A DNA stretch of 64,000 bases from positions 62,001 through 126,000 of the forward strand of contig CANCFT010000003.1 of assembly GCA_947377285.1 (NCBI GenBank), given 5' to 3'. Below are positions 1 through 64,000 of this stretch, one piece after another; within the stretch, counting starts at the first letter, position 1; each line of letters begins with the position of its first letter. A program made the translations under genes and the position numbers. Source of the stretch: Bacteriovoracaceae bacterium. Lineage in GTDB: Bacteria; Bdellovibrionota; Bacteriovoracia; Bacteriovoracales; Bacteriovoracaceae. Below the pieces are notes generated by a model. That model did not search any database, was not told the origin of the DNA, and saw nothing but the letters and a program-made list of their open reading frames with translations.

Positions 1-1
1 A

Positions 2-1399
2 GTACTGTCACCTCTTCCGGACTCAAAAGTTGAGACAAGTACAGGGATCAAAATTACAACTAATCAAAAATCAAAATACGTCCTCAGTCTTGCAAAAAGT
101 ATTGATTTTGTAAGTCCTGTTTTTACCAGCAGCTTTGAAGGGACAGAGACGGTTTGGAATGCAACAACTGACGAAGGTGATTATTATTTAAAAGTAGAAA
201 ACGACAAAACTAATCGCATAATTCCAATCTCATTGCTTACAAAGTTTAAACTAGACAGTTTTAGGCCTACTGATGGTGAATTACTAACTTTGAGTTATGG
301 TGAAAAAGTTGTCTTACATTGGAATTCTTTAGCAAGCACAACTTATAAAGTTGATGTTAAATATGGGGACGGCTTAGAAAAAACGATTACTAGTGACACT
401 AATAGTATTTCAATTGATTTTATAAAAGGTGCAAAGTTTGATTGGACTGTAGCCTCTAAAACTCCCGTTGGAACTTATACCAATCCCTCAAAAAACAATA
501 AAGTCGAAATTAAGTATAAAGATAAAATTATTTTTAGCCAAACGACAGAAAAGCCAAAATTTAAACTTCATGAAAATAGTATACTTTCTTGGTCAACTCT
601 CGGTACTGAGAAATTTTTAATTAAAATTTCTAATTTAAAATCTAATTCTGATTTTCCCCCTAAAGAAACGACAACTCCACATTTAAATATTCCAACTTCT
701 GAAGTTGGTACATATAAGGTTGAAGTCGAATCTATTGATTATCCAAGAATCGATAAGGCCACGTTTCAGTTTGATGTTGCTACTTCAATTTTAACTTGGG
801 ATCCCAAGTTACCAAAAAGTTTTAACTCCACTGAAGAAGATACAGAAATTCCTTTAAAATTTTCTAGTCCGCTAGATATTAGAAAAAATTCAAAGTTTCA
901 TGTTCGTTACTTTGGGAAACCAGGTGAACCAATAGAAAGTAATTTTAAATTAAGTGAAACTAGCAATTTCAAAACCGAAGGGTTTGGTCAATATTGTATA
1001 AAAGCGCAACTTGAAGACCCAATGGATTATTATACAGATTCTGGAGAATACTGTTTTAACTTAATTAAGTTAGCTGTTTTTAATATTATACCAAAAGCTA
1101 AAGATACAATTCTTACAACTTCTCGCAAGGATGGAGCACCTGCCTTTAAATTGGTAATTCCAAAAATTTCCAAAGCAGCTAAATATCATTTTGAAATATT
1201 TAGTGATCCTTTAGGTCAGAAGCTTGTCTACTCAGTGGATTCAGAAATTCCTGAAATATATTGGGTAACAAATCGTTCTGGAATTTATTATTTTCGATAT
1301 AAGTGTTATGATATTAAAAATAGAGAGAGCCCAAATTCTCCAGTTTCTAAACTTATTTTTCCAATTTCACCACTTTCGGATTGGAAACCAGAGGATTAA
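2..1399 (+). CDS. C-terminal part of a secreted/periplasmic repeat protein (5' end outside window)
   Basis: The reading frame is open from the left edge of the window (first full codon at base 2), so the track start (a TTG at 233) is only an internal codon and the gene is truncated by the window, not broken. The 465 visible residues contain several beta-rich repeats, each with a W-centred strand followed by a Tyr/Lys-rich strand (LHWNSLASTTYKV, LSWSTLGTEKFLI, LTWDPKLPKSF). This layout recalls the Ig/fibronectin-like repeats found behind FecR-type domains in exported proteins; no FecR domain itself is visible, so that relation is inference. The stop overlaps the next ATG (TAATG), pointing to translational coupling with the LysM-like barrel protein downstream. 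Function unknown. Confidence 0.8.
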   Translation, partial: VLSPLPDSKVETSTGIKITTNQKSKYVLSLAKSIDFVSPVFTSSFEGTETVWNATTDEGDYYLKVENDKTNRIIPISLLTKFKLDSFRPTDGELLTLSYGEKVVLHWNSLASTTYKVDVKYGDGLEKTITSDTNSISIDFIKGAKFDWTVASKTPVGTYTNPSKNNKVEIKYKDKIIFSQTTEKPKFKLHENSILSWSTLGTEKFLIKISNLKSNSDFPPKETTTPHLNIPTSEVGTYKVEVESIDYPRIDKATFQFDVATSILTWDPKLPKSFNSTEEDTEIPLKFSSPLDIRKNSKFHVRYFGKPGEPIESNFKLSETSNFKTEGFGQYCIKAQLEDPMDYYTDSGEYCFNLIKLAVFNIIPKAKDTILTTSRKDGAPAFKLVIPKISKAAKYHFEIFSDPLGQKLVYSVDSEIPEIYWVTNRSGIYYFRYKCYDIKNRESPNSPVSKLIFPISPLSDWKPED

Positions 1400-2427
1400 T
1401 GCTTAAAAATGTTTTTATAACATTTTTTTTCTTACTAATATCATTTAATGCTTTTGCGTTAAATTATTATAATTTTCTCTACACCGTAGAGCAACCAGAG
1501 TCTTTTGGGGAAGTCTTACAACGTTTTGTTAAAGACAATTCAATTATCAATGCCAAAACACCGTTAGTAAAAAAGACGATGAAAAACAATCCTAAGATTA
1601 AGCAATGGGCATTTATGCCAGTTGGAACGGTTGTTGATTTATATATTTCTGACGATTTTATGGATTTAGAAAAATATAAGCCTTATTGGGCTAATTTATT
1701 AAAAAAAATCCAAGAAAAAAATAATGAGAAAAAACAATTTACTTACCCCAGGGGACTTAAGGGTTCTGTTTTTTATCTTAGTTCAATGGGAAGCTTTTCA
1801 CAAAAAGCAGCAGACGTAGCTGAAATCACTTTTAAGCAAAATTCACCTTTTTCACTTGGAACTGCTTTAACATTTTATCCTAAAGATTCACTTTATTCTG
1901 CCTCGTTTTCTGCTTATGCTTCTTACCTAGTTGCCTCGACAAATTCATTAACCTCAGAAAAGACATCTATACCTCCAGAAATTGGTGGCAATCTCTATGG
2001 GGAATATCGGTGGCAAAAATATAATTTAACTCTGTATTCTGGTCTAGATTATGAAAATTTTTCACTTTTTAATCTTAGAGCGCTCGAAAATGATCGCAAG
2101 GTATATGTTGATGGAGTTGGTGCAACTTATTTAACTTTGGGTGTTGCTAAATCATTTGTTCTTTTTAACAAGCAATTTTTTTCCAAGTTTTCTATTTCTA
2201 GAAGTATAATTTCTAGTTATAGCACTGTTGCTCCTGTCCCTGTTGATGGAAGCACGGGCTATGTTGATTCTGGGAAATATTCTGGAAATAAATTTTTATT
2301 TTTTATCAATTATAAAATGAGTGATAAGTTTTACCTATATTCTTTGCTCAAGTATCACTCAATGGTCGGGCCTTCTGATTTGACTATTTTTAGGGTTGGT
2401 CTTGGCTTTGGTTATATTTTATTTTAG
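1399..2427 (+). CDS. Exported LysM-like / outer-membrane beta-barrel protein
   Basis: 342 aa. I take the ATG at 1399 rather than the track start at 1381: it is preceded by GAGGA, overlaps the previous stop and begins directly with a signal peptide (hydrophobic FFFLLISFNAFA). Residues about 25-85 look like a divergent LysM module (YTVEQPESFGEVLQRF ... PVGTVVDLYI). The rest is an alternating-residue, aromatic-rich region resembling beta-barrel strands, and the protein ends in Phe (VGLGFGYILF), typical of outer-membrane barrels. It probably sits in the outer membrane, perhaps touching peptidoglycan. Specific function is not known; both domain calls are by pattern only. Confidence 0.7.
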   Translation: MLKNVFITFFFLLISFNAFALNYYNFLYTVEQPESFGEVLQRFVKDNSIINAKTPLVKKTMKNNPKIKQWAFMPVGTVVDLYISDDFMDLEKYKPYWANLLKKIQEKNNEKKQFTYPRGLKGSVFYLSSMGSFSQKAADVAEITFKQNSPFSLGTALTFYPKDSLYSASFSAYASYLVASTNSLTSEKTSIPPEIGGNLYGEYRWQKYNLTLYSGLDYENFSLFNLRALENDRKVYVDGVGATYLTLGVAKSFVLFNKQFFSKFSISRSIISSYSTVAPVPVDGSTGYVDSGKYSGNKFLFFINYKMSDKFYLYSLLKYHSMVGPSDLTIFRVGLGFGYILF

Positions 2428-2435
2428 GCTTATTT

Positions 2436-2687
2436 ATGAAATCTTTGATTTTCTTTTTTTTAATTGCAACTACTCTAGCAGCAGAACCTCAAAACTTAGC
2501 AAGCTCTAGAAAGTTTGTCGATAAAGATGGTGATACAATAATCATTTTAGATGCGAAGTTGCGAGTTACTCAAGAGGTTAATGCAACTAATATCTATGAT
2601 AATCAAGATAAAAGTAATAAATCTAAAACAACAACGGAAGCAGTGAAAGCAATTGTCCCAGAGGATAAAAAGGAAACCAAAAAATGA
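2436..2687 (+). CDS. Small exported protein of unknown function
   Basis: 83 aa. The N-terminus is a clear signal peptide (MKSLIFFFLIATTLAAE), followed by a short predicted beta segment (KFVDKDGDTIIILDAKLRV) and a low-complexity Lys/Thr/Glu tail. It starts 8 bases after the barrel gene and its stop overlaps the ATG of the receiver-domain gene (ATGA), so it belongs to the same operon. I recognise no family. The charged tail suggests a disordered C-terminus in the periplasm. Confidence 0.6.
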   Translation: MKSLIFFFLIATTLAAEPQNLASSRKFVDKDGDTIIILDAKLRVTQEVNATNIYDNQDKSNKSKTTTEAVKAIVPEDKKETKK

Positions 2688-3130
2688 GTGATAATACCAA
2701 AATTATACAAATTAAAAGAAATGAAACTCTTTTGAGTAGTATTACTTTTTTACTTCTTGAAGATATGGATAATTTAAGAGAAAGAATGGTAAAAGACTTA
2801 AGAAGCATTGGAATAAACGGAAAAATTTTTGAAGCTCCAGATGTAAAAACTGCTTTAACTATTTGTAGCAAAGAAAAAATTGAGTTTGTAATTAGTGACT
2901 GGAATTTACCTGATGGTACAGGTCATGATTTTTTAAAAAAAATTCGATCTGTTGAAAGATATAAAAAAACACCTTTTGTTATGTGTACTACCAACAGTGA
3001 AATTAACTTTTTCCTTGAAGCTATTGCAAGTGGTGCAAATGATTACATAGTAAAGCCATGGGAAGTTGATGAGCTTAAGAAAAAAGTTTTTTTAACTTGG
3101 GAAACTTATATGAGTAAAAATAAGGTTTAA
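2684..3130 (+). CDS. CheY-like stand-alone response regulator receiver protein
   Basis: 148 aa, a single receiver domain from about residue 18. The acidic pair is in LLLEDMDN, the phosphoacceptor Asp is in VISDWNLPDGTG, the conserved Thr/Ser position is in MCTTNS and the conserved Lys is in YIVKPW. No output domain follows, so it should act by phosphorylation-dependent protein binding. The ATG overlaps the upstream stop by four bases, placing it last in an operon of exported proteins. No histidine kinase is adjacent. The 17-residue N-terminal extension is unremarkable. Confidence 0.9.
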   Translation: MSDNTKIIQIKRNETLLSSITFLLLEDMDNLRERMVKDLRSIGINGKIFEAPDVKTALTICSKEKIEFVISDWNLPDGTGHDFLKKIRSVERYKKTPFVMCTTNSEINFFLEAIASGANDYIVKPWEVDELKKKVFLTWETYMSKNKV

Positions 3131-3134
3131 CATA

Positions 3135-4151
3135 TTAGAAAGAAAATCCTTTTTGTTCAGCTGTTTCCTTAATTTCATCTGCACTCAATACCCTTACAGG
3201 TTCATATTTGTCAGCATCATTTGCCACTTCTTTTCTTTCTTCTAAGACTTTTTCAACAGAGAGTTGTTCGTCTGAAGCTTGAGAAGATGAATTTTGTTCA
3301 TTTTCTTGAATTTTTTCTAACTGCTCTCTTGTTACAAAGTTCAACATCGCCCCAGCGATTGGTCCCGTTACAAAACTTATTCTATAACCATCTTTTCCAT
3401 TATTTAGAACAACCCCCGAAACTTCTTCGCCATTAACTTCACTTCTAAAAGCTCCACCATCCATAAGTTCAGCTGAACTTATTTCAATGTTTTGTGTTTC
3501 ACCATTTGGGTTTCTTAACTCTACTTCTAATCCACTTATATTTTTTGTACTTAAAGATACTTGCCCAGAAACATTATTACCTTCAAGAATTTTATTTGAT
3601 TTGGCTTGATTCAAGGCTCTCTCGAGGACCAATTCTACGTCTCCTCCAACTATCAAAGATGTTTTAGAGCTAGCAGTTTGTATTTTTTTTGCTTCTAAAA
3701 TTTCGTAACCATTTCCTAACTTTTTATACAATGCAATTGTGCCAAAGTCTGAAAGTAATGAAACTTGATAGACTTGTTCGTTATCTTTATTAACTCTAAC
3801 TAGCCCATTGCCTATTAATTCCATTGGAACTTTTATCGATTTTTTAGAGTCTTCTGCATTTGATAGTTTATCAAAGGCAACTATCTTATCATTTCCAACA
3901 ATTCGTGTAATTTCCCATGTGGTATTTATTTTTTTGATATTATCTGAATTCATAGGAAGATACAGTTGGGCTACGCCGACTCCCATTTCTGAAGCGACAC
4001 TTCTCTCAACGGGTATAATCGATTTCGCTATTGCCTCTGGTACTTGTAATTTTAAATTGCGATTGTGAATATCTTTAATCGTTCCAGCTACTACAATTGA
4101 GCTAATACTCAATAGACAGATTATCGCTTTTTTCGATGTTAATACTTTCAT
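3135..4151 (-). CDS. Exported protein of unknown function
   Basis: 338 aa. The track start is a TTG at 4157; I prefer the ATG at 4151, which has AAGGA seven bases upstream and gives MKVLTSKKAIICLLSISSIVVAG, a good signal peptide. The mature part is Asn/Glu/Lys-rich with predicted beta content and a charged C-terminal segment (EQLSVEKVLEERKEV), possibly helical. No family was recognised. It is convergent with the receiver gene, with only four bases between the stops. Confidence 0.65.
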   Translation of the reverse strand: MKVLTSKKAIICLLSISSIVVAGTIKDIHNRNLKLQVPEAIAKSIIPVERSVASEMGVGVAQLYLPMNSDNIKKINTTWEITRIVGNDKIVAFDKLSNAEDSKKSIKVPMELIGNGLVRVNKDNEQVYQVSLLSDFGTIALYKKLGNGYEILEAKKIQTASSKTSLIVGGDVELVLERALNQAKSNKILEGNNVSGQVSLSTKNISGLEVELRNPNGETQNIEISSAELMDGGAFRSEVNGEEVSGVVLNNGKDGYRISFVTGPIAGAMLNFVTREQLEKIQENEQNSSSQASDEQLSVEKVLEERKEVANDADKYEPVRVLSADEIKETAEQKGFSF

Positions 4152-4302
4152 ACCCAATTCCTTTTTAAAGTTACTTGGGTTTTATAAAGCAAGGGTCGTG
4201 CCACGCCGCAGCGTCTCTAGGTTTGAGGAGTTCAATGGCTAAGTTATTAAAATCTATGATTTTAGATGAAGCTTAAAGTTAGGCAATGCTTGGGATTTAG
4301 TC

Positions 4303-4336
4303 ACCCTGTCTATATTTTTTACATATAAGTCAGGGT
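4303..4336. repeat. Short imperfect inverted repeat in intergenic region
   Basis: Arms ACCCTGtCT and AGtCAGGGT face each other around an A+T-rich centre (tatattttttacatat). It lies in the 192-base gap between the RHH-like gene and the exported 338-aa gene, both on the minus strand. It could be a weak terminator for the upstream RHH-like gene or a protein-binding site; no convincing T-tract follows on either strand. The same gap has an unusually GC-rich patch near 4195-4222. Confidence 0.3.
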
Positions 4337-4349
4337 CTTTGATTAAATA

Positions 4350-4541
4350 TTATTCGGTTTTTTTAGGTTTAACGTCCCAGTCTGAATGGGCCGAACGGTA
4401 GCGTTTTAGGGCAGTTACAACTAAATCCGCAACAGTTAAGCCGGAAGCTTTAGTCATTCTTTCAAAAGAATCTACCACTTCTTTTTCAATCATTACTTTT
4501 AGTTCTTTAAGTTCGCCTTGGTTTTGGACCTGAGTTTTCAT
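4350..4541 (-). CDS. Small ribbon-helix-helix-like protein
   Basis: 63 aa, ATG preceded by GGAGA at proper spacing. The sequence KELKVMIEKEVVDSFERMTKASGLTVADLV has the strand-helix-helix pattern of short Arc/CopG-type (RHH) DNA-binding proteins: a short strand with alternating residues, a helix, then a turn at SGLT and a second helix. It may be an autoregulator or antitoxin-like protein, but no toxin-like gene sits beside it. Its neighbours are the DUF4388 gene upstream and an exported unknown downstream, on the same strand. The RHH assignment is by pattern only. Confidence 0.65.
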   Translation of the reverse strand: MKTQVQNQGELKELKVMIEKEVVDSFERMTKASGLTVADLVVTALKRYRSAHSDWDVKPKKTE

Positions 4542-4594
4542 AATTTCTCCGTACTATATCTAAAAATGAATCTCTTAACTGTAGTTATTAATTT

Positions 4595-5134
4595 CTAATT
4601 TTGAAACACCTTTATTGCTCTTTTTTTACGTAAACTAACAAGTGCATTTGTAACTTCGAATTCCATGAGTTGGCTGTATTTGTAAACATCAGAAACTTTA
4701 CACCACTCTGCAAGGACTGAGAGAATGTCAAATTCATCAGTAGTAATATATTCATTATTAACAATAACTTCTGGATCAATAACTAGTCTTAATTCCATAC
4801 TAGGTTTTAATTTTTTTGATCTTATTGAGTTTTGATAAACAGCCTGAACATCTAGTTTAATTTCATCAAAACTCATTTTTATTGAGAAGTGTTCATGAGC
4901 AATTACTTCTGGCTCCACAACAAATTTAAATTGAATAAAACTATCAACATCTTCAAAAATCATTTTATAAAGTGCTTTTTTGCCAATTGAATTTCCGCAA
5001 TTGGCTCCAATGATAAAACCTTCGTGTTGATAAACAACACCGTGAAATTGACCATTAGAAGCCAATAGCAGGTTTATTTTTCCAGTAAAGCCAAATGCTG
5101 CTTGGTCTTTTAAAACATCCATTAAATTATTCAT
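4595..5134 (-). CDS. DUF4388 (PATAN) domain protein
   Basis: 179 aa. The N-terminal half, GFTGKINLLLASNGQFHGVVYQHEGFIIGA, matches the typical start of DUF4388/PATAN domains (strand, 'fSG-l', 'G.iyf..G.iv.A'), which are found in signalling proteins of delta-proteobacteria and cyanobacteria. The C-terminal 70 residues (TTDEFDILSVLAEWCKVSDVYKYSQLMEFEVTNALVSLRKKRAI) look like a winged-helix segment, also usual in these proteins. The gene follows mrp by 18 bases on the same strand. Molecular partner unknown. Confidence 0.75.
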   Translation of the reverse strand: MNNLMDVLKDQAAFGFTGKINLLLASNGQFHGVVYQHEGFIIGANCGNSIGKKALYKMIFEDVDSFIQFKFVVEPEVIAHEHFSIKMSFDEIKLDVQAVYQNSIRSKKLKPSMELRLVIDPEVIVNNEYITTDEFDILSVLAEWCKVSDVYKYSQLMEFEVTNALVSLRKKRAIKVFQN

Positions 5135-5152
5135 TACGTTTGTATAAATCCT

Positions 5153-6349
5153 TTAAGAAAAGAGTCTTTTAAAAAAACCTTTTGATTCTTTATTGCTATC
5201 TTCTTCATTAAAACATTGATTGACGTTTTTTGCCAAATTCATATATGCATTCCAAACTGGCCGTCCCTCATATTTTTTTTCATTCATATATGGATATCCA
5301 TTATCAGATCCTTCTCGAAGAGCGATTTCTAATGGAATTTCTGCTAGTAAATTTACATTTAGTTCTTCTGCCGCCTTTTTTACTCCACCCTCACCAAAAA
5401 TATAATATTTTTTTGTAGGTGCATCATCTGGAACAAAGTAACTCATGTTTTCCACCATACCAAGTACGGGAATTTTTACTTGAGTAAACATGTTCAATCC
5501 TTTTCTAGTATCAAGTACTGCAATATCTTGCGGTGTCGAAACAACAATTGCACCGTCAATATCGGTTGCTTGAACCATTGATAATTGCATGTCCCCGGTT
5601 CCTGGAGGTAAATCGATGATTAAATAATCTAAATTTTCCCATGCAACATCAAAAAGAAACTGATTAAGAACTCCGCCCAACATTGGGCCTCTCCAAATAA
5701 CTGGGTCTTTTTCATTTATAAAAAGTCCAAAACTAATAAAAGGAATTCCATAAGCATCTATTGGTAATATTTTTTTTTCTGGAGTTGCTCCTGGCTTTGC
5801 CTCTCTTTTATTTAAAAGCATAGGCATTGAGGGACCATAAATATCTGCATCTAGTAACCCTACTTTTTTGCCAAGATTTTTTAAAGCAAATGCTAAATTT
5901 ACAGCTACTGTAGATTTTCCAACGCCACCTTTATTAGAAGAAACTGCAATAACTTTTTTTGCACCCGCAACTCGTTTTTTAGTTGCTCCAGTTGGACCGT
6001 GGCCTGTTTTAATTTGAGCAGGGCCAGCTTTGTCATTCGCTGGTAATTTTTTATCATCGATATTTGTAAATTTTTTGCCGGCAAAAACATCCGACGAGTT
6101 ATCTGAAACTGTTAATACTGTAATTTTTTCCGGACTATAATAATCGGATACTGCTACTCCAATTGAATTTTCGATTGTACGTTTTTGCTCAGGTGTAATT
6201 CCATTGCGATTATACTTAAATAATAGTTCATTTTGGTCAGCTACTATTTCGACTATGCGACCTTCTTCTTTTAGAGTTTTCCCATTGTTTGGGTTGATTA
6301 TTAAGCCTAATAAACTTTTTACTTTATCTGCATTTGCAATTTCACTCAT
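5153..6349 (-). CDS. mrp: Mrp/ApbC/NBP35-family P-loop ATPase (Fe-S cluster carrier-like)
   Basis: 398 aa. I use the second ATG (6349): GGAGAG lies just before it, inside the longer track ORF. Residues 1-85 form a MIP18/DUF59-like N-terminal domain; from about 135 the ATPase carries the deviant Walker A SSNKGGVGKST, a LLDADIYGPSMP switch and DLPPGTGDMQLS. These identify the Mrp family, which assembles or carries iron-sulfur clusters. The usual CPxC pair after ENMSYF is absent: the sequence reads ENMSYFVPDDAPTKKYYIFG. Cluster binding through those cysteines is therefore not possible here. Likely cotranscribed with the DUF4388 gene. Confidence 0.92.
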   Translation of the reverse strand: MSEIANADKVKSLLGLIINPNNGKTLKEEGRIVEIVADQNELLFKYNRNGITPEQKRTIENSIGVAVSDYYSPEKITVLTVSDNSSDVFAGKKFTNIDDKKLPANDKAGPAQIKTGHGPTGATKKRVAGAKKVIAVSSNKGGVGKSTVAVNLAFALKNLGKKVGLLDADIYGPSMPMLLNKREAKPGATPEKKILPIDAYGIPFISFGLFINEKDPVIWRGPMLGGVLNQFLFDVAWENLDYLIIDLPPGTGDMQLSMVQATDIDGAIVVSTPQDIAVLDTRKGLNMFTQVKIPVLGMVENMSYFVPDDAPTKKYYIFGEGGVKKAAEELNVNLLAEIPLEIALREGSDNGYPYMNEKKYEGRPVWNAYMNLAKNVNQCFNEEDSNKESKGFFKRLFS

Positions 6350-6481
6350 TTTTCTCTCCATTTAAATCCTACCAAAAGGCTCTATTGTTATATCTGATTA
6401 AGAACCATTTTTAAAGAAGATCCATTGATTAAACATTAACAGTAACAAAAATCTTAATTCTTAATAATTTATATAGAATCA

Positions 6482-6521
6482 AATGAGCATTTAAACTAAA
6501 ATAAAATGACGCTTGCTCATT
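6482..6521. promoter_or_regulatory. Inverted repeat in the leader of the HAMP-like gene
   Basis: AATGAGCA (6482-6489) and TGCTCATT (6514-6521) are perfect 8-base inverted arms separated by 24 A+T-rich bases, ending immediately before the AAGGGG ribosome binding site at 6523. A hairpin here would sit against the ribosome binding site; alternatively it is a split operator. A TATATAG-like -10 element lies just upstream (about 6470). Function is inference. Confidence 0.3.
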
Positions 6522-6534
6522 AAAGGGGAAATTG

Positions 6535-7098
6535 GTGTCATACAGTCGAAAAATTTATCTAATCAATCCGAAATTTCAGATTCGATTCAGTTTGTACGTA
6601 TGTTTAATTGTATTTCTAACGAGCATTATTTATCCATTTTCAATATATGAATTAATGAACACTATCATTACTCATTTTTCACTAAAAAATCCTGAAATTG
6701 CCAACCACTACAGTGAAAAGCGCGATACTTTAATTTTATTTTTAGTTATGCTTCACCTCGGTTTTACAAGTTTAACATTTTTCATCTGTGTCTTCTTTTC
6801 ACATAAGATTGCTGGCCCACTTTACAAGATGCAAAAACATTTAAAGTTGATACGTGAAGGAAATAATACTCATAAATTATTTTTTAGAAAGGGTGATTAT
6901 TTTCCAGAATTAGCTGATGATCTAAATGAAACTTTTGAGCAGCTTGAAGATAATTATAAAAATGATCTCGTTTATCTTAGTGAAGTAACTTCTTACATAA
7001 ACAACCTAAGCCTAGTTGTTCCTGATGACAAAAGAGTTGTTTTAAACGAAATATCTTCTCGACTTTCAAGTATGCAAGATCGTTTTACAAAAATCTAG
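6535..7098 (+). CDS. Two-TM membrane protein with HAMP-like linker
   Basis: 187 aa. The GTG at 6535 is six bases after AAGGGG and better placed than the TTG at 6532 used in the track. Two membrane helices (about 19-40 and 65-88) flank a short periplasmic loop. The second helix runs into KIAGPLYKMQKHLKLIREGNNTHKLFFRKGDYFPELADDLN, which has the AGP...Y motif and heptad pattern of HAMP-type linkers. The C-terminal 60 residues are coiled-coil-like with no kinase or methyl-accepting domain. It resembles the trunk of a membrane sensor with no output domain. It precedes the transglycosylase gene by 30 bases. Confidence 0.7.
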   Translation: MSYSRKIYLINPKFQIRFSLYVCLIVFLTSIIYPFSIYELMNTIITHFSLKNPEIANHYSEKRDTLILFLVMLHLGFTSLTFFICVFFSHKIAGPLYKMQKHLKLIREGNNTHKLFFRKGDYFPELADDLNETFEQLEDNYKNDLVYLSEVTSYINNLSLVVPDDKRVVLNEISSRLSSMQDRFTKI

Positions 7099-7128
7099 GG
7101 TTTTAAAGTTCACTCTTGGAGGTTTTCC

Positions 7129-9234
7129 TTGTTAAGGCTCGCTACATTGGCCCTGTTTACAGCATTTTATTTATCAGCTGCACTTGCAACTCCAAATTTT
7201 AATTTTGCAACTTCAGCACTCGCAGAAGATGCCCCTTTTAATTTAAATTATAGTCCAACTGATTATGACTATGGTCGTGATATTGATTTACTTTTTACAG
7301 AACTAGGCAAAAACCAACTTAAGAAAAAAACTGTAGATAACCTTGAAAAATATCAATCAAGATCTCACTCTTTTTCAATTCTTAATCCAATTCATAATCG
7401 CTTAAAACACATTTTAACTATCAACGACCAAGATAGTTTTTATAAAAACTGTGCAATAGTTTCTAAAAATTCAAATGTAACAACTGAAAATATTGCTGAT
7501 CGCATTAATATTTCTATCGATCGATATTGCCGATTTTCTTTTCTAAAAAAACTCTCTCTACTTTCACCCAATGTTAATTTCTCTTCTCGAGACCTTGCCT
7601 ATTTTAAAGAAGCAAGTCCGTTTTTTGGCAATGGTGAAAATCAAACAGAACTGATTTCTTTTTTAAGGCACTTTAAAACAAATACAATTGAACACGAAAA
7701 ACTTTCGAATATATTAATGGAACAATATATTCAAAATAGAGTTAAGCCAATTTCGAGTGTACTTACGAGTTTAAAAGTCAGTAATCAGTTTAATAAATTT
7801 TTACAAAACAATTTACACCTGGATGATAATTCAAGTTCTTACTTTCAAGATGAATATCAACGCTTAATCCGTGAAGCCCAAGAAGCAGCAGAAAAAAGTG
7901 ATGCTCCACTGACTAAAACGTATGTGACAAGTGCCGTAAATTTTTATATTAAAAATAGTAACTTTATTAATAATAAAAAAGCTTGGTACGGTGTTATTCT
8001 CACTGGAAAAACTCTTTTTTATAAAGGTAAAGACAAAGAATCTCTAGAGGTTTTCTCTATTGCCAAAACTATTTGTGCTAAAGAAGATATATCTGAGTCG
8101 TATTTTTATATGATATGGCCTTATGTAATTAATAAAGATTATGCCTCTATAAGAAATGTTATTGATAAAAATAATCTTGATAAAAACTTTGAAAAATATG
8201 ACTCAAAACTTCAATACTGGATTGCATTTACCTTACTAAAAACTGGAGATTCAAAAAAAGGAATTACACTTTTAAATAAAATTATTAGTACATCTCCATA
8301 CACTTTTTACTCAATTATTTCACTTAAAGAGTTAGCTTCTCAAAACAAAGGTGCTGTTTCTGACACTGAAATACTTTCTAAGCTACTTTCGAAAGATGAG
8401 CCTGCAGAATATAGCTTAGATAAAACAAGTTCTACTTTAAAGGATTCATTAAAACGTCTAGCTGTTTGGAATAAACTTGGCAATGAACGCTTTGCAACAT
8501 TAGAACTTAGATATATTCAGTCGCTTACTAAAGATGAAACTTTTAAAGAAGTTGAGTTTTCAAAAAGTGTTACCACGCAAGACCATAAAGAATTTTTAGT
8601 TCTAAATTTAGTGCGACTTCTCAATTCTCAAAAGAGATACATAACATCTTTTAAAGTTTTTCAAGAATCATTAGAACAAAACTCACTTACATTAAATTAT
8701 AAATTAATTAAATTTCTATTTCCATTGAACTACATCGATCTAATTAAAAAAAACTCAGAGAATCTTGATCCTCTTATCGTGATATCTCTCATTCGCCAAG
8801 AATCAGGTTTTAATCCAGAGGCTAAATCTGGAGTTGGTGCAAAAGGCTTAATGCAATTAATGCCTGCAACTGCCAAGCGATTTAATAAGCGCGTACGAGT
8901 TAAGCATTTAGGGAATCCTGAAATTAATGTGGCCATAGGCTCAAAATATTTAAGGGTTCTACTTTCAAGATTTGATGGAAATCTAATTTATGCTCTCGCC
9001 TCTTACAATGCAGGTGAAAGTCGAATTGATAGATGGAGAAAGGAAATCTTTAGAAATGATGATCCATTATCGATAATTGAATCAATTCCTTTTGAGGAAA
9101 CAAGAAATTACGTGAAACTAATTTATCGTAACAATTTTTTCTATTCATTGTTGGCCAATAAACCTGTCTTGATGATTCCATTGGAAGAAACTTTTAAAGT
9201 TAACTTATTACCTAAAAAAGTTACTAAATTATAA
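7129..9234 (+). CDS. slt: SLT70-like soluble lytic murein transglycosylase
   Basis: 701 aa, TTG start six bases after GGAGG, with a signal peptide (LATLALFTAFYLSAALA). The long middle part is helical, like the superhelical ring of Slt70. The C-terminal GH23 domain (about 540-665) has the catalytic Glu558 in LIRQESGFNPEAKS, then GAKGLMQLMPATA and ALASYNAGESRIDRW, the standard lysozyme-like motifs. The enzyme cleaves glycan strands in the periplasm, leaving 1,6-anhydro-MurNAc ends. The organism class is predatory or closely related, so it could work in cell-wall growth or in prey wall processing; the sequence does not decide. Confidence 0.93.
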   Translation: MLRLATLALFTAFYLSAALATPNFNFATSALAEDAPFNLNYSPTDYDYGRDIDLLFTELGKNQLKKKTVDNLEKYQSRSHSFSILNPIHNRLKHILTINDQDSFYKNCAIVSKNSNVTTENIADRINISIDRYCRFSFLKKLSLLSPNVNFSSRDLAYFKEASPFFGNGENQTELISFLRHFKTNTIEHEKLSNILMEQYIQNRVKPISSVLTSLKVSNQFNKFLQNNLHLDDNSSSYFQDEYQRLIREAQEAAEKSDAPLTKTYVTSAVNFYIKNSNFINNKKAWYGVILTGKTLFYKGKDKESLEVFSIAKTICAKEDISESYFYMIWPYVINKDYASIRNVIDKNNLDKNFEKYDSKLQYWIAFTLLKTGDSKKGITLLNKIISTSPYTFYSIISLKELASQNKGAVSDTEILSKLLSKDEPAEYSLDKTSSTLKDSLKRLAVWNKLGNERFATLELRYIQSLTKDETFKEVEFSKSVTTQDHKEFLVLNLVRLLNSQKRYITSFKVFQESLEQNSLTLNYKLIKFLFPLNYIDLIKKNSENLDPLIVISLIRQESGFNPEAKSGVGAKGLMQLMPATAKRFNKRVRVKHLGNPEINVAIGSKYLRVLLSRFDGNLIYALASYNAGESRIDRWRKEIFRNDDPLSIIESIPFEETRNYVKLIYRNNFFYSLLANKPVLMIPLEETFKVNLLPKKVTKL

Positions 9235-10344
9235 TTAAACGTTGAAACGGAAATGCATTATGTCTCCATCTTGGACGACATATTCTTTTCCTTCAACTCT
9301 AAATTTACCAGCTTCTTTTACTTTCGCTTCAGAGCCAAATTTAATCAGGTCATCATAGCTAAAAACTTCAGCCTTGATGAATCCACGTTCAAAGTCAGTA
9401 TGAATGACACCAGCACATTGGGGAGCTTTAAATCCGTCTTGAAATGTCCAAGCTCGTACTTCTTTAACTCCAGCAGTAAAATAGGTTTTTAAACCAATCA
9501 TATAATAGGCTGCTCGTGTTAGTTTATCTAAACCTGACTCTTCAATGCCAGCTGCTTCCATGAATTCTTTTTTCTCTTCTAGGCTTTCAAGAGAAGCTAT
9601 TTCAGATTCAAGTTTTCCACATATAATTTGTACTTCTGAATTTTCCTTAGCTGCATATTCTTTAACTGATTTAACATGAGCATTTTCAGTAGTGACACCC
9701 GCTTCATCTACGTTACAAAGATAGAGAACTTTTTTCATTGTAATTAAATTAAGGTCTGCAACTGCAATTTTATCTTCGTCAGATAAAGATGAGTTTCTTG
9801 CGGCTATTCCACTTTCCAATTCAACTTTTAGTTTTTCGAGTAATGGAAGTTGGATTTTTGCGGACGTTAGCACGTCCTTATTTTGTGATTTTAAGAGCTT
9901 TGGAATGTTTTGAAGTTTTTTCTCAACAACTTCAAGGTCAGCAAATGCTAGTTCTAAATTAATTGTTTCGATATCGTCTTTTGGATTAACTTTTCCATGT
10001 ACATGGATAATATCATCATCTTCAAAACATCTGACAACGTGAATGATGGCATTAACGGCGCGGATATGTCCTAGAAATTGGTTTCCTAACCCTTCACCTT
10101 TTGAAGCTCCTTTTACGAGACCTGCAATATCTACAAACTCGACTGATGTTGGAATAAGTTTTTCTGGCCCAATAATGTCAGCAATCTTTTGCATGCGAGG
10201 ATCTGAAACAGCAACAATCCCTACGTTTGGTTCAATTGTACAAAATGGATAATTGGCAGCTTCAGCAGGTGCTGATGTTATTGCTGAAAATATTGTTGAT
10301 TTACCAACGTTAGGTAGTCCTACGATTCCACAATTCAAAGCCAT
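9235..10344 (-). CDS. ychF: Redox-regulated ATPase YchF (Obg-like)
   Basis: 369 aa, ATG after AAAGGA. The N-terminus has the P-loop GLPNVGKSTIFS, then DIAGLVKGASKGEGLGNQFL (G3 region), and the YchF-type G4 replacement LCNVDE, which explains the ATP preference of this family. The C-terminus is a TGS domain (FQDGFKAPQCAGVIHTDFERGF). Ribosome-associated ATPase linked to stress response. Third coding gene of the tRNA-Gln/prs/pth/ychF unit, 22 bases after pth. Its stop abuts the stop of the transglycosylase gene on the other strand with no room for a terminator. Confidence 0.97.
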   Translation of the reverse strand: MALNCGIVGLPNVGKSTIFSAITSAPAEAANYPFCTIEPNVGIVAVSDPRMQKIADIIGPEKLIPTSVEFVDIAGLVKGASKGEGLGNQFLGHIRAVNAIIHVVRCFEDDDIIHVHGKVNPKDDIETINLELAFADLEVVEKKLQNIPKLLKSQNKDVLTSAKIQLPLLEKLKVELESGIAARNSSLSDEDKIAVADLNLITMKKVLYLCNVDEAGVTTENAHVKSVKEYAAKENSEVQIICGKLESEIASLESLEEKKEFMEAAGIEESGLDKLTRAAYYMIGLKTYFTAGVKEVRAWTFQDGFKAPQCAGVIHTDFERGFIKAEVFSYDDLIKFGSEAKVKEAGKFRVEGKEYVVQDGDIMHFRFNV

Positions 10345-10366
10345 TCTCTATTCCTTTATTAATATT

Positions 10367-10936
10367 CTATATGATCTTTTTCTTATTATAATTTGGAGCG
10401 ACTTTTAGAAAGCCCAAGTTAATGTACTCTTCAAGTGCCTTGGCCACTCCTTTTAAATAAGGTACAAAAAAATCTTTATCTTCTCCGGTATACCCCGAGA
10501 GAACCCAATTGGAAACATCGCCGTGAGTTGGGCGCCCAATTCCGACTCGTAATCTTTTAAAATCCTGGGTTCCTAGCTTTTCTGTTATAGATTTCAAGCC
10601 GTTGTGTCCGGCCAAACCACCACCATTTTTATAGGCGATAGTTCCAAAAGGTAAATCTATTTCATCGTGAACAACTAACACATTTTCAACTTCTATTTTA
10701 AAAAATGCCATCATTGGTTGAAGACTTTCACCAGAGAGGTTCATAAAAGTTTGAGGTTTTAAAAAATAGATTTTTTCAGAATTGTAGTTATAGGTTGCAT
10801 ATTGACCTTTAAATTTTTCTGACCAATTAAGTTTATCTCTAAAAGATAATTCTTCGAAGACATCCCAACCTATATTATGTTTAGTGTGATGATATTTTGA
10901 ACCTGGATTTCCAAGGCCTACAATTAAGCGGTCCAT
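10367..10936 (-). CDS. pth: Peptidyl-tRNA hydrolase
   Basis: 189 aa, the usual length. Motifs: GLGNPGSKYHHTKHNIGW with the catalytic His, FLKPQTFMNLSGES, VHDEIDLPFG with the catalytic Asp, and GGGLAGHNGLKS. It releases peptides from tRNAs dropped by stalled ribosomes. The ATG overlaps the prs stop by one base (TAATG), so translation is coupled. The C-terminal tail is basic (NYNKKKII). Confidence 0.97.
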   Translation of the reverse strand: MDRLIVGLGNPGSKYHHTKHNIGWDVFEELSFRDKLNWSEKFKGQYATYNYNSEKIYFLKPQTFMNLSGESLQPMMAFFKIEVENVLVVHDEIDLPFGTIAYKNGGGLAGHNGLKSITEKLGTQDFKRLRVGIGRPTHGDVSNWVLSGYTGEDKDFFVPYLKGVAKALEEYINLGFLKVAPNYNKKKII

Positions 10937-11880
10937 TAGATAAAAAGGGAGCTAACAGAATCGTTATTAAAAGTTCTATGAATTGCTTTTGCTAATAGTT
11001 CAGCTGTAGATAATAATTTAATCTTTGGGCATTTTTTAGCTGCTTCGCTTAGTGGAATTGTATCTGCAACTATTACTCGGTCAAGTTCTTCACATTCTGA
11101 AATTCTTTTAATGGCCGGATCTGAAAACACCGGGTGAGTTGCGCAAGCATAAATTTTAGTAGCACCGTTTCTACGTAGTGCTTTACAAGCTTCAACTAAA
11201 GTCCCTGCAGTATCGATCATATCATCAATGATAATACATTCTTTTCCTGAAACATTACCGATGACGTTCATTGCTTCTGCGATATTTTTACCAGTTCTTC
11301 TTTTATCAATCATTGCTATATCGGCGTTCAATTTTTTTGCATAAAAACGAACACGTTCAACTCCTCCTGCATCAGGAGAAACAAAGATTGTGTTTTCTGA
11401 AAATATTTCTTTCTTAATATAATTTAAAATAACTGGTGAAGCGTAAATATTGTCGAAAGGAATATTAAAAAATCCTTGAATTTGACCAGCATGTAGATCC
11501 ATAGTCACAACGCGACTAGCACCTGCCACCGTAATTAAATCTGCAACAAGTTTAGCTGATATAGGTGTTCTTGGTGAAGCTTTACGGTCTTGTCGAGCAT
11601 AACCATAAAACGGAATTACTGTTGTGATTGAACTAGCAGATGCTCTTTTAAGTGCATCTATCATTATCAACAATTCCATTAAATTATCATTTACTGGAGA
11701 GCAAGTTGATTGAATCACAAAGACATCTGCACCGCGGACATGTTTTTCAATTTCACAATAGATTTCACCGTTAGCAAAACGGACTAATTGTGGATTAACG
11801 AGAGGAACATCTAGATAATCTGAAATTTGGTTAGAAAGCAGTTGGTTTGAAGATCCAGAAACTAGGACGATTCGTTTCAA
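10936..11880 (-). CDS. prs: Ribose-phosphate pyrophosphokinase
   Basis: 314 aa from the TTG at 11880. The track start at 11892 lies on the GGAGGG ribosome binding site itself, so the internal TTG four bases later (MKRIVLVSGSS) is the likely start. Class I PRPP synthetase motifs: FANGEIYCEIEKHVRGADVF, PFYGYARQDRK, DLHAGQIQGFF and the PRPP loop CIIIDDMIDTAGTL. It makes PRPP for nucleotide, histidine and NAD synthesis. It lies 36 bases downstream of tRNA-Gln with no terminator between, so both may come from the same promoter. Confidence 0.96.
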   Translation of the reverse strand: MKRIVLVSGSSNQLLSNQISDYLDVPLVNPQLVRFANGEIYCEIEKHVRGADVFVIQSTCSPVNDNLMELLIMIDALKRASASSITTVIPFYGYARQDRKASPRTPISAKLVADLITVAGASRVVTMDLHAGQIQGFFNIPFDNIYASPVILNYIKKEIFSENTIFVSPDAGGVERVRFYAKKLNADIAMIDKRRTGKNIAEAMNVIGNVSGKECIIIDDMIDTAGTLVEACKALRRNGATKIYACATHPVFSDPAIKRISECEELDRVIVADTIPLSEAAKKCPKIKLLSTAELLAKAIHRTFNNDSVSSLFI

Positions 11881-11916
11881 ATGACCCTCCAAAATTAAAA
11901 GTTTAAGGGTAAAAAA

Positions 11917-11991
11917 TGGTTGGGGTGCAAGGATTCGAACCTTGGCATGGCAGAATCAAAATCTGCAGACTTACCACTTGTCGACACCCCA
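11917..11991 (-). tRNA. trnQ: tRNA-Gln (anticodon UUG)
   Basis: Reads TGGGGTG on the minus strand, closing with CACCCCA plus discriminator A and an encoded CCA. The anticodon arm is GCAGA-TTTTGAT-TCTGC, giving anticodon TTG (UUG) for glutamine; the T arm carries GGTTCGAATCC. The U1-A72 first pair is usual for bacterial tRNA-Gln. It precedes prs and has its own upstream promoter. Confidence 0.96.
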
Positions 11992-12013
11992 ATACATTAA
12001 AATGCGTGAACTT

Positions 12014-12042
12014 AATATAAACTTTAAGACTCTTTTTTGCAA
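12014..12042 (-). promoter_or_regulatory. Sigma-70-type promoter of tRNA-Gln (and probably prs-pth-ychF)
   Basis: On the minus strand TTGCAA (12042-12037), 17-base spacer, TATATT (12019-12014). The expected start is about 15 bases before the tRNA 5' end. It lies between the PBP stop codon and the tRNA. The spacing is ideal and the -10 differs from consensus at one base. Confidence 0.7.
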
Positions 12043-12045
12043 GAG

Positions 12046-13992
12046 CTAGTTCGCGAGATCACAGCTGAATTGTTGAAAACGTTTCCCATGATCACGGTAA
12101 TAATTTTGAAAAACATTAAATGCAGTTGTTGCTCCGTACAATCCAAGAGATTTTGTTTTACGGTCACCTTCATATCCGACCCAAATGACAGAAAGGTTTT
12201 TTCCATCAAATGCTACATACCAGTTATCGTAGCCATTATTAGTAGTGCCTGTTTTTCCAAAAAATCTCAATTTTTGCATCACTGCATCTACTGCGTGTTC
12301 AACCGTAGTTAAGTTTGGATCAGATAAAGCGTAAAGAACACTTTGGTCTTTTTCTCTTATGCCTTCCTTAATTTTTTTACATTCATCTTTGATAAAGACG
12401 CTATAAACATCTCTGAGATCACTTACACTTAACTCCATACTTCCAAGAAGCTCTGAAGGATATTCTTTAAGTGGTATCTTAAGCTCTTTAAAATATGGTT
12501 TTAACTTTTCTTCAATTTTATCAAAACCAATATCGTTTGCGAGATAAATAACTGGGCGATTGTAAGATTTCAAAAGTGCATCTACTAAACTCACTTCTGA
12601 TTCTTTGATTACATGGGCTTCTTTCGGTGACCAAGGCCCAGATTTTAAATCTAATTTAATTTCTTTTGTTGGCACCATGTCAGATAGTTTTTTTCCAAAT
12701 TCTTCATAGATACTATAAACAATTGGTTTAATAGTACTTCCAACCTGGTGGCGTTCGGTGAAAATTGCTTTTTCCTTATTGCGTTCGATTCTTGAGTAAT
12801 AACTATAAGAATTACTACCATTAACTGCACCAAGCATTACTTTTACAGAGATGTCAGAGATTGAATTCCTTCCATTTTTTGTACTTTCAAACTTGTCATT
12901 AATCTTTGATCGAACGTCCGCTACTTTTTGGATAAGAACAAATTTTTCATAGTTTGCCAGTGTTGGATCATTATCATTTAGTGTTCTCCAGACAGACTGG
13001 TAATATTGCTCTTTTTCTTGTCGCTTGAGTTTGGCAATCCAATTTTCCCATTCTTTTTGTGACCATATTAGACCTGGCTCATTGGGAATTAAGTTTTCTT
13101 GGATTAATTTATTATAAACAACAAGTGCTCTTTCTTTAAGCCGTTCAAATTTTTTAAGTGGAGAAAAATAGCTCGGTCCTTTTAATAAACTTATTAAAAT
13201 TGCACCTTCATAAGCCGAAATATCTGCTGGTTTTTTACCGAAATAAAAAACAGAGGCTCCCAAAATTCCTTTAATTTTTATTCCCTGAAGTGCACCCCAG
13301 TAAACTTCGTTTAAATATGCTTCTAGAATTTTTTCTTTGGGAAAAAGAGTTTCAATATACATTGATATTACAACTTCTTTAAGTTTTCTTGAAAACGTCT
13401 TTTCATTAGTAAAAAATAAATTCTTTACTAATTGTTGCGAAATAGTAGAACCACCTTGCTCAAATCTCATCTTTCGAATATTCGTTACAAAAGCTCGAAA
13501 AATTGATTTTAAGTCAACTCCGTGATGAGTAAGATACCTTTGGTCTTCAACTCCAATTAAACCCTTCCAAAAAATAGATGGGATATAGTCGAATGAGACA
13601 TAATGCTGATAACAATAAACATCTGCACAGTCATTGCTAAGTAAGTTTTTAATTTCAATGTTCTGATTGACTTGTAAAAGTCCGGGAACTTCTTTTAATT
13701 CATAAAGTGCATTGGTTTGCTTTTTGTCTGCAAAAAAATCTTCACTCGACATTTTTTCTGCTGAAAAAAGATAAAAAGCACTGAGTTCATCTTTTTTTAC
13801 AACAGAGCCTTCATCTAAAACGATATTGCTGGAAATTGTAGTATAAGGATCAATTTCCCTTTTCGTTTTTTCTTCTAGTACAGATAGTGAGGTCTCTGCG
13901 ATTGTCCATTTTACAAATCCAAAGCCGGCCGCGGTTAAGATAATCAGCCCAACAAGAGATAATTTTAATATACGAATTGCCCATTGCTTCAT
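12046..13992 (-). CDS. Bifunctional class A penicillin-binding protein (GT51 transglycosylase + transpeptidase)
   Basis: 648 aa, one N-terminal membrane anchor (LKLSLVGLIILTAAGFGFVKW). The GT51 domain (about 120-300) has GVEDQRYLTHHGVD with the catalytic Glu, RFEQGGSTISQQLVKNLF and PKEKILEAYLNEVYWG. The transpeptidase has the SxxK serine in VGSTIKPIVY (around residue 415), SYN in LLKSYNRPV and KTG in FFGKTGTTNNGYDNW. It polymerises and cross-links peptidoglycan, like PBP1b. Spacing and size suit the PBP1b group, slightly short. Divergent from the porin-like gene. Confidence 0.95.
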   Translation of the reverse strand: MKQWAIRILKLSLVGLIILTAAGFGFVKWTIAETSLSVLEEKTKREIDPYTTISSNIVLDEGSVVKKDELSAFYLFSAEKMSSEDFFADKKQTNALYELKEVPGLLQVNQNIEIKNLLSNDCADVYCYQHYVSFDYIPSIFWKGLIGVEDQRYLTHHGVDLKSIFRAFVTNIRKMRFEQGGSTISQQLVKNLFFTNEKTFSRKLKEVVISMYIETLFPKEKILEAYLNEVYWGALQGIKIKGILGASVFYFGKKPADISAYEGAILISLLKGPSYFSPLKKFERLKERALVVYNKLIQENLIPNEPGLIWSQKEWENWIAKLKRQEKEQYYQSVWRTLNDNDPTLANYEKFVLIQKVADVRSKINDKFESTKNGRNSISDISVKVMLGAVNGSNSYSYYSRIERNKEKAIFTERHQVGSTIKPIVYSIYEEFGKKLSDMVPTKEIKLDLKSGPWSPKEAHVIKESEVSLVDALLKSYNRPVIYLANDIGFDKIEEKLKPYFKELKIPLKEYPSELLGSMELSVSDLRDVYSVFIKDECKKIKEGIREKDQSVLYALSDPNLTTVEHAVDAVMQKLRFFGKTGTTNNGYDNWYVAFDGKNLSVIWVGYEGDRKTKSLGLYGATTAFNVFQNYYRDHGKRFQQFSCDLAN

Positions 13993-14016
13993 TTCAATTT
14001 ACTTGGTTTCTAGTTT

Positions 14017-14045
14017 TTGACTTAACTGCCTTCATTTCATATAGT
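14017..14045 (+). promoter_or_regulatory. Strong sigma-70-type promoter of the porin-like gene
   Basis: TTGACT (14017-14022), exactly 17 bases, TATAGT (14040-14045), then about 48 bases to the ATG at 14094 with GGAG in between. This is among the closest matches to consensus I saw in the window, fitting an abundant outer-membrane protein. Confidence 0.8.
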
Positions 14046-14093
14046 ATTTTGAGAAACTTTTCCAATGTTTATTGTCTTTATCTGGAGTATTTT

Positions 14094-15572
14094 ATGTCCA
14101 ACTCGCTTTCCTTGAAAAAAATAATTGTAACTTCTCTTGTTGCACTTATACCAGTTGTTTCTCAAGCGCTCCCAATTGATTGGCATGGATCTTTTGGAGT
14201 AGATTCTTCTGTCCTTAGTGATTATAGAAGATTAAAGGCAAAGACTGTAGTGACGTCAACTGATGGATCACAAGAAGTTGGTCTTGATAGTGGAAATAAA
14301 GCGGGTGCTTCTTGGCAAAGTTATGTTTTAAGATTAAGCCCTACAATGGTGATAAATGATGCTGCAACTTTTTTTGGTGAATTGAGCACTGGGTACGCCA
14401 ATGGCGGATACTTGGGAGATAGTCCTGCCGTCGATTCAAGTGCAACGGCCACTACTACTGGAGCAAATGGAGCACAACTTTTTTATCATAACCAAAGTCG
14501 TGGTCAGAGTTTAAATGTCAAAAAAGCTTATCTCGAAATTTATTCTGATACTGCTACTTATGTTATCGGACGGCATTCAAGTGAATGGGCACTTGGTGCT
14601 ATTCAAAATGACGGGAATGATGTTTGGGATCGACATGCAACATCTCGAGACGGAATAACCATGAAATTAAAAATTGGTAATTTCCATGTTGCTCCTTACT
14701 GGTCAAAAGTTTCAAATCCAGGTTATACCGACTCTACAAATGCTAAAGAATATGGTACTAGCTTACTCTATGATAACCAAGAAAGAGACATCGCTTTCGG
14801 TATACTTTATGGGAAAAAATCAAATAGTGCTTCAAATACTATGTATAGCACGAGCATAAGTGGTGTATCTTCTAATTTAGGAGAAAACAATATTACTATT
14901 ACTGACCTTTACTTAAAAAAAGTATTTGGCAAAATAGATATGGCCGTTGAAATTCCATTGATGTCTGGTGACCTTGGAAAAACCTCAGCCGCAAGTACAG
15001 CGACAACTTATTCTGCCAAAGCTGTTTTATTACAAACTAATTATAAACACACTGACACTTGGACCTATGGTTTTGATGCTGGTCAAGTAAGTGGACATAA
15101 TGGTGATACTGGAAAATTCGGAGCACTTTATTTAAATCCAAATTACCAAGTCGCAAATCTTCTTTTTAGATTTAACGTTGCAGCTCTTGGTGATTCAACA
15201 CATTCAACAAGTGTGTATGATTCATATATAACTAATGCTCGTTATTTTAAATTAAAAGCAATTTATAATTCTGAAAAATGGACTTTTGATTCTGCACTAA
15301 TTTATGCAAAAGCTCTTGAAGTCGCTAAGGCTGGAACAACTTCTTATAACCATACTAAGAATAAGACTTTTACTGCTGTAACGACACAATCAGATAACTT
15401 AGGAACAGAAATTGATTTAAATGCAAAATTTCATTGGAATAAAGAAATTTCAATCGGTACTGGAATTGGTTATCTAATTACTGGTGATTATTTTGGTTAC
15501 ACCAACACGACAACACCAAATAGTGTAAAGAGCTCAATGTTACTTCAATTAAATACTTCAGTTACTTTCTAA
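14094..15572 (+). CDS. Porin-like outer-membrane beta-barrel protein
   Basis: 492 aa. I take the ATG at 14094 (GGAG seven bases upstream, signal peptide KKIIVTSLVALIPVVSQA) over the track start at 13977, which lies upstream of the promoter. The mature protein alternates polar and hydrophobic residues through the whole length with Gly/Ser/Thr-rich turns and aromatic girdle residues, and ends in Phe (LLQLNTSVTF), the hallmarks of a large barrel. It probably forms a general or specific pore; substrate unknown. Strong promoter and terminator frame it as a single-gene transcript. Unrelated porins share these traits, so the family cannot be named. Confidence 0.8.
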   Translation: MSNSLSLKKIIVTSLVALIPVVSQALPIDWHGSFGVDSSVLSDYRRLKAKTVVTSTDGSQEVGLDSGNKAGASWQSYVLRLSPTMVINDAATFFGELSTGYANGGYLGDSPAVDSSATATTTGANGAQLFYHNQSRGQSLNVKKAYLEIYSDTATYVIGRHSSEWALGAIQNDGNDVWDRHATSRDGITMKLKIGNFHVAPYWSKVSNPGYTDSTNAKEYGTSLLYDNQERDIAFGILYGKKSNSASNTMYSTSISGVSSNLGENNITITDLYLKKVFGKIDMAVEIPLMSGDLGKTSAASTATTYSAKAVLLQTNYKHTDTWTYGFDAGQVSGHNGDTGKFGALYLNPNYQVANLLFRFNVAALGDSTHSTSVYDSYITNARYFKLKAIYNSEKWTFDSALIYAKALEVAKAGTTSYNHTKNKTFTAVTTQSDNLGTEIDLNAKFHWNKEISIGTGIGYLITGDYFGYTNTTTPNSVKSSMLLQLNTSVTF

Positions 15573-15577
15573 AAAAT

Positions 15578-15608
15578 AAAAAAGCCCTCTTAATGAGGGC
15601 TTTTTTTT
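15578..15608. terminator. Bidirectional Rho-independent terminator
   Basis: AAAAAAGCCCTC-TTAAT-GAGGGCTTTTTTTT: a six-pair GC-rich stem extended by A/T pairs, five-base loop and T-tracts on both strands. It lies six bases after the porin stop and serves the convergent 662-aa gene too. Confidence 0.93.
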
Positions 15609-15632
15609 GTCATTTTTTATTTTATAAATAAT

Positions 15633-17621
15633 TTATTGCAATCTTGGCCATGCTCCAGCATTTTGTTGCATTTGATACTGACCTGGTTGAACTTGCATTT
15701 GAGGGTTGGCCACATAAGGATTATAACTAACATTATTTCCCATATTGGCCGCAGAGCCTGCTCCTAAATTATAATTATTCGCATCGTATGGTGAGAAGGC
15801 TTGATTTCCATAATAATTTGGAAATCGTTCTTCATAGCTGTCTTCATATCCAGTAATTGAAGCTCCGTAAGAGGCTTCTAGGTCACTCACTTGAGTTTCA
15901 CTGGCCACTTGGCGTCTAGAATAATCAGCATAACTACTGTTCATTTTTGCAAGTTTTCTATCTTTGGCTTCTATGTATTTTGTGTCTTTTGCAATTCTCG
16001 CATTTTCTGCTTTTAATCTACCTGCAGCTCCAGCTCTAAAGGCTTGACACTGAACTGGATTTTTTGCTTGTCCCGTCCATCCAGTTGCACAATATTTTTG
16101 AAGATTATCATTTTCACTTGTTTGAAATTTATTCCAACGGGTGATAACTTTTTGTACCGCTGCAGACTTTTCTTTATTCGTTCTTTCTAGTGGTAAAGTA
16201 TTTCCTTTTCCAACTAAGTACTGATCCATTCTATCGCTTAGAACTCTCTCAAAACCCAGCAGACCTGCAGATTGTTTCTGAACACCTTGCTCAAAAGTAA
16301 TTGGGGCTCCTCTTTTATCTGCAGGGCCCGCATAAACTCGTCCATACCAAAAAGATTTTAATCGAATATCTTCAATTGTTTTTGCTGAATCGTTAATAGC
16401 AAATTTCTCTAGAGCAGCATCTATTCCAACAGTCGTTAATTTTTTAGCTGCAAATGCACCGATGTCTTCGTTGAGTTTTTTAATTTCTGAATCAATTGAT
16501 TTTCTTTTTGGATCTTCTGGATCCATATCTGTTACTTGCTTCATCAATATTTCTAATCTGGTAATTGCCGGATTCAAAAAGATTTTATCTAAATCAATCG
16601 CTAAATCAGTATATTTCTTTGCTAACTTTTTAGCCGTAGATTCATCAATTGAATCTTTTTCTTTTAAAAGACGATCTTCGATTACAGTCATGTCATCATT
16701 AATTTTTTTAACATCTTTCATAACTGCAGTTAAGTAGCTTGCATCAAGCTCTGACATTATTTTATCAGCAATATCTTTAAGTGCTTCAGCGTTCCCTAAG
16801 GATTTTCTTGCTTCAGCTATTTTCTGAGCATCTCCAGACATACACTTCACGCGAATTTCATCCATTAAGACATCTTGGCCTTTATTGATGTAAGTAATTT
16901 CTGGTTGTATTTTTTCAGCATGCATACACAAAGAAGTTGGCAGTTCTACATCTTTATCTATACCAAATGTTGAAGGATAAACATCTTTACCAACTTTATC
17001 TGAAAAAGCGACAGGGTATCCAAATGAAACCTTAAGTGTCTTCTTAATGTCTTTTTCTTTTGAAAAAGAATAATCCAGAACGTATGGATATTCTGAGTAA
17101 TTTTTTCCTTCAATAGTATCGTGATCAATTTTTCCATCGATTAAAATTTTCTTTTCTTCAAGACAAGCCAAGTACTGAGAGTAGGTTTTCCCATCTTCAA
17201 GTTGCATCATGATTGTAACGTTTTTATCTTTTTCAGATTGAAAAATTTGAGGTTTAAATTTTCCACAAGTATTTATCGAGGCTGGCATTTTAACTAAAAT
17301 TTTATTATCCGGTCTTATTTCGATAGTTGGAAGAGAGCCATCTTTTGTTATGTTTTGAAAAAAGTCTAATGGAAAATAGGTAGCGGAATCTGGATCATGC
17401 TTACACTCAACACCAGCTGTTCCTTCACCCTTGGTTATTTTTTCATCTATAGATTTCCCCGGATTAACTACAACAGATGAAGATGTTTTTCCTGAAGGAG
17501 TACCCGTTACCCCCGAAGATCTTACACCAACGATTCCTGCAAAACTTGCTTGAGACAGCAGCATGCTTGTCGCTACAAAGACACTCAAACACTTTGGTGA
17601 TTTAACCATTTTCTTGTTCAT
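15633..17621 (-). CDS. Large exported protein of unknown function
   Basis: 662 aa. The track start at 17660 is too early: the ATG at 17621 has AAGGGA at seven bases and gives MNKKMVKSPKCLSVFVATSMLLSQASFAG, a signal peptide. Four cysteines between residues about 80 and 250 suggest periplasmic disulfides. Residues about 270-430 are highly charged and helical (coiled-coil-like), and the last 70 residues are Gln/Asn/Tyr/Pro-rich low complexity (YNPYVANPQMQVQPGQYQMQQN). I recognise no family. It follows priA on the same strand by 75 bases. Confidence 0.75.
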   Translation of the reverse strand: MNKKMVKSPKCLSVFVATSMLLSQASFAGIVGVRSSGVTGTPSGKTSSSVVVNPGKSIDEKITKGEGTAGVECKHDPDSATYFPLDFFQNITKDGSLPTIEIRPDNKILVKMPASINTCGKFKPQIFQSEKDKNVTIMMQLEDGKTYSQYLACLEEKKILIDGKIDHDTIEGKNYSEYPYVLDYSFSKEKDIKKTLKVSFGYPVAFSDKVGKDVYPSTFGIDKDVELPTSLCMHAEKIQPEITYINKGQDVLMDEIRVKCMSGDAQKIAEARKSLGNAEALKDIADKIMSELDASYLTAVMKDVKKINDDMTVIEDRLLKEKDSIDESTAKKLAKKYTDLAIDLDKIFLNPAITRLEILMKQVTDMDPEDPKRKSIDSEIKKLNEDIGAFAAKKLTTVGIDAALEKFAINDSAKTIEDIRLKSFWYGRVYAGPADKRGAPITFEQGVQKQSAGLLGFERVLSDRMDQYLVGKGNTLPLERTNKEKSAAVQKVITRWNKFQTSENDNLQKYCATGWTGQAKNPVQCQAFRAGAAGRLKAENARIAKDTKYIEAKDRKLAKMNSSYADYSRRQVASETQVSDLEASYGASITGYEDSYEERFPNYYGNQAFSPYDANNYNLGAGSAANMGNNVSYNPYVANPQMQVQPGQYQMQQNAGAWPRLQ

Positions 17622-17696
17622 ACAAAATTCCCTTATGCCATGATCTTTTATAAGTCTCATGGGCTTAACGGAATTTCTGTAGGATTTCTTTAATAC

Positions 17697-19700
17697 TTAA
17701 TCAAAATAATAAGGATCAACATCTATTTTCAGGGATATAGTATGTGGTGGGCGGTAATTTTTGCTAAAAGTGCTTATTAGATTATGAAGCTGGTTTAAAT
17801 CAGAACTTCTTATCATTATAGACCATGTAAACTTGTTAACCTTTTTTTCAATCATTGAAGGTTTCGGTCCTAAAATTTCGACTTGCTTAAAATGTTTCTC
17901 GCAAAGAGCACGCAGCCCATTGGCTTCTTTGGAGCTTTCTTTAATGGCCACTTCTTGAGATTTAGAATTAAAATATATTAATATTAATTTTTTAACAGGT
18001 GGAGAAGAACACATTATTCTCATTGGTATTTCGTCTTCATAAAACTCATCAAATGTATGATTTTTAAGATAACTAAATATTTTATTCTCTGGGGCCAATG
18101 TGTGGACTAATACTTCAGCTTCTTTGCCAAATCTACCTGCCCTTCCACTTACTTGAGTCAATGTTTGATAGACTCTTTCATTTGATCGAAAATCAGGAAA
18201 ATTTAACTGAGAATCAATCCCTAAGATGAGTACCAAGTTTACATTCTTAAAGTTATGACCTTTTGAGAGCATTTGAGTTCCAACAAGAATATCGATTTTT
18301 TTTTCATGGAATTTCTCCAAAACAGATTCAAGTTGGGTAAATGTTTTGATTTCATCTCGGTCGAATCTTTCAGTAATTTTTTCTGGAAAAATTTCTTTTA
18401 AGATCTCATAAGCTTTCTCAGTTCCGAAACCTTTTGGTGATAAATTAATATTCATACACTCTGGACACATCTCAGGAGCGGATTGTTTGTATTCACAAGT
18501 TTGGCATGAAAGCTCATTTCTTTTTTTGAAATACTTAAGATTTGTGCTGCAGTTTGGACAAGAAAACTGATGCCCACAAGCATTGCATTGAAGATAATTA
18601 GCATAGCCAAGCCTATTGATAAAAACTAAAACTTGCTCACCTTTATTTAGAGCAATTCTAATTTTCACGATGCTTTCTCTGCTATAAGGCCAAATCATTC
18701 TTTCGGAATCTATTTTTGAGCGTCCCCGCATATCGACTAATTGTACGGTTGGCAGTTTGGCATCAAGTGCCCTTTTTTTAAGTGCAAAATAATGATCAGT
18801 TTCAATAAAGGCTTTATATGTTTCTACCATCGGAGTTGCTGATCCGAGAATGACTGGTAATTTTTCTAATGAAGCTCGCTTAATGGCAATATCTCGTGCG
18901 TTGTAAGTACACCTTTCGTCTTGCTTAAAGGATTGATCATGCTCTTCATCAACGACAATTAGTCCTAAGTTTTTAATAGGTAAAAAGATGCTACTTCTTA
19001 CACCTAAAATCATTTTGGGACTTTCATCTTCTTGAAGTAATTTCCAAAGCCCAAATTTATCAGAATTGCTAATAGAACTATTATAAGAATATATAGGAAC
19101 ATCTAGATATGTTTGGAATGTTTTTAAAAACTGTGGTGTTAAATTTATTTCTGGCAAAAGAAAAAGGACTGATTTTTTAAGTGCTATTTGTTTTTTAATT
19201 AACTCCAAATATATAAGTGTCTTTCCGGCCCCTGTTACTCCATGAATTAACCATTTTGAAAATCGGTCAAATCCATATTCAGATATTTTTTTTACGACAT
19301 TTTCTTGGTCAATATTCATTTCTAAGTCGAGAACTTTTCCTTCACCTTGATCAAAATTTAATTTTCTTGGTCTTTTAAGAAATGGGGGCAAGACATCGAA
19401 GACAAGTTGACCGACTGGGTAATGATAATAATTCGACATCCATTGATACAGTTCACATTCCGAAGTTGAAAGGCAAACTTCAGATTCAATTTTTTCGATG
19501 AATTTAATTTTTGAAGTTTCTTTAAGCCTTTCCGAATCGCTTGGCCCCCAAAGACATCCATCAATCATTCTTTTTCCAAGTGGAACTTTAAGAAGCATCC
19601 CTCTCTTTAAAACATTCGCCATTTCTGGCGTAGCTTTATATGTAAGGAGTGAATTATTAAATGGTGAATTAACGGCTACAAGAAAATATTGTTCATCCAT
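17697..19700 (-). CDS. priA: Primosomal replication restart helicase PriA
   Basis: 667 aa. N-terminal DNA-binding domain, then Walker A GVTGAGKTLIYL, DEEH box VVDEEHDQSFK, the eight-cysteine zinc region (CNACGHQFSCPNC ... CQTCEYKQSAPEMCPEC) and motif VI QVSGRAGRFGKEA. It reloads the replisome at broken forks. Somewhat shorter than the E. coli enzyme (about 730 aa). The ATG is three bases after the upstream stop, implying coupling to the exported 325-aa gene; no clear ribosome binding site. Confidence 0.97.
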   Translation of the reverse strand: MDEQYFLVAVNSPFNNSLLTYKATPEMANVLKRGMLLKVPLGKRMIDGCLWGPSDSERLKETSKIKFIEKIESEVCLSTSECELYQWMSNYYHYPVGQLVFDVLPPFLKRPRKLNFDQGEGKVLDLEMNIDQENVVKKISEYGFDRFSKWLIHGVTGAGKTLIYLELIKKQIALKKSVLFLLPEINLTPQFLKTFQTYLDVPIYSYNSSISNSDKFGLWKLLQEDESPKMILGVRSSIFLPIKNLGLIVVDEEHDQSFKQDERCTYNARDIAIKRASLEKLPVILGSATPMVETYKAFIETDHYFALKKRALDAKLPTVQLVDMRGRSKIDSERMIWPYSRESIVKIRIALNKGEQVLVFINRLGYANYLQCNACGHQFSCPNCSTNLKYFKKRNELSCQTCEYKQSAPEMCPECMNINLSPKGFGTEKAYEILKEIFPEKITERFDRDEIKTFTQLESVLEKFHEKKIDILVGTQMLSKGHNFKNVNLVLILGIDSQLNFPDFRSNERVYQTLTQVSGRAGRFGKEAEVLVHTLAPENKIFSYLKNHTFDEFYEDEIPMRIMCSSPPVKKLILIYFNSKSQEVAIKESSKEANGLRALCEKHFKQVEILGPKPSMIEKKVNKFTWSIMIRSSDLNQLHNLISTFSKNYRPPHTISLKIDVDPYYFD

Positions 19701-19703
19701 GAA

Positions 19704-20681
19704 TTAAAAGAGAAATGAGTAATTCGTTTCAGTAGAATTACCTGAAGCTGAAGTTGTAGAAGCAATTGACTTTTGTGCTTCTTCAAACCTCTCGGCTAAT
19801 TTTTTGTCATGGTTTATTTTTGTTTCAACGCTCAGTACTTGTATTTTGGTCGTTTGATTTTTAGAATCTCTTAGGTGTATATATTTAGGGAATTCATTTA
19901 TACCATTAAAAAGTATATAATCTTGAGCTTCAAGTTTTACAATGGATTCAGGCGTTGTGTATTCAAATTTTCTTAATCTTCTCTCTTCGTTTGTAAAATA
20001 TCCTTTTACAGACTTCCAATCTACTAGCCACATAAACTCATTATCTGCTTTTACTAATTCTATGTTCTTAGAACGAATAAATGTATTCGCTCGGAAAAGC
20101 TCAAGAACTTTGGTCTTATTGGTTAAATCTGTCGGGTTCAAGGGAGAATTACTATCCCCCTTTCCTTTATTACTCGCGAGGTAAGTTCTATAAGATCTTA
20201 ATAGTTTCATTTTTTCTTCGTTGAGAATGTCTTTATTTCTCACAATTTTAGTACCACTTTTTTCTAGGAAAGCTTCAACTCCTTGCGAGTGATTTGAAGA
20301 GAGCATCATCAATGCTGCATTAAAGAGTCCTTTTTCTGGAGTTTTTTCTTTTTTTATTGCGCTTAAAAAATCTGGAATATACTTCACATCTCGGATTTGA
20401 CTATTTTGCATCTGAGCATTCGAATATCCAATCTGCAAAAATGAGATTTGATTTGGATTTTCAAATGATAAAATTAATTTATAATAATCTGCTTTCGGCT
20501 GTTCACTTTCACTGACGGACCCAATCGATGGCGATGTATTTTGAATCATAGTCTTAATAGTTATTAAATTCCCTTGAACTTCAGCATTGTTTAAGTTTTT
20601 TAGAAGTCCTTCTTCAGTCGGAACAGCGGCCAGGCATGCAAGCGACATACAGACGAGAGAGAGTGCAATTATCTTTTTCAT
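19704..20681 (-). CDS. Exported protein of unknown function
   Basis: 325 aa with a signal peptide (MKKIIALSLVCMSLACLAAVP). The rest is mixed alpha/beta with no cysteines conserved in an obvious pattern. A Ser/Thr-rich tail ends it. No recognised domain. It sits between galU (7 bases upstream) and priA (3 bases downstream), so it is part of a galU-unknown-priA operon; this tells little about its job. Confidence 0.7.
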   Translation of the reverse strand: MKKIIALSLVCMSLACLAAVPTEEGLLKNLNNAEVQGNLITIKTMIQNTSPSIGSVSESEQPKADYYKLILSFENPNQISFLQIGYSNAQMQNSQIRDVKYIPDFLSAIKKEKTPEKGLFNAALMMLSSNHSQGVEAFLEKSGTKIVRNKDILNEEKMKLLRSYRTYLASNKGKGDSNSPLNPTDLTNKTKVLELFRANTFIRSKNIELVKADNEFMWLVDWKSVKGYFTNEERRLRKFEYTTPESIVKLEAQDYILFNGINEFPKYIHLRDSKNQTTKIQVLSVETKINHDKKLAERFEEAQKSIASTTSASGNSTETNYSFLF

Positions 20682-20688
20682 TTTTTAC

Positions 20689-21576
20689 CTATTTTATTTT
20701 ATACTTTTCAACTTTTTCTTTAATTATTTTTCTCATCATTTCTTCTGAGTCTTTATTCATTAAGGCAAATTCAACTGTTGCATTTAAATAGCCTTCAATG
20801 TTTCCCGTATCAAACCTTTGACCTTCAAAGACGTGAGCATAAACTTCACTTTCACGAGCTAAAAGGTTAATCGCATCTGTTAGTTGGTATTCACCACCAA
20901 CTCCTTTAGGGATGACTTTTAGTGCATCGAATATTTCCGGTCTAAAAATATATCGACCTGGAGTTGCAAGATTACTTGGGGCAACGGCCGGCAAAGGCTT
21001 CTCAACCATATCTGTCATGCGCATTGTTTTATTGTTTTTATCAACAAATTCACCTTTTACAACACCATATTTATATGTTTCCAGTGGATCAACTTCCATA
21101 ACTCCAATGACGTTGGCATTGTTATATTGCTGAGAAACATTAATGAGCTGTTTAATTACTGGATTGGGCCCACGAACAATTTCATCACCTAAAATAACAG
21201 CAAATGGTTCATTGCCGACTATATCTTTTGCACAAAGAACTGCATGACCTAAACCCAATTGTTCTTTCTGGCGAACAGATGTCACTTCAACCATTTTTCC
21301 AATTTGTTGAATCATTTCTAATTCTTTAATTTTGCCATTTTTAATAAGAAAATCTTCGAGATCAAAATTTCGGTCAAAATAATCTTCAATTGCGTTTTTC
21401 CCAGAGGAAGTTACAAATATAACTTGCTCAATACCTGACAAAATTGCTTCCTCAACTACGTAATGAATCATCGGTAAATTGATAATTGGGATCATTTCTT
21501 TAGGTACTTGCTTAGTTGCAGGCAAAAATCTTGTACCTTTACCAGCAACAGGGATGACGGCGCGTCGAATTTTCAT
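20689..21576 (-). CDS. galU: UTP-glucose-1-phosphate uridylyltransferase
   Basis: 295 aa, typical length, GAGGA before the ATG. Nucleotidyltransferase signature AVIPVAGKGTRFLPATKQVPKEM at the N-terminus, then LGLGHAVLCAKD, AVILGDEIV, and GRYIFRPEIFDAL with GGEYQLTDAI. It forms UDP-glucose for envelope polysaccharides and LPS core. First gene of the minus-strand unit. Confidence 0.97.
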   Translation of the reverse strand: MKIRRAVIPVAGKGTRFLPATKQVPKEMIPIINLPMIHYVVEEAILSGIEQVIFVTSSGKNAIEDYFDRNFDLEDFLIKNGKIKELEMIQQIGKMVEVTSVRQKEQLGLGHAVLCAKDIVGNEPFAVILGDEIVRGPNPVIKQLINVSQQYNNANVIGVMEVDPLETYKYGVVKGEFVDKNNKTMRMTDMVEKPLPAVAPSNLATPGRYIFRPEIFDALKVIPKGVGGEYQLTDAINLLARESEVYAHVFEGQRFDTGNIEGYLNATVEFALMNKDSEEMMRKIIKEKVEKYKIK

Positions 21577-21646
21577 TATAATTTCCTCTTAGGACTTAAT
21601 TATTTTACTGGGAAATAAAAACATTCGCAATCATATCAAAAAAACT

Positions 21647-22501
21647 TTGATCTTGTCAGTAATCTTGCTTTCAGCAAATGCCAATTCTAAAATCCATGAA
21701 TTTGAAACAACACGTCTTAAATCATCTGGTGGAACAGGAATTGGGGCAATTTACACTGAAGAAACTGCTTTTTTAAATCCTGCTTCTTTAGCTTTTTTTA
21801 CAGACTCATCTGTCTATGTCCAAAAAGATTTATCTCGTTTAACTTATGATGGTGTTGCTCAACCCAGACCCAAATCATTGGGATTTGTTATGAGTGATGG
21901 TAATCCAAGTCTAAGTGGTTCTCTTAGCTATGTGACCCAAGAAGAAGAAATTTACAAAAGAAAGCGATGGGGTCTTTCCCTTTCAAGTCCTCTTACTGAA
22001 ACTTCTTCTTTTGGAATTAGTACACGCTTAACTACTGATGAAAATACGTCTAGCAAGATAAGTAAAAAATATTACCAAGCCGTACTTGGAGTTACCCATT
22101 TAATTGATGAAAAACTCTCAATTGGTATTGTCGCTTATGACCCATTCCGATCCGCTGGTCAAGAAACCAAAGCGTTAGTTGGATTACAATATATAGTTAT
22201 GAGTTATATAACCGCAGCAATTGATTTTGGTGGAAACTATTATGCCGATGATATTACTAAAACACTTATCTACAAAGGTTCGATTCAGGTGAAAATCCTC
22301 AACGATTTCTACCTCCGCTTTGGTGGATTTAATGATCTCATGAGAAGTGAAAAAGGAAATGGTTATGGACTTGCATGGATTCAACCGAGGCTTTCATTAG
22401 AAATTGCATTAAAAAATACGAAACGCTCAAAAGATATTAGCATTAATCAAACTGCTACCAATCTAAAAGAGACGTCTTTAGCCCTGGCTTTTAAATTTTA
22501 G
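21647..22501 (+). CDS. Exported outer-membrane-like protein (PorV/FadL-like N-terminus)
   Basis: 284 aa from the TTG at 21647. That start gives a hydrophobic leader without positive charge, and no ribosome binding site; the frame is open back to 21593 and would encode NIRNHIKKTLILSVILLSANA, a better signal peptide, if a rare ATT (21623, after GGGA) or CTG (21608) were used. The mature start SSGGTGIGAIYTEETAFLNPASLAFF has the G...NPA.LA pattern seen in FadL/PorV/UPF0164-type barrels, and the protein ends ALAFKF. Probably an outer-membrane barrel of unknown substrate. Start is uncertain. Confidence 0.65.
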   Translation: MILSVILLSANANSKIHEFETTRLKSSGGTGIGAIYTEETAFLNPASLAFFTDSSVYVQKDLSRLTYDGVAQPRPKSLGFVMSDGNPSLSGSLSYVTQEEEIYKRKRWGLSLSSPLTETSSFGISTRLTTDENTSSKISKKYYQAVLGVTHLIDEKLSIGIVAYDPFRSAGQETKALVGLQYIVMSYITAAIDFGGNYYADDITKTLIYKGSIQVKILNDFYLRFGGFNDLMRSEKGNGYGLAWIQPRLSLEIALKNTKRSKDISINQTATNLKETSLALAFKF

Positions 22502-22519
22502 AAATAAGCTGAGGAATAA

Positions 22520-23254
22520 TTGGCAAAAAAGAAAATTGATTCAAAAGACCTTAAAGAGCAACGAAAAAGAGAACAAGTCATTGAACTCTATCGGACTCGG
22601 CTTACTCATTTAAAACGAGCTCAGCTACTTGTGCGCGACGACCGCATGGCCCAGGCAGTAGATTCTTACACCAAATACCTTGGTGTTCTTGCCCTTTATT
22701 TTGATACGACAGAAGATAAACTAACTCCGACTCTTTTTGATCCTGTTAAAGATGTCACAGAACTTTTACTTATTAGCCATGCCTATTGGGATCTGGCCAA
22801 AGCATTTGATCGAAGTCCTAATCTTCAGCGTGATTGCTTTCGTTGCTTAGAGCAGTTTACGAAGTTTTCAATTGGTTTTAAGTATCAGCACGTTAATGCT
22901 CAAATTATTCGAAAATTTAATAATAAAAAGCAGGCCCATAATCCAAAAGCCTTTGAAGCTGCTTATCATAAAATTCAAATTAGTTCGAAAAAATGTTATA
23001 TCGCGACCTCTTGTTTTGGAGAGGAAGATATTCGTACTGAAACTTTACGTCATTTTAAATTAGCGATTTCAAAATCTGAATTAGGAAAAGATTTTATCGA
23101 TTTATATTATCAAGTTTCACCAAGGTTAACCTCTATAATAAATCAAAATACAATTACTAAGTTTTTATTGGAGACTTGTTTTTTAAAACCTTTGCTAAAT
23201 GTTCTTATTTTCACAATCAAGCCTTATGTCGACAATAATCAAACTCATTCTTAA
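22520..23254 (+). CDS. CFI-box-CTERM-like protein of unknown function
   Basis: 244 aa from a TTG preceded by GAGGA. The first part is helical and basic. From about residue 155, KKCYIATSCFGEEDIRTETLRHFKLAISKSELGKDFIDLYYQVSPRL, matches the CFI-box pattern (CYIATACFG, then a charged helix, then YY..SP). The role of the CFI box is unknown; it is found at the C-termini of diverse bacterial proteins. Here it is followed by a hydrophobic tail that may touch the membrane. The 3' end overlaps the permease start by 29 bases. Confidence 0.65.
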   Translation: MAKKKIDSKDLKEQRKREQVIELYRTRLTHLKRAQLLVRDDRMAQAVDSYTKYLGVLALYFDTTEDKLTPTLFDPVKDVTELLLISHAYWDLAKAFDRSPNLQRDCFRCLEQFTKFSIGFKYQHVNAQIIRKFNNKKQAHNPKAFEAAYHKIQISSKKCYIATSCFGEEDIRTETLRHFKLAISKSELGKDFIDLYYQVSPRLTSIINQNTITKFLLETCFLKPLLNVLIFTIKPYVDNNQTHS

Positions 23255-24338
23255 AGAATGGATACGTTTTTTCATCGGATCGGTTTTAGTATTACTTATT
23301 GTACTTTCGCTGGGTCATGTACTAAATGCATTATTGAAAGACTCATCTGGATTTAAAATAATTCTTGAAAGTTTGTTTCTCGAAACACCAAGCTTTATGG
23401 TAAAAATCTTTCCTGTTTCATGCTTGGTTGCTTCACTTTTCTCTATTAACAAATTAAAAAATAGAAATGAGCTCACTGCTATTTTTGCAAGTGGATTTTC
23501 ACGACGAAATTTTATTTTAACCATTGGAATAATTGGTGGAATAATTGGTGTTTTATTATTTTTTATTAATGCTTATTTAGTTCCAAGTGCAAAACATCGA
23601 CTAGATCAAATAACGAATAATCAAAACGTGGCTTCTCCAAAGGATTCAATTCAAAAGTCATCTATTTCTATAAATGCATTAAATTCTGGAAAAATTTGGT
23701 TTAAGGGACAAGATTACTTTTTTTCTTATAGCTCTTTTGATAAAAAAACAAATACACTCTATAATTTAACACTCTATTATTATGACAAAAACTTTAAATT
23801 TACCGAACAAATTTCTGCTGCTTATGCTGAATATCAAAATGAAGACAATTGGCTCTTGCACCGAGAGCTACATTATACAAATTTAGATAATAAAACCTTT
23901 CCGAGTGTGCGATATTTCAAATCTTCATCAATTAAAATACGCGAAACTCTCTCTGATTTTAGACAAATCAATGCCGACATTTCTACATTAAACATCTGGA
24001 AACTTTACGATTATATTAACGTTTTGAAATCAAATGGTATTAATTATAGTGAATATTTTGTTACTTTTTTAGATAAATTTTCTTCAGGTTTTACTTGCCT
24101 AGTTCTCTCTATTCTTGCATCTATTGCCTTATTCAATCCAAATCGACGCAATAGTTCTTTTGGTAAAAACGTAGCCTTAGTCCTTTCTTTCACGTTTATT
24201 TATTGGTTTATTTATTCTTATTTCCTAACTCTTGGCCAAACAAGTCGAATTCCTGCCCTCACTGCAACATTTGGCGTCCCTTCACTCTTTGCGCTCTACT
24301 TAGCTTTCTACTTTTTTTACCATCGCAAATTGCGTTAA
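23226..24338 (+). CDS. LptF/LptG (YjgP/YjgQ) family permease
   Basis: 370 aa from the ATG at 23226 (the 23199 ATG lies deeper in the previous gene). Three membrane helices near the N-terminus and three at the C-terminus flank a soluble periplasmic domain, the standard LptF/LptG layout. SINKLKNRNELTAIFASGFSRR is the coupling-helix region that contacts the LptB ATPase. It is probably one half of the LPS transporter inner-membrane complex; no partner gene is adjacent. Length matches the family (about 360). Confidence 0.9.
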   Translation: MSTIIKLILKEWIRFFIGSVLVLLIVLSLGHVLNALLKDSSGFKIILESLFLETPSFMVKIFPVSCLVASLFSINKLKNRNELTAIFASGFSRRNFILTIGIIGGIIGVLLFFINAYLVPSAKHRLDQITNNQNVASPKDSIQKSSISINALNSGKIWFKGQDYFFSYSSFDKKTNTLYNLTLYYYDKNFKFTEQISAAYAEYQNEDNWLLHRELHYTNLDNKTFPSVRYFKSSSIKIRETLSDFRQINADISTLNIWKLYDYINVLKSNGINYSEYFVTFLDKFSSGFTCLVLSILASIALFNPNRRNSSFGKNVALVLSFTFIYWFIYSYFLTLGQTSRIPALTATFGVPSLFALYLAFYFFYHRKLR

Positions 24339-24357
24339 TTTATGATATCAATTTTCT

Positions 24358-24948
24358 ATGAATAAAAATTTTTTAGAAAATTATCTGCTAGAAGGTAAGA
24401 CGCTCACCATCCATACTTACCCAGCACCAATATTAAAACAAATTGCAAAACCAGTGACAGAATTTAATTCTGAATTGCATGAATTAGTAAAAAACATGCT
24501 TTTTACTATGTATAATGCTCCAGGTATTGGTCTTGCTGCTCCTCAAGTGGGAGCGAGTATTAGAATGTTTGTTTTAGATATTTGGTTTGACCGTGAAAAA
24601 GTAACTCTAGCAGATGGGTCAGTTGAATACAGGCTTTCAGAATTTGCCCCAATGGTTTTCTGCAACCCAGTTTTTAAAAATAAATCTGGTGAAGTTATCC
24701 ACGAAGAAGGCTGCCTAAGTGTTCCAGGAATTTATGAAGACGTTAAAAGATCTGAGTTTGTTACAGTTGAGTTTCAAGATATGTTTGGTGAACACCTTAC
24801 GATTGAAGCAGATGAACTTTTATCGGTTTGTTTACAACACGAAAATGATCATTTAGATGGAATTGTTTTTATAGAGAGATTAAGTTTTTTGAAAAAAAAT
24901 CTCCTTGAAAAAAAGTTTTTAAAACAACAACAAAAGAAAAAACAATGA
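24358..24948 (+). CDS. def: Peptide deformylase
   Basis: 196 aa. All three metal/active-site motifs are present: GIGLAAPQVG, EEGCLSVPG (metal-binding Cys) and QHENDHLDG (HExxH). It removes the formyl group from nascent Met. The C-terminus is longer than usual and Lys/Gln-rich (KKKFLKQQQKKKQ-like). It overlaps fmt by four bases (ATGA). Confidence 0.97.
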   Translation: MNKNFLENYLLEGKTLTIHTYPAPILKQIAKPVTEFNSELHELVKNMLFTMYNAPGIGLAAPQVGASIRMFVLDIWFDREKVTLADGSVEYRLSEFAPMVFCNPVFKNKSGEVIHEEGCLSVPGIYEDVKRSEFVTVEFQDMFGEHLTIEADELLSVCLQHENDHLDGIVFIERLSFLKKNLLEKKFLKQQQKKKQ

Positions 24949-25892
24949 CAAAAAAACTAAATGTTGTTTTTTGTGGAACACCTGATTTTTCAGTACCAAC
25001 CTTAGAGCTATTACATAATCATCCTCATATAAATCTCGTAGGCGTTGTAACAATGCCAGATCGTCCATCAGGCAGAGGTCACGAACTTCATTCTCCACCA
25101 GTAGCGGAATACGCAAAAAAACACAAACTTCCACTTTTTCAAACTGAAAATATAAACCGAGATGAAAAAACTTTAGATGAATTCACCAATTTAAAAATTG
25201 ATTTTATTTTGGTTATAGCCTTTGCACAATTTCTAGGTTCACGAATATTAAATCTTCCCAAGCTAGGATGTTTTAATATTCATACTTCAATTTTACCGAA
25301 ATACCGTGGTGCTGCGCCCATTCAATATGCCTTAATGAATGGAGACAAAACAACGGGAGTTTCAATTCAAAAAATGGTCAAAGAAATGGATGCTGGAGAT
25401 CTTGTACATTTTTATGAATTGCCGATATCTTTAACAGAAACAGGTGGCCAACTTTTTGTTAGATTAAAATTTCAAGCAGCACTTAGTACAAACATTCTAA
25501 TTGAAAATATTTTAACTGAAAGGCTAATTTTCACCCCCCAAGATCCAAAGGGAATAAGTTTTGCACCAACTTTAAAAAAAGAAGATGGCTTTCTAGATTT
25601 TAAAAATAGTTCTTATCAAAAAATCAAACACCAAATCCAAGCACTTGATCCGTGGCCAGGAACTTATTGTTTTCTAAATCAAATGAGATTAAAAGTTTTT
25701 GAAATTGAAAAACTTGATAGAAAACTTGTTGCTGGCTCTACGTCTATAGATTTTAGCCAAATTGCTATTGGTGTTGGCGATGGAGTCATTCGGCTTTCTA
25801 AAATTCAACTTGAAGGTAAAAAAGTTTGTACTGATACTGAATTATTAAACGGTTTAAAAAATAAGGGCGGAGAGATTATAATCAATCCGTAA
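24945..25892 (+). CDS. fmt: Methionyl-tRNA formyltransferase
   Basis: 315 aa, usual length. VVFCGTPDFSVPTLELL, then the formyl-folate site with NIHTSILPKYRGAAPIQYAL (Asn/His) and MVKEMDAGDLV, and an OB-like C-terminal domain (ALDPWPGTYCFL). It formylates initiator Met-tRNA. The def-fmt pair is translationally coupled; rpe follows by five bases. Confidence 0.97.
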   Translation: MTKKLNVVFCGTPDFSVPTLELLHNHPHINLVGVVTMPDRPSGRGHELHSPPVAEYAKKHKLPLFQTENINRDEKTLDEFTNLKIDFILVIAFAQFLGSRILNLPKLGCFNIHTSILPKYRGAAPIQYALMNGDKTTGVSIQKMVKEMDAGDLVHFYELPISLTETGGQLFVRLKFQAALSTNILIENILTERLIFTPQDPKGISFAPTLKKEDGFLDFKNSSYQKIKHQIQALDPWPGTYCFLNQMRLKVFEIEKLDRKLVAGSTSIDFSQIAIGVGDGVIRLSKIQLEGKKVCTDTELLNGLKNKGGEIIINP

Positions 25893-25897
25893 CAATA

Positions 25898-26554
25898 ATG
25901 ATGACAACCATATCACCAAGTCTTTTAGCTTGTGATTTTTTAAATATTGAGCCTGAGCTTTCAGCGTTTGAAAATGTTTCAAACATTTGGTTTCATCTTG
26001 ATATTATGGATGGCCACTTTGTGCCCAACTTAACCTTTGGACACCCTGTCGTTGAACTCATTACAAAAAAAACAAAGCATAAATGTGATGCCCATTTCAT
26101 GGTCACAAATCCAGAATTTTACGGTGAAACCATGAAGTCTTATGGGCTATATAATTTTACATTTCACTTAGAATCGACACAAAACTCTTTTGAGTTTATT
26201 AAAACATTAAAAAAAACTTATCCAAGTGTTGGCATTTCAATTAAACCTTTAACTCCAACAAAACTTTTAACTGATGATATTTTAAAAGCAGTTGATCTTG
26301 TATTAGTTATGTCTGTAGAACCTGGCTTTGGTGGACAATCATTTATGCCTTCTGCATTTGATAAAATTATAGAATTAAAACAAAGACGTGAAAAACTTGG
26401 AACTCAATTTGTTATTCAGGTAGACGGTGGTATTAGTAATAAAAATTCAAAGGAATTAATTCATGCTGGAGCCGACAACCTTGTTGCAGGCTCATTTGTA
26501 TTTAAAAATTCAAAAGAAAATTATTTAACTGCAATAGAATCACTTCGAAGCTAG
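25898..26554 (+). CDS. rpe: Ribulose-phosphate 3-epimerase
   Basis: 218 aa TIM barrel. ISPSLLACDF, HLDIMDGHFVPNLTFG with the metal ligands, DAHFMV, VEPGFGGQSF and QVDGGISNKN are the family motifs. It interconverts ribulose-5-P and xylulose-5-P in the pentose phosphate pathway. Last gene of the def-fmt-rpe run; its stop faces the next minus-strand gene across four bases. Confidence 0.97.
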   Translation: MMTTISPSLLACDFLNIEPELSAFENVSNIWFHLDIMDGHFVPNLTFGHPVVELITKKTKHKCDAHFMVTNPEFYGETMKSYGLYNFTFHLESTQNSFEFIKTLKKTYPSVGISIKPLTPTKLLTDDILKAVDLVLVMSVEPGFGGQSFMPSAFDKIIELKQRREKLGTQFVIQVDGGISNKNSKELIHAGADNLVAGSFVFKNSKENYLTAIESLRS

Positions 26555-26558
26555 TTTT

Positions 26559-27149
26559 TTAAAAAGCCATTTTGAAAATATAAAGGGCCGCTGTTAAAAG
26601 TGTTTTGTTTGAAGATATTTTTAATGCAATGTTTTGATCACAAGTTACAATATTCGAAGATCTTTCACTTGTACAAATCTGATCCCCAATGAGTAGAGAT
26701 TGTGAATTATTTTTATTAATATCCAATTCTTTTATAGCTAGAAGACTAGTGTTTTTTATTGTTCCAGCATAAGTCTCTTCTAGAACTTCGCCACTTATTT
26801 TAAAAGATTTTAATCGACCAAAAAATGATCTCTCAATAGTTACTAAAACATCCTTATCGATATTAGCATTTTCATCCTGAATTCTTATTAATCCCCTATC
26901 AAGGGTATAAGTAAGTTTTGAATTATTCACACTTTTCTTAAAACCGAAGATAACTTCTTTTTTAGATGTTACAATTGTATCTAATTTAGATACTTCGTTT
27001 ATCTTTTCAAAGGTATCTGTTTTATCATTTTTTTTAAATGTAATAGTATTATGAATTTTTAAATCTAAGTTAGCAGTACTTGATCCTGCTGCGAATGTTG
27101 AAGTTGTAAATGTTAAAGCTAAAACCATCGACAATAGTGATATTTTCAT
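26559..27149 (-). CDS. Exported protein of unknown function
   Basis: 196 aa with signal peptide (ISLLSMVLALTFTTSTFAAG) and GGAGA before the ATG. The mature part is beta-rich and polar. One Cys pair (QICTSERSSNIVTCDQN) near the C-terminus could form a disulfide. No family recognised. It follows the small barrel gene on the same strand. Confidence 0.65.
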   Translation of the reverse strand: MKISLLSMVLALTFTTSTFAAGSSTANLDLKIHNTITFKKNDKTDTFEKINEVSKLDTIVTSKKEVIFGFKKSVNNSKLTYTLDRGLIRIQDENANIDKDVLVTIERSFFGRLKSFKISGEVLEETYAGTIKNTSLLAIKELDINKNNSQSLLIGDQICTSERSSNIVTCDQNIALKISSNKTLLTAALYIFKMAF

Positions 27150-27161
27150 TCGGTCTCCAAG

Positions 27162-27195
27162 AAAAAGGCATTATTTGTTGAATGCTAGCCTTTTC
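27162..27195 (-). terminator. Possible weak terminator between two exported-protein genes
   Basis: On the minus strand AAAAGGctagCATT - caacaaat - AATGCCTTTTTCTT: a short stem with a four-base bulge and a T-rich tail, 40 bases after the barrel gene stop and just before the ribosome binding site of the 196-aa gene. Confidence 0.35.
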
Positions 27196-27234
27196 CTTAA
27201 AATTCTCAATGGAGATTGTATTAATTACATTCTC

Positions 27235-27693
27235 TTAGAATCGATAACGAAGTCCAATTCCACCTTCTAGATCTAAATTTGTTGATGGAACGAGGTCGAA
27301 AGCGAGTGCAAGTTCTCCAAAAAATTCAATTCGTGGATCTTTTAATTTATAATTGACTCCAACTGGTACCCGAGGTCCAATGGCCACATCATTATCATGA
27401 GGTCCACTCTTAATTGAAACAAACCGAGCTCCAATTCCGTAGTATAATTCTACTGGAATTTCAGATGGTGTAGAAAATGTAAGTACTTTCTCAAATAAAT
27501 AATCTGTATGAAATTCAAGACCCAATTCATCGGCTAATGAATATGCCAATGTGCCATCTATTGAATGAGTTTCATCCAATGTAACCTTTGCTGAAATACC
27601 TGTTGGTGCTCCTAGAACAACTCCAAGTTGAAATTCTGATGCTAAACAATTTTGCACAGCTAATAATAGCGCCATACTTAAAAATGCCTTCAT
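27235..27693 (-). CDS. Small outer-membrane beta-barrel protein
   Basis: 152 aa. The ATG at 27693 (AGGA upstream, signal peptide KAFLSMALLLAVQNCLAS) is preferred over the track start at 27729. QLGVVLGAPTGISAKVTLDETHSIDGTLAYSL, then FHTDYLFE and a final aromatic strand LEGGIGLRYRF, fit an eight-strand OmpA/OmpW-size barrel. It resembles DUF3996-type proteins in its G.PTG.S.K start; this is only a pattern match. Confidence 0.7.
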   Translation of the reverse strand: MKAFLSMALLLAVQNCLASEFQLGVVLGAPTGISAKVTLDETHSIDGTLAYSLADELGLEFHTDYLFEKVLTFSTPSEIPVELYYGIGARFVSIKSGPHDNDVAIGPRVPVGVNYKLKDPRIEFFGELALAFDLVPSTNLDLEGGIGLRYRF

Positions 27694-27849
27694 TTTCCTG
27701 CTCCTTCTTTTTTGATGATTTTGGTTCATCTGTAGGTCTAAGATACTAATGAATTTTTCTATTTTTCATAGGGCATGTGCGCAAAACACCATTACAAAAG
27801 ATCAGAAGTCATTTAGGATAAATTAGGTTTTATTTTGGAGAGATTAGAT

Positions 27850-29385
27850 ATGAGCATTATTCTTAATGGGCAAAGTTTAACGATTGATCATGTTTACCAA
27901 GTTGCTTATGCAACAAAGGGGTCATTGTTATTGTCTATAGATCCCGCAGCACTGGTAAAGATGAAAGCTTCAAGGGCATTCGTTTATGATATTGTAAAAA
28001 AGGGAAAGCCTGTTTACGGAATAAATACCGGATTCGGTGCACTTTCCAGCAAACATATAGAAGAAAAAGACTTAGCTCAACTTCAGTTAAATTTAATACG
28101 CTCACATTGCACTGGCCTCGGCAGACCTTTTTCAAAAGAAATAACCAGAGCAATAATGCTATTGCGAGCTAATTGTTTAATCTCTGGATATTCTGGAGTT
28201 GAGCCAAGCACAGTTGAATTATTACTTGAATTTTTAAATGAACATATTACTCCTGTCGTTCCTGAAAAGGGTTCTGTTGGGGCATCCGGTGACTTGGCAC
28301 CACTTTCTCATATTGCCTTAGCTTTAATTGGTGAGGGTGATGTTGAATTTGAAGGAAAAATTGTTAATTCTAAATTTGCCATCAACCATATTCAAAAAAC
28401 TCCGGCCATCCTCGGTCCTAAAGATGGATTAGCGTTAATTAATGGTACTGCATGTATGGGGGCTCTTGGTGCGCTCGCTGTTTATGAAGCCAAACAAATT
28501 ATGATTTTAGCTGATATTGCCACAACACTTACTCTCGATAGTGTTAAGGGAACATCGGCTGCTTACAACCCGAAAATAACTTCACTAAAACCTCATCCTG
28601 GTCAAATAGCATCAGTAGAAAATCTTAATAAATTATTATCACATTCTCCGTTAAAAGAATCTCACCCTGATTGTGGAAAAGTTCAAGATCCTTATTCGCT
28701 TAGATGTGTTCCTCAAGTTCACGGTGCTTGCAGGCAAACTTTAATACATGCAGAAGATGTTATCTCAACTGAACTAAACGCTGTGACTGACAATCCATTA
28801 ATTTTTGTCGATACAGGTGAAGTGATCTCTGGTGGAAATTTTCATGGTGAAGCTCTTGCTCTTGTTATGGATTATTTGGCCATGGGAGTGGCTGAAATTT
28901 GTAATATAAGTGAACGCAGAATTGAAAAAATGATGAATCCAGTTTTTTCAGACCTACCAGCTTTTCTTACTAAAAACTCTGGACTCAACTCAGGGCTTAT
29001 GATTGCCCATGTAACTGCTGCTGCATTAGTTTCTGAAAATAAATATTTATGTCACCCTGCCTCTGTTGATTCCGTTCCAACTTCTACTGATAAAGAAGAT
29101 CATGTTTCAATGGGCGTTACTGCAGGGAGAAAGCTTCATGATGTTATTTCAAATGCTAAATCAGTTCTTGCAATTGAATTTCTTTGCAATACTCAAGCTC
29201 TCGACTTTCAGCGTCCTCTAAAATCCTCCCCTCCTCTCGAAGCAGTTCATACTTTAATTAGACGTCATGTCGACACTATTGATAATGACCGAATATTTTA
29301 TAAAGATATCAACAATATTATCAAACTTATTAACAGTGGTGAAATTATTACTTCCGTTGAATCAACCATAGGTAAACTAAACTAA
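27850..29385 (+). CDS. hutH: Histidine ammonia-lyase
   Basis: 511 aa from the ATG at 27850, seven bases after GGAGAG; the track TTG overlaps that site. [10 protein letters not shown], the MIO-forming Ala-Ser-Gly in [20 protein letters not shown], and [14 protein letters not shown] identify the enzyme. It deaminates histidine to urocanate. First gene of hutH-hutU-hutI; its stop overlaps the hutU ATG. No hut regulator is adjacent. Confidence 0.97.
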
Positions 29386-31058
29386 TGAACACTCATAAAC
29401 CAATACCACTTCCACCCACTGGCAACAAACTAACTTGCAAAGGCTGGCATCAAGAAGCAGCACTTCGCTGTCTTCTTAACAACCTCCACCCTGATGTAGC
29501 GGAAGATAGAGATAATCTTATTGTCTATGGAGGCAACGGCCAAGCGGCTAGAAACCATCAAGCACTTGAAGACATAATTCACGCTTTAAAAACAATAGAA
29601 AATAATGAGACCTTACTCATTCAATCTGGAAAACCAGTCGCTATTTTTCCGAGTCATGAGCATGGACCAAGAGTCTTAATTGCAAACTCAAATTTAGTTC
29701 CTCATTGGGCAACTTGGGAGCATTTTAATAAATTAAAAGACGAAGGTCTTATGATGTATGGCCAAATGACTGCTGGGTCATGGATATACATAGGAACTCA
29801 AGGAATTCTCCAAGGTACCTATGAAACATTTATGGCTGCCGCAGAAAAACACTTTGGTGCGGATAAAGATTTAACTGGAAAACTTGTTTTAACTGCGGGC
29901 ATTGGTGGAATGGGTGGAGCTCAGCCACTTGCAGTTAAAATGGCAAATGGAGTTTGCTTAGCTTGTGACGTAGACATTGAAAGAATTAATAAAAGAATTA
30001 AATCTAAGTATCTCGACGTCTTATGTAGTAATTATGATGAAGCTATAAACCTTGCTCTTGAATCACAAAAAAACAAAACTGCAATTTCGATCGGTGTAGT
30101 TGGTAATGCTGCTCACTTTTTTAAATATGTATTAAGTAAAAACATTATTCCTGACTTAGTAACAGACCAAACCTCTGCTCACGATCCGTTAAATGGATAT
30201 GTTCCAGATCAAATGTCTTTAAAAGAAGCTTTTGATTTAAGAAAAGATAATCCTGAAAAATACGTTTCTCTTTCACAACTCACGATGGGTGAACATGTAA
30301 AAACAATGTTAGCATTTCAATCTCTTGGATCACATGTTTTTGATTACGGAAATAATCTTCGCGAAGGAGCAAAAATATCCGGCATAAAAGATGCCTATAA
30401 TTTTCCAGGTTTTGTCCCTGCTTATATACGTCCACTTTTTTGCCAAGGATCCGGTCCTTTTCGCTGGGTTGCTCTCTCTGGTGATCCTGAAGATATTCGA
30501 GTTACAGATAATGCTCTTAAGGAATTATTTCCTGAAAATAAAAAACTACATACTTGGCTTAACAAAGCAGCTGAAATGGTAGCCTTTCAAGGTTTACCTG
30601 CACGAATTTGTTGGCTTAAGTATGGCGACAGAGAAAAAGCAGGTCTCCTTTTTAATAAATTAGTTAGAGAAGGAAAAGTAAAAGCACCGATAGTTATCGG
30701 TCGAGATCATCTAGACTGTGGCTCTGTGACAAGTCCAAATCGCGAAACAGAAGGCATGCTTGATGGTACAGATGCTGTTTCTGATTGGTCCCTTTTAAAC
30801 TTAATGATTAATACAATGAACGGAGCTTCTTGGACTTCATTCCATCATGGTGGTGGTGTCGGGATAGGTTATTCACAACATTCTGGAATGGTTATTTGTT
30901 GTGATGGTACAGAAGATTTAGACAAACGACTTTCACGAGTTTTAAACTCTGATCCAGGAATGGGTGTCGCAAGACATGCAGATGCTGGATATGAAGTCGC
31001 TATTGAGTCTGCAAAAAATAGTAAATTAAAACTTCCTTCTCTAAAAATTAACTCTTAA
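29385..31058 (+). CDS. hutU: Urocanate hydratase
   Basis: 557 aa, usual length. [34 protein letters not shown] (NAD-binding), [14 protein letters not shown] and [17 protein letters not shown] are all present. It converts urocanate to imidazolone propionate using tightly bound NAD. Coupled to hutH by TAATG. Confidence 0.97.
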
Positions 31059-31084
31059 CTTTTTTAAAACTAAGGGCCTCTAAG

Positions 31085-32302
31085 ATGACTATTAAGATTT
31101 TTCGTAACTTTTCTGAAATAGCTACTCTTTCAAGTGCTCACCATAAAAATGGAAGACGATTAAATCATGATGATTTGGGTCTCATTAAAAATGGATCTAT
31201 TGTTTTCAACCAAGAGAAAATATTATGGGTTGGTGAAGACCGCAATATCCCAGAAGACTATTTGAGAAAGGGTCACGCTGAAATTGATGTTTCTGGAAAA
31301 GTTTGTGTGCCAGAAATCGTTGACTCACACACACATTTAGTTTTTGGTGGTGACCGTTCACACGAATATACAATGCGACTAAATGGAGCTAGTTACGAAG
31401 AAATCGCCAACAGTGGTGGGGGAATTTTAAATACAACAAAAGGTACAAACGCCCTTACTCGCAATGAACTTTTAAAGTCCGCCCAGCAAAGAGTTAAAAC
31501 AATTCGCTCATATGGTGTTGGGACAATTGAAGTAAAGTCAGGATATGGCTTAAGTTTTGAAAAAGAATATGAACTTTCACATATTATCCACGATCTAAAA
31601 AATATTGTTAGACCAGATGTACAAATCATTAATACATTTATGGCCGCCCATGCTGTTCCAATTACATCACCTAATTCTTATCAATATATGAAAGAAGTTG
31701 TTCTACCTCTCTTAGATAAACTTGGTGAAGAGCAAATTCTCGACTGTGTGGATATTTTTCATGAACAAAATTATTTTTCTCATGATGACGTAGTCTCATT
31801 ATTTGAAAGAGCACAACGTTGGAACATTAGAGTAAAAATCCATGCGGATGAATTTAATGATAACAAGGGTGCCATACTTGCAGTTAAGCATTCCGCCTTA
31901 TCAGCTGATCATTTATTACAAACTAAAGAAGATGGAATTATTGCCTTAGCAAATTCTGAAACTGTCGCAACTCTTTTACCTGGGACGGGATTGTTTTTAG
32001 GAAAACCGCAAGCAAATGCCAGAGCGATGCTAGATGCTGGTGTCAGAGTTTCAATTGCTTCTGATTTTAATCCTGGATCAAGTCATTGTGACAATCTAAT
32101 CTTAATTGCATCCATTTCTGCTCCAATGTATAAAATGAGTCAGTCCGAAATGTGGTGTGCGATAACTCTAAATGCTGCCCACGCGGTTGGATTGAAAAAC
32201 CAAGGAGCAATTGTAGAAGGGTTAAAGCCTAGGTTTTCGATTTTTAAAACAGATTCTATCGATCGAATAACTTATAATTGGGGCAAAAATCTCGCCAATT
32301 AA
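31085..32302 (+). CDS. hutI: Imidazolonepropionase
   Basis: 405 aa amidohydrolase. Metal ligands are visible in DSHTHLVFGGDRSHEY, IHADEFND, LSADHLLQ and SDFNPGSSHCDN. It opens the imidazolone ring to N-formiminoglutamate. No hutG or hutF follows, so the last steps to glutamate must be encoded elsewhere. Confidence 0.97.
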   Translation: MTIKIFRNFSEIATLSSAHHKNGRRLNHDDLGLIKNGSIVFNQEKILWVGEDRNIPEDYLRKGHAEIDVSGKVCVPEIVDSHTHLVFGGDRSHEYTMRLNGASYEEIANSGGGILNTTKGTNALTRNELLKSAQQRVKTIRSYGVGTIEVKSGYGLSFEKEYELSHIIHDLKNIVRPDVQIINTFMAAHAVPITSPNSYQYMKEVVLPLLDKLGEEQILDCVDIFHEQNYFSHDDVVSLFERAQRWNIRVKIHADEFNDNKGAILAVKHSALSADHLLQTKEDGIIALANSETVATLLPGTGLFLGKPQANARAMLDAGVRVSIASDFNPGSSHCDNLILIASISAPMYKMSQSEMWCAITLNAAHAVGLKNQGAIVEGLKPRFSIFKTDSIDRITYNWGKNLAN

Positions 32303-32346
32303 AACTGATCATTTTAGTTTATTTTACAAAATACCGACTAAACAGT

Positions 32347-32700
32347 ATGAAGATTATCTCAACTGGATTATTCATTTTGCTTTTTATATTATCTGCTTGC
32401 GGAAAAGATATGAGCAAACCTCTAACCTCTACAACTCAAACTGAATCTACTTTAAAGCTCACTCAATGTAATTGTGATTCAAGCTACTCGCCTGTTTGCG
32501 GTAGTGATAAAAAAAACTACGATAATAAATGTATCGCTCAATGCTTTGGAATTTCGATTCAAAAAAATGGTCATTGTGAATGTTCAACAAATCAAACATT
32601 AGTTTGTGGTAAAGATGGATTAGATCACACTGAATGTGATGCCAATGCTTCACAGATTGAAATTGTAAAATATATCCCTTGTGCAGCCTCTGAACTTTAG
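32347..32700 (+). CDS. Lipoprotein with Kazal-type protease-inhibitor-like domain
   Basis: 117 aa. The ATG at 32347 starts a lipoprotein signal peptide with the lipobox LSAC (acylated Cys about residue 20). The mature part CNCDSSYSPVCGSDKKNY followed by NKC, a second Cys and a C-terminal GHCE fits the Kazal pattern (PVCGSDG.TY.N.C). A second, degenerate copy follows (CECSTNQTLVCGKDGLDH ... C). The family inhibits serine proteases in eukaryotes and some bacteria; a role in protecting the cell or in predation is inference. The stop overlaps the tlpA-like stop on the other strand. Confidence 0.85.
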   Translation: MKIISTGLFILLFILSACGKDMSKPLTSTTQTESTLKLTQCNCDSSYSPVCGSDKKNYDNKCIAQCFGISIQKNGHCECSTNQTLVCGKDGLDHTECDANASQIEIVKYIPCAASEL

Positions 32701-33251
32701 CCTTTTATCCATTTCTTCATTTTTTCAATCATTTCCGGTGAATCAAAATCCATAGGCCCATTGCTAAAATGAACGACTTTACCTCTGTTAAAAATAATCG
32801 TAACGGGAATTGCTGTAAACTTAAAGCTCTCGGCGATTTTTGTATTTTTATCTGCAATGATATTAAATTCTTGTTTGATATTTAGCTTTTTGACAATTTT
32901 ATTAATATTTTTTAACTGCTCTTCTTCGTCTGTATTAAAAGCTAAAATTTGAACCTCTTCATCTTTAAATTTTTTCTTCATTGAAATTAAAGATGGCATT
33001 TCTTCAAGACATGGATTGCACCAAGAAGCCCAAAAATTATAAATAATTACGGGTGAATTAAGTTTAGAAATTTCAATTTTTTTTCCTTCAATCGTTTCAA
33101 AGCGCCCCTTAAGAAATAAATCTTCATAAGTTGAATATTGATTTTCTTTTTTAGTCGTTGTCCCTGCAAATAAAGCTTGCCAACCAACTTGGCCTGCTAA
33201 AAAGCCGGTAAATACCAATACAAACACGACTAAAGGTAAAAATTTCTTCAT
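32697..33251 (-). CDS. TlpA/ResA-like membrane-anchored thioredoxin-fold protein
   Basis: 184 aa. The ATG at 33251 (AGGAG upstream) starts with a membrane anchor or signal (LPLVVFVLVFTGFLAG). The thioredoxin fold has YNFWASWCNPCLEEMPSL with the CxxC redox pair and FTAIPVTIIFNRG with the cis-Pro. Such periplasmic proteins reduce or oxidise substrates in cytochrome c maturation or disulfide exchange. It overlaps the Kazal gene tail-to-tail and is divergent from the pilin-like gene. Confidence 0.9.
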   Translation of the reverse strand: MKKFLPLVVFVLVFTGFLAGQVGWQALFAGTTTKKENQYSTYEDLFLKGRFETIEGKKIEISKLNSPVIIYNFWASWCNPCLEEMPSLISMKKKFKDEEVQILAFNTDEEEQLKNINKIVKKLNIKQEFNIIADKNTKIAESFKFTAIPVTIIFNRGKVVHFSNGPMDFDSPEMIEKMKKWIKG

Positions 33252-33276
33252 TGTGTACACTCCTAATCTCTTTAGA

Positions 33277-33282
33277 ATTATA
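33277..33282 (-). promoter_or_regulatory. -10 element for the TlpA-like gene
   Basis: A perfect TATAAT on the minus strand 26 bases upstream of the ATG at 33251, with AGGAG between. The -35 region (about TTTTCT at 16-17 bases) is poor. Confidence 0.45.
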
Positions 33283-33284
33283 CT

Positions 33285-33479
33285 ATGACTTTCCCAAAAG
33301 AAAACATTCTTAATGACCAAAATGGTCAGACATTTATCGAATTCATTTTTATTCTAGTTTTACTAATATCAATCTCTTTTGCTTTTATGAGAGGATTTAA
33401 CCATCTAATTGGCTCTCGATGGGAAGTTATGCTGAAAATAATTGCCGGCCCTAATGCGGCAGAGGTCCTGTTCCCCTAA
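33285..33479 (+). CDS. Small prepilin-like (type IV / Flp-TadE-like) membrane protein
   Basis: 64 aa. NQNGQTFIEFIFILVLLISISFAFM-like: a short polar leader ending in Gly, then QTFIE with Glu at position +5 and a long hydrophobic helix, which is exactly the class III prepilin processing layout. The remainder (about 25 residues) is small and polar, more like Flp/TadE than a major pilin. It would be cleaved by a prepilin peptidase and assembled or stay membrane-bound. No pilus gene is adjacent. It precedes glpK by 23 bases, and no strong ribosome binding site is seen. Confidence 0.6.
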   Translation: MTFPKENILNDQNGQTFIEFIFILVLLISISFAFMRGFNHLIGSRWEVMLKIIAGPNAAEVLFP

Positions 33480-33502
33480 TTCAACGTTTTAAACGAGGAT
33501 TT

Positions 33503-35002
33503 ATGAGATTTATTCTTTCAATTGACCAAGGAACTACTGGAACTACCGCCTGCTTAATTGACGCTGAAACTTTTTTATTTGTTGGTAAAGTTAATAATGA
33601 GTATCCTCAACTATTTCCTCATCCAGGATGGGTAGAGCACAATTTAAATGATATTTGGAGCTCGGTTGAACTAAGTGTGACTCAAGTTTTAAAAACTTTT
33701 AATGTTCAAGGATCTCAAATCGTATCGATTGGAATTACCAACCAGAGAGAAACAACTTGTGCTTTCAATAAAGATGGTTTGCCTTTGGCAAATGCAATTG
33801 TCTGGCAAGACAGAAGAACTAATGAATACTGTCAGCAACTAAAATCTCAAAATGAATTAAGTGCTAAAATTAAAACCCTAACTGGTTTACCTATAGAGCC
33901 CTATTTTTCAGCATCCAAAATGAATTGGCTTCTTAAAAACAATCAGGCCGTCAAATTAGCTTCTCAAAACTCAGATTTACTTTTAGGCACTGTTGACACT
34001 TTTCTTCTTTATAGACTTACAGATAAAATTTCATTTAAAACTGATGCTTCAAATGCTTCTCGAACGATGTTAATGAACTTAAAAAATGCATCATGGGATC
34101 AAGACTTACTTAAACTTTTCGAGATTAAAAGTGAACAACTCGCCTCCATTGAAGACTCTTTCCACCATTTTGGATTTACCAAGAATTTATCTTTCTTGCC
34201 AGATGGTATACCAATCACTGGGATTTTGGGTGATCAACAATCAGCTTTATTTGGGCAAGCAGGATTTTACGAAGGTGAAATGAAATGTACTTATGGTACT
34301 GGAGCTTTTGTTCTTTTAAACACTGGAACAAATTTAATTTATTCAAAATCAGGGCTTTTAACCACCGTTGAATACAAACATAAGGGTATTACATATTATG
34401 CCTTAGAAGGATCGAGTTACATTGCGGGTGCTGCCGTACAATGGCTTAGAGATAATTTAAAAATAATATCTAAAAGCTCAGAAATAGAAACACTTGCTCT
34501 CCAGGTTAAAAACTTAGATGAATTAAAAAACATTCTTTTTTTTCCCTTTTTTTCTGGTATTGGTTCTCCTTATTGGAATGCTGATGCTAAAGCATCAATT
34601 ATGGGATTAACCCGAGACACAAACCTTAATCATATTTCTTATGCCTGCCTAGAAGGTATTGCAATGTCGATAAATGATTTGTTGACTGCAATGAAGGAAG
34701 ATACTGGGCTAGCTATTAAGACACTCAAAGTGGACGGTGGAGCTGTTGAAAACAATTTATTAATGCAACTACAATCAAACATATCAGAGACAACTATCAT
34801 TAAACCAAAGATTATTGAAACAACTTCCTATGGCGCAGCACTTGCTGCAGCCGTAGGTTCTGGAACAGTTGAAATTAATCAATTAAAAAATATTTGGCAA
34901 AAAGATAAAGAATTTAATATTAACGACTCACTTGTGTCTTACGTAACAGATAAAAAGAAATTATGGAAAGATACCATTCATTCATTTTATAGAAATTCTT
35001 AA
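33503..35002 (+). CDS. glpK: Glycerol kinase
   Basis: 499 aa, standard length. FGGY-family motifs: SIDQGTTGTTACLID, GITNQRETTCAFNKDG, WQDRRT, GDQQSALFGQ and LKVDGGAVENNLLMQ. It phosphorylates glycerol to glycerol-3-phosphate. No glpF or glpD nearby. Its stop overlaps the radA stop on the other strand by four bases (TTAA). Confidence 0.97.
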   Translation: MRFILSIDQGTTGTTACLIDAETFLFVGKVNNEYPQLFPHPGWVEHNLNDIWSSVELSVTQVLKTFNVQGSQIVSIGITNQRETTCAFNKDGLPLANAIVWQDRRTNEYCQQLKSQNELSAKIKTLTGLPIEPYFSASKMNWLLKNNQAVKLASQNSDLLLGTVDTFLLYRLTDKISFKTDASNASRTMLMNLKNASWDQDLLKLFEIKSEQLASIEDSFHHFGFTKNLSFLPDGIPITGILGDQQSALFGQAGFYEGEMKCTYGTGAFVLLNTGTNLIYSKSGLLTTVEYKHKGITYYALEGSSYIAGAAVQWLRDNLKIISKSSEIETLALQVKNLDELKNILFFPFFSGIGSPYWNADAKASIMGLTRDTNLNHISYACLEGIAMSINDLLTAMKEDTGLAIKTLKVDGGAVENNLLMQLQSNISETTIIKPKIIETTSYGAALAAAVGSGTVEINQLKNIWQKDKEFNINDSLVSYVTDKKKLWKDTIHSFYRNS

Positions 35003-36375
35003 ACATTGATAAGCTGATCTAATTCTCGCGCCTGTCTTATGCCAACTAATTCAATATTATATTTTCCTTTTAATTCTCTAGCTGTTTTTTCAGATGTTAC
35101 AACACGTTTGTAATTTAATTGGGCCATTTCTTTTATTCGTATTTCCATTTGAGGAATTGATCTAACTTCACCCGTTAGTCCAACTTCTCCAACAAATACT
35201 GTATTTGAATTTACAGGTTTAGATCGATAAGAACTTAACAAAGAAGCAATGATAGACAAATCTGACTCTCTCGAAGCTAGCTTCATTCCACCAACAACAT
35301 TTAAATAAATATCATTAAATCCTAGTGGTAAACCAAAATATTTTTCAATGACTGCAACCATCATTGCAAGTCTGTTGTTATCTAAACCTTGAGTTGTTCT
35401 TCTGCCGTTCCCAAATTTATTTTCTACAACTAGTGCTTGAATTTCTACAAAGAGTGACCGAGATCCTTCAATTATGCATGTAAGAGATCTCCCGAATGCA
35501 CCTTCTAGTTGATCATCAAGGAAATATTGAGATGGATTTTTAACTTCATCAAGTCCGCTTTCTCTCATTTCAAATATACCAACTTCGTTAGTATTTCCAA
35601 ATCGATTTTTCATGGCCCTTAATAGTCGATAGTGACCATATTGATCACCTTCAAAATAAATAACTGTGTCTACCATATGCTCTAATATTTTTGGACCAGC
35701 AATTGATCCTTCTTTTGTAATATGTCCGATGACAAAACAAGTAATTCCATTAGCCTTTACATGATTCATTAATTCATAAGTGACTTCTCTAATTTGAGTG
35801 ACTGTTCCCGGTGCTGAATCTATTTCTGAAGATGAAGTGGTTTGAATTGAGTCAATAACTAAAAAGCGCGGCTGAAGTTTATTAATTTGTTCTAAAATTT
35901 TTTGCCAATTTGTTTCATTATAAATATAAAAATTTGCCGTATTTACGCCAACTCTTTTGGCCCTTTCTGCAACTTGATTGACAGATTCTTCTCCACTTAC
36001 GTAGAGGACAACTTGCTCAGCATGAGACTGTGAAAGTTTTCCCATAACACTTGTTAAAAGTGTGGATTTTCCAATACCAGGTTCTCCACCAATTAAAATA
36101 AGAGAACCAGGCACAACCCCGCCTCCGACTACGCGGTCAAATTCGCCCATTCCGGTGACGACTCGAAATTGTTTTTCTAAAACAATTTCATTAATTAATT
36201 TTGGTGTTTCAGTTCCTTGAGCCGTTCTTTTGTGAGCTCGGTTCATGTCTTTAGCGGCCAAAGTTGTTTCTTCAGTAAAAGAATTCCAAGAGCCGCACTC
36301 AGGACATTTCCCCATCCATTTCGATGTTTGGTATGAACAGCTTTGGCAAATAAATGTCGAAGTTTTCTTGGCCAT
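34999..36375 (-). CDS. radA: DNA repair protein RadA
   Basis: 458 aa. N-terminal four-Cys zinc motif (CQSCSYQTSKWMGKCPECG), RecA-like core with Walker A GGEPGIGKSTLL, the family-specific KNRFG in AMKNRFGNTNEVG, and a C-terminal Lon-protease-like domain (VFVGEVGLTGEVRSI). It helps process recombination intermediates. Starts 10 bases after the ligA stop region downstream on the same strand; ligA is upstream. Confidence 0.97.
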   Translation of the reverse strand: MAKKTSTFICQSCSYQTSKWMGKCPECGSWNSFTEETTLAAKDMNRAHKRTAQGTETPKLINEIVLEKQFRVVTGMGEFDRVVGGGVVPGSLILIGGEPGIGKSTLLTSVMGKLSQSHAEQVVLYVSGEESVNQVAERAKRVGVNTANFYIYNETNWQKILEQINKLQPRFLVIDSIQTTSSSEIDSAPGTVTQIREVTYELMNHVKANGITCFVIGHITKEGSIAGPKILEHMVDTVIYFEGDQYGHYRLLRAMKNRFGNTNEVGIFEMRESGLDEVKNPSQYFLDDQLEGAFGRSLTCIIEGSRSLFVEIQALVVENKFGNGRRTTQGLDNNRLAMMVAVIEKYFGLPLGFNDIYLNVVGGMKLASRESDLSIIASLLSSYRSKPVNSNTVFVGEVGLTGEVRSIPQMEIRIKEMAQLNYKRVVTSEKTARELKGKYNIELVGIRQARELDQLINV

Positions 36376-36385
36376 AGTATTCCCT

Positions 36386-38263
36386 TTATTGAAGTAAATT
36401 TAAAAGATTTTCTTCAGAAATTATTTCTATTTTTAGCTCAATAGCCTTTTTAAACTTACTTGAAGTTGCATCTGATTCATTAGTTACTAAAACATCTGTG
36501 TTTTTTGAAACAGAAGAAACGACTATCCCGCCACCTTCACGAATTTTATCTTCTATGACAGATCTTTTTTCAGTCAATGCTCCCGTTATACAAATCTTTT
36601 TTCCTGTAATTTCAGTTTTTCTAGTTAAATCGACTGACAATACAAACCCCAATTCCATCAGTTCACTTATTAGTTTCTTCTTTTCATTTAATGAGTTTAT
36701 AAAATCTGTTGCGGATTTCTCAGCAAATGACTCTACTTTCATCAACTCTTCTATTGATAAATTATTAATTTTTTCTATAGAATCAAAACCAGATCTAACT
36801 ATTTTTTCACATTTATTAAAGGCACCACCAGATATTCCAAGTGCTGATAAAAAAACAATTAAATTATTTGTTTTTGTTTTTTCAATTGACTCTATTATCT
36901 TGGCACTTAGTTTTTCTTTAACTTTATCGATCGACATGAAGTCCTCTGTCTTTAATCGATAAATATCCGAGATGGATGTCACAAGTTTTGAGTTTATTAA
37001 TTCATCTAATCTCTTTCCACTTAAATCCTCAATGCCAATCTTTTGAATAAAATTTAAAATTATTTCTTTGTTTTTACCAGGGCAAATCGGATTACGGCAA
37101 AAGATCCTGATGTCTTCTATTTCAATTTTTTCGTTACAACTTGGACAAAAGCTTGGAATTACAAAATCATTATTAGAAGATTTAACAACTGAAAGAAACT
37201 TAGGGATTACCTCTCCGGATCTTATTATTTCAATTTCGTCGCCAATTTTTAAATTATTTTGCAATACAAGCCCATAATTATGCAGCGTCACCCTTCCAAT
37301 CATAGCGCCAGATAACTCTACCGGCTCAACTTCGCCAACAGGTGTGAGTATTCCATTTCGTGATACCGACCAAGAAATACTATTTAAAATAGTAATCTTT
37401 GATTCTCCCTGAAACTTAAAGGCCATTTTATATCTTGGGTGATGTGAAGTTTCACCCATTTCTTCATGATGAGTTAGTTTATTATAAGTAAAAACTAAAC
37501 CATCAATTTGGAAATCTCCTTCTGACATAAATTCTTGTGCGTTTTTAATAGTTCGCTCAATTGTTTTAACGTCTGTATGAACTTCAATTTCGGGAATTAA
37601 AAAATGATTTTCTCGTAATCTTTGAAATTTCTCTTCTTCCTTTGATATTTTCTCATTGCTTATATAGTCAAATGCCATAAATTTGATAAACCGACAAAAT
37701 TCTAAATTATCTTTTCGCCCCATCAGACCCGCCACGATATTTCGTTGGCTTGTAGGTTTACCTAGTCCCAGAGAAATCATTTCTTTGGATAAATGAAAAA
37801 AATTTTCTTCATTACAAAAAAGTTCTCCGCGAATTTCTATTTTATTTTTATTAGTTATTAACTTAGGAATATCACTTATCCACATTATCTTTGGGAGAAT
37901 GTTTTCACCATATGTACCATCACCCCTTGTTTTTGCTTGAATTAATTTGCCCAAGTTATAGACAAGTGAACAACTAACACCATCTAATTTCATGGTGCTT
38001 AGAATTTCTTCTTTACCCATCCAATTAATTAGCTCATCTAATTTGTATGTTTTTTCCAGTGAGAGCATTTTTTTATCATGCTTAACTTTGTCACTAGCAC
38101 TTGATGTAGTGCCAACAATTTTTAGTGCGAAATTGTTAGGGTCAATTTTTTTTAATTCGTCTTCAAGTTTATCAAATTCAGCATCACTTATCTCTGGCCG
38201 GCCTTGATAGTATAATGCTTTATTTTTTAAAATTTTTTCTTCGAGATTTTTAATGTGGTTCAT
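36386..38263 (-). CDS. ligA: NAD-dependent DNA ligase
   Basis: 625 aa. Domain Ia (YYQGRPEISDAEFDKLEDEL), adenylation site Lys in STMKLDGVS, RGDGTYGENI, OB fold, a four-Cys zinc finger (CPSCNEKIEIEDIRIFC and CPGK), HhH repeats and a C-terminal BRCT domain (GKKICITGALTEKRSVIE). It is about 45 residues shorter than typical LigA and more divergent, but all catalytic motifs are there. Upstream of radA by 10 bases. Whether it is the only ligase cannot be told from here. Confidence 0.95.
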   Translation of the reverse strand: MNHIKNLEEKILKNKALYYQGRPEISDAEFDKLEDELKKIDPNNFALKIVGTTSSASDKVKHDKKMLSLEKTYKLDELINWMGKEEILSTMKLDGVSCSLVYNLGKLIQAKTRGDGTYGENILPKIMWISDIPKLITNKNKIEIRGELFCNEENFFHLSKEMISLGLGKPTSQRNIVAGLMGRKDNLEFCRFIKFMAFDYISNEKISKEEEKFQRLRENHFLIPEIEVHTDVKTIERTIKNAQEFMSEGDFQIDGLVFTYNKLTHHEEMGETSHHPRYKMAFKFQGESKITILNSISWSVSRNGILTPVGEVEPVELSGAMIGRVTLHNYGLVLQNNLKIGDEIEIIRSGEVIPKFLSVVKSSNNDFVIPSFCPSCNEKIEIEDIRIFCRNPICPGKNKEIILNFIQKIGIEDLSGKRLDELINSKLVTSISDIYRLKTEDFMSIDKVKEKLSAKIIESIEKTKTNNLIVFLSALGISGGAFNKCEKIVRSGFDSIEKINNLSIEELMKVESFAEKSATDFINSLNEKKKLISELMELGFVLSVDLTRKTEITGKKICITGALTEKRSVIEDKIREGGGIVVSSVSKNTDVLVTNESDATSSKFKKAIELKIEIISEENLLNLLQ

Positions 38264-38287
38264 GTTCTCTCCAAAATATTTTTGGAT

Positions 38288-39754
38288 TTAAAAGGTAAAA
38301 ACTGTCCCCACTTTAGCAGAAACGTCTTTAAATTGCTCCTCTTTTGTAGAACCTGAAAAATCAGCTCTATTTGCCAATACCGATATTCCAGCTTTTAATG
38401 TTAAATTTGCTTCATAAAAAAATTGACCACCAACTTCTAAATGATAATTAGAACTAGAGATATCGCTTCCAAAAACTTTTACTTTTTCACTAAAACTAGA
38501 AGTCATTAAAAAATCAAATTCTAAATAGATTCTAGTCGTTTCATAAATTGGCAAACTACCACGTGTACCAACTAGTAAACCCGCAAAACTTACTTCAGTT
38601 AGGTTGTCAGATGTATTCGTACTAAGTCCGTAATTGTAATTTCCATAACCTATGTAAGTGTCTATTTGAGGTCCGTAAAAAAAGCCCATCGGTAAATATT
38701 TATATCCAAACTTTAACTTCGTTGCTGAATTACTAGTTGAATTAAAGGCGGAATTAAAAGTTCCGATATCTTTGGAATATTTCCCAAACTTTTTTTCTAT
38801 ATCTAAACCAAGCCAATAATTTCTAGTTGCCCATACTTCTGCATCAACCTCAACTCCATACATTAATCCATTCATTGATTTTTCGGTTGCTCCGGCTTGA
38901 TTAACTGACCCACTACCAAACGTTAAAAATAATCCAACTGTACCTAGTTTTCCAAAATCTTCTTTGTCTTTATTTTTTTCAGCATAACTAAGTTGCTCTA
39001 TCGCTTTTTTCTGTTCAGTACTACTAACTTTGACCCAGTCTTCGAGTCTAAGTTTTTTTAGTCCTTCATAGCTAGTAACTTTTGCCTGTGCTTGATTGTC
39101 ACTTACATCGAATATTTTCGCTGTTGCTATTTTTTCTGTTTGGTAATCAACTATTTCTTTAAGTAGCGGATGTTGTCTTTTACTTGTCGGTCTTTCAATG
39201 ACAATTTCACTGCCACTATAGATATGTGACTTTTTACCTATATCTATTGTAAATTGGTCTCCTAACACTGCTTTTATTCTACCTTCATAAGGAATAGTTT
39301 TTTCGTAAACATCTAACCAATTTCTTACTGTTTGTGAAATAAGTGAGCTGTCATTACTTTTTAATTGGGTTTGTTCTTTAAAATATCGATCTTCACCATT
39401 TTCACCAATCACTTCAACCTTAACTTCAGTTAAGCCTAATTGCATTTGTAGTGATACACGTATCAATGTTCCAGACTTTGTTTTATCTGCAACTACTTTT
39501 AAAACATCTTTATTCGCTAAATGACTTTCTAAGTTTTTCGAATATTGGCTTAAAATGTTTATTAATTCGGAATTTGATTTATATGTGCACCAAGAACTTT
39601 CTTTAATATAATTTTCAATTTCTTCAAATACTTTAAATCCAACTTTGTTATCTAAACCATCTACAATTGGCAAAAGCATACAGCTTCTCATTGACTCACT
39701 GGCGAAAATTGGAAATGCAATAACGAATGTAATTAAAAAAATTAAAATTTTCAT
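38288..39754 (-). CDS. Exported protein with FlgT-like middle domain and C-terminal barrel-like region
   Basis: 488 aa with signal peptide (KILIFLITFVIAFPIFAS). Residues about 20-150 form an alpha/beta region like the TolB-N/CsgG-type fold. Then YEGRIKAVLGDQFTIDIGKKSHIYSGSEIVIERP resembles the C-terminal domain of FlgT (a 'G.V..v.g..v.ldiG...G...Gd...V' pattern). From about 270 to the final VGTVFTF it looks like an outer-membrane barrel. The family is not certain. Its ATG overlaps the stop of the MerR-like gene, so the two are coupled. Confidence 0.65.
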   Translation of the reverse strand: MKILIFLITFVIAFPIFASESMRSCMLLPIVDGLDNKVGFKVFEEIENYIKESSWCTYKSNSELINILSQYSKNLESHLANKDVLKVVADKTKSGTLIRVSLQMQLGLTEVKVEVIGENGEDRYFKEQTQLKSNDSSLISQTVRNWLDVYEKTIPYEGRIKAVLGDQFTIDIGKKSHIYSGSEIVIERPTSKRQHPLLKEIVDYQTEKIATAKIFDVSDNQAQAKVTSYEGLKKLRLEDWVKVSSTEQKKAIEQLSYAEKNKDKEDFGKLGTVGLFLTFGSGSVNQAGATEKSMNGLMYGVEVDAEVWATRNYWLGLDIEKKFGKYSKDIGTFNSAFNSTSNSATKLKFGYKYLPMGFFYGPQIDTYIGYGNYNYGLSTNTSDNLTEVSFAGLLVGTRGSLPIYETTRIYLEFDFLMTSSFSEKVKVFGSDISSSNYHLEVGGQFFYEANLTLKAGISVLANRADFSGSTKEEQFKDVSAKVGTVFTF

Positions 39755-40071
39755 ATTGATCTTTCTGGTATTGGTGGCAAATCATAAATTTGTTTATTCT
39801 CATAGACACTTAATAACATTTTTAAATCATTTACCTCTTCAGTTAACTCTCGGTTTTGCTTTTTCAAAAGCTCTAAGTTCAACTTCATGGCCATTTCATT
39901 TTTTTCAATTTCAAGGTTATCTTTTACTTCTCTAGTCCAAATAAAGTATTTACCATTTTCTTCTCTATGCTTTACATGACCTGCTTTTATAAGCCTTCTA
40001 ATTGTAGATATAGATGTTTTTTTTGCTGTAGCATATTCTAGAACAGATAACCAAATTCCATCTTGATTCAT
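39751..40071 (-). CDS. MerR/excisionase-like helix-turn-helix protein with coiled coil
   Basis: 106 aa. The ATG at 40071 has GGAG in front; the track GTG at 40077 overlaps that site. LEYATAKKTSISTIRRLIKAGHVKHREENGKYFIW has the MerR/AlpA HTH-wing layout. A coiled coil follows (IEKNEMAMKLNLELLKKQNRELTEEVNDLKMLL), suited to dimerisation. It shares four bases with the next gene, so it may regulate its own operon or act elsewhere. It is also compatible with a cytoskeletal or phage-type Xis protein, though nothing phage-like is nearby. Confidence 0.75.
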   Translation of the reverse strand: MNQDGIWLSVLEYATAKKTSISTIRRLIKAGHVKHREENGKYFIWTREVKDNLEIEKNEMAMKLNLELLKKQNRELTEEVNDLKMLLSVYENKQIYDLPPIPERSI

Positions 40072-40208
40072 ATTCACTCCGTTTTTATCTTTTTATTTTA
40101 TCCTAAGATTGAACTCACATGAAATTTTTTATTAGTTGTCTCTTTTACTTAGGTAATTTTTTGTTAAATGTTTTTCATAATAAATTCAGGAAATGATATA
40201 ATCGCATA

Positions 40209-41393
40209 ATGTATCACAATATAGATTTATCTCCATTTAAGAATAAAAAAACTGCGCTAGTACTTTCGGGGGGGGTGGTTAAAGCTGCTTCTTGGCACCT
40301 CGGAGTCGCTCTTGCTCTTGAAGAGTTTGGGTTTGTTTTAAAACATAACAAATCCCCTATCAATCCAGACTTTGAGATTTCGACCTATGTTGGCTCAAGT
40401 GCAGGATCACTTATAAATCTTTATTTCGCCTCAGGGTTCAGGCCAATTGATGTAATTGATGCAACTATTAATCGAAGCAATGCCAAAACATCATTAAGGC
40501 CTGTCGCTTACTCAGACATGTTATCTCGAAAAATGCCGACTCGTGATGCATTCAATTTTGATTTTTATAATCCATTTGAAGGCTTTCCTTCTTTGTTAAA
40601 ACAAATGGCAAAACCACTTTTAAATATTTCGGGCTTATTTTCGACTGAGGGATTAAATCAGTACATGCAAAATCATGTAATACTTTCTCAGGACTTCAAA
40701 GAATACATGGCAGATATGTTTGTCGTTGCAACTCAACTCGATCATTCAAGAAAAGTTATCTTTAGTAAATACAATTACCCAAGTCCGATTCATGATTCAA
40801 CCGCAGAATATTATACTGATGTAGATATTACTCAAGCCATTAGTGCCAGCATGAGTGTGCCCCCCTTTTATGCTCCATTTCCCGTTAAAAACCCTCGTAC
40901 ATCTCGAATTGATTATTATATAGATGGTGAAATTCGCGAAACATTATCTAACCATGTCGCAGTTGATAACAAATGTGACTTTGTCATAAGTTCTTGGACG
41001 CATACCCCTTATCATTATCATGATGAAATAGGCTCGTTAATCAACTATGGTTTACCCGCAATATGTATGCAGGCAATTTATCTAATGATTCAAAAAAAAA
41101 TTGTTGCTTCAAGAAGTCAAACAACTTTGGCTAAAGATATTATTGGCACCGTTTCTGATTATATGTCTTCTAATAATTTTTCCCAAGCAGACCGCGCCAA
41201 AATCACCTCAATTCTCGAAAGAAAAATGAATTATAATCCCAATTTAAAGTTTATAGATATATACCCAGATCATTCTCACTATAAGCTCTTTTTTACTAAC
41301 TCATTTTCCCTAGACCCACAGAAGGCAAAATATATTATGACTGCTGGTTACAAAAAAACTTTTGAAGTATTTAAAAAATTAGAATGGGAATAA
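40209..41393 (+). CDS. Patatin-like phospholipase
   Basis: 394 aa. The oxyanion loop is LSGGVVKAASWHLGVA, the nucleophile elbow GSSAG in TYVGSSAGSLINL, and the Asp of the dyad in YYIDGEIRE, matching patatin-family acyl hydrolases (Ser-Asp dyad). No signal peptide is visible, so it is cytosolic or secreted by another route. Bacterial patatins include toxins and prey-membrane lipases as well as housekeeping enzymes. A run of eight G bases lies inside the oxyanion-loop codons. Single gene, convergent with the histidine kinase-like gene. Confidence 0.9.
   Translation: MYHNIDLSPFKNKKTALVLSGGVVKAASWHLGVALALEEFGFVLKHNKSPINPDFEISTYVGSSAGSLINLYFASGFRPIDVIDATINRSNAKTSLRPVAYSDMLSRKMPTRDAFNFDFYNPFEGFPSLLKQMAKPLLNISGLFSTEGLNQYMQNHVILSQDFKEYMADMFVVATQLDHSRKVIFSKYNYPSPIHDSTAEYYTDVDITQAISASMSVPPFYAPFPVKNPRTSRIDYYIDGEIRETLSNHVAVDNKCDFVISSWTHTPYHYHDEIGSLINYGLPAICMQAIYLMIQKKIVASRSQTTLAKDIIGTVSDYMSSNNFSQADRAKITSILERKMNYNPNLKFIDIYPDHSHYKLFFTNSFSLDPQKAKYIMTAGYKKTFEVFKKLEWE
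40268..40275 (+). repeat. G8 homopolymer inside the patatin coding sequence
   Basis: Eight consecutive G at codons 20-23 (TCG GGG GGG GTG), striking in such an A+T-rich genome. Slippage by one base would frameshift the gene near its start. It encodes part of the oxyanion loop. Confidence 0.9.
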
Positions 41394-41397
41394 AACA

Positions 41398-42012
41398 TTA
41401 ATTAACTAAGAATTCTACAGTAAAACCATTTGTAAAATTATCATATTTGTCATTATTCCTAAATCGCAATGACCAATTGTTTGATTTACAATAATGAGAA
41501 AGCGACAATAATCCAATTCCATGGTTTTTACTATCATCTTTAATAGTGCCTTTTTCTTTGATTAATTCAGCTTTCGACAATGATATTCCCAAGCCGTTGT
41601 CTACAAATGAGATAACCCCTGGAGAAGTTTTTATAATTATTTTTGTAGAGCCTGCCTCAATGCTGTTTTTAGTAATATTTTGAATGGCATTCTTTAAAAG
41701 ACTTATATCTGTTTCAAGCATTATATTTTTTTCATTTATGAAAGTCATAACGACTCCATCGTGGGTGCTATTAAACTCTCTAACAAGTTCTTTAAAAAAT
41801 GTATCTGAATAAAACTGAATAACTACAGGTCCACTAATTGTAGACTTTATAAAATCTGCACATTCAATACTAATTTTCATAGCACTTGCTATTTTTTGCT
41901 TTATTTTTACAATATCCGTTTCTTTTTCAGCAATTTTTAAAGTGACAATAATTTTTGTAAGCGAATTTATTACATCATGAGTAAACCGCTTCAGTTTTTC
42001 TTCTTTATCCAT
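41398..42012 (-). CDS. Soluble short histidine kinase / ChpT-like phosphotransferase-like protein
   Basis: 204 aa, no sensor and no membrane segment. Residues 8-60 are a two-helix hairpin with the H-box RFTHDVINSLTKII; the C-terminal part is a GHKL ATPase fold with N box NITKNSIEAGST, G1 SFVDNGLGIS and G2 NHGIGLLSLS. Compact HD..N..-type proteins of this size include Spo0B/ChpT phosphotransferases, but the nucleotide motifs look kept, so it could be a true kinase. It lies 39 bases from the 714-aa exported gene on the same strand. Confidence 0.8.
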   Translation of the reverse strand: MDKEEKLKRFTHDVINSLTKIIVTLKIAEKETDIVKIKQKIASAMKISIECADFIKSTISGPVVIQFYSDTFFKELVREFNSTHDGVVMTFINEKNIMLETDISLLKNAIQNITKNSIEAGSTKIIIKTSPGVISFVDNGLGISLSKAELIKEKGTIKDDSKNHGIGLLSLSHYCKSNNWSLRFRNNDKYDNFTNGFTVEFLVN

Positions 42013-42051
42013 TTCTTATTATTATTTTTTTTGGTATTTTTGGCAATTTTT

Positions 42052-44196
42052 TTAGAGTTGCTCAATTAAATATGAATTTTGAGAACAAAATGATTTTAAA
42101 AACTCAGTTGAGCCGTCAGTATATTCTAATTTAAGATTAAACAATCCCTCTTTATCTCCAACTATAAATATTTTTTCCGCCAACTCGCTTTCTTTTGTAA
42201 AGTTTCCGTCTTTATCTAAAAATGAAGTTTCTATAAACATTTCGCCGCTTTGATTTTTACCATTGGCCTTTAATTCTTTTATGTCCTTAGAAAGGTTAAT
42301 TTGAACTATGCACTGCTCTTTTAAAGAGCTTACTTGGTTCATTTCTAAGACTTTTGCAATAAACTCATTGCCAGGAATTTCTAAATCTTTTTCTGTAGAT
42401 ATGCCAACAAAAACACTATCTTTTAAATGCTTAAACTCTAAATATTTTCTCATTCCACTAGGCATAGTAGGAATTTTTACTTCATACGCATTTAATGCTT
42501 TTTTCTTGGCATTTATTTTTGTGTTTAAAAAGTTTATCAATTCGCCATCTATATTTAATTCTTTTTTCTTAGCTCCAAAAAGATTTCTTGTAGTAAGAGT
42601 ATAGGTTTCACGGTTGCCACCAACAAACTCTTCATCTTCGAAATACATTTCGCCTTCACCAACATAAATTATTTTTTGTGCTACTTCGTGATTAGCAAGT
42701 AGGTATCTGACCATTATGTTTCCGCTTTTAACTCCCGCATACATAATGTATTTAGCTTTTAAAATATTATTAGTATTTTTAAATCCAGCGTCAAAATAAA
42801 ACCTTTGATCAAACTTTGTATCAATTTCCGTATCAACAATATTTGAATTTAAAGTTAGAGTAATCAAGTTTCCTTCAACGTTTATCCCTTTTTTCTCTAA
42901 AAACTTTTGAATACCCTCTTCGTTTATAAGTGGGATTTCCAAACTAGATTTACCATCTAAGTTTAATTCTACTCTTGTTGGAATCATCCCTTGTGACTGA
43001 ACGACTCCAGTTTGAGTATTCATTGCTCCACTAAGTGAGTATCCAAACGAAATTTCTCCAGAACCATTATCATCGCTTCTTTCTGATCTGTCATAATCAG
43101 GAACAAATTCAAAAGTTCTTGCCTGGCGAAGTTTTTGAGTATTCAAATTGACTTCAATTCCTTTTAAAATGAAAGCTGATTCATTTGTTGGACTATTAGT
43201 TGTAAATGCTTCTGATTCAGTAAAAGCTTCAACTGCTTCCTTTTTAGTCATTGCTTTTTTAGGAGCTGCGTACTCATAACTAACATTATCATTTGAATCG
43301 AGATCAATTTCTTGATTATCTATCAGTGTTGTATTTTTTGATTCATTTTGAGTACTCACTTCTGGAAATATTCTTTGAGTATTCATTTTATTAATTTTCT
43401 TTATTGGTGCATTTCCCATTTCTCTGCTAATTACTTTTTGTACTGCTTTAGAGATTGGTCTTTCATATAGTTTTTGATCAATTGTTTGTTTTACGGCCGC
43501 TGGTTGGGCATTTTCTTTGTAATCAAACATAACCATTTCTTCATCATCAACTTTTCTCTCTGTTGATGGCTGAGTAGTCGTCACTGCATCAGCGACTGTT
43601 TCTTCAGTTGTTGTACTTGCCTGGGCAGTTTCAACAGAGTCTTCTATATCTAGATTTTTTATTTCTGCTAGTTTTTCTTTAACTGGAGATCCATTAAAAT
43701 CCAGGTCTATTTTTAAATTTTCAAATTGTGAGTAACCAATTTTCTCAATGTTAAATGAATAGATATTAATTAAGTTGCTATTGTTTATTTCAAATGAAGA
43801 CAGGTCTTCATTACTTACAATATTTTCAACTTTCACTTCTATAGGTAAATTTAATTCTTTTGTTTCTGTAACAATTATTTCTTTTTTTAATTTAATTATC
43901 TGTTTATGTGGAACTAAACCATAACGAGTGTGTTTTATTTTTTTTCCAATCTCAGCGTCAATTGCAGTAATTATCTGAGATGAAATTTGTTCATCATTTA
44001 GTTCATCTTTAACTTGAGATGAATTTTGATTTTTCTCTAATGAAACAGTATTTAAATTTTGAGCCAAATTAGTAAAGGCAGAAAAATTTATTGTCTCAAA
44101 TTGTGATTGATTGCTATTTATAGAATATGCTTTCGACAGCGTTAACGCCGTTATTAAAATAATAGAAGTTGTAGCGAGTGCTTTTTTTATGATCAT
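42052..44196 (-). CDS. Large exported protein of unknown function
   Basis: 714 aa with a signal peptide (ATTSIILITALTLSKAYS). Residues about 50-330 are acidic, Thr/Glu/Lys-rich and disordered-looking (TTEETVADAVTTTQPSTE). From about 340 on the sequence is beta-rich with Ig- or carboxypeptidase-regulatory-like strands (DSVFVGISTEKDLEIPGNEF). Three Cys are at the C-terminal end. No family recognised. The double palindrome at 44262-44298 lies in its promoter region, suggesting tight control. Confidence 0.65.
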   Translation of the reverse strand: MIIKKALATTSIILITALTLSKAYSINSNQSQFETINFSAFTNLAQNLNTVSLEKNQNSSQVKDELNDEQISSQIITAIDAEIGKKIKHTRYGLVPHKQIIKLKKEIIVTETKELNLPIEVKVENIVSNEDLSSFEINNSNLINIYSFNIEKIGYSQFENLKIDLDFNGSPVKEKLAEIKNLDIEDSVETAQASTTTEETVADAVTTTQPSTERKVDDEEMVMFDYKENAQPAAVKQTIDQKLYERPISKAVQKVISREMGNAPIKKINKMNTQRIFPEVSTQNESKNTTLIDNQEIDLDSNDNVSYEYAAPKKAMTKKEAVEAFTESEAFTTNSPTNESAFILKGIEVNLNTQKLRQARTFEFVPDYDRSERSDDNGSGEISFGYSLSGAMNTQTGVVQSQGMIPTRVELNLDGKSSLEIPLINEEGIQKFLEKKGINVEGNLITLTLNSNIVDTEIDTKFDQRFYFDAGFKNTNNILKAKYIMYAGVKSGNIMVRYLLANHEVAQKIIYVGEGEMYFEDEEFVGGNRETYTLTTRNLFGAKKKELNIDGELINFLNTKINAKKKALNAYEVKIPTMPSGMRKYLEFKHLKDSVFVGISTEKDLEIPGNEFIAKVLEMNQVSSLKEQCIVQINLSKDIKELKANGKNQSGEMFIETSFLDKDGNFTKESELAEKIFIVGDKEGLFNLKLEYTDGSTEFLKSFCSQNSYLIEQL

Positions 44197-44261
44197 AGCT
44201 ATTTGATAATTCTATCAAGGCCATGCATAGGATCAAGAGTGTAATGTTTTTGCCTAGTATA

Positions 44262-44298
44262 TTATGAGTACTCATTCTTATATAATGAGTACTCATAA
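44262..44298. promoter_or_regulatory. Paired palindromic operator-like sites (ATGAGTACTCAT x2)
   Basis: Two identical perfect 12-base palindromes ATGAGTACTCAT at 44264-44275 and 44285-44296, centres 21 bases apart, that is two helical turns. The flanks make the whole element a perfect 15-base inverted repeat with a 7-base loop. On the minus strand a TATACT -10 (44261-44256) lies just downstream, placing the proximal site between -10 and -35 of the promoter for the 714-aa gene. This is the arrangement of a repressor dimer pair. It could also be a hairpin ending the atp transcript, but no T-tract follows on the minus strand. Confidence 0.7.
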
Positions 44299-44304
44299 GT
44301 ATTT

Positions 44305-44730
44305 TTATCGAGGTCTGGTAAATTCACCAATCTGAATACGGATTTTTGCTAGATCAAGCTTATGTTGATACTTTTCAATATCTTCCAACGTTAGACCATC
44401 AGTGTTTTTCAAATGCTCTTGAGCATTTTTTAAGGCAAGTTTTGCTCTTTCAACATCAACATCAGTATTTTCTTCTGCTGTATTTGAAAGGATGACAATT
44501 TTGTTTTCCAAAATTTTGCAAACACCTGTAGAAATGGCAAAGTTTCTATCGCCATAATCAGGACCACCAAAAACACTAAGTACTCCTGTCGCCAACTTAC
44601 TAACGATATGAGTATGTCCTTCGAGTACGTTAATTTGCCCGCGGACCGTTGGTATTAGCAACGATTCCGCAGGAATTCCTTTAGCAATAATTTTCGATGG
44701 CGTAAGGATATCAACTGTAAAATATTTCAT
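44305..44730 (-). CDS. atpC: F1 ATP synthase epsilon subunit
   Basis: 141 aa. FTVDILTPSKIIAKGIPAESLLIPTVRGQINVLEGHTHIVSKLATGVLSV is the N-terminal beta-sandwich; the C-terminus has the two-helix arm (ERAKLALKNAQEHL). Last gene of the atp operon, 23 bases after atpD. Confidence 0.97.
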   Translation of the reverse strand: MKYFTVDILTPSKIIAKGIPAESLLIPTVRGQINVLEGHTHIVSKLATGVLSVFGGPDYGDRNFAISTGVCKILENKIVILSNTAEENTDVDVERAKLALKNAQEHLKNTDGLTLEDIEKYQHKLDLAKIRIQIGEFTRPR

Positions 44731-44753
44731 TTGGGCAACCTAATCTCTTAAAA

Positions 44754-46190
<1,437 letters not shown>

Positions 46191-46196
46191 TTACTT

Positions 46197-47066
46197 TTAT
46201 CCGTTCAGAGACTCAGCTCCTGATACTACTTCTGATAACTCAGTTGTAATCGCAGCCTGTCTCTTTTTGTTCATTTTTATTGATAATGTTCTAATCGCTT
46301 TTTTACAGTTCGAAGAAGCTGAATCCATTGCACTCATTCTCGTACCGTGTTCAGCTGCAACCGCATCTAATAGTGCAGTGTAAAGCGTGCTGATATAAGT
46401 TTGAGGAATAAGTGTATTCAATATTTCCGTTGGATTTGGATCGTACTTAAAGTCGAATGGAAATTTTTCAGCCATCTCTTCTTTTTCTGATAAATCCATA
46501 GTCATTGGTAACATTTGTTTTACTTCTGGATCAAAGGAAAGAGCCGAGTGAAAAACATTGTATGCGACAAAGACTTTTCCAACTTCACCAGTTGTAAAAA
46601 GTTCTCCTAATTCAACTCCAACATGTTCCATCTCAATAAAAGTTGGTTCATTTTTAGCAAACGAATAAGTTTTGCCTTTATTGAAAGTTGTATCAAGTAG
46701 ATCTCTTACTTTTTTTCCAATGAAATAAATTTTTACTTCTAGGTTTGTTTCCAAAAGAAACTTTCTAACTTTTTTAGCAAGCTGAGAGTTGTACGATCCA
46801 CAAAGACCTTTATCGGAAGAAATAACTAGCAAAACTGCTTTGTTATTATCTTTCTTCTCATGCAAGTACTCATGGTCATAATCTTGAACTAGTGCTGAAA
46901 CAACTTTAATAGTTGATTCTAGCTCACGCGCGTATGGGCGAGAGTTCACGATATTTTGTTGAGCCTTTGCTAACTTTGCGGCCGAAACGAGCTTCATCGC
47001 TTGAGTAATTTTAGAAGTACTTTTGGTACTTTTAATTTTCTTTTTAAGCTCTTTAATATTCGCCAT
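46197..47066 (-). CDS. atpG: F1 ATP synthase gamma subunit
   Basis: 289 aa. N-terminal helix MANIKELKKKIKSTKSTSKITQAMKLVSAAKL, SDKGLCGSYNS, and the C-terminal helix HGTRMSAMDSASSNCKKAI with TTELSEVVSGAESL. Central stalk subunit. Between atpA and atpD as normal. Confidence 0.98.
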   Translation of the reverse strand: MANIKELKKKIKSTKSTSKITQAMKLVSAAKLAKAQQNIVNSRPYARELESTIKVVSALVQDYDHEYLHEKKDNNKAVLLVISSDKGLCGSYNSQLAKKVRKFLLETNLEVKIYFIGKKVRDLLDTTFNKGKTYSFAKNEPTFIEMEHVGVELGELFTTGEVGKVFVAYNVFHSALSFDPEVKQMLPMTMDLSEKEEMAEKFPFDFKYDPNPTEILNTLIPQTYISTLYTALLDAVAAEHGTRMSAMDSASSNCKKAIRTLSIKMNKKRQAAITTELSEVVSGAESLNG

Positions 47067-47101
47067 TATTTAATTCCTAATTTCAGTGTGTCCAATATCT
47101 C

Positions 47102-48610
47102 TTAGTATTTTTTTGTCACTAAGAAAGCTTTTACTGCTTCAAGGATTTTTGCTTCATTTCCACCAGAAATTTCTTTCGAGTTTTTAATTTCAGCCATTAA
47201 CTCCGCGTGTCTTGAGTGGAAAAATTCAAGAACATCTTTTTCTGCATTTCTAATTTTTGCAGTAGGAACAACGTCAAAGTATCCTTTTGTTGCAATTAAT
47301 ATTGAAACAGCTTGGTCTACAACATCAAATGGTGCGTATTGATCTTGCTTTAAAAGCTCAACCAATCTCTCCCCTCTATTTAACTGTCTTTTTGTCGCTT
47401 CATCTAAGTCAGATCCGAAAGCAGAGAAAGCAGCTAGCTCTCTGTACTGAGCAAGATCTAGACGAAGTGTACCAGCAACTTTTTTCATTGCTTTAATTTG
47501 AGCAGATCCACCAACGCGTGAAACTGAAAGACCAACGTTAACAGCTGGACGAATACCAGAGTTGAATAAATCAGACTCTAGGAAGATCTGGCCATCAGTG
47601 ATTGAAATTACGTTTGTAGGAATGTACGCCGAAACGTCACCTTCTTGAGTTTCAATAATTGGCAACGCTGTTAATGATCCAGCACCAAGAACGTCAGAAA
47701 CTTTACAAGCTCTTTCTAGTAATCTTGAGTGAAGGAAGAAAACGTCCCCTGGGAATGCTTCACGCCCTGGTGGACGACGAAGTAGAAGTGACATTTGTCT
47801 ATATGCTTGAGCTTGTTTTGTTAAATCGTCATACACGATAAGTGCGTGACGTTTACTGTCTCTATAGTATTCAGCCATTGTACATCCAGTGTATGGAGCA
47901 ATAAACTGCATAGGTGCAGAGGCAGAAGCTGTTGCTGAAACGATGATTGTATAATCAAGAGCGCCAGCATCTTTTAGTTTTTGTTGAACTTGTCTTACTG
48001 TAGATTGTTTTTGTCCAATCGCTACGTAAACACAAACAACATCTTTACCTTTTTGATTGATGATCGTGTCGATAGCAATGGCAGTTTTACCTGTTTTTCT
48101 ATCGCCAATGATTAGCTCTCTTTGTCCACGTCCAATTGGAATCATGGCGTCGATTGCTTTAAGACCAGTTTGAAGTGGCTCATGTACTGATTTTCTTGCG
48201 ATAATCCCTGGTGCCTTTACTTCTACTACTCTTGTTTCTTTTGATTTAATTTCACCCATACCATCGATTGGCTCACCGATTGCGTTTACTACTCGACCAA
48301 GTAGAGCGTCACCAACTGGTACACTTACGATTCTTTCGGTTCTCTTTACAGAGGTACCTTCTTTAATCGATTGGTCTTCCCCAAGAATGGCAATACCAAC
48401 GTTATTTGTTTCTAAGTTTAAAACCATTCCTGTTGTACCAGATGGGAACTCAACAAGTTCTCCGGCCATAACATTTTTTAACCCGAAAACGCGAGCAATC
48501 CCGTCTCCTACAGTTAATACAGTTCCAACTTCATCAACTTGAAGTCTTGTTTGAAAGTTAGAGATTCTTTCTTTAATAATACTTGTAATCTCTTCTGGAT
48601 TCATTGCCAT
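47102..48610 (-). CDS. atpA: F1 ATP synthase alpha subunit
   Basis: 502 aa. P-loop [45 protein letters not shown] and [21 protein letters not shown]. Regulatory/non-catalytic nucleotide-binding subunit. Starts 10 bases after atpH. Confidence 0.99.
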
Positions 48611-48620
48611 TTTTTACCTC

Positions 48621-49160
48621 TTACGAATTTAAAACACTTTCTTTAAATTTTTCTAATTGATTTTCTAGAGTTGCATCTAACTGTAGGTCTTCAACTGTAA
48701 CTTTATATCCAGCTGAAACATTTTCATTTTTTTTGTATTCTAATATTGTTTCTTTTCCAAGTTTTGCTTGTAGATAATTTTTAAGGTTATCTTTGATGTT
48801 AGCTGGGATTGAATCTTCGCTTCCTTCAATAGTTCCTCTTAAAAATCCTTTTTTATGGTCGTCAATTACAATGACATTTTTAAATATCATTGGCATTAAT
48901 CCAATTCTTTTTTCTTGAATTAAAAAATGCATAAAGTTTTTTGTAATATTTGATAGTCCTAAATCAGCCATAACAACATCTAGAACACTTAATTTTTCTT
49001 CAGTTGTAAAAACTTCTAAAAAAAGTAATGTTTCAAGATTATTACTTTTATTAATCGTTTCAGTTAACTTTGTTAATTCAGACGCTAAGTCTAGCTTTAA
49101 CTCATCAGAGAGTTCAACTAGAGATTGTGCGTATGCTTTAGCGATAATTTGTTCTTTCAT
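48621..49160 (-). CDS. atpH: F1 ATP synthase delta subunit
   Basis: 179 aa, usual length. The N-terminal helical bundle starts IIAKAYAQSLVELSDEL, and the C-terminus ends with the family segment VSAGYKVTVEDLQLDATLENQLEKFKE. Connects F1 to the peripheral stalk. 21 bases after atpF. Confidence 0.94.
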   Translation of the reverse strand: MKEQIIAKAYAQSLVELSDELKLDLASELTKLTETINKSNNLETLLFLEVFTTEEKLSVLDVVMADLGLSNITKNFMHFLIQEKRIGLMPMIFKNVIVIDDHKKGFLRGTIEGSEDSIPANIKDNLKNYLQAKLGKETILEYKKNENVSAGYKVTVEDLQLDATLENQLEKFKESVLNS

Positions 49161-49181
49161 ATTATTCCTAATCTTTAACGA

Positions 49182-49727
49182 TTATCTAAGCTCAGAGACA
49201 ATTTTTTGAGTTGCTTTTACTTGAAATTCTTTATTGTTTTTGATTGTTGCCTGAGTCCCAGAAACAACCTTATTAATTAGGTCATGGTTTAACTGATCAA
49301 CCAATTCTGTTTTTTCACCAATTAATTTATTTTCTAAGTCTCTTTTCATTCTTACTATTACTGTTTGTGTTTCTTCGCTTTGGTTTTTAGCAAATTGAGT
49401 TGCATCGGTTGCGTACTCACCTACGATTTTTACAATTTCAGAATCCAGGTTTTTTATTTTTGATTGAAATTGGCTTAGTTTTTCTTCAGCATCTTTATTG
49501 TTTCTTGCAGCTGATTCCATTAATGATTTAACATCTTCTGCTTGCTTGTTAAATTTTTCTCTCAACGGTTTTACAACTTTAGAGAGAATTGCTAGTAAAA
49601 TTATAAAATTTATAAACGGATATTTTAAATCCCAAATAGATGCTTCATGGTGAGCAGCTTCTTCGCTGGCCATAGCGATTGATACAAATGATGTCGTAAA
49701 ATATAAATAATAAATTATCTTTTTCAC
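49182..49727 (-). CDS. atpF: F0 ATP synthase b subunit (with N-terminal signal)
   Basis: 181 aa. It begins with a signal-peptide-like segment (KKIIYYLYFTTSFVSIAMAS), then the membrane anchor YPFINFIILLAILSKVV and a long charged coiled coil. b subunits with a leading signal are common in delta-proteobacteria-like lineages. Peripheral stalk. 9 bases after the b' gene. Confidence 0.9.
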   Translation of the reverse strand: MKKIIYYLYFTTSFVSIAMASEEAAHHEASIWDLKYPFINFIILLAILSKVVKPLREKFNKQAEDVKSLMESAARNNKDAEEKLSQFQSKIKNLDSEIVKIVGEYATDATQFAKNQSEETQTVIVRMKRDLENKLIGEKTELVDQLNHDLINKVVSGTQATIKNNKEFQVKATQKIVSELR

Positions 49728-49736
49728 TAGTATTCC

Positions 49737-50180
49737 TTATTTAGTCAGCTTTTCAACAAGATTGCCCGCGAGTTTATCTGCTTCGGCCATTATCTGAGTT
49801 CTTTTTTCTGCCATTTCATTATGTATTTTTGATTTTCTATCTTCGTATTCAGAGTTCATTTTCTCTTCAAGATCTTTCAAAATTAGTCTTTCTTTATTCA
49901 AAACATCGTTTTTCTTTTTTTGTGCGATATCTTGTGAGTCTTGATGAGTCTTTTCGATTTTAGCTTTGTATTGCTCAGCTAAGTCTTCTGCTTTTTTATA
50001 AATATTATGAGCTTGAGATTCAAGTTTTGTCGTTTTGCTTTCTCTCAATTCTAAAACTTCTTGCATTCTTCTAAAGAGTAACGGAGCTAGAGTATTAAAA
50101 AATACAAGTAGGAATCCAAATTGAATGAGAACTGTTTGATCGATTTTGAGAGCTCTTAATATAATTAAAATCGTATCCAT
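49737..50180 (-). CDS. atpF': F0 ATP synthase b' subunit
   Basis: 147 aa. One N-terminal membrane helix (DQTVLIQFGFLLVFFNTLAPLLF) followed by a long coiled coil rich in Lys/Glu. It is paired with the b gene behind it and heads the atp operon. The a and c subunit genes are not in front of it; a bactofilin is. A TTGACG/TATTCA pair about 100 bases upstream may be the operon promoter. Confidence 0.9.
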   Translation of the reverse strand: MDTILIILRALKIDQTVLIQFGFLLVFFNTLAPLLFRRMQEVLELRESKTTKLESQAHNIYKKAEDLAEQYKAKIEKTHQDSQDIAQKKKNDVLNKERLILKDLEEKMNSEYEDRKSKIHNEMAEKRTQIMAEADKLAGNLVEKLTK

Positions 50181-50350
50181 TGGCTTATAGAACTCCTACA
50201 ACTCAAGGTTATTTTTTGCCTTCGCGTTTCAGCACAAAGTTTTTGAAAATAAAACAGTGTATTGTGAATATTTTTTTCACTTATGAATAATGTTTTAAGC
50301 GGTTATCGTCAAGGAAGATTTAAGAATTTTGTAACATAACGCTATTCGAC

Positions 50351-50695
50351 TTAAGACGTTTTCTTATCGCGCATTTTTGTTGTACCGTGAAAGATTACGC
50401 CCTCTTCCACAATGAGACTCGGCGTTGTAATGATACCTTCAAATCTTGCGGGTTTTAATATTTCAACGCGTGAACTTGCCTTAATATTGCCTTTTACTGA
50501 ACCGGCTATAATTATAATATTTGCGTTAATATCAGCATTGATGATGGCGCCTTCAGAAATGACCACTGTGTCGTTTGAAAATACACTACCATTAACAATG
50601 CCAGCTATTCTGGCCGTTCCATTGAATGATAAGTTTCCTTCAAATTTACAACCCTCTTCAATGATGGCAGAAACTTCGCCGCGTCTTCTCTTCAT
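50351..50695 (-). CDS. Bactofilin
   Basis: 114 aa. Right-handed beta-helix core with short repeating turns (GTARIAGIVNGSVFSND, ADINANIIIIAGSVKGNIKASSRVEI), as in BacA/BacM; short basic N-terminus. Self-assembling cytoskeletal filament acting at the membrane in shape or chromosome positioning. Lies between parB and the atp operon; in myxobacteria bactofilins also sit near par genes. AAGGA precedes the ATG. Confidence 0.93.
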   Translation of the reverse strand: MKRRRGEVSAIIEEGCKFEGNLSFNGTARIAGIVNGSVFSNDTVVISEGAIINADINANIIIIAGSVKGNIKASSRVEILKPARFEGIITTPSLIVEEGVIFHGTTKMRDKKTS

Positions 50696-50785
50696 GGTTC
50701 ATCCTTGATTTCGATTTTGGTTCTATAGGGGCAGTCATTTTTAAAGACTCTCTACTAACCTAGCTCTTGTCTTTCATAGACTATT

Positions 50786-51730
50786 CTATTTCGATAATAG
50801 AAATTCGTAAATATCGTTAAATTCTGCTTCATTGCTATATTTTAAAACAATATGGCCGGATCCATTTTTTCCTGAATTTATTCCAAAGTGGTATCCAGTT
50901 TTATGTTCTAGAGTCTTTCTAAATTGATCAAGTTTTTCATCAAAAAATGGATTTTTTCGAGTAACTTTCTCTTTAACAGGCTTTTTAGCCTTAATTTCAT
51001 TTTCTAAATCACGTACAGACCAATTACTAGATACCGCCAAATTAGCGAGTCTAATAGCATCCTCACGCTCTTTAACAGCTGCTAAAATTTTAGCGTGTCC
51101 CAAGCTCAACATTTCTTTTTGCAATAGATCGATTACTGGACGAGGTAGATTAAGTATTCTTAAAAAGTTCGCAACACTTGATCTTTCTTTTCCTAATTTT
51201 TTAGCAACATCTTCCTGAGTTAATTTGTATTCATTCATTAGTTGATAGTAAGCCAACGCCTCTTCAACACAGTTTAAATCAGATCGTTGAACGTTTTCGA
51301 TGATTGCCATAATCATCTTTTCTCTTTCAGTCGCTCTTTTTACGACAACAGGCACTTGCCCTAGACCTGCTTTTTTTGCAGCTCTTAATCTTCTTTCTCC
51401 TGCGATCAGTTCGTATTGTCCATTTTCCATTTCTGCTACAATTAGCGGTTGAATAATTCCGTTTTCTTTAATTGATTCTGAAAGTTCTTCTAGGTCTTTT
51501 TCTTTAAAAATTTTTCTAGGCTGATTGGGATTTGTTTTAATAGATGTTACATCAATTAAAAGGGGCGTATTTTCGTAGCGAATTTCTATTTCTTTTTCGT
51601 GCTCTACTTCTTCACCTTGGTCGTTCTGATTACCAAATTTATTATGATAAGTTTGTTGTACAACTGATTGAGGAGTGGACTCCTGTAAAAGTGAAGCGAT
51701 CCCTTTTCCCAATGCTAATTTCTTCGCCAT
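50786..51730 (-). CDS. parB: Chromosome partition protein ParB
   Basis: 314 aa. N-terminal basic start (ALGKGIASLL), the CTPase/DNA motif LIAGERRLRAAKKAG, NVQRSDLNCVEEALAY, the HTH LTQEDVAKKLGKERSSVANFLRIL and a C-terminal dimerisation domain. It binds parS and loads SMC. Follows parA by 24 bases. Two parS-like sites lie within 3.5 kb. Confidence 0.98.
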   Translation of the reverse strand: MAKKLALGKGIASLLQESTPQSVVQQTYHNKFGNQNDQGEEVEHEKEIEIRYENTPLLIDVTSIKTNPNQPRKIFKEKDLEELSESIKENGIIQPLIVAEMENGQYELIAGERRLRAAKKAGLGQVPVVVKRATEREKMIMAIIENVQRSDLNCVEEALAYYQLMNEYKLTQEDVAKKLGKERSSVANFLRILNLPRPVIDLLQKEMLSLGHAKILAAVKEREDAIRLANLAVSSNWSVRDLENEIKAKKPVKEKVTRKNPFFDEKLDQFRKTLEHKTGYHFGINSGKNGSGHIVLKYSNEAEFNDIYEFLLSK

Positions 51731-51754
51731 ATAAACTCCGTTACTTTTTTATTT

Positions 51755-52645
51755 TTAAGGATGCATTCCGTTCGTATTGATAGATTCAATATTGGGAATT
51801 AAATTTAGCAAAACTTCTTCAGGTAAGACTTCTGCATTATTTTTAACTTCATTTGAATTTTCTTTTGACTTACCCTTGAAGCGCTCTTTTAAAATGAGTT
51901 CTTTTGCTAAAGCCAAATAAGCCTCGCTACCTTTTGATTCGATATCATAAAGAATAATTGGTTTACCAAATGAAGGACATTCCGCTAGCTTTACATTTCT
52001 CGGTATTATAGTTTCAAAAACAACATCGCCAAAATGTGTTTTAATTTCGTTGGCAACTTGTTTATGTAGACCCGAACGAGAATCATACATAGTTAACAAA
52101 ATTCCATCTAATTCTAAATCTGGATTTAGAGAAGATCTAATGAGTTTTACTGTATTTAATAATTGAGCTAAACCTTCCATTGCTAAAAATTCTGTTTGCA
52201 TTGGAACAATATAAGAATGAGCTGCATTTAATGCATTCACAGTTAACAGTCCCAAAGATGGCGGGCAATCGATAATGATATAATCATAATCTTTTTCAAT
52301 TGCCTTAAAGGCATTTTTTAATTTTGATTCGCGAGCAAACAAACTCACCAATTCTATTTCTGCCCCTGATAAATTATTATCTGACGGACAAATATCAAAA
52401 TATGGAAGTTCTGATTCATAAATAGCTTCTTTTAATCCTATTTGACCAATTAGTGCATGGTAAATATTTTTACCAGCAAATTTATCTTTAGAGAGTCCAA
52501 TACTAATACTTCCGTTACCCTGTGGATCCAGGTCTATTAGTAGAGTCTTTTTCTCGGCTACTGCTAGACACGCTGCCAAATTTACAGAAGAAGTTGTTTT
52601 ACCAACGCCACCCTTTTGGTTCATCATCGCAATAATTTTAGCCAT
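51755..52645 (-). CDS. parA: Chromosome partition ATPase ParA (Soj)
   Basis: 296 aa. Deviant Walker A MNQKGGVGKTTSSVNLAA, LLIDLDPQGNGS, IIDCPPSLGLLTVNAL. A tail of about 40 charged residues (GKSKENSNEVKNNAEVLPEE) extends the usual ParA and is poorly conserved in kind. Moves the origin with ParB. Precedes parB, follows rsmG by 52 bases. Confidence 0.98.
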   Translation of the reverse strand: MAKIIAMMNQKGGVGKTTSSVNLAACLAVAEKKTLLIDLDPQGNGSISIGLSKDKFAGKNIYHALIGQIGLKEAIYESELPYFDICPSDNNLSGAEIELVSLFARESKLKNAFKAIEKDYDYIIIDCPPSLGLLTVNALNAAHSYIVPMQTEFLAMEGLAQLLNTVKLIRSSLNPDLELDGILLTMYDSRSGLHKQVANEIKTHFGDVVFETIIPRNVKLAECPSFGKPIILYDIESKGSEAYLALAKELILKERFKGKSKENSNEVKNNAEVLPEEVLLNLIPNIESINTNGMHP

Positions 52646-52697
52646 TTAAGTTTCCTTTTTTACTTTTATTATTGTCTATTTATACCGTTTTATTTTT

Positions 52698-53336
52698 TTA
52701 AAGTAACTCAGAAAATTTATTAATTTTTTCCGTCTGCATTGTTCCACGTAGAACTTTTCTGTTTTTGAAACCTAATAGCAGTCGTCCCTCTGTTCCAGAC
52801 ACATCATAAGATTTCTCTTCAATTAATTCCCAATTACTCTCAAGCATATCTTCTATATCTTCTAATTCATAAAAATTTGGGCCTTTATAAAAAAAGACAT
52901 AGAGAGTTTTATTGGTTCTTAACAAAGGAAGATATTCTGAAACTTTGCCCACTGCTTTAAAAGTTAAAACTGCATCAACATCAAAATCAATAGTCTCTAA
53001 TCTCTGATGCTTTAATTTGACATTTTTTAATCCTAAACTATTTGCAATTTTTTGTACCGCTTGTACTTTTTTTGCTCTGGCGTCAAAACCAATAAATTTT
53101 TTATCAGGATTTGCGAAAGCTAATGGAAGAATGGGAAATCCACCACCAAAACCAACATCAACTAAAAGCTTTGTCGACTCCAGTGCATTTTTAAAAACCT
53201 TGCTTTCGGTTAGTGGAAGAATTGAATCAATGATTTGTTTTTGATAAAACTCTTCAGGACTTTCAATTCTTGTTAAATTAATACCGGCAAATTCACCAGT
53301 TAATAGATTTAGGTAGTTTTGGCTAAATTCTTTCAT
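52698..53336 (-). CDS. rsmG: 16S rRNA (guanine-527-N7)-methyltransferase
   Basis: 212 aa. The SAM-binding loop VDVGFGGGFPILPLAFANPDKKFIGFDARAKK is clear, and the general GidB fold follows. It methylates G527 of 16S rRNA. Its ATG overlaps the mnmG stop by one base. The parS-like site at 52740 lies inside its last codons (VLRGTM). Confidence 0.95.
   Translation of the reverse strand: MKEFSQNYLNLLTGEFAGINLTRIESPEEFYQKQIIDSILPLTESKVFKNALESTKLLVDVGFGGGFPILPLAFANPDKKFIGFDARAKKVQAVQKIANSLGLKNVKLKHQRLETIDFDVDAVLTFKAVGKVSEYLPLLRTNKTLYVFFYKGPNFYELEDIEDMLESNWELIEEKSYDVSGTEGRLLLGFKNRKVLRGTMQTEKINKFSELL
52740..52754. promoter_or_regulatory. parS-like site inside rsmG
   Basis: TGTTCCACGTAGAAC, one base from a perfect parS palindrome of the GTTCCACGTGGAAC type. 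Located 1 kb from parB, in the coding sequence of rsmG. Same asymmetric core as the site at 55192. Confidence 0.75.
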
Positions 53337-55189
53337 TAAATTATGTTTCCGGCCACGTAGGCTAAGGTAGCGGGTCTAATTCCTTCAATTCTCTGCAATT
53401 GGGCAAAAGTTTCAGGTTTTATGGTTTTTATTCTTAATTTACATTCAAATGATATATTTTTAGAATCAGATAAAATTTGCCAATTGAGCTTCTTCGCCCC
53501 TAACCTATTTATTTTTTCTGACTCAATAACAGCACGGTCGATATAGCCTTCATATTTTACGGCAATTGCGACTGTTCGAATAACATCATAAGAAAAATTG
53601 ATTCCCAATCTTTTGGTTTCATCACCAAGAACTACAACAGGATTATTTTCTGGTCTTTTTAACAGTTCCTTAAAGCTAATGTTAATTTCAAGCGGTCCAT
53701 AATTCATTTTTTGAAAATATTCTTTCATTTTTGGCGAGGTATAAATCATGGTCGAGTCCACCAACCTTGAAAGCAAGTCTACTTCAACAAGAAATTCTTC
53801 TTGATAGCTATCTATTGGTGAATTTAAACCAAGAATTTGTCGATATTTATTAATTCTTAAAATTGTATTATCTTCTCTAACATATAATCTATTTTCTGAG
53901 CGTGCAGTAAACAGCCTGTATGGCTCATCTCGCTTATTTGAAACCAAATCCTCTACCATGACCCCAATATAGGAATCATTTCTGTCTAAAATTAACTCAT
54001 TTTTGCCCAATACAGACAAGCTAGCATTAATTCCGGCCATAATTCCTTGCCCTGCTGCTTCTTCGTAACCCGAGGTACCACAAACCTGACCAGCGAAATA
54101 TAATCCTGGAATAGATACATATTCAAGTGCTCTCGACAATTGAGATGTATCAATAACATCATACTCAACTGCGTACCCATGAATGAGAATTTTTGCATTT
54201 TCAAGTCCTGAAATGGTCTGAATAAAGCTTTCTTGGACATCTTTTGGTAAGGAAGTTGAAATACCATTGGGATAAATTGTTTCCAATTCTAAACCCTCTG
54301 GCTCTATAAAGACATGATGTATATCTTTATCTACATATCTGAAGGCTTTATCTTCTATACTTGGACAATATCTAGGACCAATACCTTTGATTTGACCATT
54401 AAATATAGGTGATCGCTCTTTATTGGCCCTTATAATAGTTAGTGTTTTCTCATTTGTTCGAGTTAAATAACAAGAAACCTGCTTAGACTCTCTGGAAAAA
54501 GGCAAATTTAGCGAATGAAAATTTCTTGTCTCGCTATCGCTAAGTTGTGGATCCATTTTCGAATAATCAATTGTATTTTTATCAAGTCGTGGTGGAGTTC
54601 CAGTTTTAAATCTATTTGGCTCTGTTTTAATTTCCTTAAATAAGTCATTCAAACCTAAAGAATTTGCGCAATCAACTCTTCCGCCAGGTTTTTGCTCTTC
54701 TCCTGTGTGTAGTTTTCCATTTAAAAATGTACCAGTTGTAACTATAACTTTTTTTGCAAAATATATATTTGAAGTGGAAGTTTGGACAATAAAGGCATCA
54801 TCATTCTTTGAAACATTTGAAACCATTTCTCTAATGATCACAATATTATTTTTTTGAGATAAAATCTCTTCAGCATATTTTGAGTACAAGTCTTTATCAA
54901 TTTGAACCCTGGTTGACTGAACAGCGAAACCTTTTGACTCATTTAATGTTCTGAATTGTATTCCTGCTTTATCAGCAAGAATTCCCATTAAGCCACCTAG
55001 CGCATCTATTTCTCTAACAACTTGTCCCTTTCCTACTCCCCCGATTGCCGGGTTACATGGAGCTGAAGCCAAGGAAGAGTTTGGAGAAGAGAGAATCGCC
55101 ACACTTAAATTAAACTGAGATGAGATCCAAGCTGCTTCAGTTCCAGCATGACCGCCACCAATAATTAAAACATCAAAAAAGTTTTTCAT
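53336..55189 (-). CDS. mnmG: tRNA uridine-5-carboxymethylaminomethyl synthesis FAD enzyme MnmG
   Basis: 617 aa, usual length. FAD-binding GGGHAGTEAAWISSQ, PCNPAIGGVGKGQVVREIDALGG, FKTGTPPRL with the GTPPR motif, and GPRYCPSIEDK. Works with MnmE to modify U34 in tRNAs. 61 bases after mnmE; the parS-like site lies just before its ATG. Confidence 0.99.
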   Translation of the reverse strand: MKNFFDVLIIGGGHAGTEAAWISSQFNLSVAILSSPNSSLASAPCNPAIGGVGKGQVVREIDALGGLMGILADKAGIQFRTLNESKGFAVQSTRVQIDKDLYSKYAEEILSQKNNIVIIREMVSNVSKNDDAFIVQTSTSNIYFAKKVIVTTGTFLNGKLHTGEEQKPGGRVDCANSLGLNDLFKEIKTEPNRFKTGTPPRLDKNTIDYSKMDPQLSDSETRNFHSLNLPFSRESKQVSCYLTRTNEKTLTIIRANKERSPIFNGQIKGIGPRYCPSIEDKAFRYVDKDIHHVFIEPEGLELETIYPNGISTSLPKDVQESFIQTISGLENAKILIHGYAVEYDVIDTSQLSRALEYVSIPGLYFAGQVCGTSGYEEAAGQGIMAGINASLSVLGKNELILDRNDSYIGVMVEDLVSNKRDEPYRLFTARSENRLYVREDNTILRINKYRQILGLNSPIDSYQEEFLVEVDLLSRLVDSTMIYTSPKMKEYFQKMNYGPLEINISFKELLKRPENNPVVVLGDETKRLGINFSYDVIRTVAIAVKYEGYIDRAVIESEKINRLGAKKLNWQILSDSKNISFECKLRIKTIKPETFAQLQRIEGIRPATLAYVAGNII

Positions 55190-55191
55190 TT

Positions 55192-55207
55192 TGTTCCACG
55201 TAGAACA
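55192..55207. promoter_or_regulatory. parS-like site in the mnmG leader
   Basis: TGTTCCACGTAGAACA, identical to the other site in its 14-base core and one base from a perfect palindrome. It covers the ribosome binding region of mnmG, so ParB spreading here could touch mnmG expression. Confidence 0.8.
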
Positions 55208-55250
55208 TTGTTAATTAGAAAACATAAGTAATATAAAAATTCAAAAAAGA

Positions 55251-56807
55251 CTATTTCCCTATGCAAAAATTAGAAAATATTGAATTTAATACATCATCAG
55301 GTGAGACAACGCCTATTAATTCACTTAGGTAATAACCTAAGATATTAACCTCAGACGATATAATCGCCACATCATCTAAGATGCTGATTTCACATGTTAA
55401 CCCAAGTGCTTTTAAGTGAATTTTATTTAATACCGACCTATGGCGCTCAAGTAAAATCGGTGAATTAGAAGTGTGATTTTTAAATTTTTGAGACAGTAAT
55501 TTCTTAACGGCCGGTTCTATAGGACCAGAATTTTGAACTGGTTCTATAGGACCAGAATTTTGAACTGGTTCTATAAGACCAAGATTATGAACTGGTTCTA
55601 TAGGACCAAGATTATGAACTGGTTCTATAGGACCAAGATTTTGAACTGGTTCTATAGGACCAAGATTTTGAAGTGGTTCTATAGGACCAAGATTTTGAAC
55701 TGGTTCTATAGAACCACTTTTAAAACTCGCTGCAATTATATTTTCAAAAGATAAATTTGATAAATCTAAATGTAAAATTTCATTGGTAAAATCTGATTTA
55801 TCAGCATGAGAAATAATTAACAAATCAAAATGAATTCCTTGAAGTTTTTTAAGATAAAGAGGATTTGATTCAAATGGATTAATAATTAAAATTTTAAAAA
55901 AAGCTTTTTTAATGAGATCAAAAGCTCTTTCAATTCCAATATTTTCTATGGGATCAAGAGAATCACGAATACCGGCCGTATCAATTAAATGATAATTGGT
56001 CCTATCAATTTGAATGACTTCTGAAACATAATCTCTTGTCGTACCAGCTATTGGAGAAACAATGGATCTATTGTGTTTAACTAATAAATTAAAAAGAGAG
56101 CTCTTTCCCGCATTAGTTTGACCTACTAGGACCAAGTCGGGAGATAGTAGTGAAGAAATACTCCCTTGAGTACGCGAATGCAGAGAATCTAAAATAGTAA
56201 AAAACAAATCAAAAGAACTTTTGAGCAAATTCTTAGTTTCGCTCTCCCCTACATCTTCTGAAAAATCAATTGAAATTTCTACAGCACTTTTTAATTTTAA
56301 ATAACTTTCATAGAGTCTGAGATATTGAGAATGAAGATCACCTTGTAAAACATCAAGCCCCTGAGAAAGCATTAAATTTGAATTTGCATTTAATAGCATA
56401 TCCAAACCTTCAACTTGAGATAAGGTCAATTTCTTATTTTTTAATGCCCGAAAAGTAAATTCTCCAGGATGAGCTGAACGAAAATCAGCTTTTTCAATAA
56501 AAAGTTCTAAAATGTTTTGAATATTGAGTAAATTACCGTGTACAGAAATTTCTAAAACGTTTTCCCCTGTATAACTCTCTCCTTTGGGAAAAAATACCAT
56601 CAAACAATTATCCAAAACTAAATTATTGTTAAGTATATTTGTGAGATGAGAATATCGAGGTTTAATTTTTAATAGCGAATAAGAGAAAAAAGGCTGAAGA
56701 GATATTAATGAGTCGAAACCAGAGAGCCTAATCAATGCTATTGCAGTATTGGAAAGAGATCCAGTACTGCATGCAATGATTGGGTGATCGTCAGTATAAA
56801 AATTCAT
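55251..56807 (-). CDS. mnmE: tRNA modification GTPase MnmE with an expanded in-frame repeat
   Basis: 518 aa, about 65 residues longer than usual. N-terminal folate-binding domain (IIACSTGSLSNTAIALIRLSG), then the G domain: G1 VGQTNAGKSSLFN, G2 GTTRDYVSE, G3 DTAGIRDS. The G4 region reads IISHADKSD, a degenerate NKxD (SHAD or DKSD), and G5 is AASFKSG. Right after G5 come seven to eight copies of GPIEPVQNL-like units (about residues 364-431) and then the normal C-terminal helix with the conserved CIGK end (FSNFCIGK). Functional by its ends, unusual in the middle. Follows yidC by 16 bases with no jag gene between. Confidence 0.95.
   Translation of the reverse strand: MNFYTDDHPIIACSTGSLSNTAIALIRLSGFDSLISLQPFFSYSLLKIKPRYSHLTNILNNNLVLDNCLMVFFPKGESYTGENVLEISVHGNLLNIQNILELFIEKADFRSAHPGEFTFRALKNKKLTLSQVEGLDMLLNANSNLMLSQGLDVLQGDLHSQYLRLYESYLKLKSAVEISIDFSEDVGESETKNLLKSSFDLFFTILDSLHSRTQGSISSLLSPDLVLVGQTNAGKSSLFNLLVKHNRSIVSPIAGTTRDYVSEVIQIDRTNYHLIDTAGIRDSLDPIENIGIERAFDLIKKAFFKILIINPFESNPLYLKKLQGIHFDLLIISHADKSDFTNEILHLDLSNLSFENIIAASFKSGSIEPVQNLGPIEPLQNLGPIEPVQNLGPIEPVHNLGPIEPVHNLGLIEPVQNSGPIEPVQNSGPIEPAVKKLLSQKFKNHTSNSPILLERHRSVLNKIHLKALGLTCEISILDDVAIISSEVNILGYYLSELIGVVSPDDVLNSIFSNFCIGK
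55513..55716 (-). repeat. 27-bp tandem repeat array (minisatellite) within mnmE
   Basis: Seven full 27-base units starting GGTTCTATA(G/A)GACCA on the plus strand, at 55513, 55540, 55567, 55594, 55621, 55648 and 55675, and a partial eighth at 55702. Units differ by one to three bases. 27 is a multiple of three, so copy-number change keeps the frame. On the coding strand each unit is G-(P/L)-I-E-P-(V/L)-(Q/H)-N-(L/S). The opposite-strand ORF at 55533 is its shadow. Confidence 0.97.
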
Positions 56808-56822
56808 AAAAAATCATTTTAA

Positions 56823-58310
56823 TTAATCGGCCATTTTATAAACAATGGTCTGTTGTAAAATACCAACAACAGTAGAAACAAAAATATAGAGAACTAATCC
56901 GGCCGGTAAACTTTTCATAATAAATGCAAAAACCACAGGCATAAACATCATTATTTTTTGTTGAGTAGGATCAACTGTCGTTTGTGGAGTTAATTTTTGT
57001 TGAGCAAGCATTGCAAGCCCCATAAGAATTGGTAGTACATAAAATGGATCGTGAATACTTAAATCGTGAATCCATCCATAAAAAGGAGCTCCAACTAACT
57101 CAACAGCACTATAAAGAACACGATAAATGGCAAAGAAAAACGGCATTTGAAGTATTAGCGGAAGGCAACCACTTAATGGATTTGCACCAGCTTTTTTAAA
57201 AAGATCCATAGTCTCTTTTTGCATTTTTTGAGGTTCATCTTTATATTTTTCTTTAATTTTTTGAAGTTCTGGTTGGATAACTTGCATCTTCTTCATACTC
57301 TTAAAAGACTTATATTGAAGAGGAAAAGTAATTAAACGAATTAAAATTGTTAGAAGAATAATAGCAATTCCATAATTAGGAATATATTTATAAATAAACT
57401 GTAAACCTCTCAGAATTGGTACAGCTAATACTGCAAAAAATCCAAAATCTACAGCTAGGTGAAGGTTATCTCCAAGGCCGATAAGAGTATCGTAATTCTT
57501 TTTAGTAAAGACTAAATCAGCTGAAATTGTTTTTGAAGCAGTTGGAACATCTACGATTAGCTGACCAGCAATTGTCGTTTTATATTTAACTGGGGCTTTT
57601 TCTTTTAAAATTAAACCGAATAAATGGTAATTGAAATCAACACCAAACCATTTAAGTGTTCCATCTTCTTCTTTGTCTTTACCAACGGCAATATGCTTAA
57701 CATCAGTGCCAAAAAGAGCAAATTGTCTAACTTGACCATTGTCTAATTTCTTTTCTTTTGCATCAAAAACAAAGCGAAATTTATAGGCTTTATCTGAAGA
57801 AAGATTAAAACTTAAACGGCCATTTTCTTGAATAAAAGCATTAAATGTAACGCCGTAGTTAAGATTTTTACCAACTAATTTATTTGAACCTGTTTGCTCC
57901 ATTTGGAAAAATAAATCCAATGGACCATAGTCAGTTATAACTTGAATTTTTAGGGGTAAAGAAACATCAGTCAAAGAATTAAAGCTAAATACTGAATTTG
58001 GATTTTTCATTTCAACTATAGAAAGATCATTGTTGATTTTGAATTCAAAACCATTATTGACAAGTGTATTCGAAGTAATGGTTAAAGGAAGATTCCCAGA
58101 AGCTGTAGTGCCAGCAGATATTGTTGCAGTTGAATTTGTACTCTCTGCATTTTTATTAACTTGATTATTAGTCGCCGCTATTTCATCTTTTGTGATTGTT
58201 TTATTAATAACAGGAACATTTTTAGGAGCAAAAAAGTATTGCCACCCAAATAAAACAACTCCCGAGAGAAGAACGGCTATAAATGCACGTTTTTGATCTG
58301 AATTTAACAT
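56823..58310 (-). CDS. yidC: Membrane protein insertase YidC
   Basis: 495 aa. N-terminal anchor AFIAVLLSGVVLFGWQYFF, large periplasmic beta domain, then the Oxa1 core with membrane segments: PNYGIAIILLTILIRLITFPLQYKSFKSMKKMQ (conserved Arg), MPFFFAIYRVL and QKIMMFMPVVFAFIMKSLPAGLVLYIFVS. Inserts membrane proteins such as F0 subunits. 17 bases after yidD. Confidence 0.98.
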   Translation of the reverse strand: MLNSDQKRAFIAVLLSGVVLFGWQYFFAPKNVPVINKTITKDEIAATNNQVNKNAESTNSTATISAGTTASGNLPLTITSNTLVNNGFEFKINNDLSIVEMKNPNSVFSFNSLTDVSLPLKIQVITDYGPLDLFFQMEQTGSNKLVGKNLNYGVTFNAFIQENGRLSFNLSSDKAYKFRFVFDAKEKKLDNGQVRQFALFGTDVKHIAVGKDKEEDGTLKWFGVDFNYHLFGLILKEKAPVKYKTTIAGQLIVDVPTASKTISADLVFTKKNYDTLIGLGDNLHLAVDFGFFAVLAVPILRGLQFIYKYIPNYGIAIILLTILIRLITFPLQYKSFKSMKKMQVIQPELQKIKEKYKDEPQKMQKETMDLFKKAGANPLSGCLPLILQMPFFFAIYRVLYSAVELVGAPFYGWIHDLSIHDPFYVLPILMGLAMLAQQKLTPQTTVDPTQQKIMMFMPVVFAFIMKSLPAGLVLYIFVSTVVGILQQTIVYKMAD

Positions 58311-58327
58311 TAAAAAACTCCAAATAA

Positions 58328-58543
58328 TTATCGTTTCGGAACGGGATCATGCCCGCCTTCACAAAACGGATGACATCTCAATAGACGTCGACATGAATAC
58401 CATAATGCTTGAGGAATGGGAAACTGATCAAAACATTCTTTTGAATATTCTGAACACGTAGGATAAAAACGACAATTAGGACCTAATAAAGGAGAAATAA
58501 AATATTGATAAAATTTAATTGGTAAAATAAAAACTTTCTTCAT
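58328..58543 (-). CDS. yidD: Membrane protein insertion efficiency factor YidD
   Basis: 71 aa. I use the ATG at 58543 (MKKVFILPIKFYQYFISPLLGPNCRF), matching the usual YidD length; the track starts at a TTG seven codons earlier, overlapping rnpA. Signature: CRFYPTCSEYS and RRLLRCHPFCEGGHDPVP. Sits next to rnpA and yidC, as nearly everywhere. Confidence 0.95.
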   Translation of the reverse strand: MKKVFILPIKFYQYFISPLLGPNCRFYPTCSEYSKECFDQFPIPQALWYSCRRLLRCHPFCEGGHDPVPKR

Positions 58544-58550
58544 AAATATT

Positions 58551-58949
58551 TTAAGTTTTATCAATCATTGAAAGATTATGACGATCAACAAGAGATTTGA
58601 GATGAACAAAAAATTCACCTATATTAGTAACCAATAAATTCTCTTTAAATTCTTGGGTTTCATTAATAATATTGCGACTCCAAGAAACAACGAACAAAAT
58701 ATCGCTTCCTAGAAATTTATAATCAGATTGACGAAAATTTTCACGAATTATACGTTTAAGCCGATTGCGGTCATGAGATTTACCAATTTTTTTAGGTACA
58801 CTTAAACCAATACGAGTTTGATTGAACAGGTTTTTCTTATAATAGATTATTAATGTTGGCTTTTTAAATGAAAGCGAATCAATCTTTAGCTCAGAAAAAT
58901 CGTTGGCCGAAAGTAAGCGAAATTTTTTTTCAAACCGACTTTCGGCCAT
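58551..58949 (-). CDS. rnpA: Ribonuclease P protein component
   Basis: 132 aa from the ATG at 58949 (the track TTG is two codons earlier). RIGLSVPKKIGKSHDRNRLKRIIRENFR is the conserved RNA-binding RNR motif region. Protein subunit of RNase P, maturing tRNA 5' ends. Seven bases after rpmH. Confidence 0.96.
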   Translation of the reverse strand: MAESRFEKKFRLLSANDFSELKIDSLSFKKPTLIIYYKKNLFNQTRIGLSVPKKIGKSHDRNRLKRIIRENFRQSDYKFLGSDILFVVSWSRNIINETQEFKENLLVTNIGEFFVHLKSLVDRHNLSMIDKT

Positions 58950-58955
58950 TAGCAA

Positions 58956-59108
58956 TTACTTAGTGCTTGAAGAAACCGTAAGTTTTGCTCTACCCTTAGC
59001 TCTTCTAGCTTTAATAACGTTCTTTCCGCCTGGACTAGCCATTCTTTTTAGGAATCCATGGATTCTAAGTCTTTTTAATTTTTTTGGTTGCCACGTTCTT
59101 TTGCTCAT
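58956..59108 (-). CDS. rpmH: 50S ribosomal protein L34
   Basis: 50 aa, missing from the ORF track because it is short. Reading the minus strand from ATG at 59108 gives [20 protein letters not shown], then [20 protein letters not shown] and a stop at 58956. This is the invariant L34 pattern (KRT.QP...KR.R.HGF..RM.T..GR.V...RR.KGR). GAGGA lies at proper distance. First gene of the rpmH-rnpA-yidD-yidC-mnmE unit. Confidence 0.97.
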
Positions 59109-59151
59109 TCAGCTATCCTCTAAAACAACATTAAATAATTGGAGAGATACG

Positions 59152-59178
59152 ATTATATTTTCTTTTGTGAAAGGTCAA
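59152..59178 (-). promoter_or_regulatory. Promoter of the rpmH operon
   Basis: On the minus strand TTGACC (59178-59173) and TATAAT (59157-59152), spacer 15 bases, slightly short (16 if read as ATTGAC). Consensus -10. Roughly 40 bases before the rpmH ATG with GAGGA in the leader. Confidence 0.65.
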
Positions 59179-59296
59179 TGCTAAACAAGCCGCGTTACAT
59201 GTAAGAAAATGTGAAAATCTGTTTTGTTGCTAATAAGTTTTGGGCCATGTTACATCTTTTGTCTCTCTTTTTTGATAGACCGACGGAGCACTTACA

Positions 59297-60871
59297 ATGG
59301 CGCAAGATTTTCCATTTGATCATTTTCTTAAACTTAACAATAAAAACACATCACAAAATTCAATGGATTCATTTAACAACCAATTTAGAGACGAAAATAG
59401 TGCTAATCTTGAAAATCTAAACTCTCAAGCATTTCAAGATGAAGAGCTAAGTATCATAAATCAGGAGATTTTGAACCATTTAAAAACGGTTGTACCTGAA
59501 TTAAAATTTAAAACATATTTCGACAATAATCTTGAGCTAAAAAGCATCAATGAAACCATCGTACATTTTGAAGTCAAAACAGCCTTTATTAAAAAATCAG
59601 TAGAACTCTACTTAGAAGAAATTACCAAAGCTCTTTATAATGTCTTAGGAACTCAATATGAGGTCCAAATAATTAGTAAAGACCAAACAGATTACCAACT
59701 TGGTACAAGCCAAATAAACAAAAGTGCACAATCCTCAGGCAAATCATTTAACGATGTGAAATTCACTTTGGACCTAACGCCAACAAGAGACGATCTAGCC
59801 TCAAAAGCTCATGCTCAATATATTGAACACATGAATCCAAATCAATCTGGAATTATTATTGATAGATCAAAAACTTTTGATAACTTTATTGTCGGACCAA
59901 CAAATAATATGGCCCAAGCAGCTTCTAAAGCCGTAGCACAAAATCCAGGTAAAAATGGAAAGTATCCATCTTTATATATACATAGCAACTCAGGCCTTGG
60001 AAAAACTCACCTGCTTCACTCTGTAGCCAATGAAATAAATGAAAAACATCCTGGTCTAACAATTTGTCTAATTACTGCACGCGACTTTATGGATGAAATG
60101 ATTACTTTGATGAAAAACAATAGAATTAATGAATTCGTCAAAAAATACACTGAAAAAGTCGACGTCCTGATGATTGACGATATTCATGAGTTAAAAAATA
60201 AGGAAGGAACTCAAGACCAATTTTTTCATGTCTTTAATGAAATGCACAATAAAGGCAAACAACTTATTTTCACCTCTGATAAAAGACCAAAAGAAATCGA
60301 TGGAATTTCTGAAAGAATAAAAACTAGATTGCAATGGGGCTTGGTTGTAGACATTCAACCACCTGATCTAGAGACAAGAATAGCCATTTTAAGAAGAAAA
60401 ATGGAAGGACTTGACCTTTATGTCACAGAAGATGTTTTAACCTTGATAGCATCTAGAATTAAAACAAATATAAGAGAACTGGAAGGCTCACTGGTTAGGC
60501 TTAAAGCAGTAAGTGAGTTAATGAACGTCGAAATAGAAATAGATCTAGTTAGAGAGCAGCTAATGCTGCCTAATAGTGAGTCTGAAAAAGCTATCACTAT
60601 TGAACATGTGGCAAAAGCTACTGCTCAATATTTTAGAATTCCATTAGCAGACTTGAAATCAAAAGGAAGAAGCCAAGATATTACCAAAGCACGCCATATT
60701 GCGATGTACTTAGCTAGAAAAATAGCCAATGCCAAGCAACAAGAAATTGGTAGTTTTTTTGGTGGCAGGGATCATTCTTCAGTTATACATGCCGTAAGCA
60801 CAATCGCTGAAAAAGTAAAATTAGATTCGGCCCTATCTAAAGATATTAATTCAATCGAATCAAATCTCTAA
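59297..60871 (+). CDS. dnaA: Chromosomal replication initiator DnaA
   Basis: 524 aa; GGAG eight bases before the ATG. The first 50 residues are a polar, Asn-rich extension before domain I (NQEILNHLKTVVPELKFKTYFDN), so it is longer than E. coli DnaA. AAA+ core: Walker A SNSGLGKTHLLHSVANEI, Walker B VDVLMIDDIHELKNKEGTQDQFFHVFN, and sensor ELEGSLVRL. C-terminal DNA-binding helix with TKARHIAMYLARKI and the DHSSVIHA signature. Initiates replication at the adjacent oriC. Confidence 0.98.
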   Translation: MAQDFPFDHFLKLNNKNTSQNSMDSFNNQFRDENSANLENLNSQAFQDEELSIINQEILNHLKTVVPELKFKTYFDNNLELKSINETIVHFEVKTAFIKKSVELYLEEITKALYNVLGTQYEVQIISKDQTDYQLGTSQINKSAQSSGKSFNDVKFTLDLTPTRDDLASKAHAQYIEHMNPNQSGIIIDRSKTFDNFIVGPTNNMAQAASKAVAQNPGKNGKYPSLYIHSNSGLGKTHLLHSVANEINEKHPGLTICLITARDFMDEMITLMKNNRINEFVKKYTEKVDVLMIDDIHELKNKEGTQDQFFHVFNEMHNKGKQLIFTSDKRPKEIDGISERIKTRLQWGLVVDIQPPDLETRIAILRRKMEGLDLYVTEDVLTLIASRIKTNIRELEGSLVRLKAVSELMNVEIEIDLVREQLMLPNSESEKAITIEHVAKATAQYFRIPLADLKSKGRSQDITKARHIAMYLARKIANAKQQEIGSFFGGRDHSSVIHAVSTIAEKVKLDSALSKDINSIESNL

Positions 60872-60899
60872 TCTCAAAAAAAAAGTTAATAAATCAAAG

Positions 60900-61315
60900 T
60901 TATTCACAAATTATCCACAATCACTTAACAGAGTTATCCACAAAAAATGGGGATAACTCTAAAAATTGAAAAAAATACAAAAAAGTTGATAAAAAATTAA
61001 TCTTGAAAAGTTTTCAACAAATAAATATCCACATTGTGAATAAGTTTGTGGATAAATTTTTAAAATAACGTAAAAAAAGAGCTCAAAAAAGCAATCTAAG
61101 AAGTTATGTGGAAAAGCTGTTAATAACATGTGGATTAAAATTATTTTTAACCTATTAAAATAGAATATGCGTTGAAAAATCTTAAATGTGGAAAAGTTAA
61201 TAGAATTAATTAAGGTAAATAAAAAGAATAAGTATTAGTAATTGCAGTACTTTTACTGTTTATCCACTTATCCACACTGTAATAAGAAAAGTATTAATAA
61301 TAATAAATAATATAA
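60900..61315. other. Chromosomal origin of replication (oriC) with DnaA boxes and AT-rich unwinding element
   Basis: The 549-base gap between dnaA and dnaN. Plus-strand boxes: TTATTCACA 60900, TTATCCACA 60911 and 60934, ATATCCACA 61025, TTATCCACT 61260, TTATCCACA 61268. Minus-strand boxes (read as complement): at 61035 (TTATTCACA), 61047 (TTATCCACA), 61107 and 61187 (TTTTCCACA), 61129 (TAATCCACA). A 10-base inverted repeat AGAGTTATCC/GGATAACTCT (60930-60960) surrounds one box. After the last pair of boxes the strand turns to TTAATAATAATAAATAATATAA (61293-61315), a candidate unwinding/DnaA-trio element. No coding sequence is seen in the gap. Confidence 0.95.
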
Positions 61316-61420
61316 GGAAATAGGATGAATGACCTATTTGAGAAATACGAGACTCGATGAAGCTTGATTTCACTTTTATAAAAATGTAAAAAATATGTAT
61401 TAAATATATTGGAAATAAAA

Positions 61421-62536
61421 ATGATTGTTAAAATATCAGTTACAGATTTAAAAGAAACACTAAATAAAATATTAAGCGTTGTAGATAAAAAAAATACACG
61501 ATTAATTTTAAATTTTATTGAAATAAATGCTTTTAATAATAAAATTGAAATGACTGCAACAGATCTAGAAGTATCAGCAAAAGTAACAACCAACTGCCAT
61601 GTGGAAAACCCTGGTAAATTTTGTGTAAATGCCAAGAATATATTTGATATTGTAAAAGAACTTCCGGATAAAGAATTACTAATAGAATTATCTGAAGGAA
61701 CTAATAGTTTAAAACTAACTTGTGATAATATACATTTCACACTTTTAATTTATACAAGCGAGGAATTCCCACATCTACAATTTGGAGCAAGTGGAAATGA
61801 GTTCAGTCTGAACTCAAAACAGATATTAGAAATAATAAATAAAACATCACATGCAATTTCAAACGATGAAACAAGATTATTTTTAAATGGTATTTATCTA
61901 CAAGAAGTTGATGGTAAACTTAGATCAGTAGCAACTGATGGGTATAGATTATCATTAATAGAATCAGAAATTAACAATCATAAAATTGAAGCCCTAATAA
62001 ATGGAATTATTATTCCTAAAAAAGGAGTTCTTGAATTAAAAAAAATAGCTGAGACATACCCAGACCAAGAAATAAAAATATCTGTAGATGAATCATTTAT
62101 ATATCTTAATGCAAATAATAATTACCTATTAGCTATCAGACTTATTGCAAAAGAATATTTGAAATACCAAGCAGTAATTCCTAAAAAAACAACCTTTTTT
62201 GCTGATGTAGAAAGAAGCGCTTTTATCAATGCTGTTAGAAGAATTAAAATAATGGCAAACGAAAGATCTAATGGTGTAAAATTAATATTAAAAGAAAATG
62301 AAATGACAGTTGCTGCAAATCATCCGTCACTAGGTGAAGCACAAGAAAAAATTAATATTCATTATTCAGGAAAAGAATTTGAAATAGGTTTCAATGCTAA
62401 ATTCCTTATTGATACACTATCAATCTTCGGTGATGAAGAGATAAGAATTGAATTTAACAACGAGCTGAGTCCAGTTGCAATTAAATCATCTAAAAATCAA
62501 AATCATCTATGCATTGTTATGCCTTTAAAGCTCTAG
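61421..62536 (+). CDS. dnaN: DNA polymerase III beta sliding clamp
   Basis: 371 aa from the ATG at 61421 (GGAA seven bases upstream); the track TTG is four codons earlier. MIVKISVTDLKETLNKILSVVDKKNT, TDLEVSAKV, ATDGYRLSLIE and the C-terminal CIVMPLKL are the clamp motifs. Tethers DNA polymerase III. Its stop overlaps the recF GTG start. Confidence 0.98.
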   Translation: MIVKISVTDLKETLNKILSVVDKKNTRLILNFIEINAFNNKIEMTATDLEVSAKVTTNCHVENPGKFCVNAKNIFDIVKELPDKELLIELSEGTNSLKLTCDNIHFTLLIYTSEEFPHLQFGASGNEFSLNSKQILEIINKTSHAISNDETRLFLNGIYLQEVDGKLRSVATDGYRLSLIESEINNHKIEALINGIIIPKKGVLELKKIAETYPDQEIKISVDESFIYLNANNNYLLAIRLIAKEYLKYQAVIPKKTTFFADVERSAFINAVRRIKIMANERSNGVKLILKENEMTVAANHPSLGEAQEKINIHYSGKEFEIGFNAKFLIDTLSIFGDEEIRIEFNNELSPVAIKSSKNQNHLCIVMPLKL

Positions 62537-63633
62537 TGAATAGTTATAAAATTACAAAACTACAAGTCACAAACTTCAGAAATTTAAACTCCGAGATCAT
62601 TACATTTAATAATGGTATTAATTGCATACTAGGTGAAAATGGAAATGGAAAAACAAATATACTAGAAGCAATCAATGTATTAAGTACAAAAAAATCATTT
62701 CGTAAAAATGCAAGTTTTCCACAATTTCTTAGTATTGATGGTGGAAAACCAGAAATAATATTTTCTTCAGTATTTGAAAATAATCTTAAAGAAAAAATCA
62801 GCTATACGTCAAAAATGACGAATGAGTCTGTCTTATGGTTTGTAGATGGAACACCAGTAAAAAAGAAATTAGATATTAAAATCGTTTTTATTAATCCATT
62901 TGATTCTTACGGATTTCATAACAATGCAAGTGATAGAAGAGAGTGGATTGATTATTTTTTATGTCAATTAGATGCAAATTATAAAAAAAGCTTAGCAAAA
63001 TACACAATTGCATTACGATTTAGAAATACACTTTTATCGAAAAAGCCTTCTAGGTTTAAAGAGCAAATACTGGCTTCAGATGCCGATTTTAGCATTTTAT
63101 CAATGTATTTAACTGCAAGAAGGTTAGAATTCTTAAAAGAGATAGAACCATTCATCGCAGATACTTTTCAAAAAATATTTTCAGAAATGCATAATCTGCA
63201 AATAAATTTAGATTCACGAATCATAAATTTATCGGCCATAAATGTGCAAAAAATTTATCTTAACAACCTAGAAATAGACTGCGAGAGAGGACATACAAGC
63301 TATGGACCTCATAAAGATGACTACGTGCTTCTTTTTGACGGATTAAATTCTTACGATTTCTGTTCCTTGGGCCAGCAAAAAATGAGTTATTTAAGCCTGT
63401 TATTTGCCTATATAGAGCTTTTTCGGTATAAATACATGTCTTACCCAATCGTGCTAATTGATGATGTCTCAGGAGAGCTAGATCAGCATCGATGGAGAAG
63501 ACTTGTTGAGTATTTAGAAAAACGAGAATTTCAAGTTTTGATAACTACTGCCAACGAGAAATTTAAGGAAGAATTAGATCGAATCAACGGAGCCAATAAA
63601 ATTCATATCAAGAATGGCTCAGTCATTTACTAA
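62536..63633 (+). CDS. recF: DNA replication and repair protein RecF
   Basis: 365 aa from the GTG at 62536, which overlaps the dnaN stop (taGTG); the track start at 62509 lies inside dnaN. ITKLQVTNFRNLNSE, Walker A LGENGNGKTNILEAI, the signature LGQQKMSYLSLLFAYIE and Walker B IVLIDDVSGELDQHRW are present. Loads RecA at gaps. 58 bases before gyrB. Confidence 0.97.
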   Translation: MNSYKITKLQVTNFRNLNSEIITFNNGINCILGENGNGKTNILEAINVLSTKKSFRKNASFPQFLSIDGGKPEIIFSSVFENNLKEKISYTSKMTNESVLWFVDGTPVKKKLDIKIVFINPFDSYGFHNNASDRREWIDYFLCQLDANYKKSLAKYTIALRFRNTLLSKKPSRFKEQILASDADFSILSMYLTARRLEFLKEIEPFIADTFQKIFSEMHNLQINLDSRIINLSAINVQKIYLNNLEIDCERGHTSYGPHKDDYVLLFDGLNSYDFCSLGQQKMSYLSLLFAYIELFRYKYMSYPIVLIDDVSGELDQHRWRRLVEYLEKREFQVLITTANEKFKEELDRINGANKIHIKNGSVIY

Positions 63634-63691
63634 AACTTTTCGCACTTAAAAAAATGGAATTTTGCTTTTTGCTATATTGAGGAGTTTTATC

Positions 63692-64000
63692 TTGGAAGAA
63701 AATAACGAAGTTAAAGAAGCTGTTCGGGAACATGAATCTATTTCAAAAGTAACCACAGAGTATGGTTCAAACCAAATCAAAGTTTTAGAAGGCTTAGATG
63801 CCGTTAGAAAAAGACCTGGAATGTATATTGGTGATACTGGTATGCGCGGGCTCCATCATTGTGTCTATGAAATTGTAGATAATGCAGTTGATGAAGCACT
63901 AGCAGGTTATTGTACAAAAATAGATGTTATTATACATATCGACAATTCAGTCACCGTTATAGATAACGGTCGAGGGATACCAGTTGATATGCACCCTACT
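63692..64000 (+). CDS. gyrB: DNA gyrase subunit B (N-terminal part, cut by window end)
   Basis: The TTG at 63692 follows GAGGAG by seven bases, and the frame is open to the window edge (103 codons). [41 protein letters not shown] and [15 protein letters not shown] are the GHKL ATP-binding motifs of GyrB. The ORF track misses it because no stop occurs. The last of the dnaA-dnaN-recF-gyrB series. Confidence 0.97.

Follow-up and report, generated by a model that had tools for sequence, protein, structure and literature searches.

The window, the whole stretch of 64,000 nucleotides that was analysed, comes from a Bacteriovoracaceae genome assembly of 3.45 Mb and carries mnmE, the gene of the tRNA modification GTPase, at 55251-56807 on the minus strand. 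Its 518-aa product has the domains of an MnmE protein (Pfam TrmE_N, the G domain MMR_HSR1 and MnmE_helical) as well as the C-terminal C[IL]GK motif, the terminus reading FCIGK. Tandem Repeats Finder reported inside this gene a 27-bp array at 55513-55716 (7.6 copies, 94% matches, score 345), which is by far the top-scoring tandem array of the window. The array is in frame, translates to GSIEPVQNL-GPIEPLQNL-...-GPIEPAVKKLL and is inserted after the last strand of the G domain and before the C-terminal helix. Placement by the open reading frame and the Pfam domains thus bears out an earlier sequence-only reading of this DNA, which had put an in-frame 27-bp array after the MnmE G domain.

Each 27-bp unit holds one 16-bp near-palindrome, TGGTYCTATAGRACCA. 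A site scan, the repeat search and family-wide conservation together define eight such sites within 55512-55716, starting at 55512, 55539, 55566, 55593, 55620, 55647, 55674 and 55701. In an AlphaFold model of MnmE built from 26 sequences (mean pLDDT 77.7), pLDDT falls to ~29 at residues 364-426, and the prediction for the array-bearing stretch, residues ~362-428, is a disordered loop.

The array lies ~3.6 kb from dnaA (59297-60871, plus strand; its ORF translation was read by eye), which is followed by dnaN and recF and marks the replication-origin side. Family profiles identified the ordinary chromosomal pair parB (50786-51730) and parA (51755-52645), both on the minus strand, and the ParB of this pair matches Pfam HTH_ParB with 113.6 bits. 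Downstream of parB is a bactofilin gene (50351-50695, minus strand; Pfam PF04519); in B. bacteriovorus, the bactofilin gene bd3904 is the same neighbour of parB (PMC10547168). In the window, a further copy of the element, TGGTTCTATAGGGGCA, lies at 50718-50733 between these two genes, and this gap is a second cluster position, occupied in most of the relatives examined (29 sites) and the commonest of the intergenic positions. The ordinary parAB pair (50786-52645) is hence flanked by two element clusters, and the classical parS sits between them. From the site scan, a parS-like site with one mismatch to parS, TGTTCCACGTAGAACA, lies between mnmE and mnmG at 55192-55207, a position conserved in relatives, and a weaker one, TGTTCCACGTAGAACT, at 52740-52755.

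Half-sites, reading frames and codons of the 16-bp element

In an alignment of MnmE from the relatives, pentapeptides of the form G[PS][IM][EG][PA] occur at one place, in variable number and with unrelated spacers. Their common DNA form, T GGT YCT ATR GRR SCA, is a near-palindrome, and the five common pentapeptides (GPIEP, GSIGP, GPIGP, GSIEP and GPMGA) are translations of palindrome variants: the DNA of GPIGP and of GSIEP is perfectly palindromic, and that of GPIEP, read on the other strand, is exactly that of GSIGP. The half-site is TGGTYCTA, sometimes TGCCCCYA. Over the family-wide site set the half-sites pair non-randomly, with 108 mixed TGGTCCTA/TGGTTCTA sites against 21 + 17 of the like pairs, counts that are inflated by tandem duplication. 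In the same set, TGCCCCTA favours TGGTTCTA, TGCCCCCA favours TGGTCCTA, and there are almost no pairs of TGCCCC with TGCCCC.

We observed that the synonymous positions of the motif are nearly invariant: 166 of 171 codons are the consensus codon against 58.7 expected from codon use elsewhere in mnmE (z=18), in a test that took one motif per genome and ignored kinship among the genomes, whose MnmE proteins are ~40-70% identical to that of the window. The same 16-mer also occurs in mnmG, parB, yidC, dnaA and rsmG, and in these genes it is read in three frames; other frames give RSYRTKK (in mnmG) and AVLWDQL. About 70 copies fall outside the matched gene segments. In one genome (L052), mnmE contains no site, but five occur a short way downstream of it; at L032, MnmE has no repeats and the sites are elsewhere in the origin region. 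In genome G024, too, the sites are placed elsewhere in the region. The frozen wobble bases, the intergenic and other-frame copies and locus L052 therefore point to a DNA element hosted in the disordered MnmE loop, a place that tolerates in-frame inserts. We are all but certain that the mnmE array is an element at the level of DNA, of which the GPIEP-type peptide is a by-product.

These observations bear directly on the suggestion that the GPIEP-type repeats are selected as protein, acting on MnmE dimerisation, on the GTPase switch or on the contact with MnmG. The conserved position next to the G domain would suit such a role, as would the single reading frame within mnmE, from which only 1 of 214 sites departs; however, the frozen wobble bases, the intergenic and other-frame copies, the repeat-free MnmE of L052 and L032 with sites elsewhere in the region, and the predicted disorder of the loop all speak against it, and we regard it as very improbable. 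The frame bias itself arises because one alternative frame usually has TAG and the other gives W/Y-rich peptides. An effect of the insert on the nucleotide switch of MnmE, as first proposed for this array, accordingly fares poorly, the element being also intergenic and in other frames, and the MnmE of L052 lacking the array.

Palindromes of this kind can form short hairpins (GGTCC-TATA-GGACC), and most copies lie along the mnmE-mnmG-rsmG-parA-parB gene run, as would be expected of an RNA element that acts through hairpins in the mRNA. Yet within mnmE the form that would leave a C-A mismatch outnumbers the one with a G-U pair (GPIEP, 61; GSIGP, 33), intergenic copies occur in both orientations, and some copies are on the dnaA/recF side. 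We therefore give an RNA-level function next to no credence.

Distribution of the element in the Bacteriovoracaceae and beyond

The self-complementary pattern TGSYYCYATRGRRSCA was found in 96 of 97 genomes of the family, at 1-19 copies each; among 194 genomes from the phylum's other families, 23 had it, at 1-2 copies. Chance expectation is ~0.2 copies per genome by a hand estimate, and a reversed-pattern control was near zero. The element is thus conserved in the Bacteriovoracaceae and, beyond the family, at background level. In the genus g5 (G017, G217, G261 and G263), each genome has 0-2 perfect copies, and G017 also shows degenerate variants of the element in the origin region. The maximum of 19 copies belongs to G006, an assembly with at least two versions of the region: its contigs C45, C109 and C140 (L009, L136) have differing mnmE/parB regions with differing arrays, which suggests that close strains are mixed or that the region is duplicated.

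In the complete or near-complete assemblies listed, nearly all copies are within the origin region (G015, 9/9; G023, 11/11), whether in mnmE, in the parB-bactofilin gap or nearby, with an occasional far copy such as G009:C6:466030. Genome-wide scatter, the mark of dispersed palindromic elements such as RPE, is hence not seen, the copies being almost only origin-side. A motif-free search for palindromes at 11 of the family's origin loci recovered TGGTCCTA, TGGTTCTA and parS, TGTTCCAC, in 11/11. In the Bdellovibrionaceae-type family f6, the same kind of search found no second palindrome like the element; 12 origin loci gave essentially only parS-type halves. A gene for a long secreted-type protein lies downstream of the atp genes in the window (42052-44196); at the corresponding place, G015 has a copy of the element inside the gene (L071:3374), and G033 and G030 have more near that place. 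Operators of a transcription factor were considered and rejected by inspection, many copies being at the 3' ends of genes and not at promoters.

The array of the window was at first taken to be mainly a minisatellite that had grown by slippage, with an assembly artefact as a further possibility. The repeats of the window are genuinely in tandem and have near-identical spacers, as do those of G007, G010, G022 and L047, and the copy number in the window is the outcome of local tandem duplication of site and spacer; to this extent, growth by duplication in the lineage of the window was correctly anticipated. So was variation in copy number among relatives, which ranges from 0 to ~11 in mnmE. Length invariance of MnmE, which had been assumed, breaks down in the Bacteriovoracaceae, where the open frames of the relatives run from ~444 to 602 aa. 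Duplication explains the copy number in the window reasonably well, though not the element: most relatives keep only the 16-bp palindrome, with unrelated spacers, and 96 of the family's 97 genomes, assembled independently of one another, contain it. Both a neutral minisatellite and an artefact of assembly are thus extremely unlikely.

We found no description of the element in a literature search by the literal motif, which returned only chance partial-string matches as judged from titles and abstracts, and nothing relevant was found on Bacteriovorax and ParB. As far as searched, the origin-side site array is new. An element so nearly universal in its family, and specific to it, escaped notice because it looks like a peptide repeat within a housekeeping enzyme.

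ParB2 as candidate binder

The layout of the element is that of ParB and Noc sites, a 16-bp palindrome with the half-site TGGTYCTA compared with TGTTYCAC in parS. Like chromosomal parS (TGTTYCACGTGRAACA), the element occurs in several copies near the origin and in the same gene neighbourhood, and the half-sites match at 5/8 positions, among them position 5 with its choice of C or T and position 6 with C. The element nevertheless departs from the parS consensus, true parS coexists with it at the same loci, and it differs from parS in standing in dense arrays inside a coding gene, without an adjoining parAB pair of its own.

A second, hitherto undescribed ParB (ParB2) has a full-length match in 91 of the 97 genomes of the family; none of the 194 others has one, their best matches (E ~1e-18) being ordinary ParB. 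Four of the six family genomes without a full-length match (G229, G243, G258 and G263) have a completeness of 85% or less, and in the other two, G121 and G291, the locus is cut at contig ends, G121 having a ParA2 fragment at the contig edge. In the genus g5, ParB2 was found in three of the four genomes despite their few perfect copies of the element, which speaks against ParB2 as binder. As many proteins besides ParB2 are specific to the family, the co-occurrence of ParB2 with the element amounts in effect to one evolutionary event. ParA2 adjoins ParB2 in 21/21 loci examined (for example G000:C26, L067:567-2262). ParB2 has the N-terminal CTP-binding domain, with 59.7 bits for PF02195 and 84.4 bits for TIGR00180, both over cut-off, and the motifs ICGERRFRA and SENSSREEL (GERRxRA, ENxxRxxL) are conserved in the 21 loci.

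The helix-turn-helix of ParB2 is not matched by Pfam HTH_ParB, and its mode of DNA recognition is therefore uncertain. Aligned by hand through Noc, in Caulobacter ParB numbering, ParB2 has K173, R178, S179 or C179, and K184; it is thus changed (R173K, N178R, A184K) at positions known for DNA contact and specificity in ParB and Noc (PMC7383237). In a hand count, TGCCCC half-sites accompany the C179 types of ParB2 more often (33 of 82 against 25 of 216), a trend that phylogeny alone may explain.

Noc, a ParB paralogue whose helix-turn-helix is altered and which has a 16-bp palindrome of its own (PMC7383237), was closest to ParB2 in a PDB sequence search. ParB2 is not a Noc equivalog, scoring 89.7 bits against the NCBIfam cut-off of 315 for TIGR04285. 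In Bacillus, NBS occur all over the chromosome and no parA belongs to noc, whereas the Bacteriovoracaceae sites are limited to the origin region and ParB2 is paired with a ParA. The RacA/ram sites of Bacillus subtilis, which anchor the origin at the pole, are likewise family-restricted inverted repeats near the origin, but the element has another sequence and belongs to another lineage.

Sites of ParB proteins usually lie near their own parAB genes. Where an assembly has both on one contig, parAB2 is roughly 300-400 kb from the origin, and a palindrome scan for a local centromere beside parAB2 found no common palindrome in 21 loci, and neither the element nor parS nearby. The distance from parAB2 to the sites lends some weight to a different binder of the same array. 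Such a binder could be a RacA-type origin anchor, a nucleoid protein, a factor that regulates replication, or the ordinary ParB if it has a second specificity. The DNA-level evidence fits such a binder equally well. Against this, the ordinary ParB retains parS-type contact residues in its helix-turn-helix and its parS sites are conserved; a third ParB-like protein was rejected as binder, since none turned up in several site-bearing genomes; and the ParB-like site layout together with an orphan parAB2 favours ParB2. On balance, we consider another binder a serious though less likely alternative, and judging from these sequence comparisons we lean, somewhat beyond even chances, towards binding of the element by ParB2.

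A possible second ParABS system on the chromosome

The sites mark the origin/parABS region of the Bacteriovoracaceae chromosome and are putative nucleation sites of ParB2. ParB2 would load at the element clusters and spread over the origin region, and ParA2/ParB2 could then position or anchor the origin. Alternatively, ParA2/ParB2 might modulate, limit or gate the classical ParB at the parS between the clusters. In attack-phase B. bacteriovorus, DNA beside parS blocks the formation of ParB foci via an unknown lineage-specific factor (PMC10547168), which resembles the present case in that related predators and local DNA next to parS are concerned. The family f6 does not have the element beyond background, and its origin loci share only parS, so that the Bdellovibrio parallel is only an analogy.

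We put forward, tentatively and with less than even confidence, that the Bacteriovoracaceae chromosome has a second ParABS system besides the classical one, the ParA2/ParB2 centromere being hidden in the coding sequence of mnmE and beside parB, where it flanks parS and may control origin positioning or parS accessibility in the predatory cycle. If ParB2 binds the element, ParB-type DNA recognition would have a third natural specificity in addition to parS and NBS, and two ParAB systems per chromosome would be a new arrangement for handling the origin in predatory bacteria. Control of the second system over access to parS, a question left by the Bdellovibrio work (PMC10547168), thereby becomes testable.
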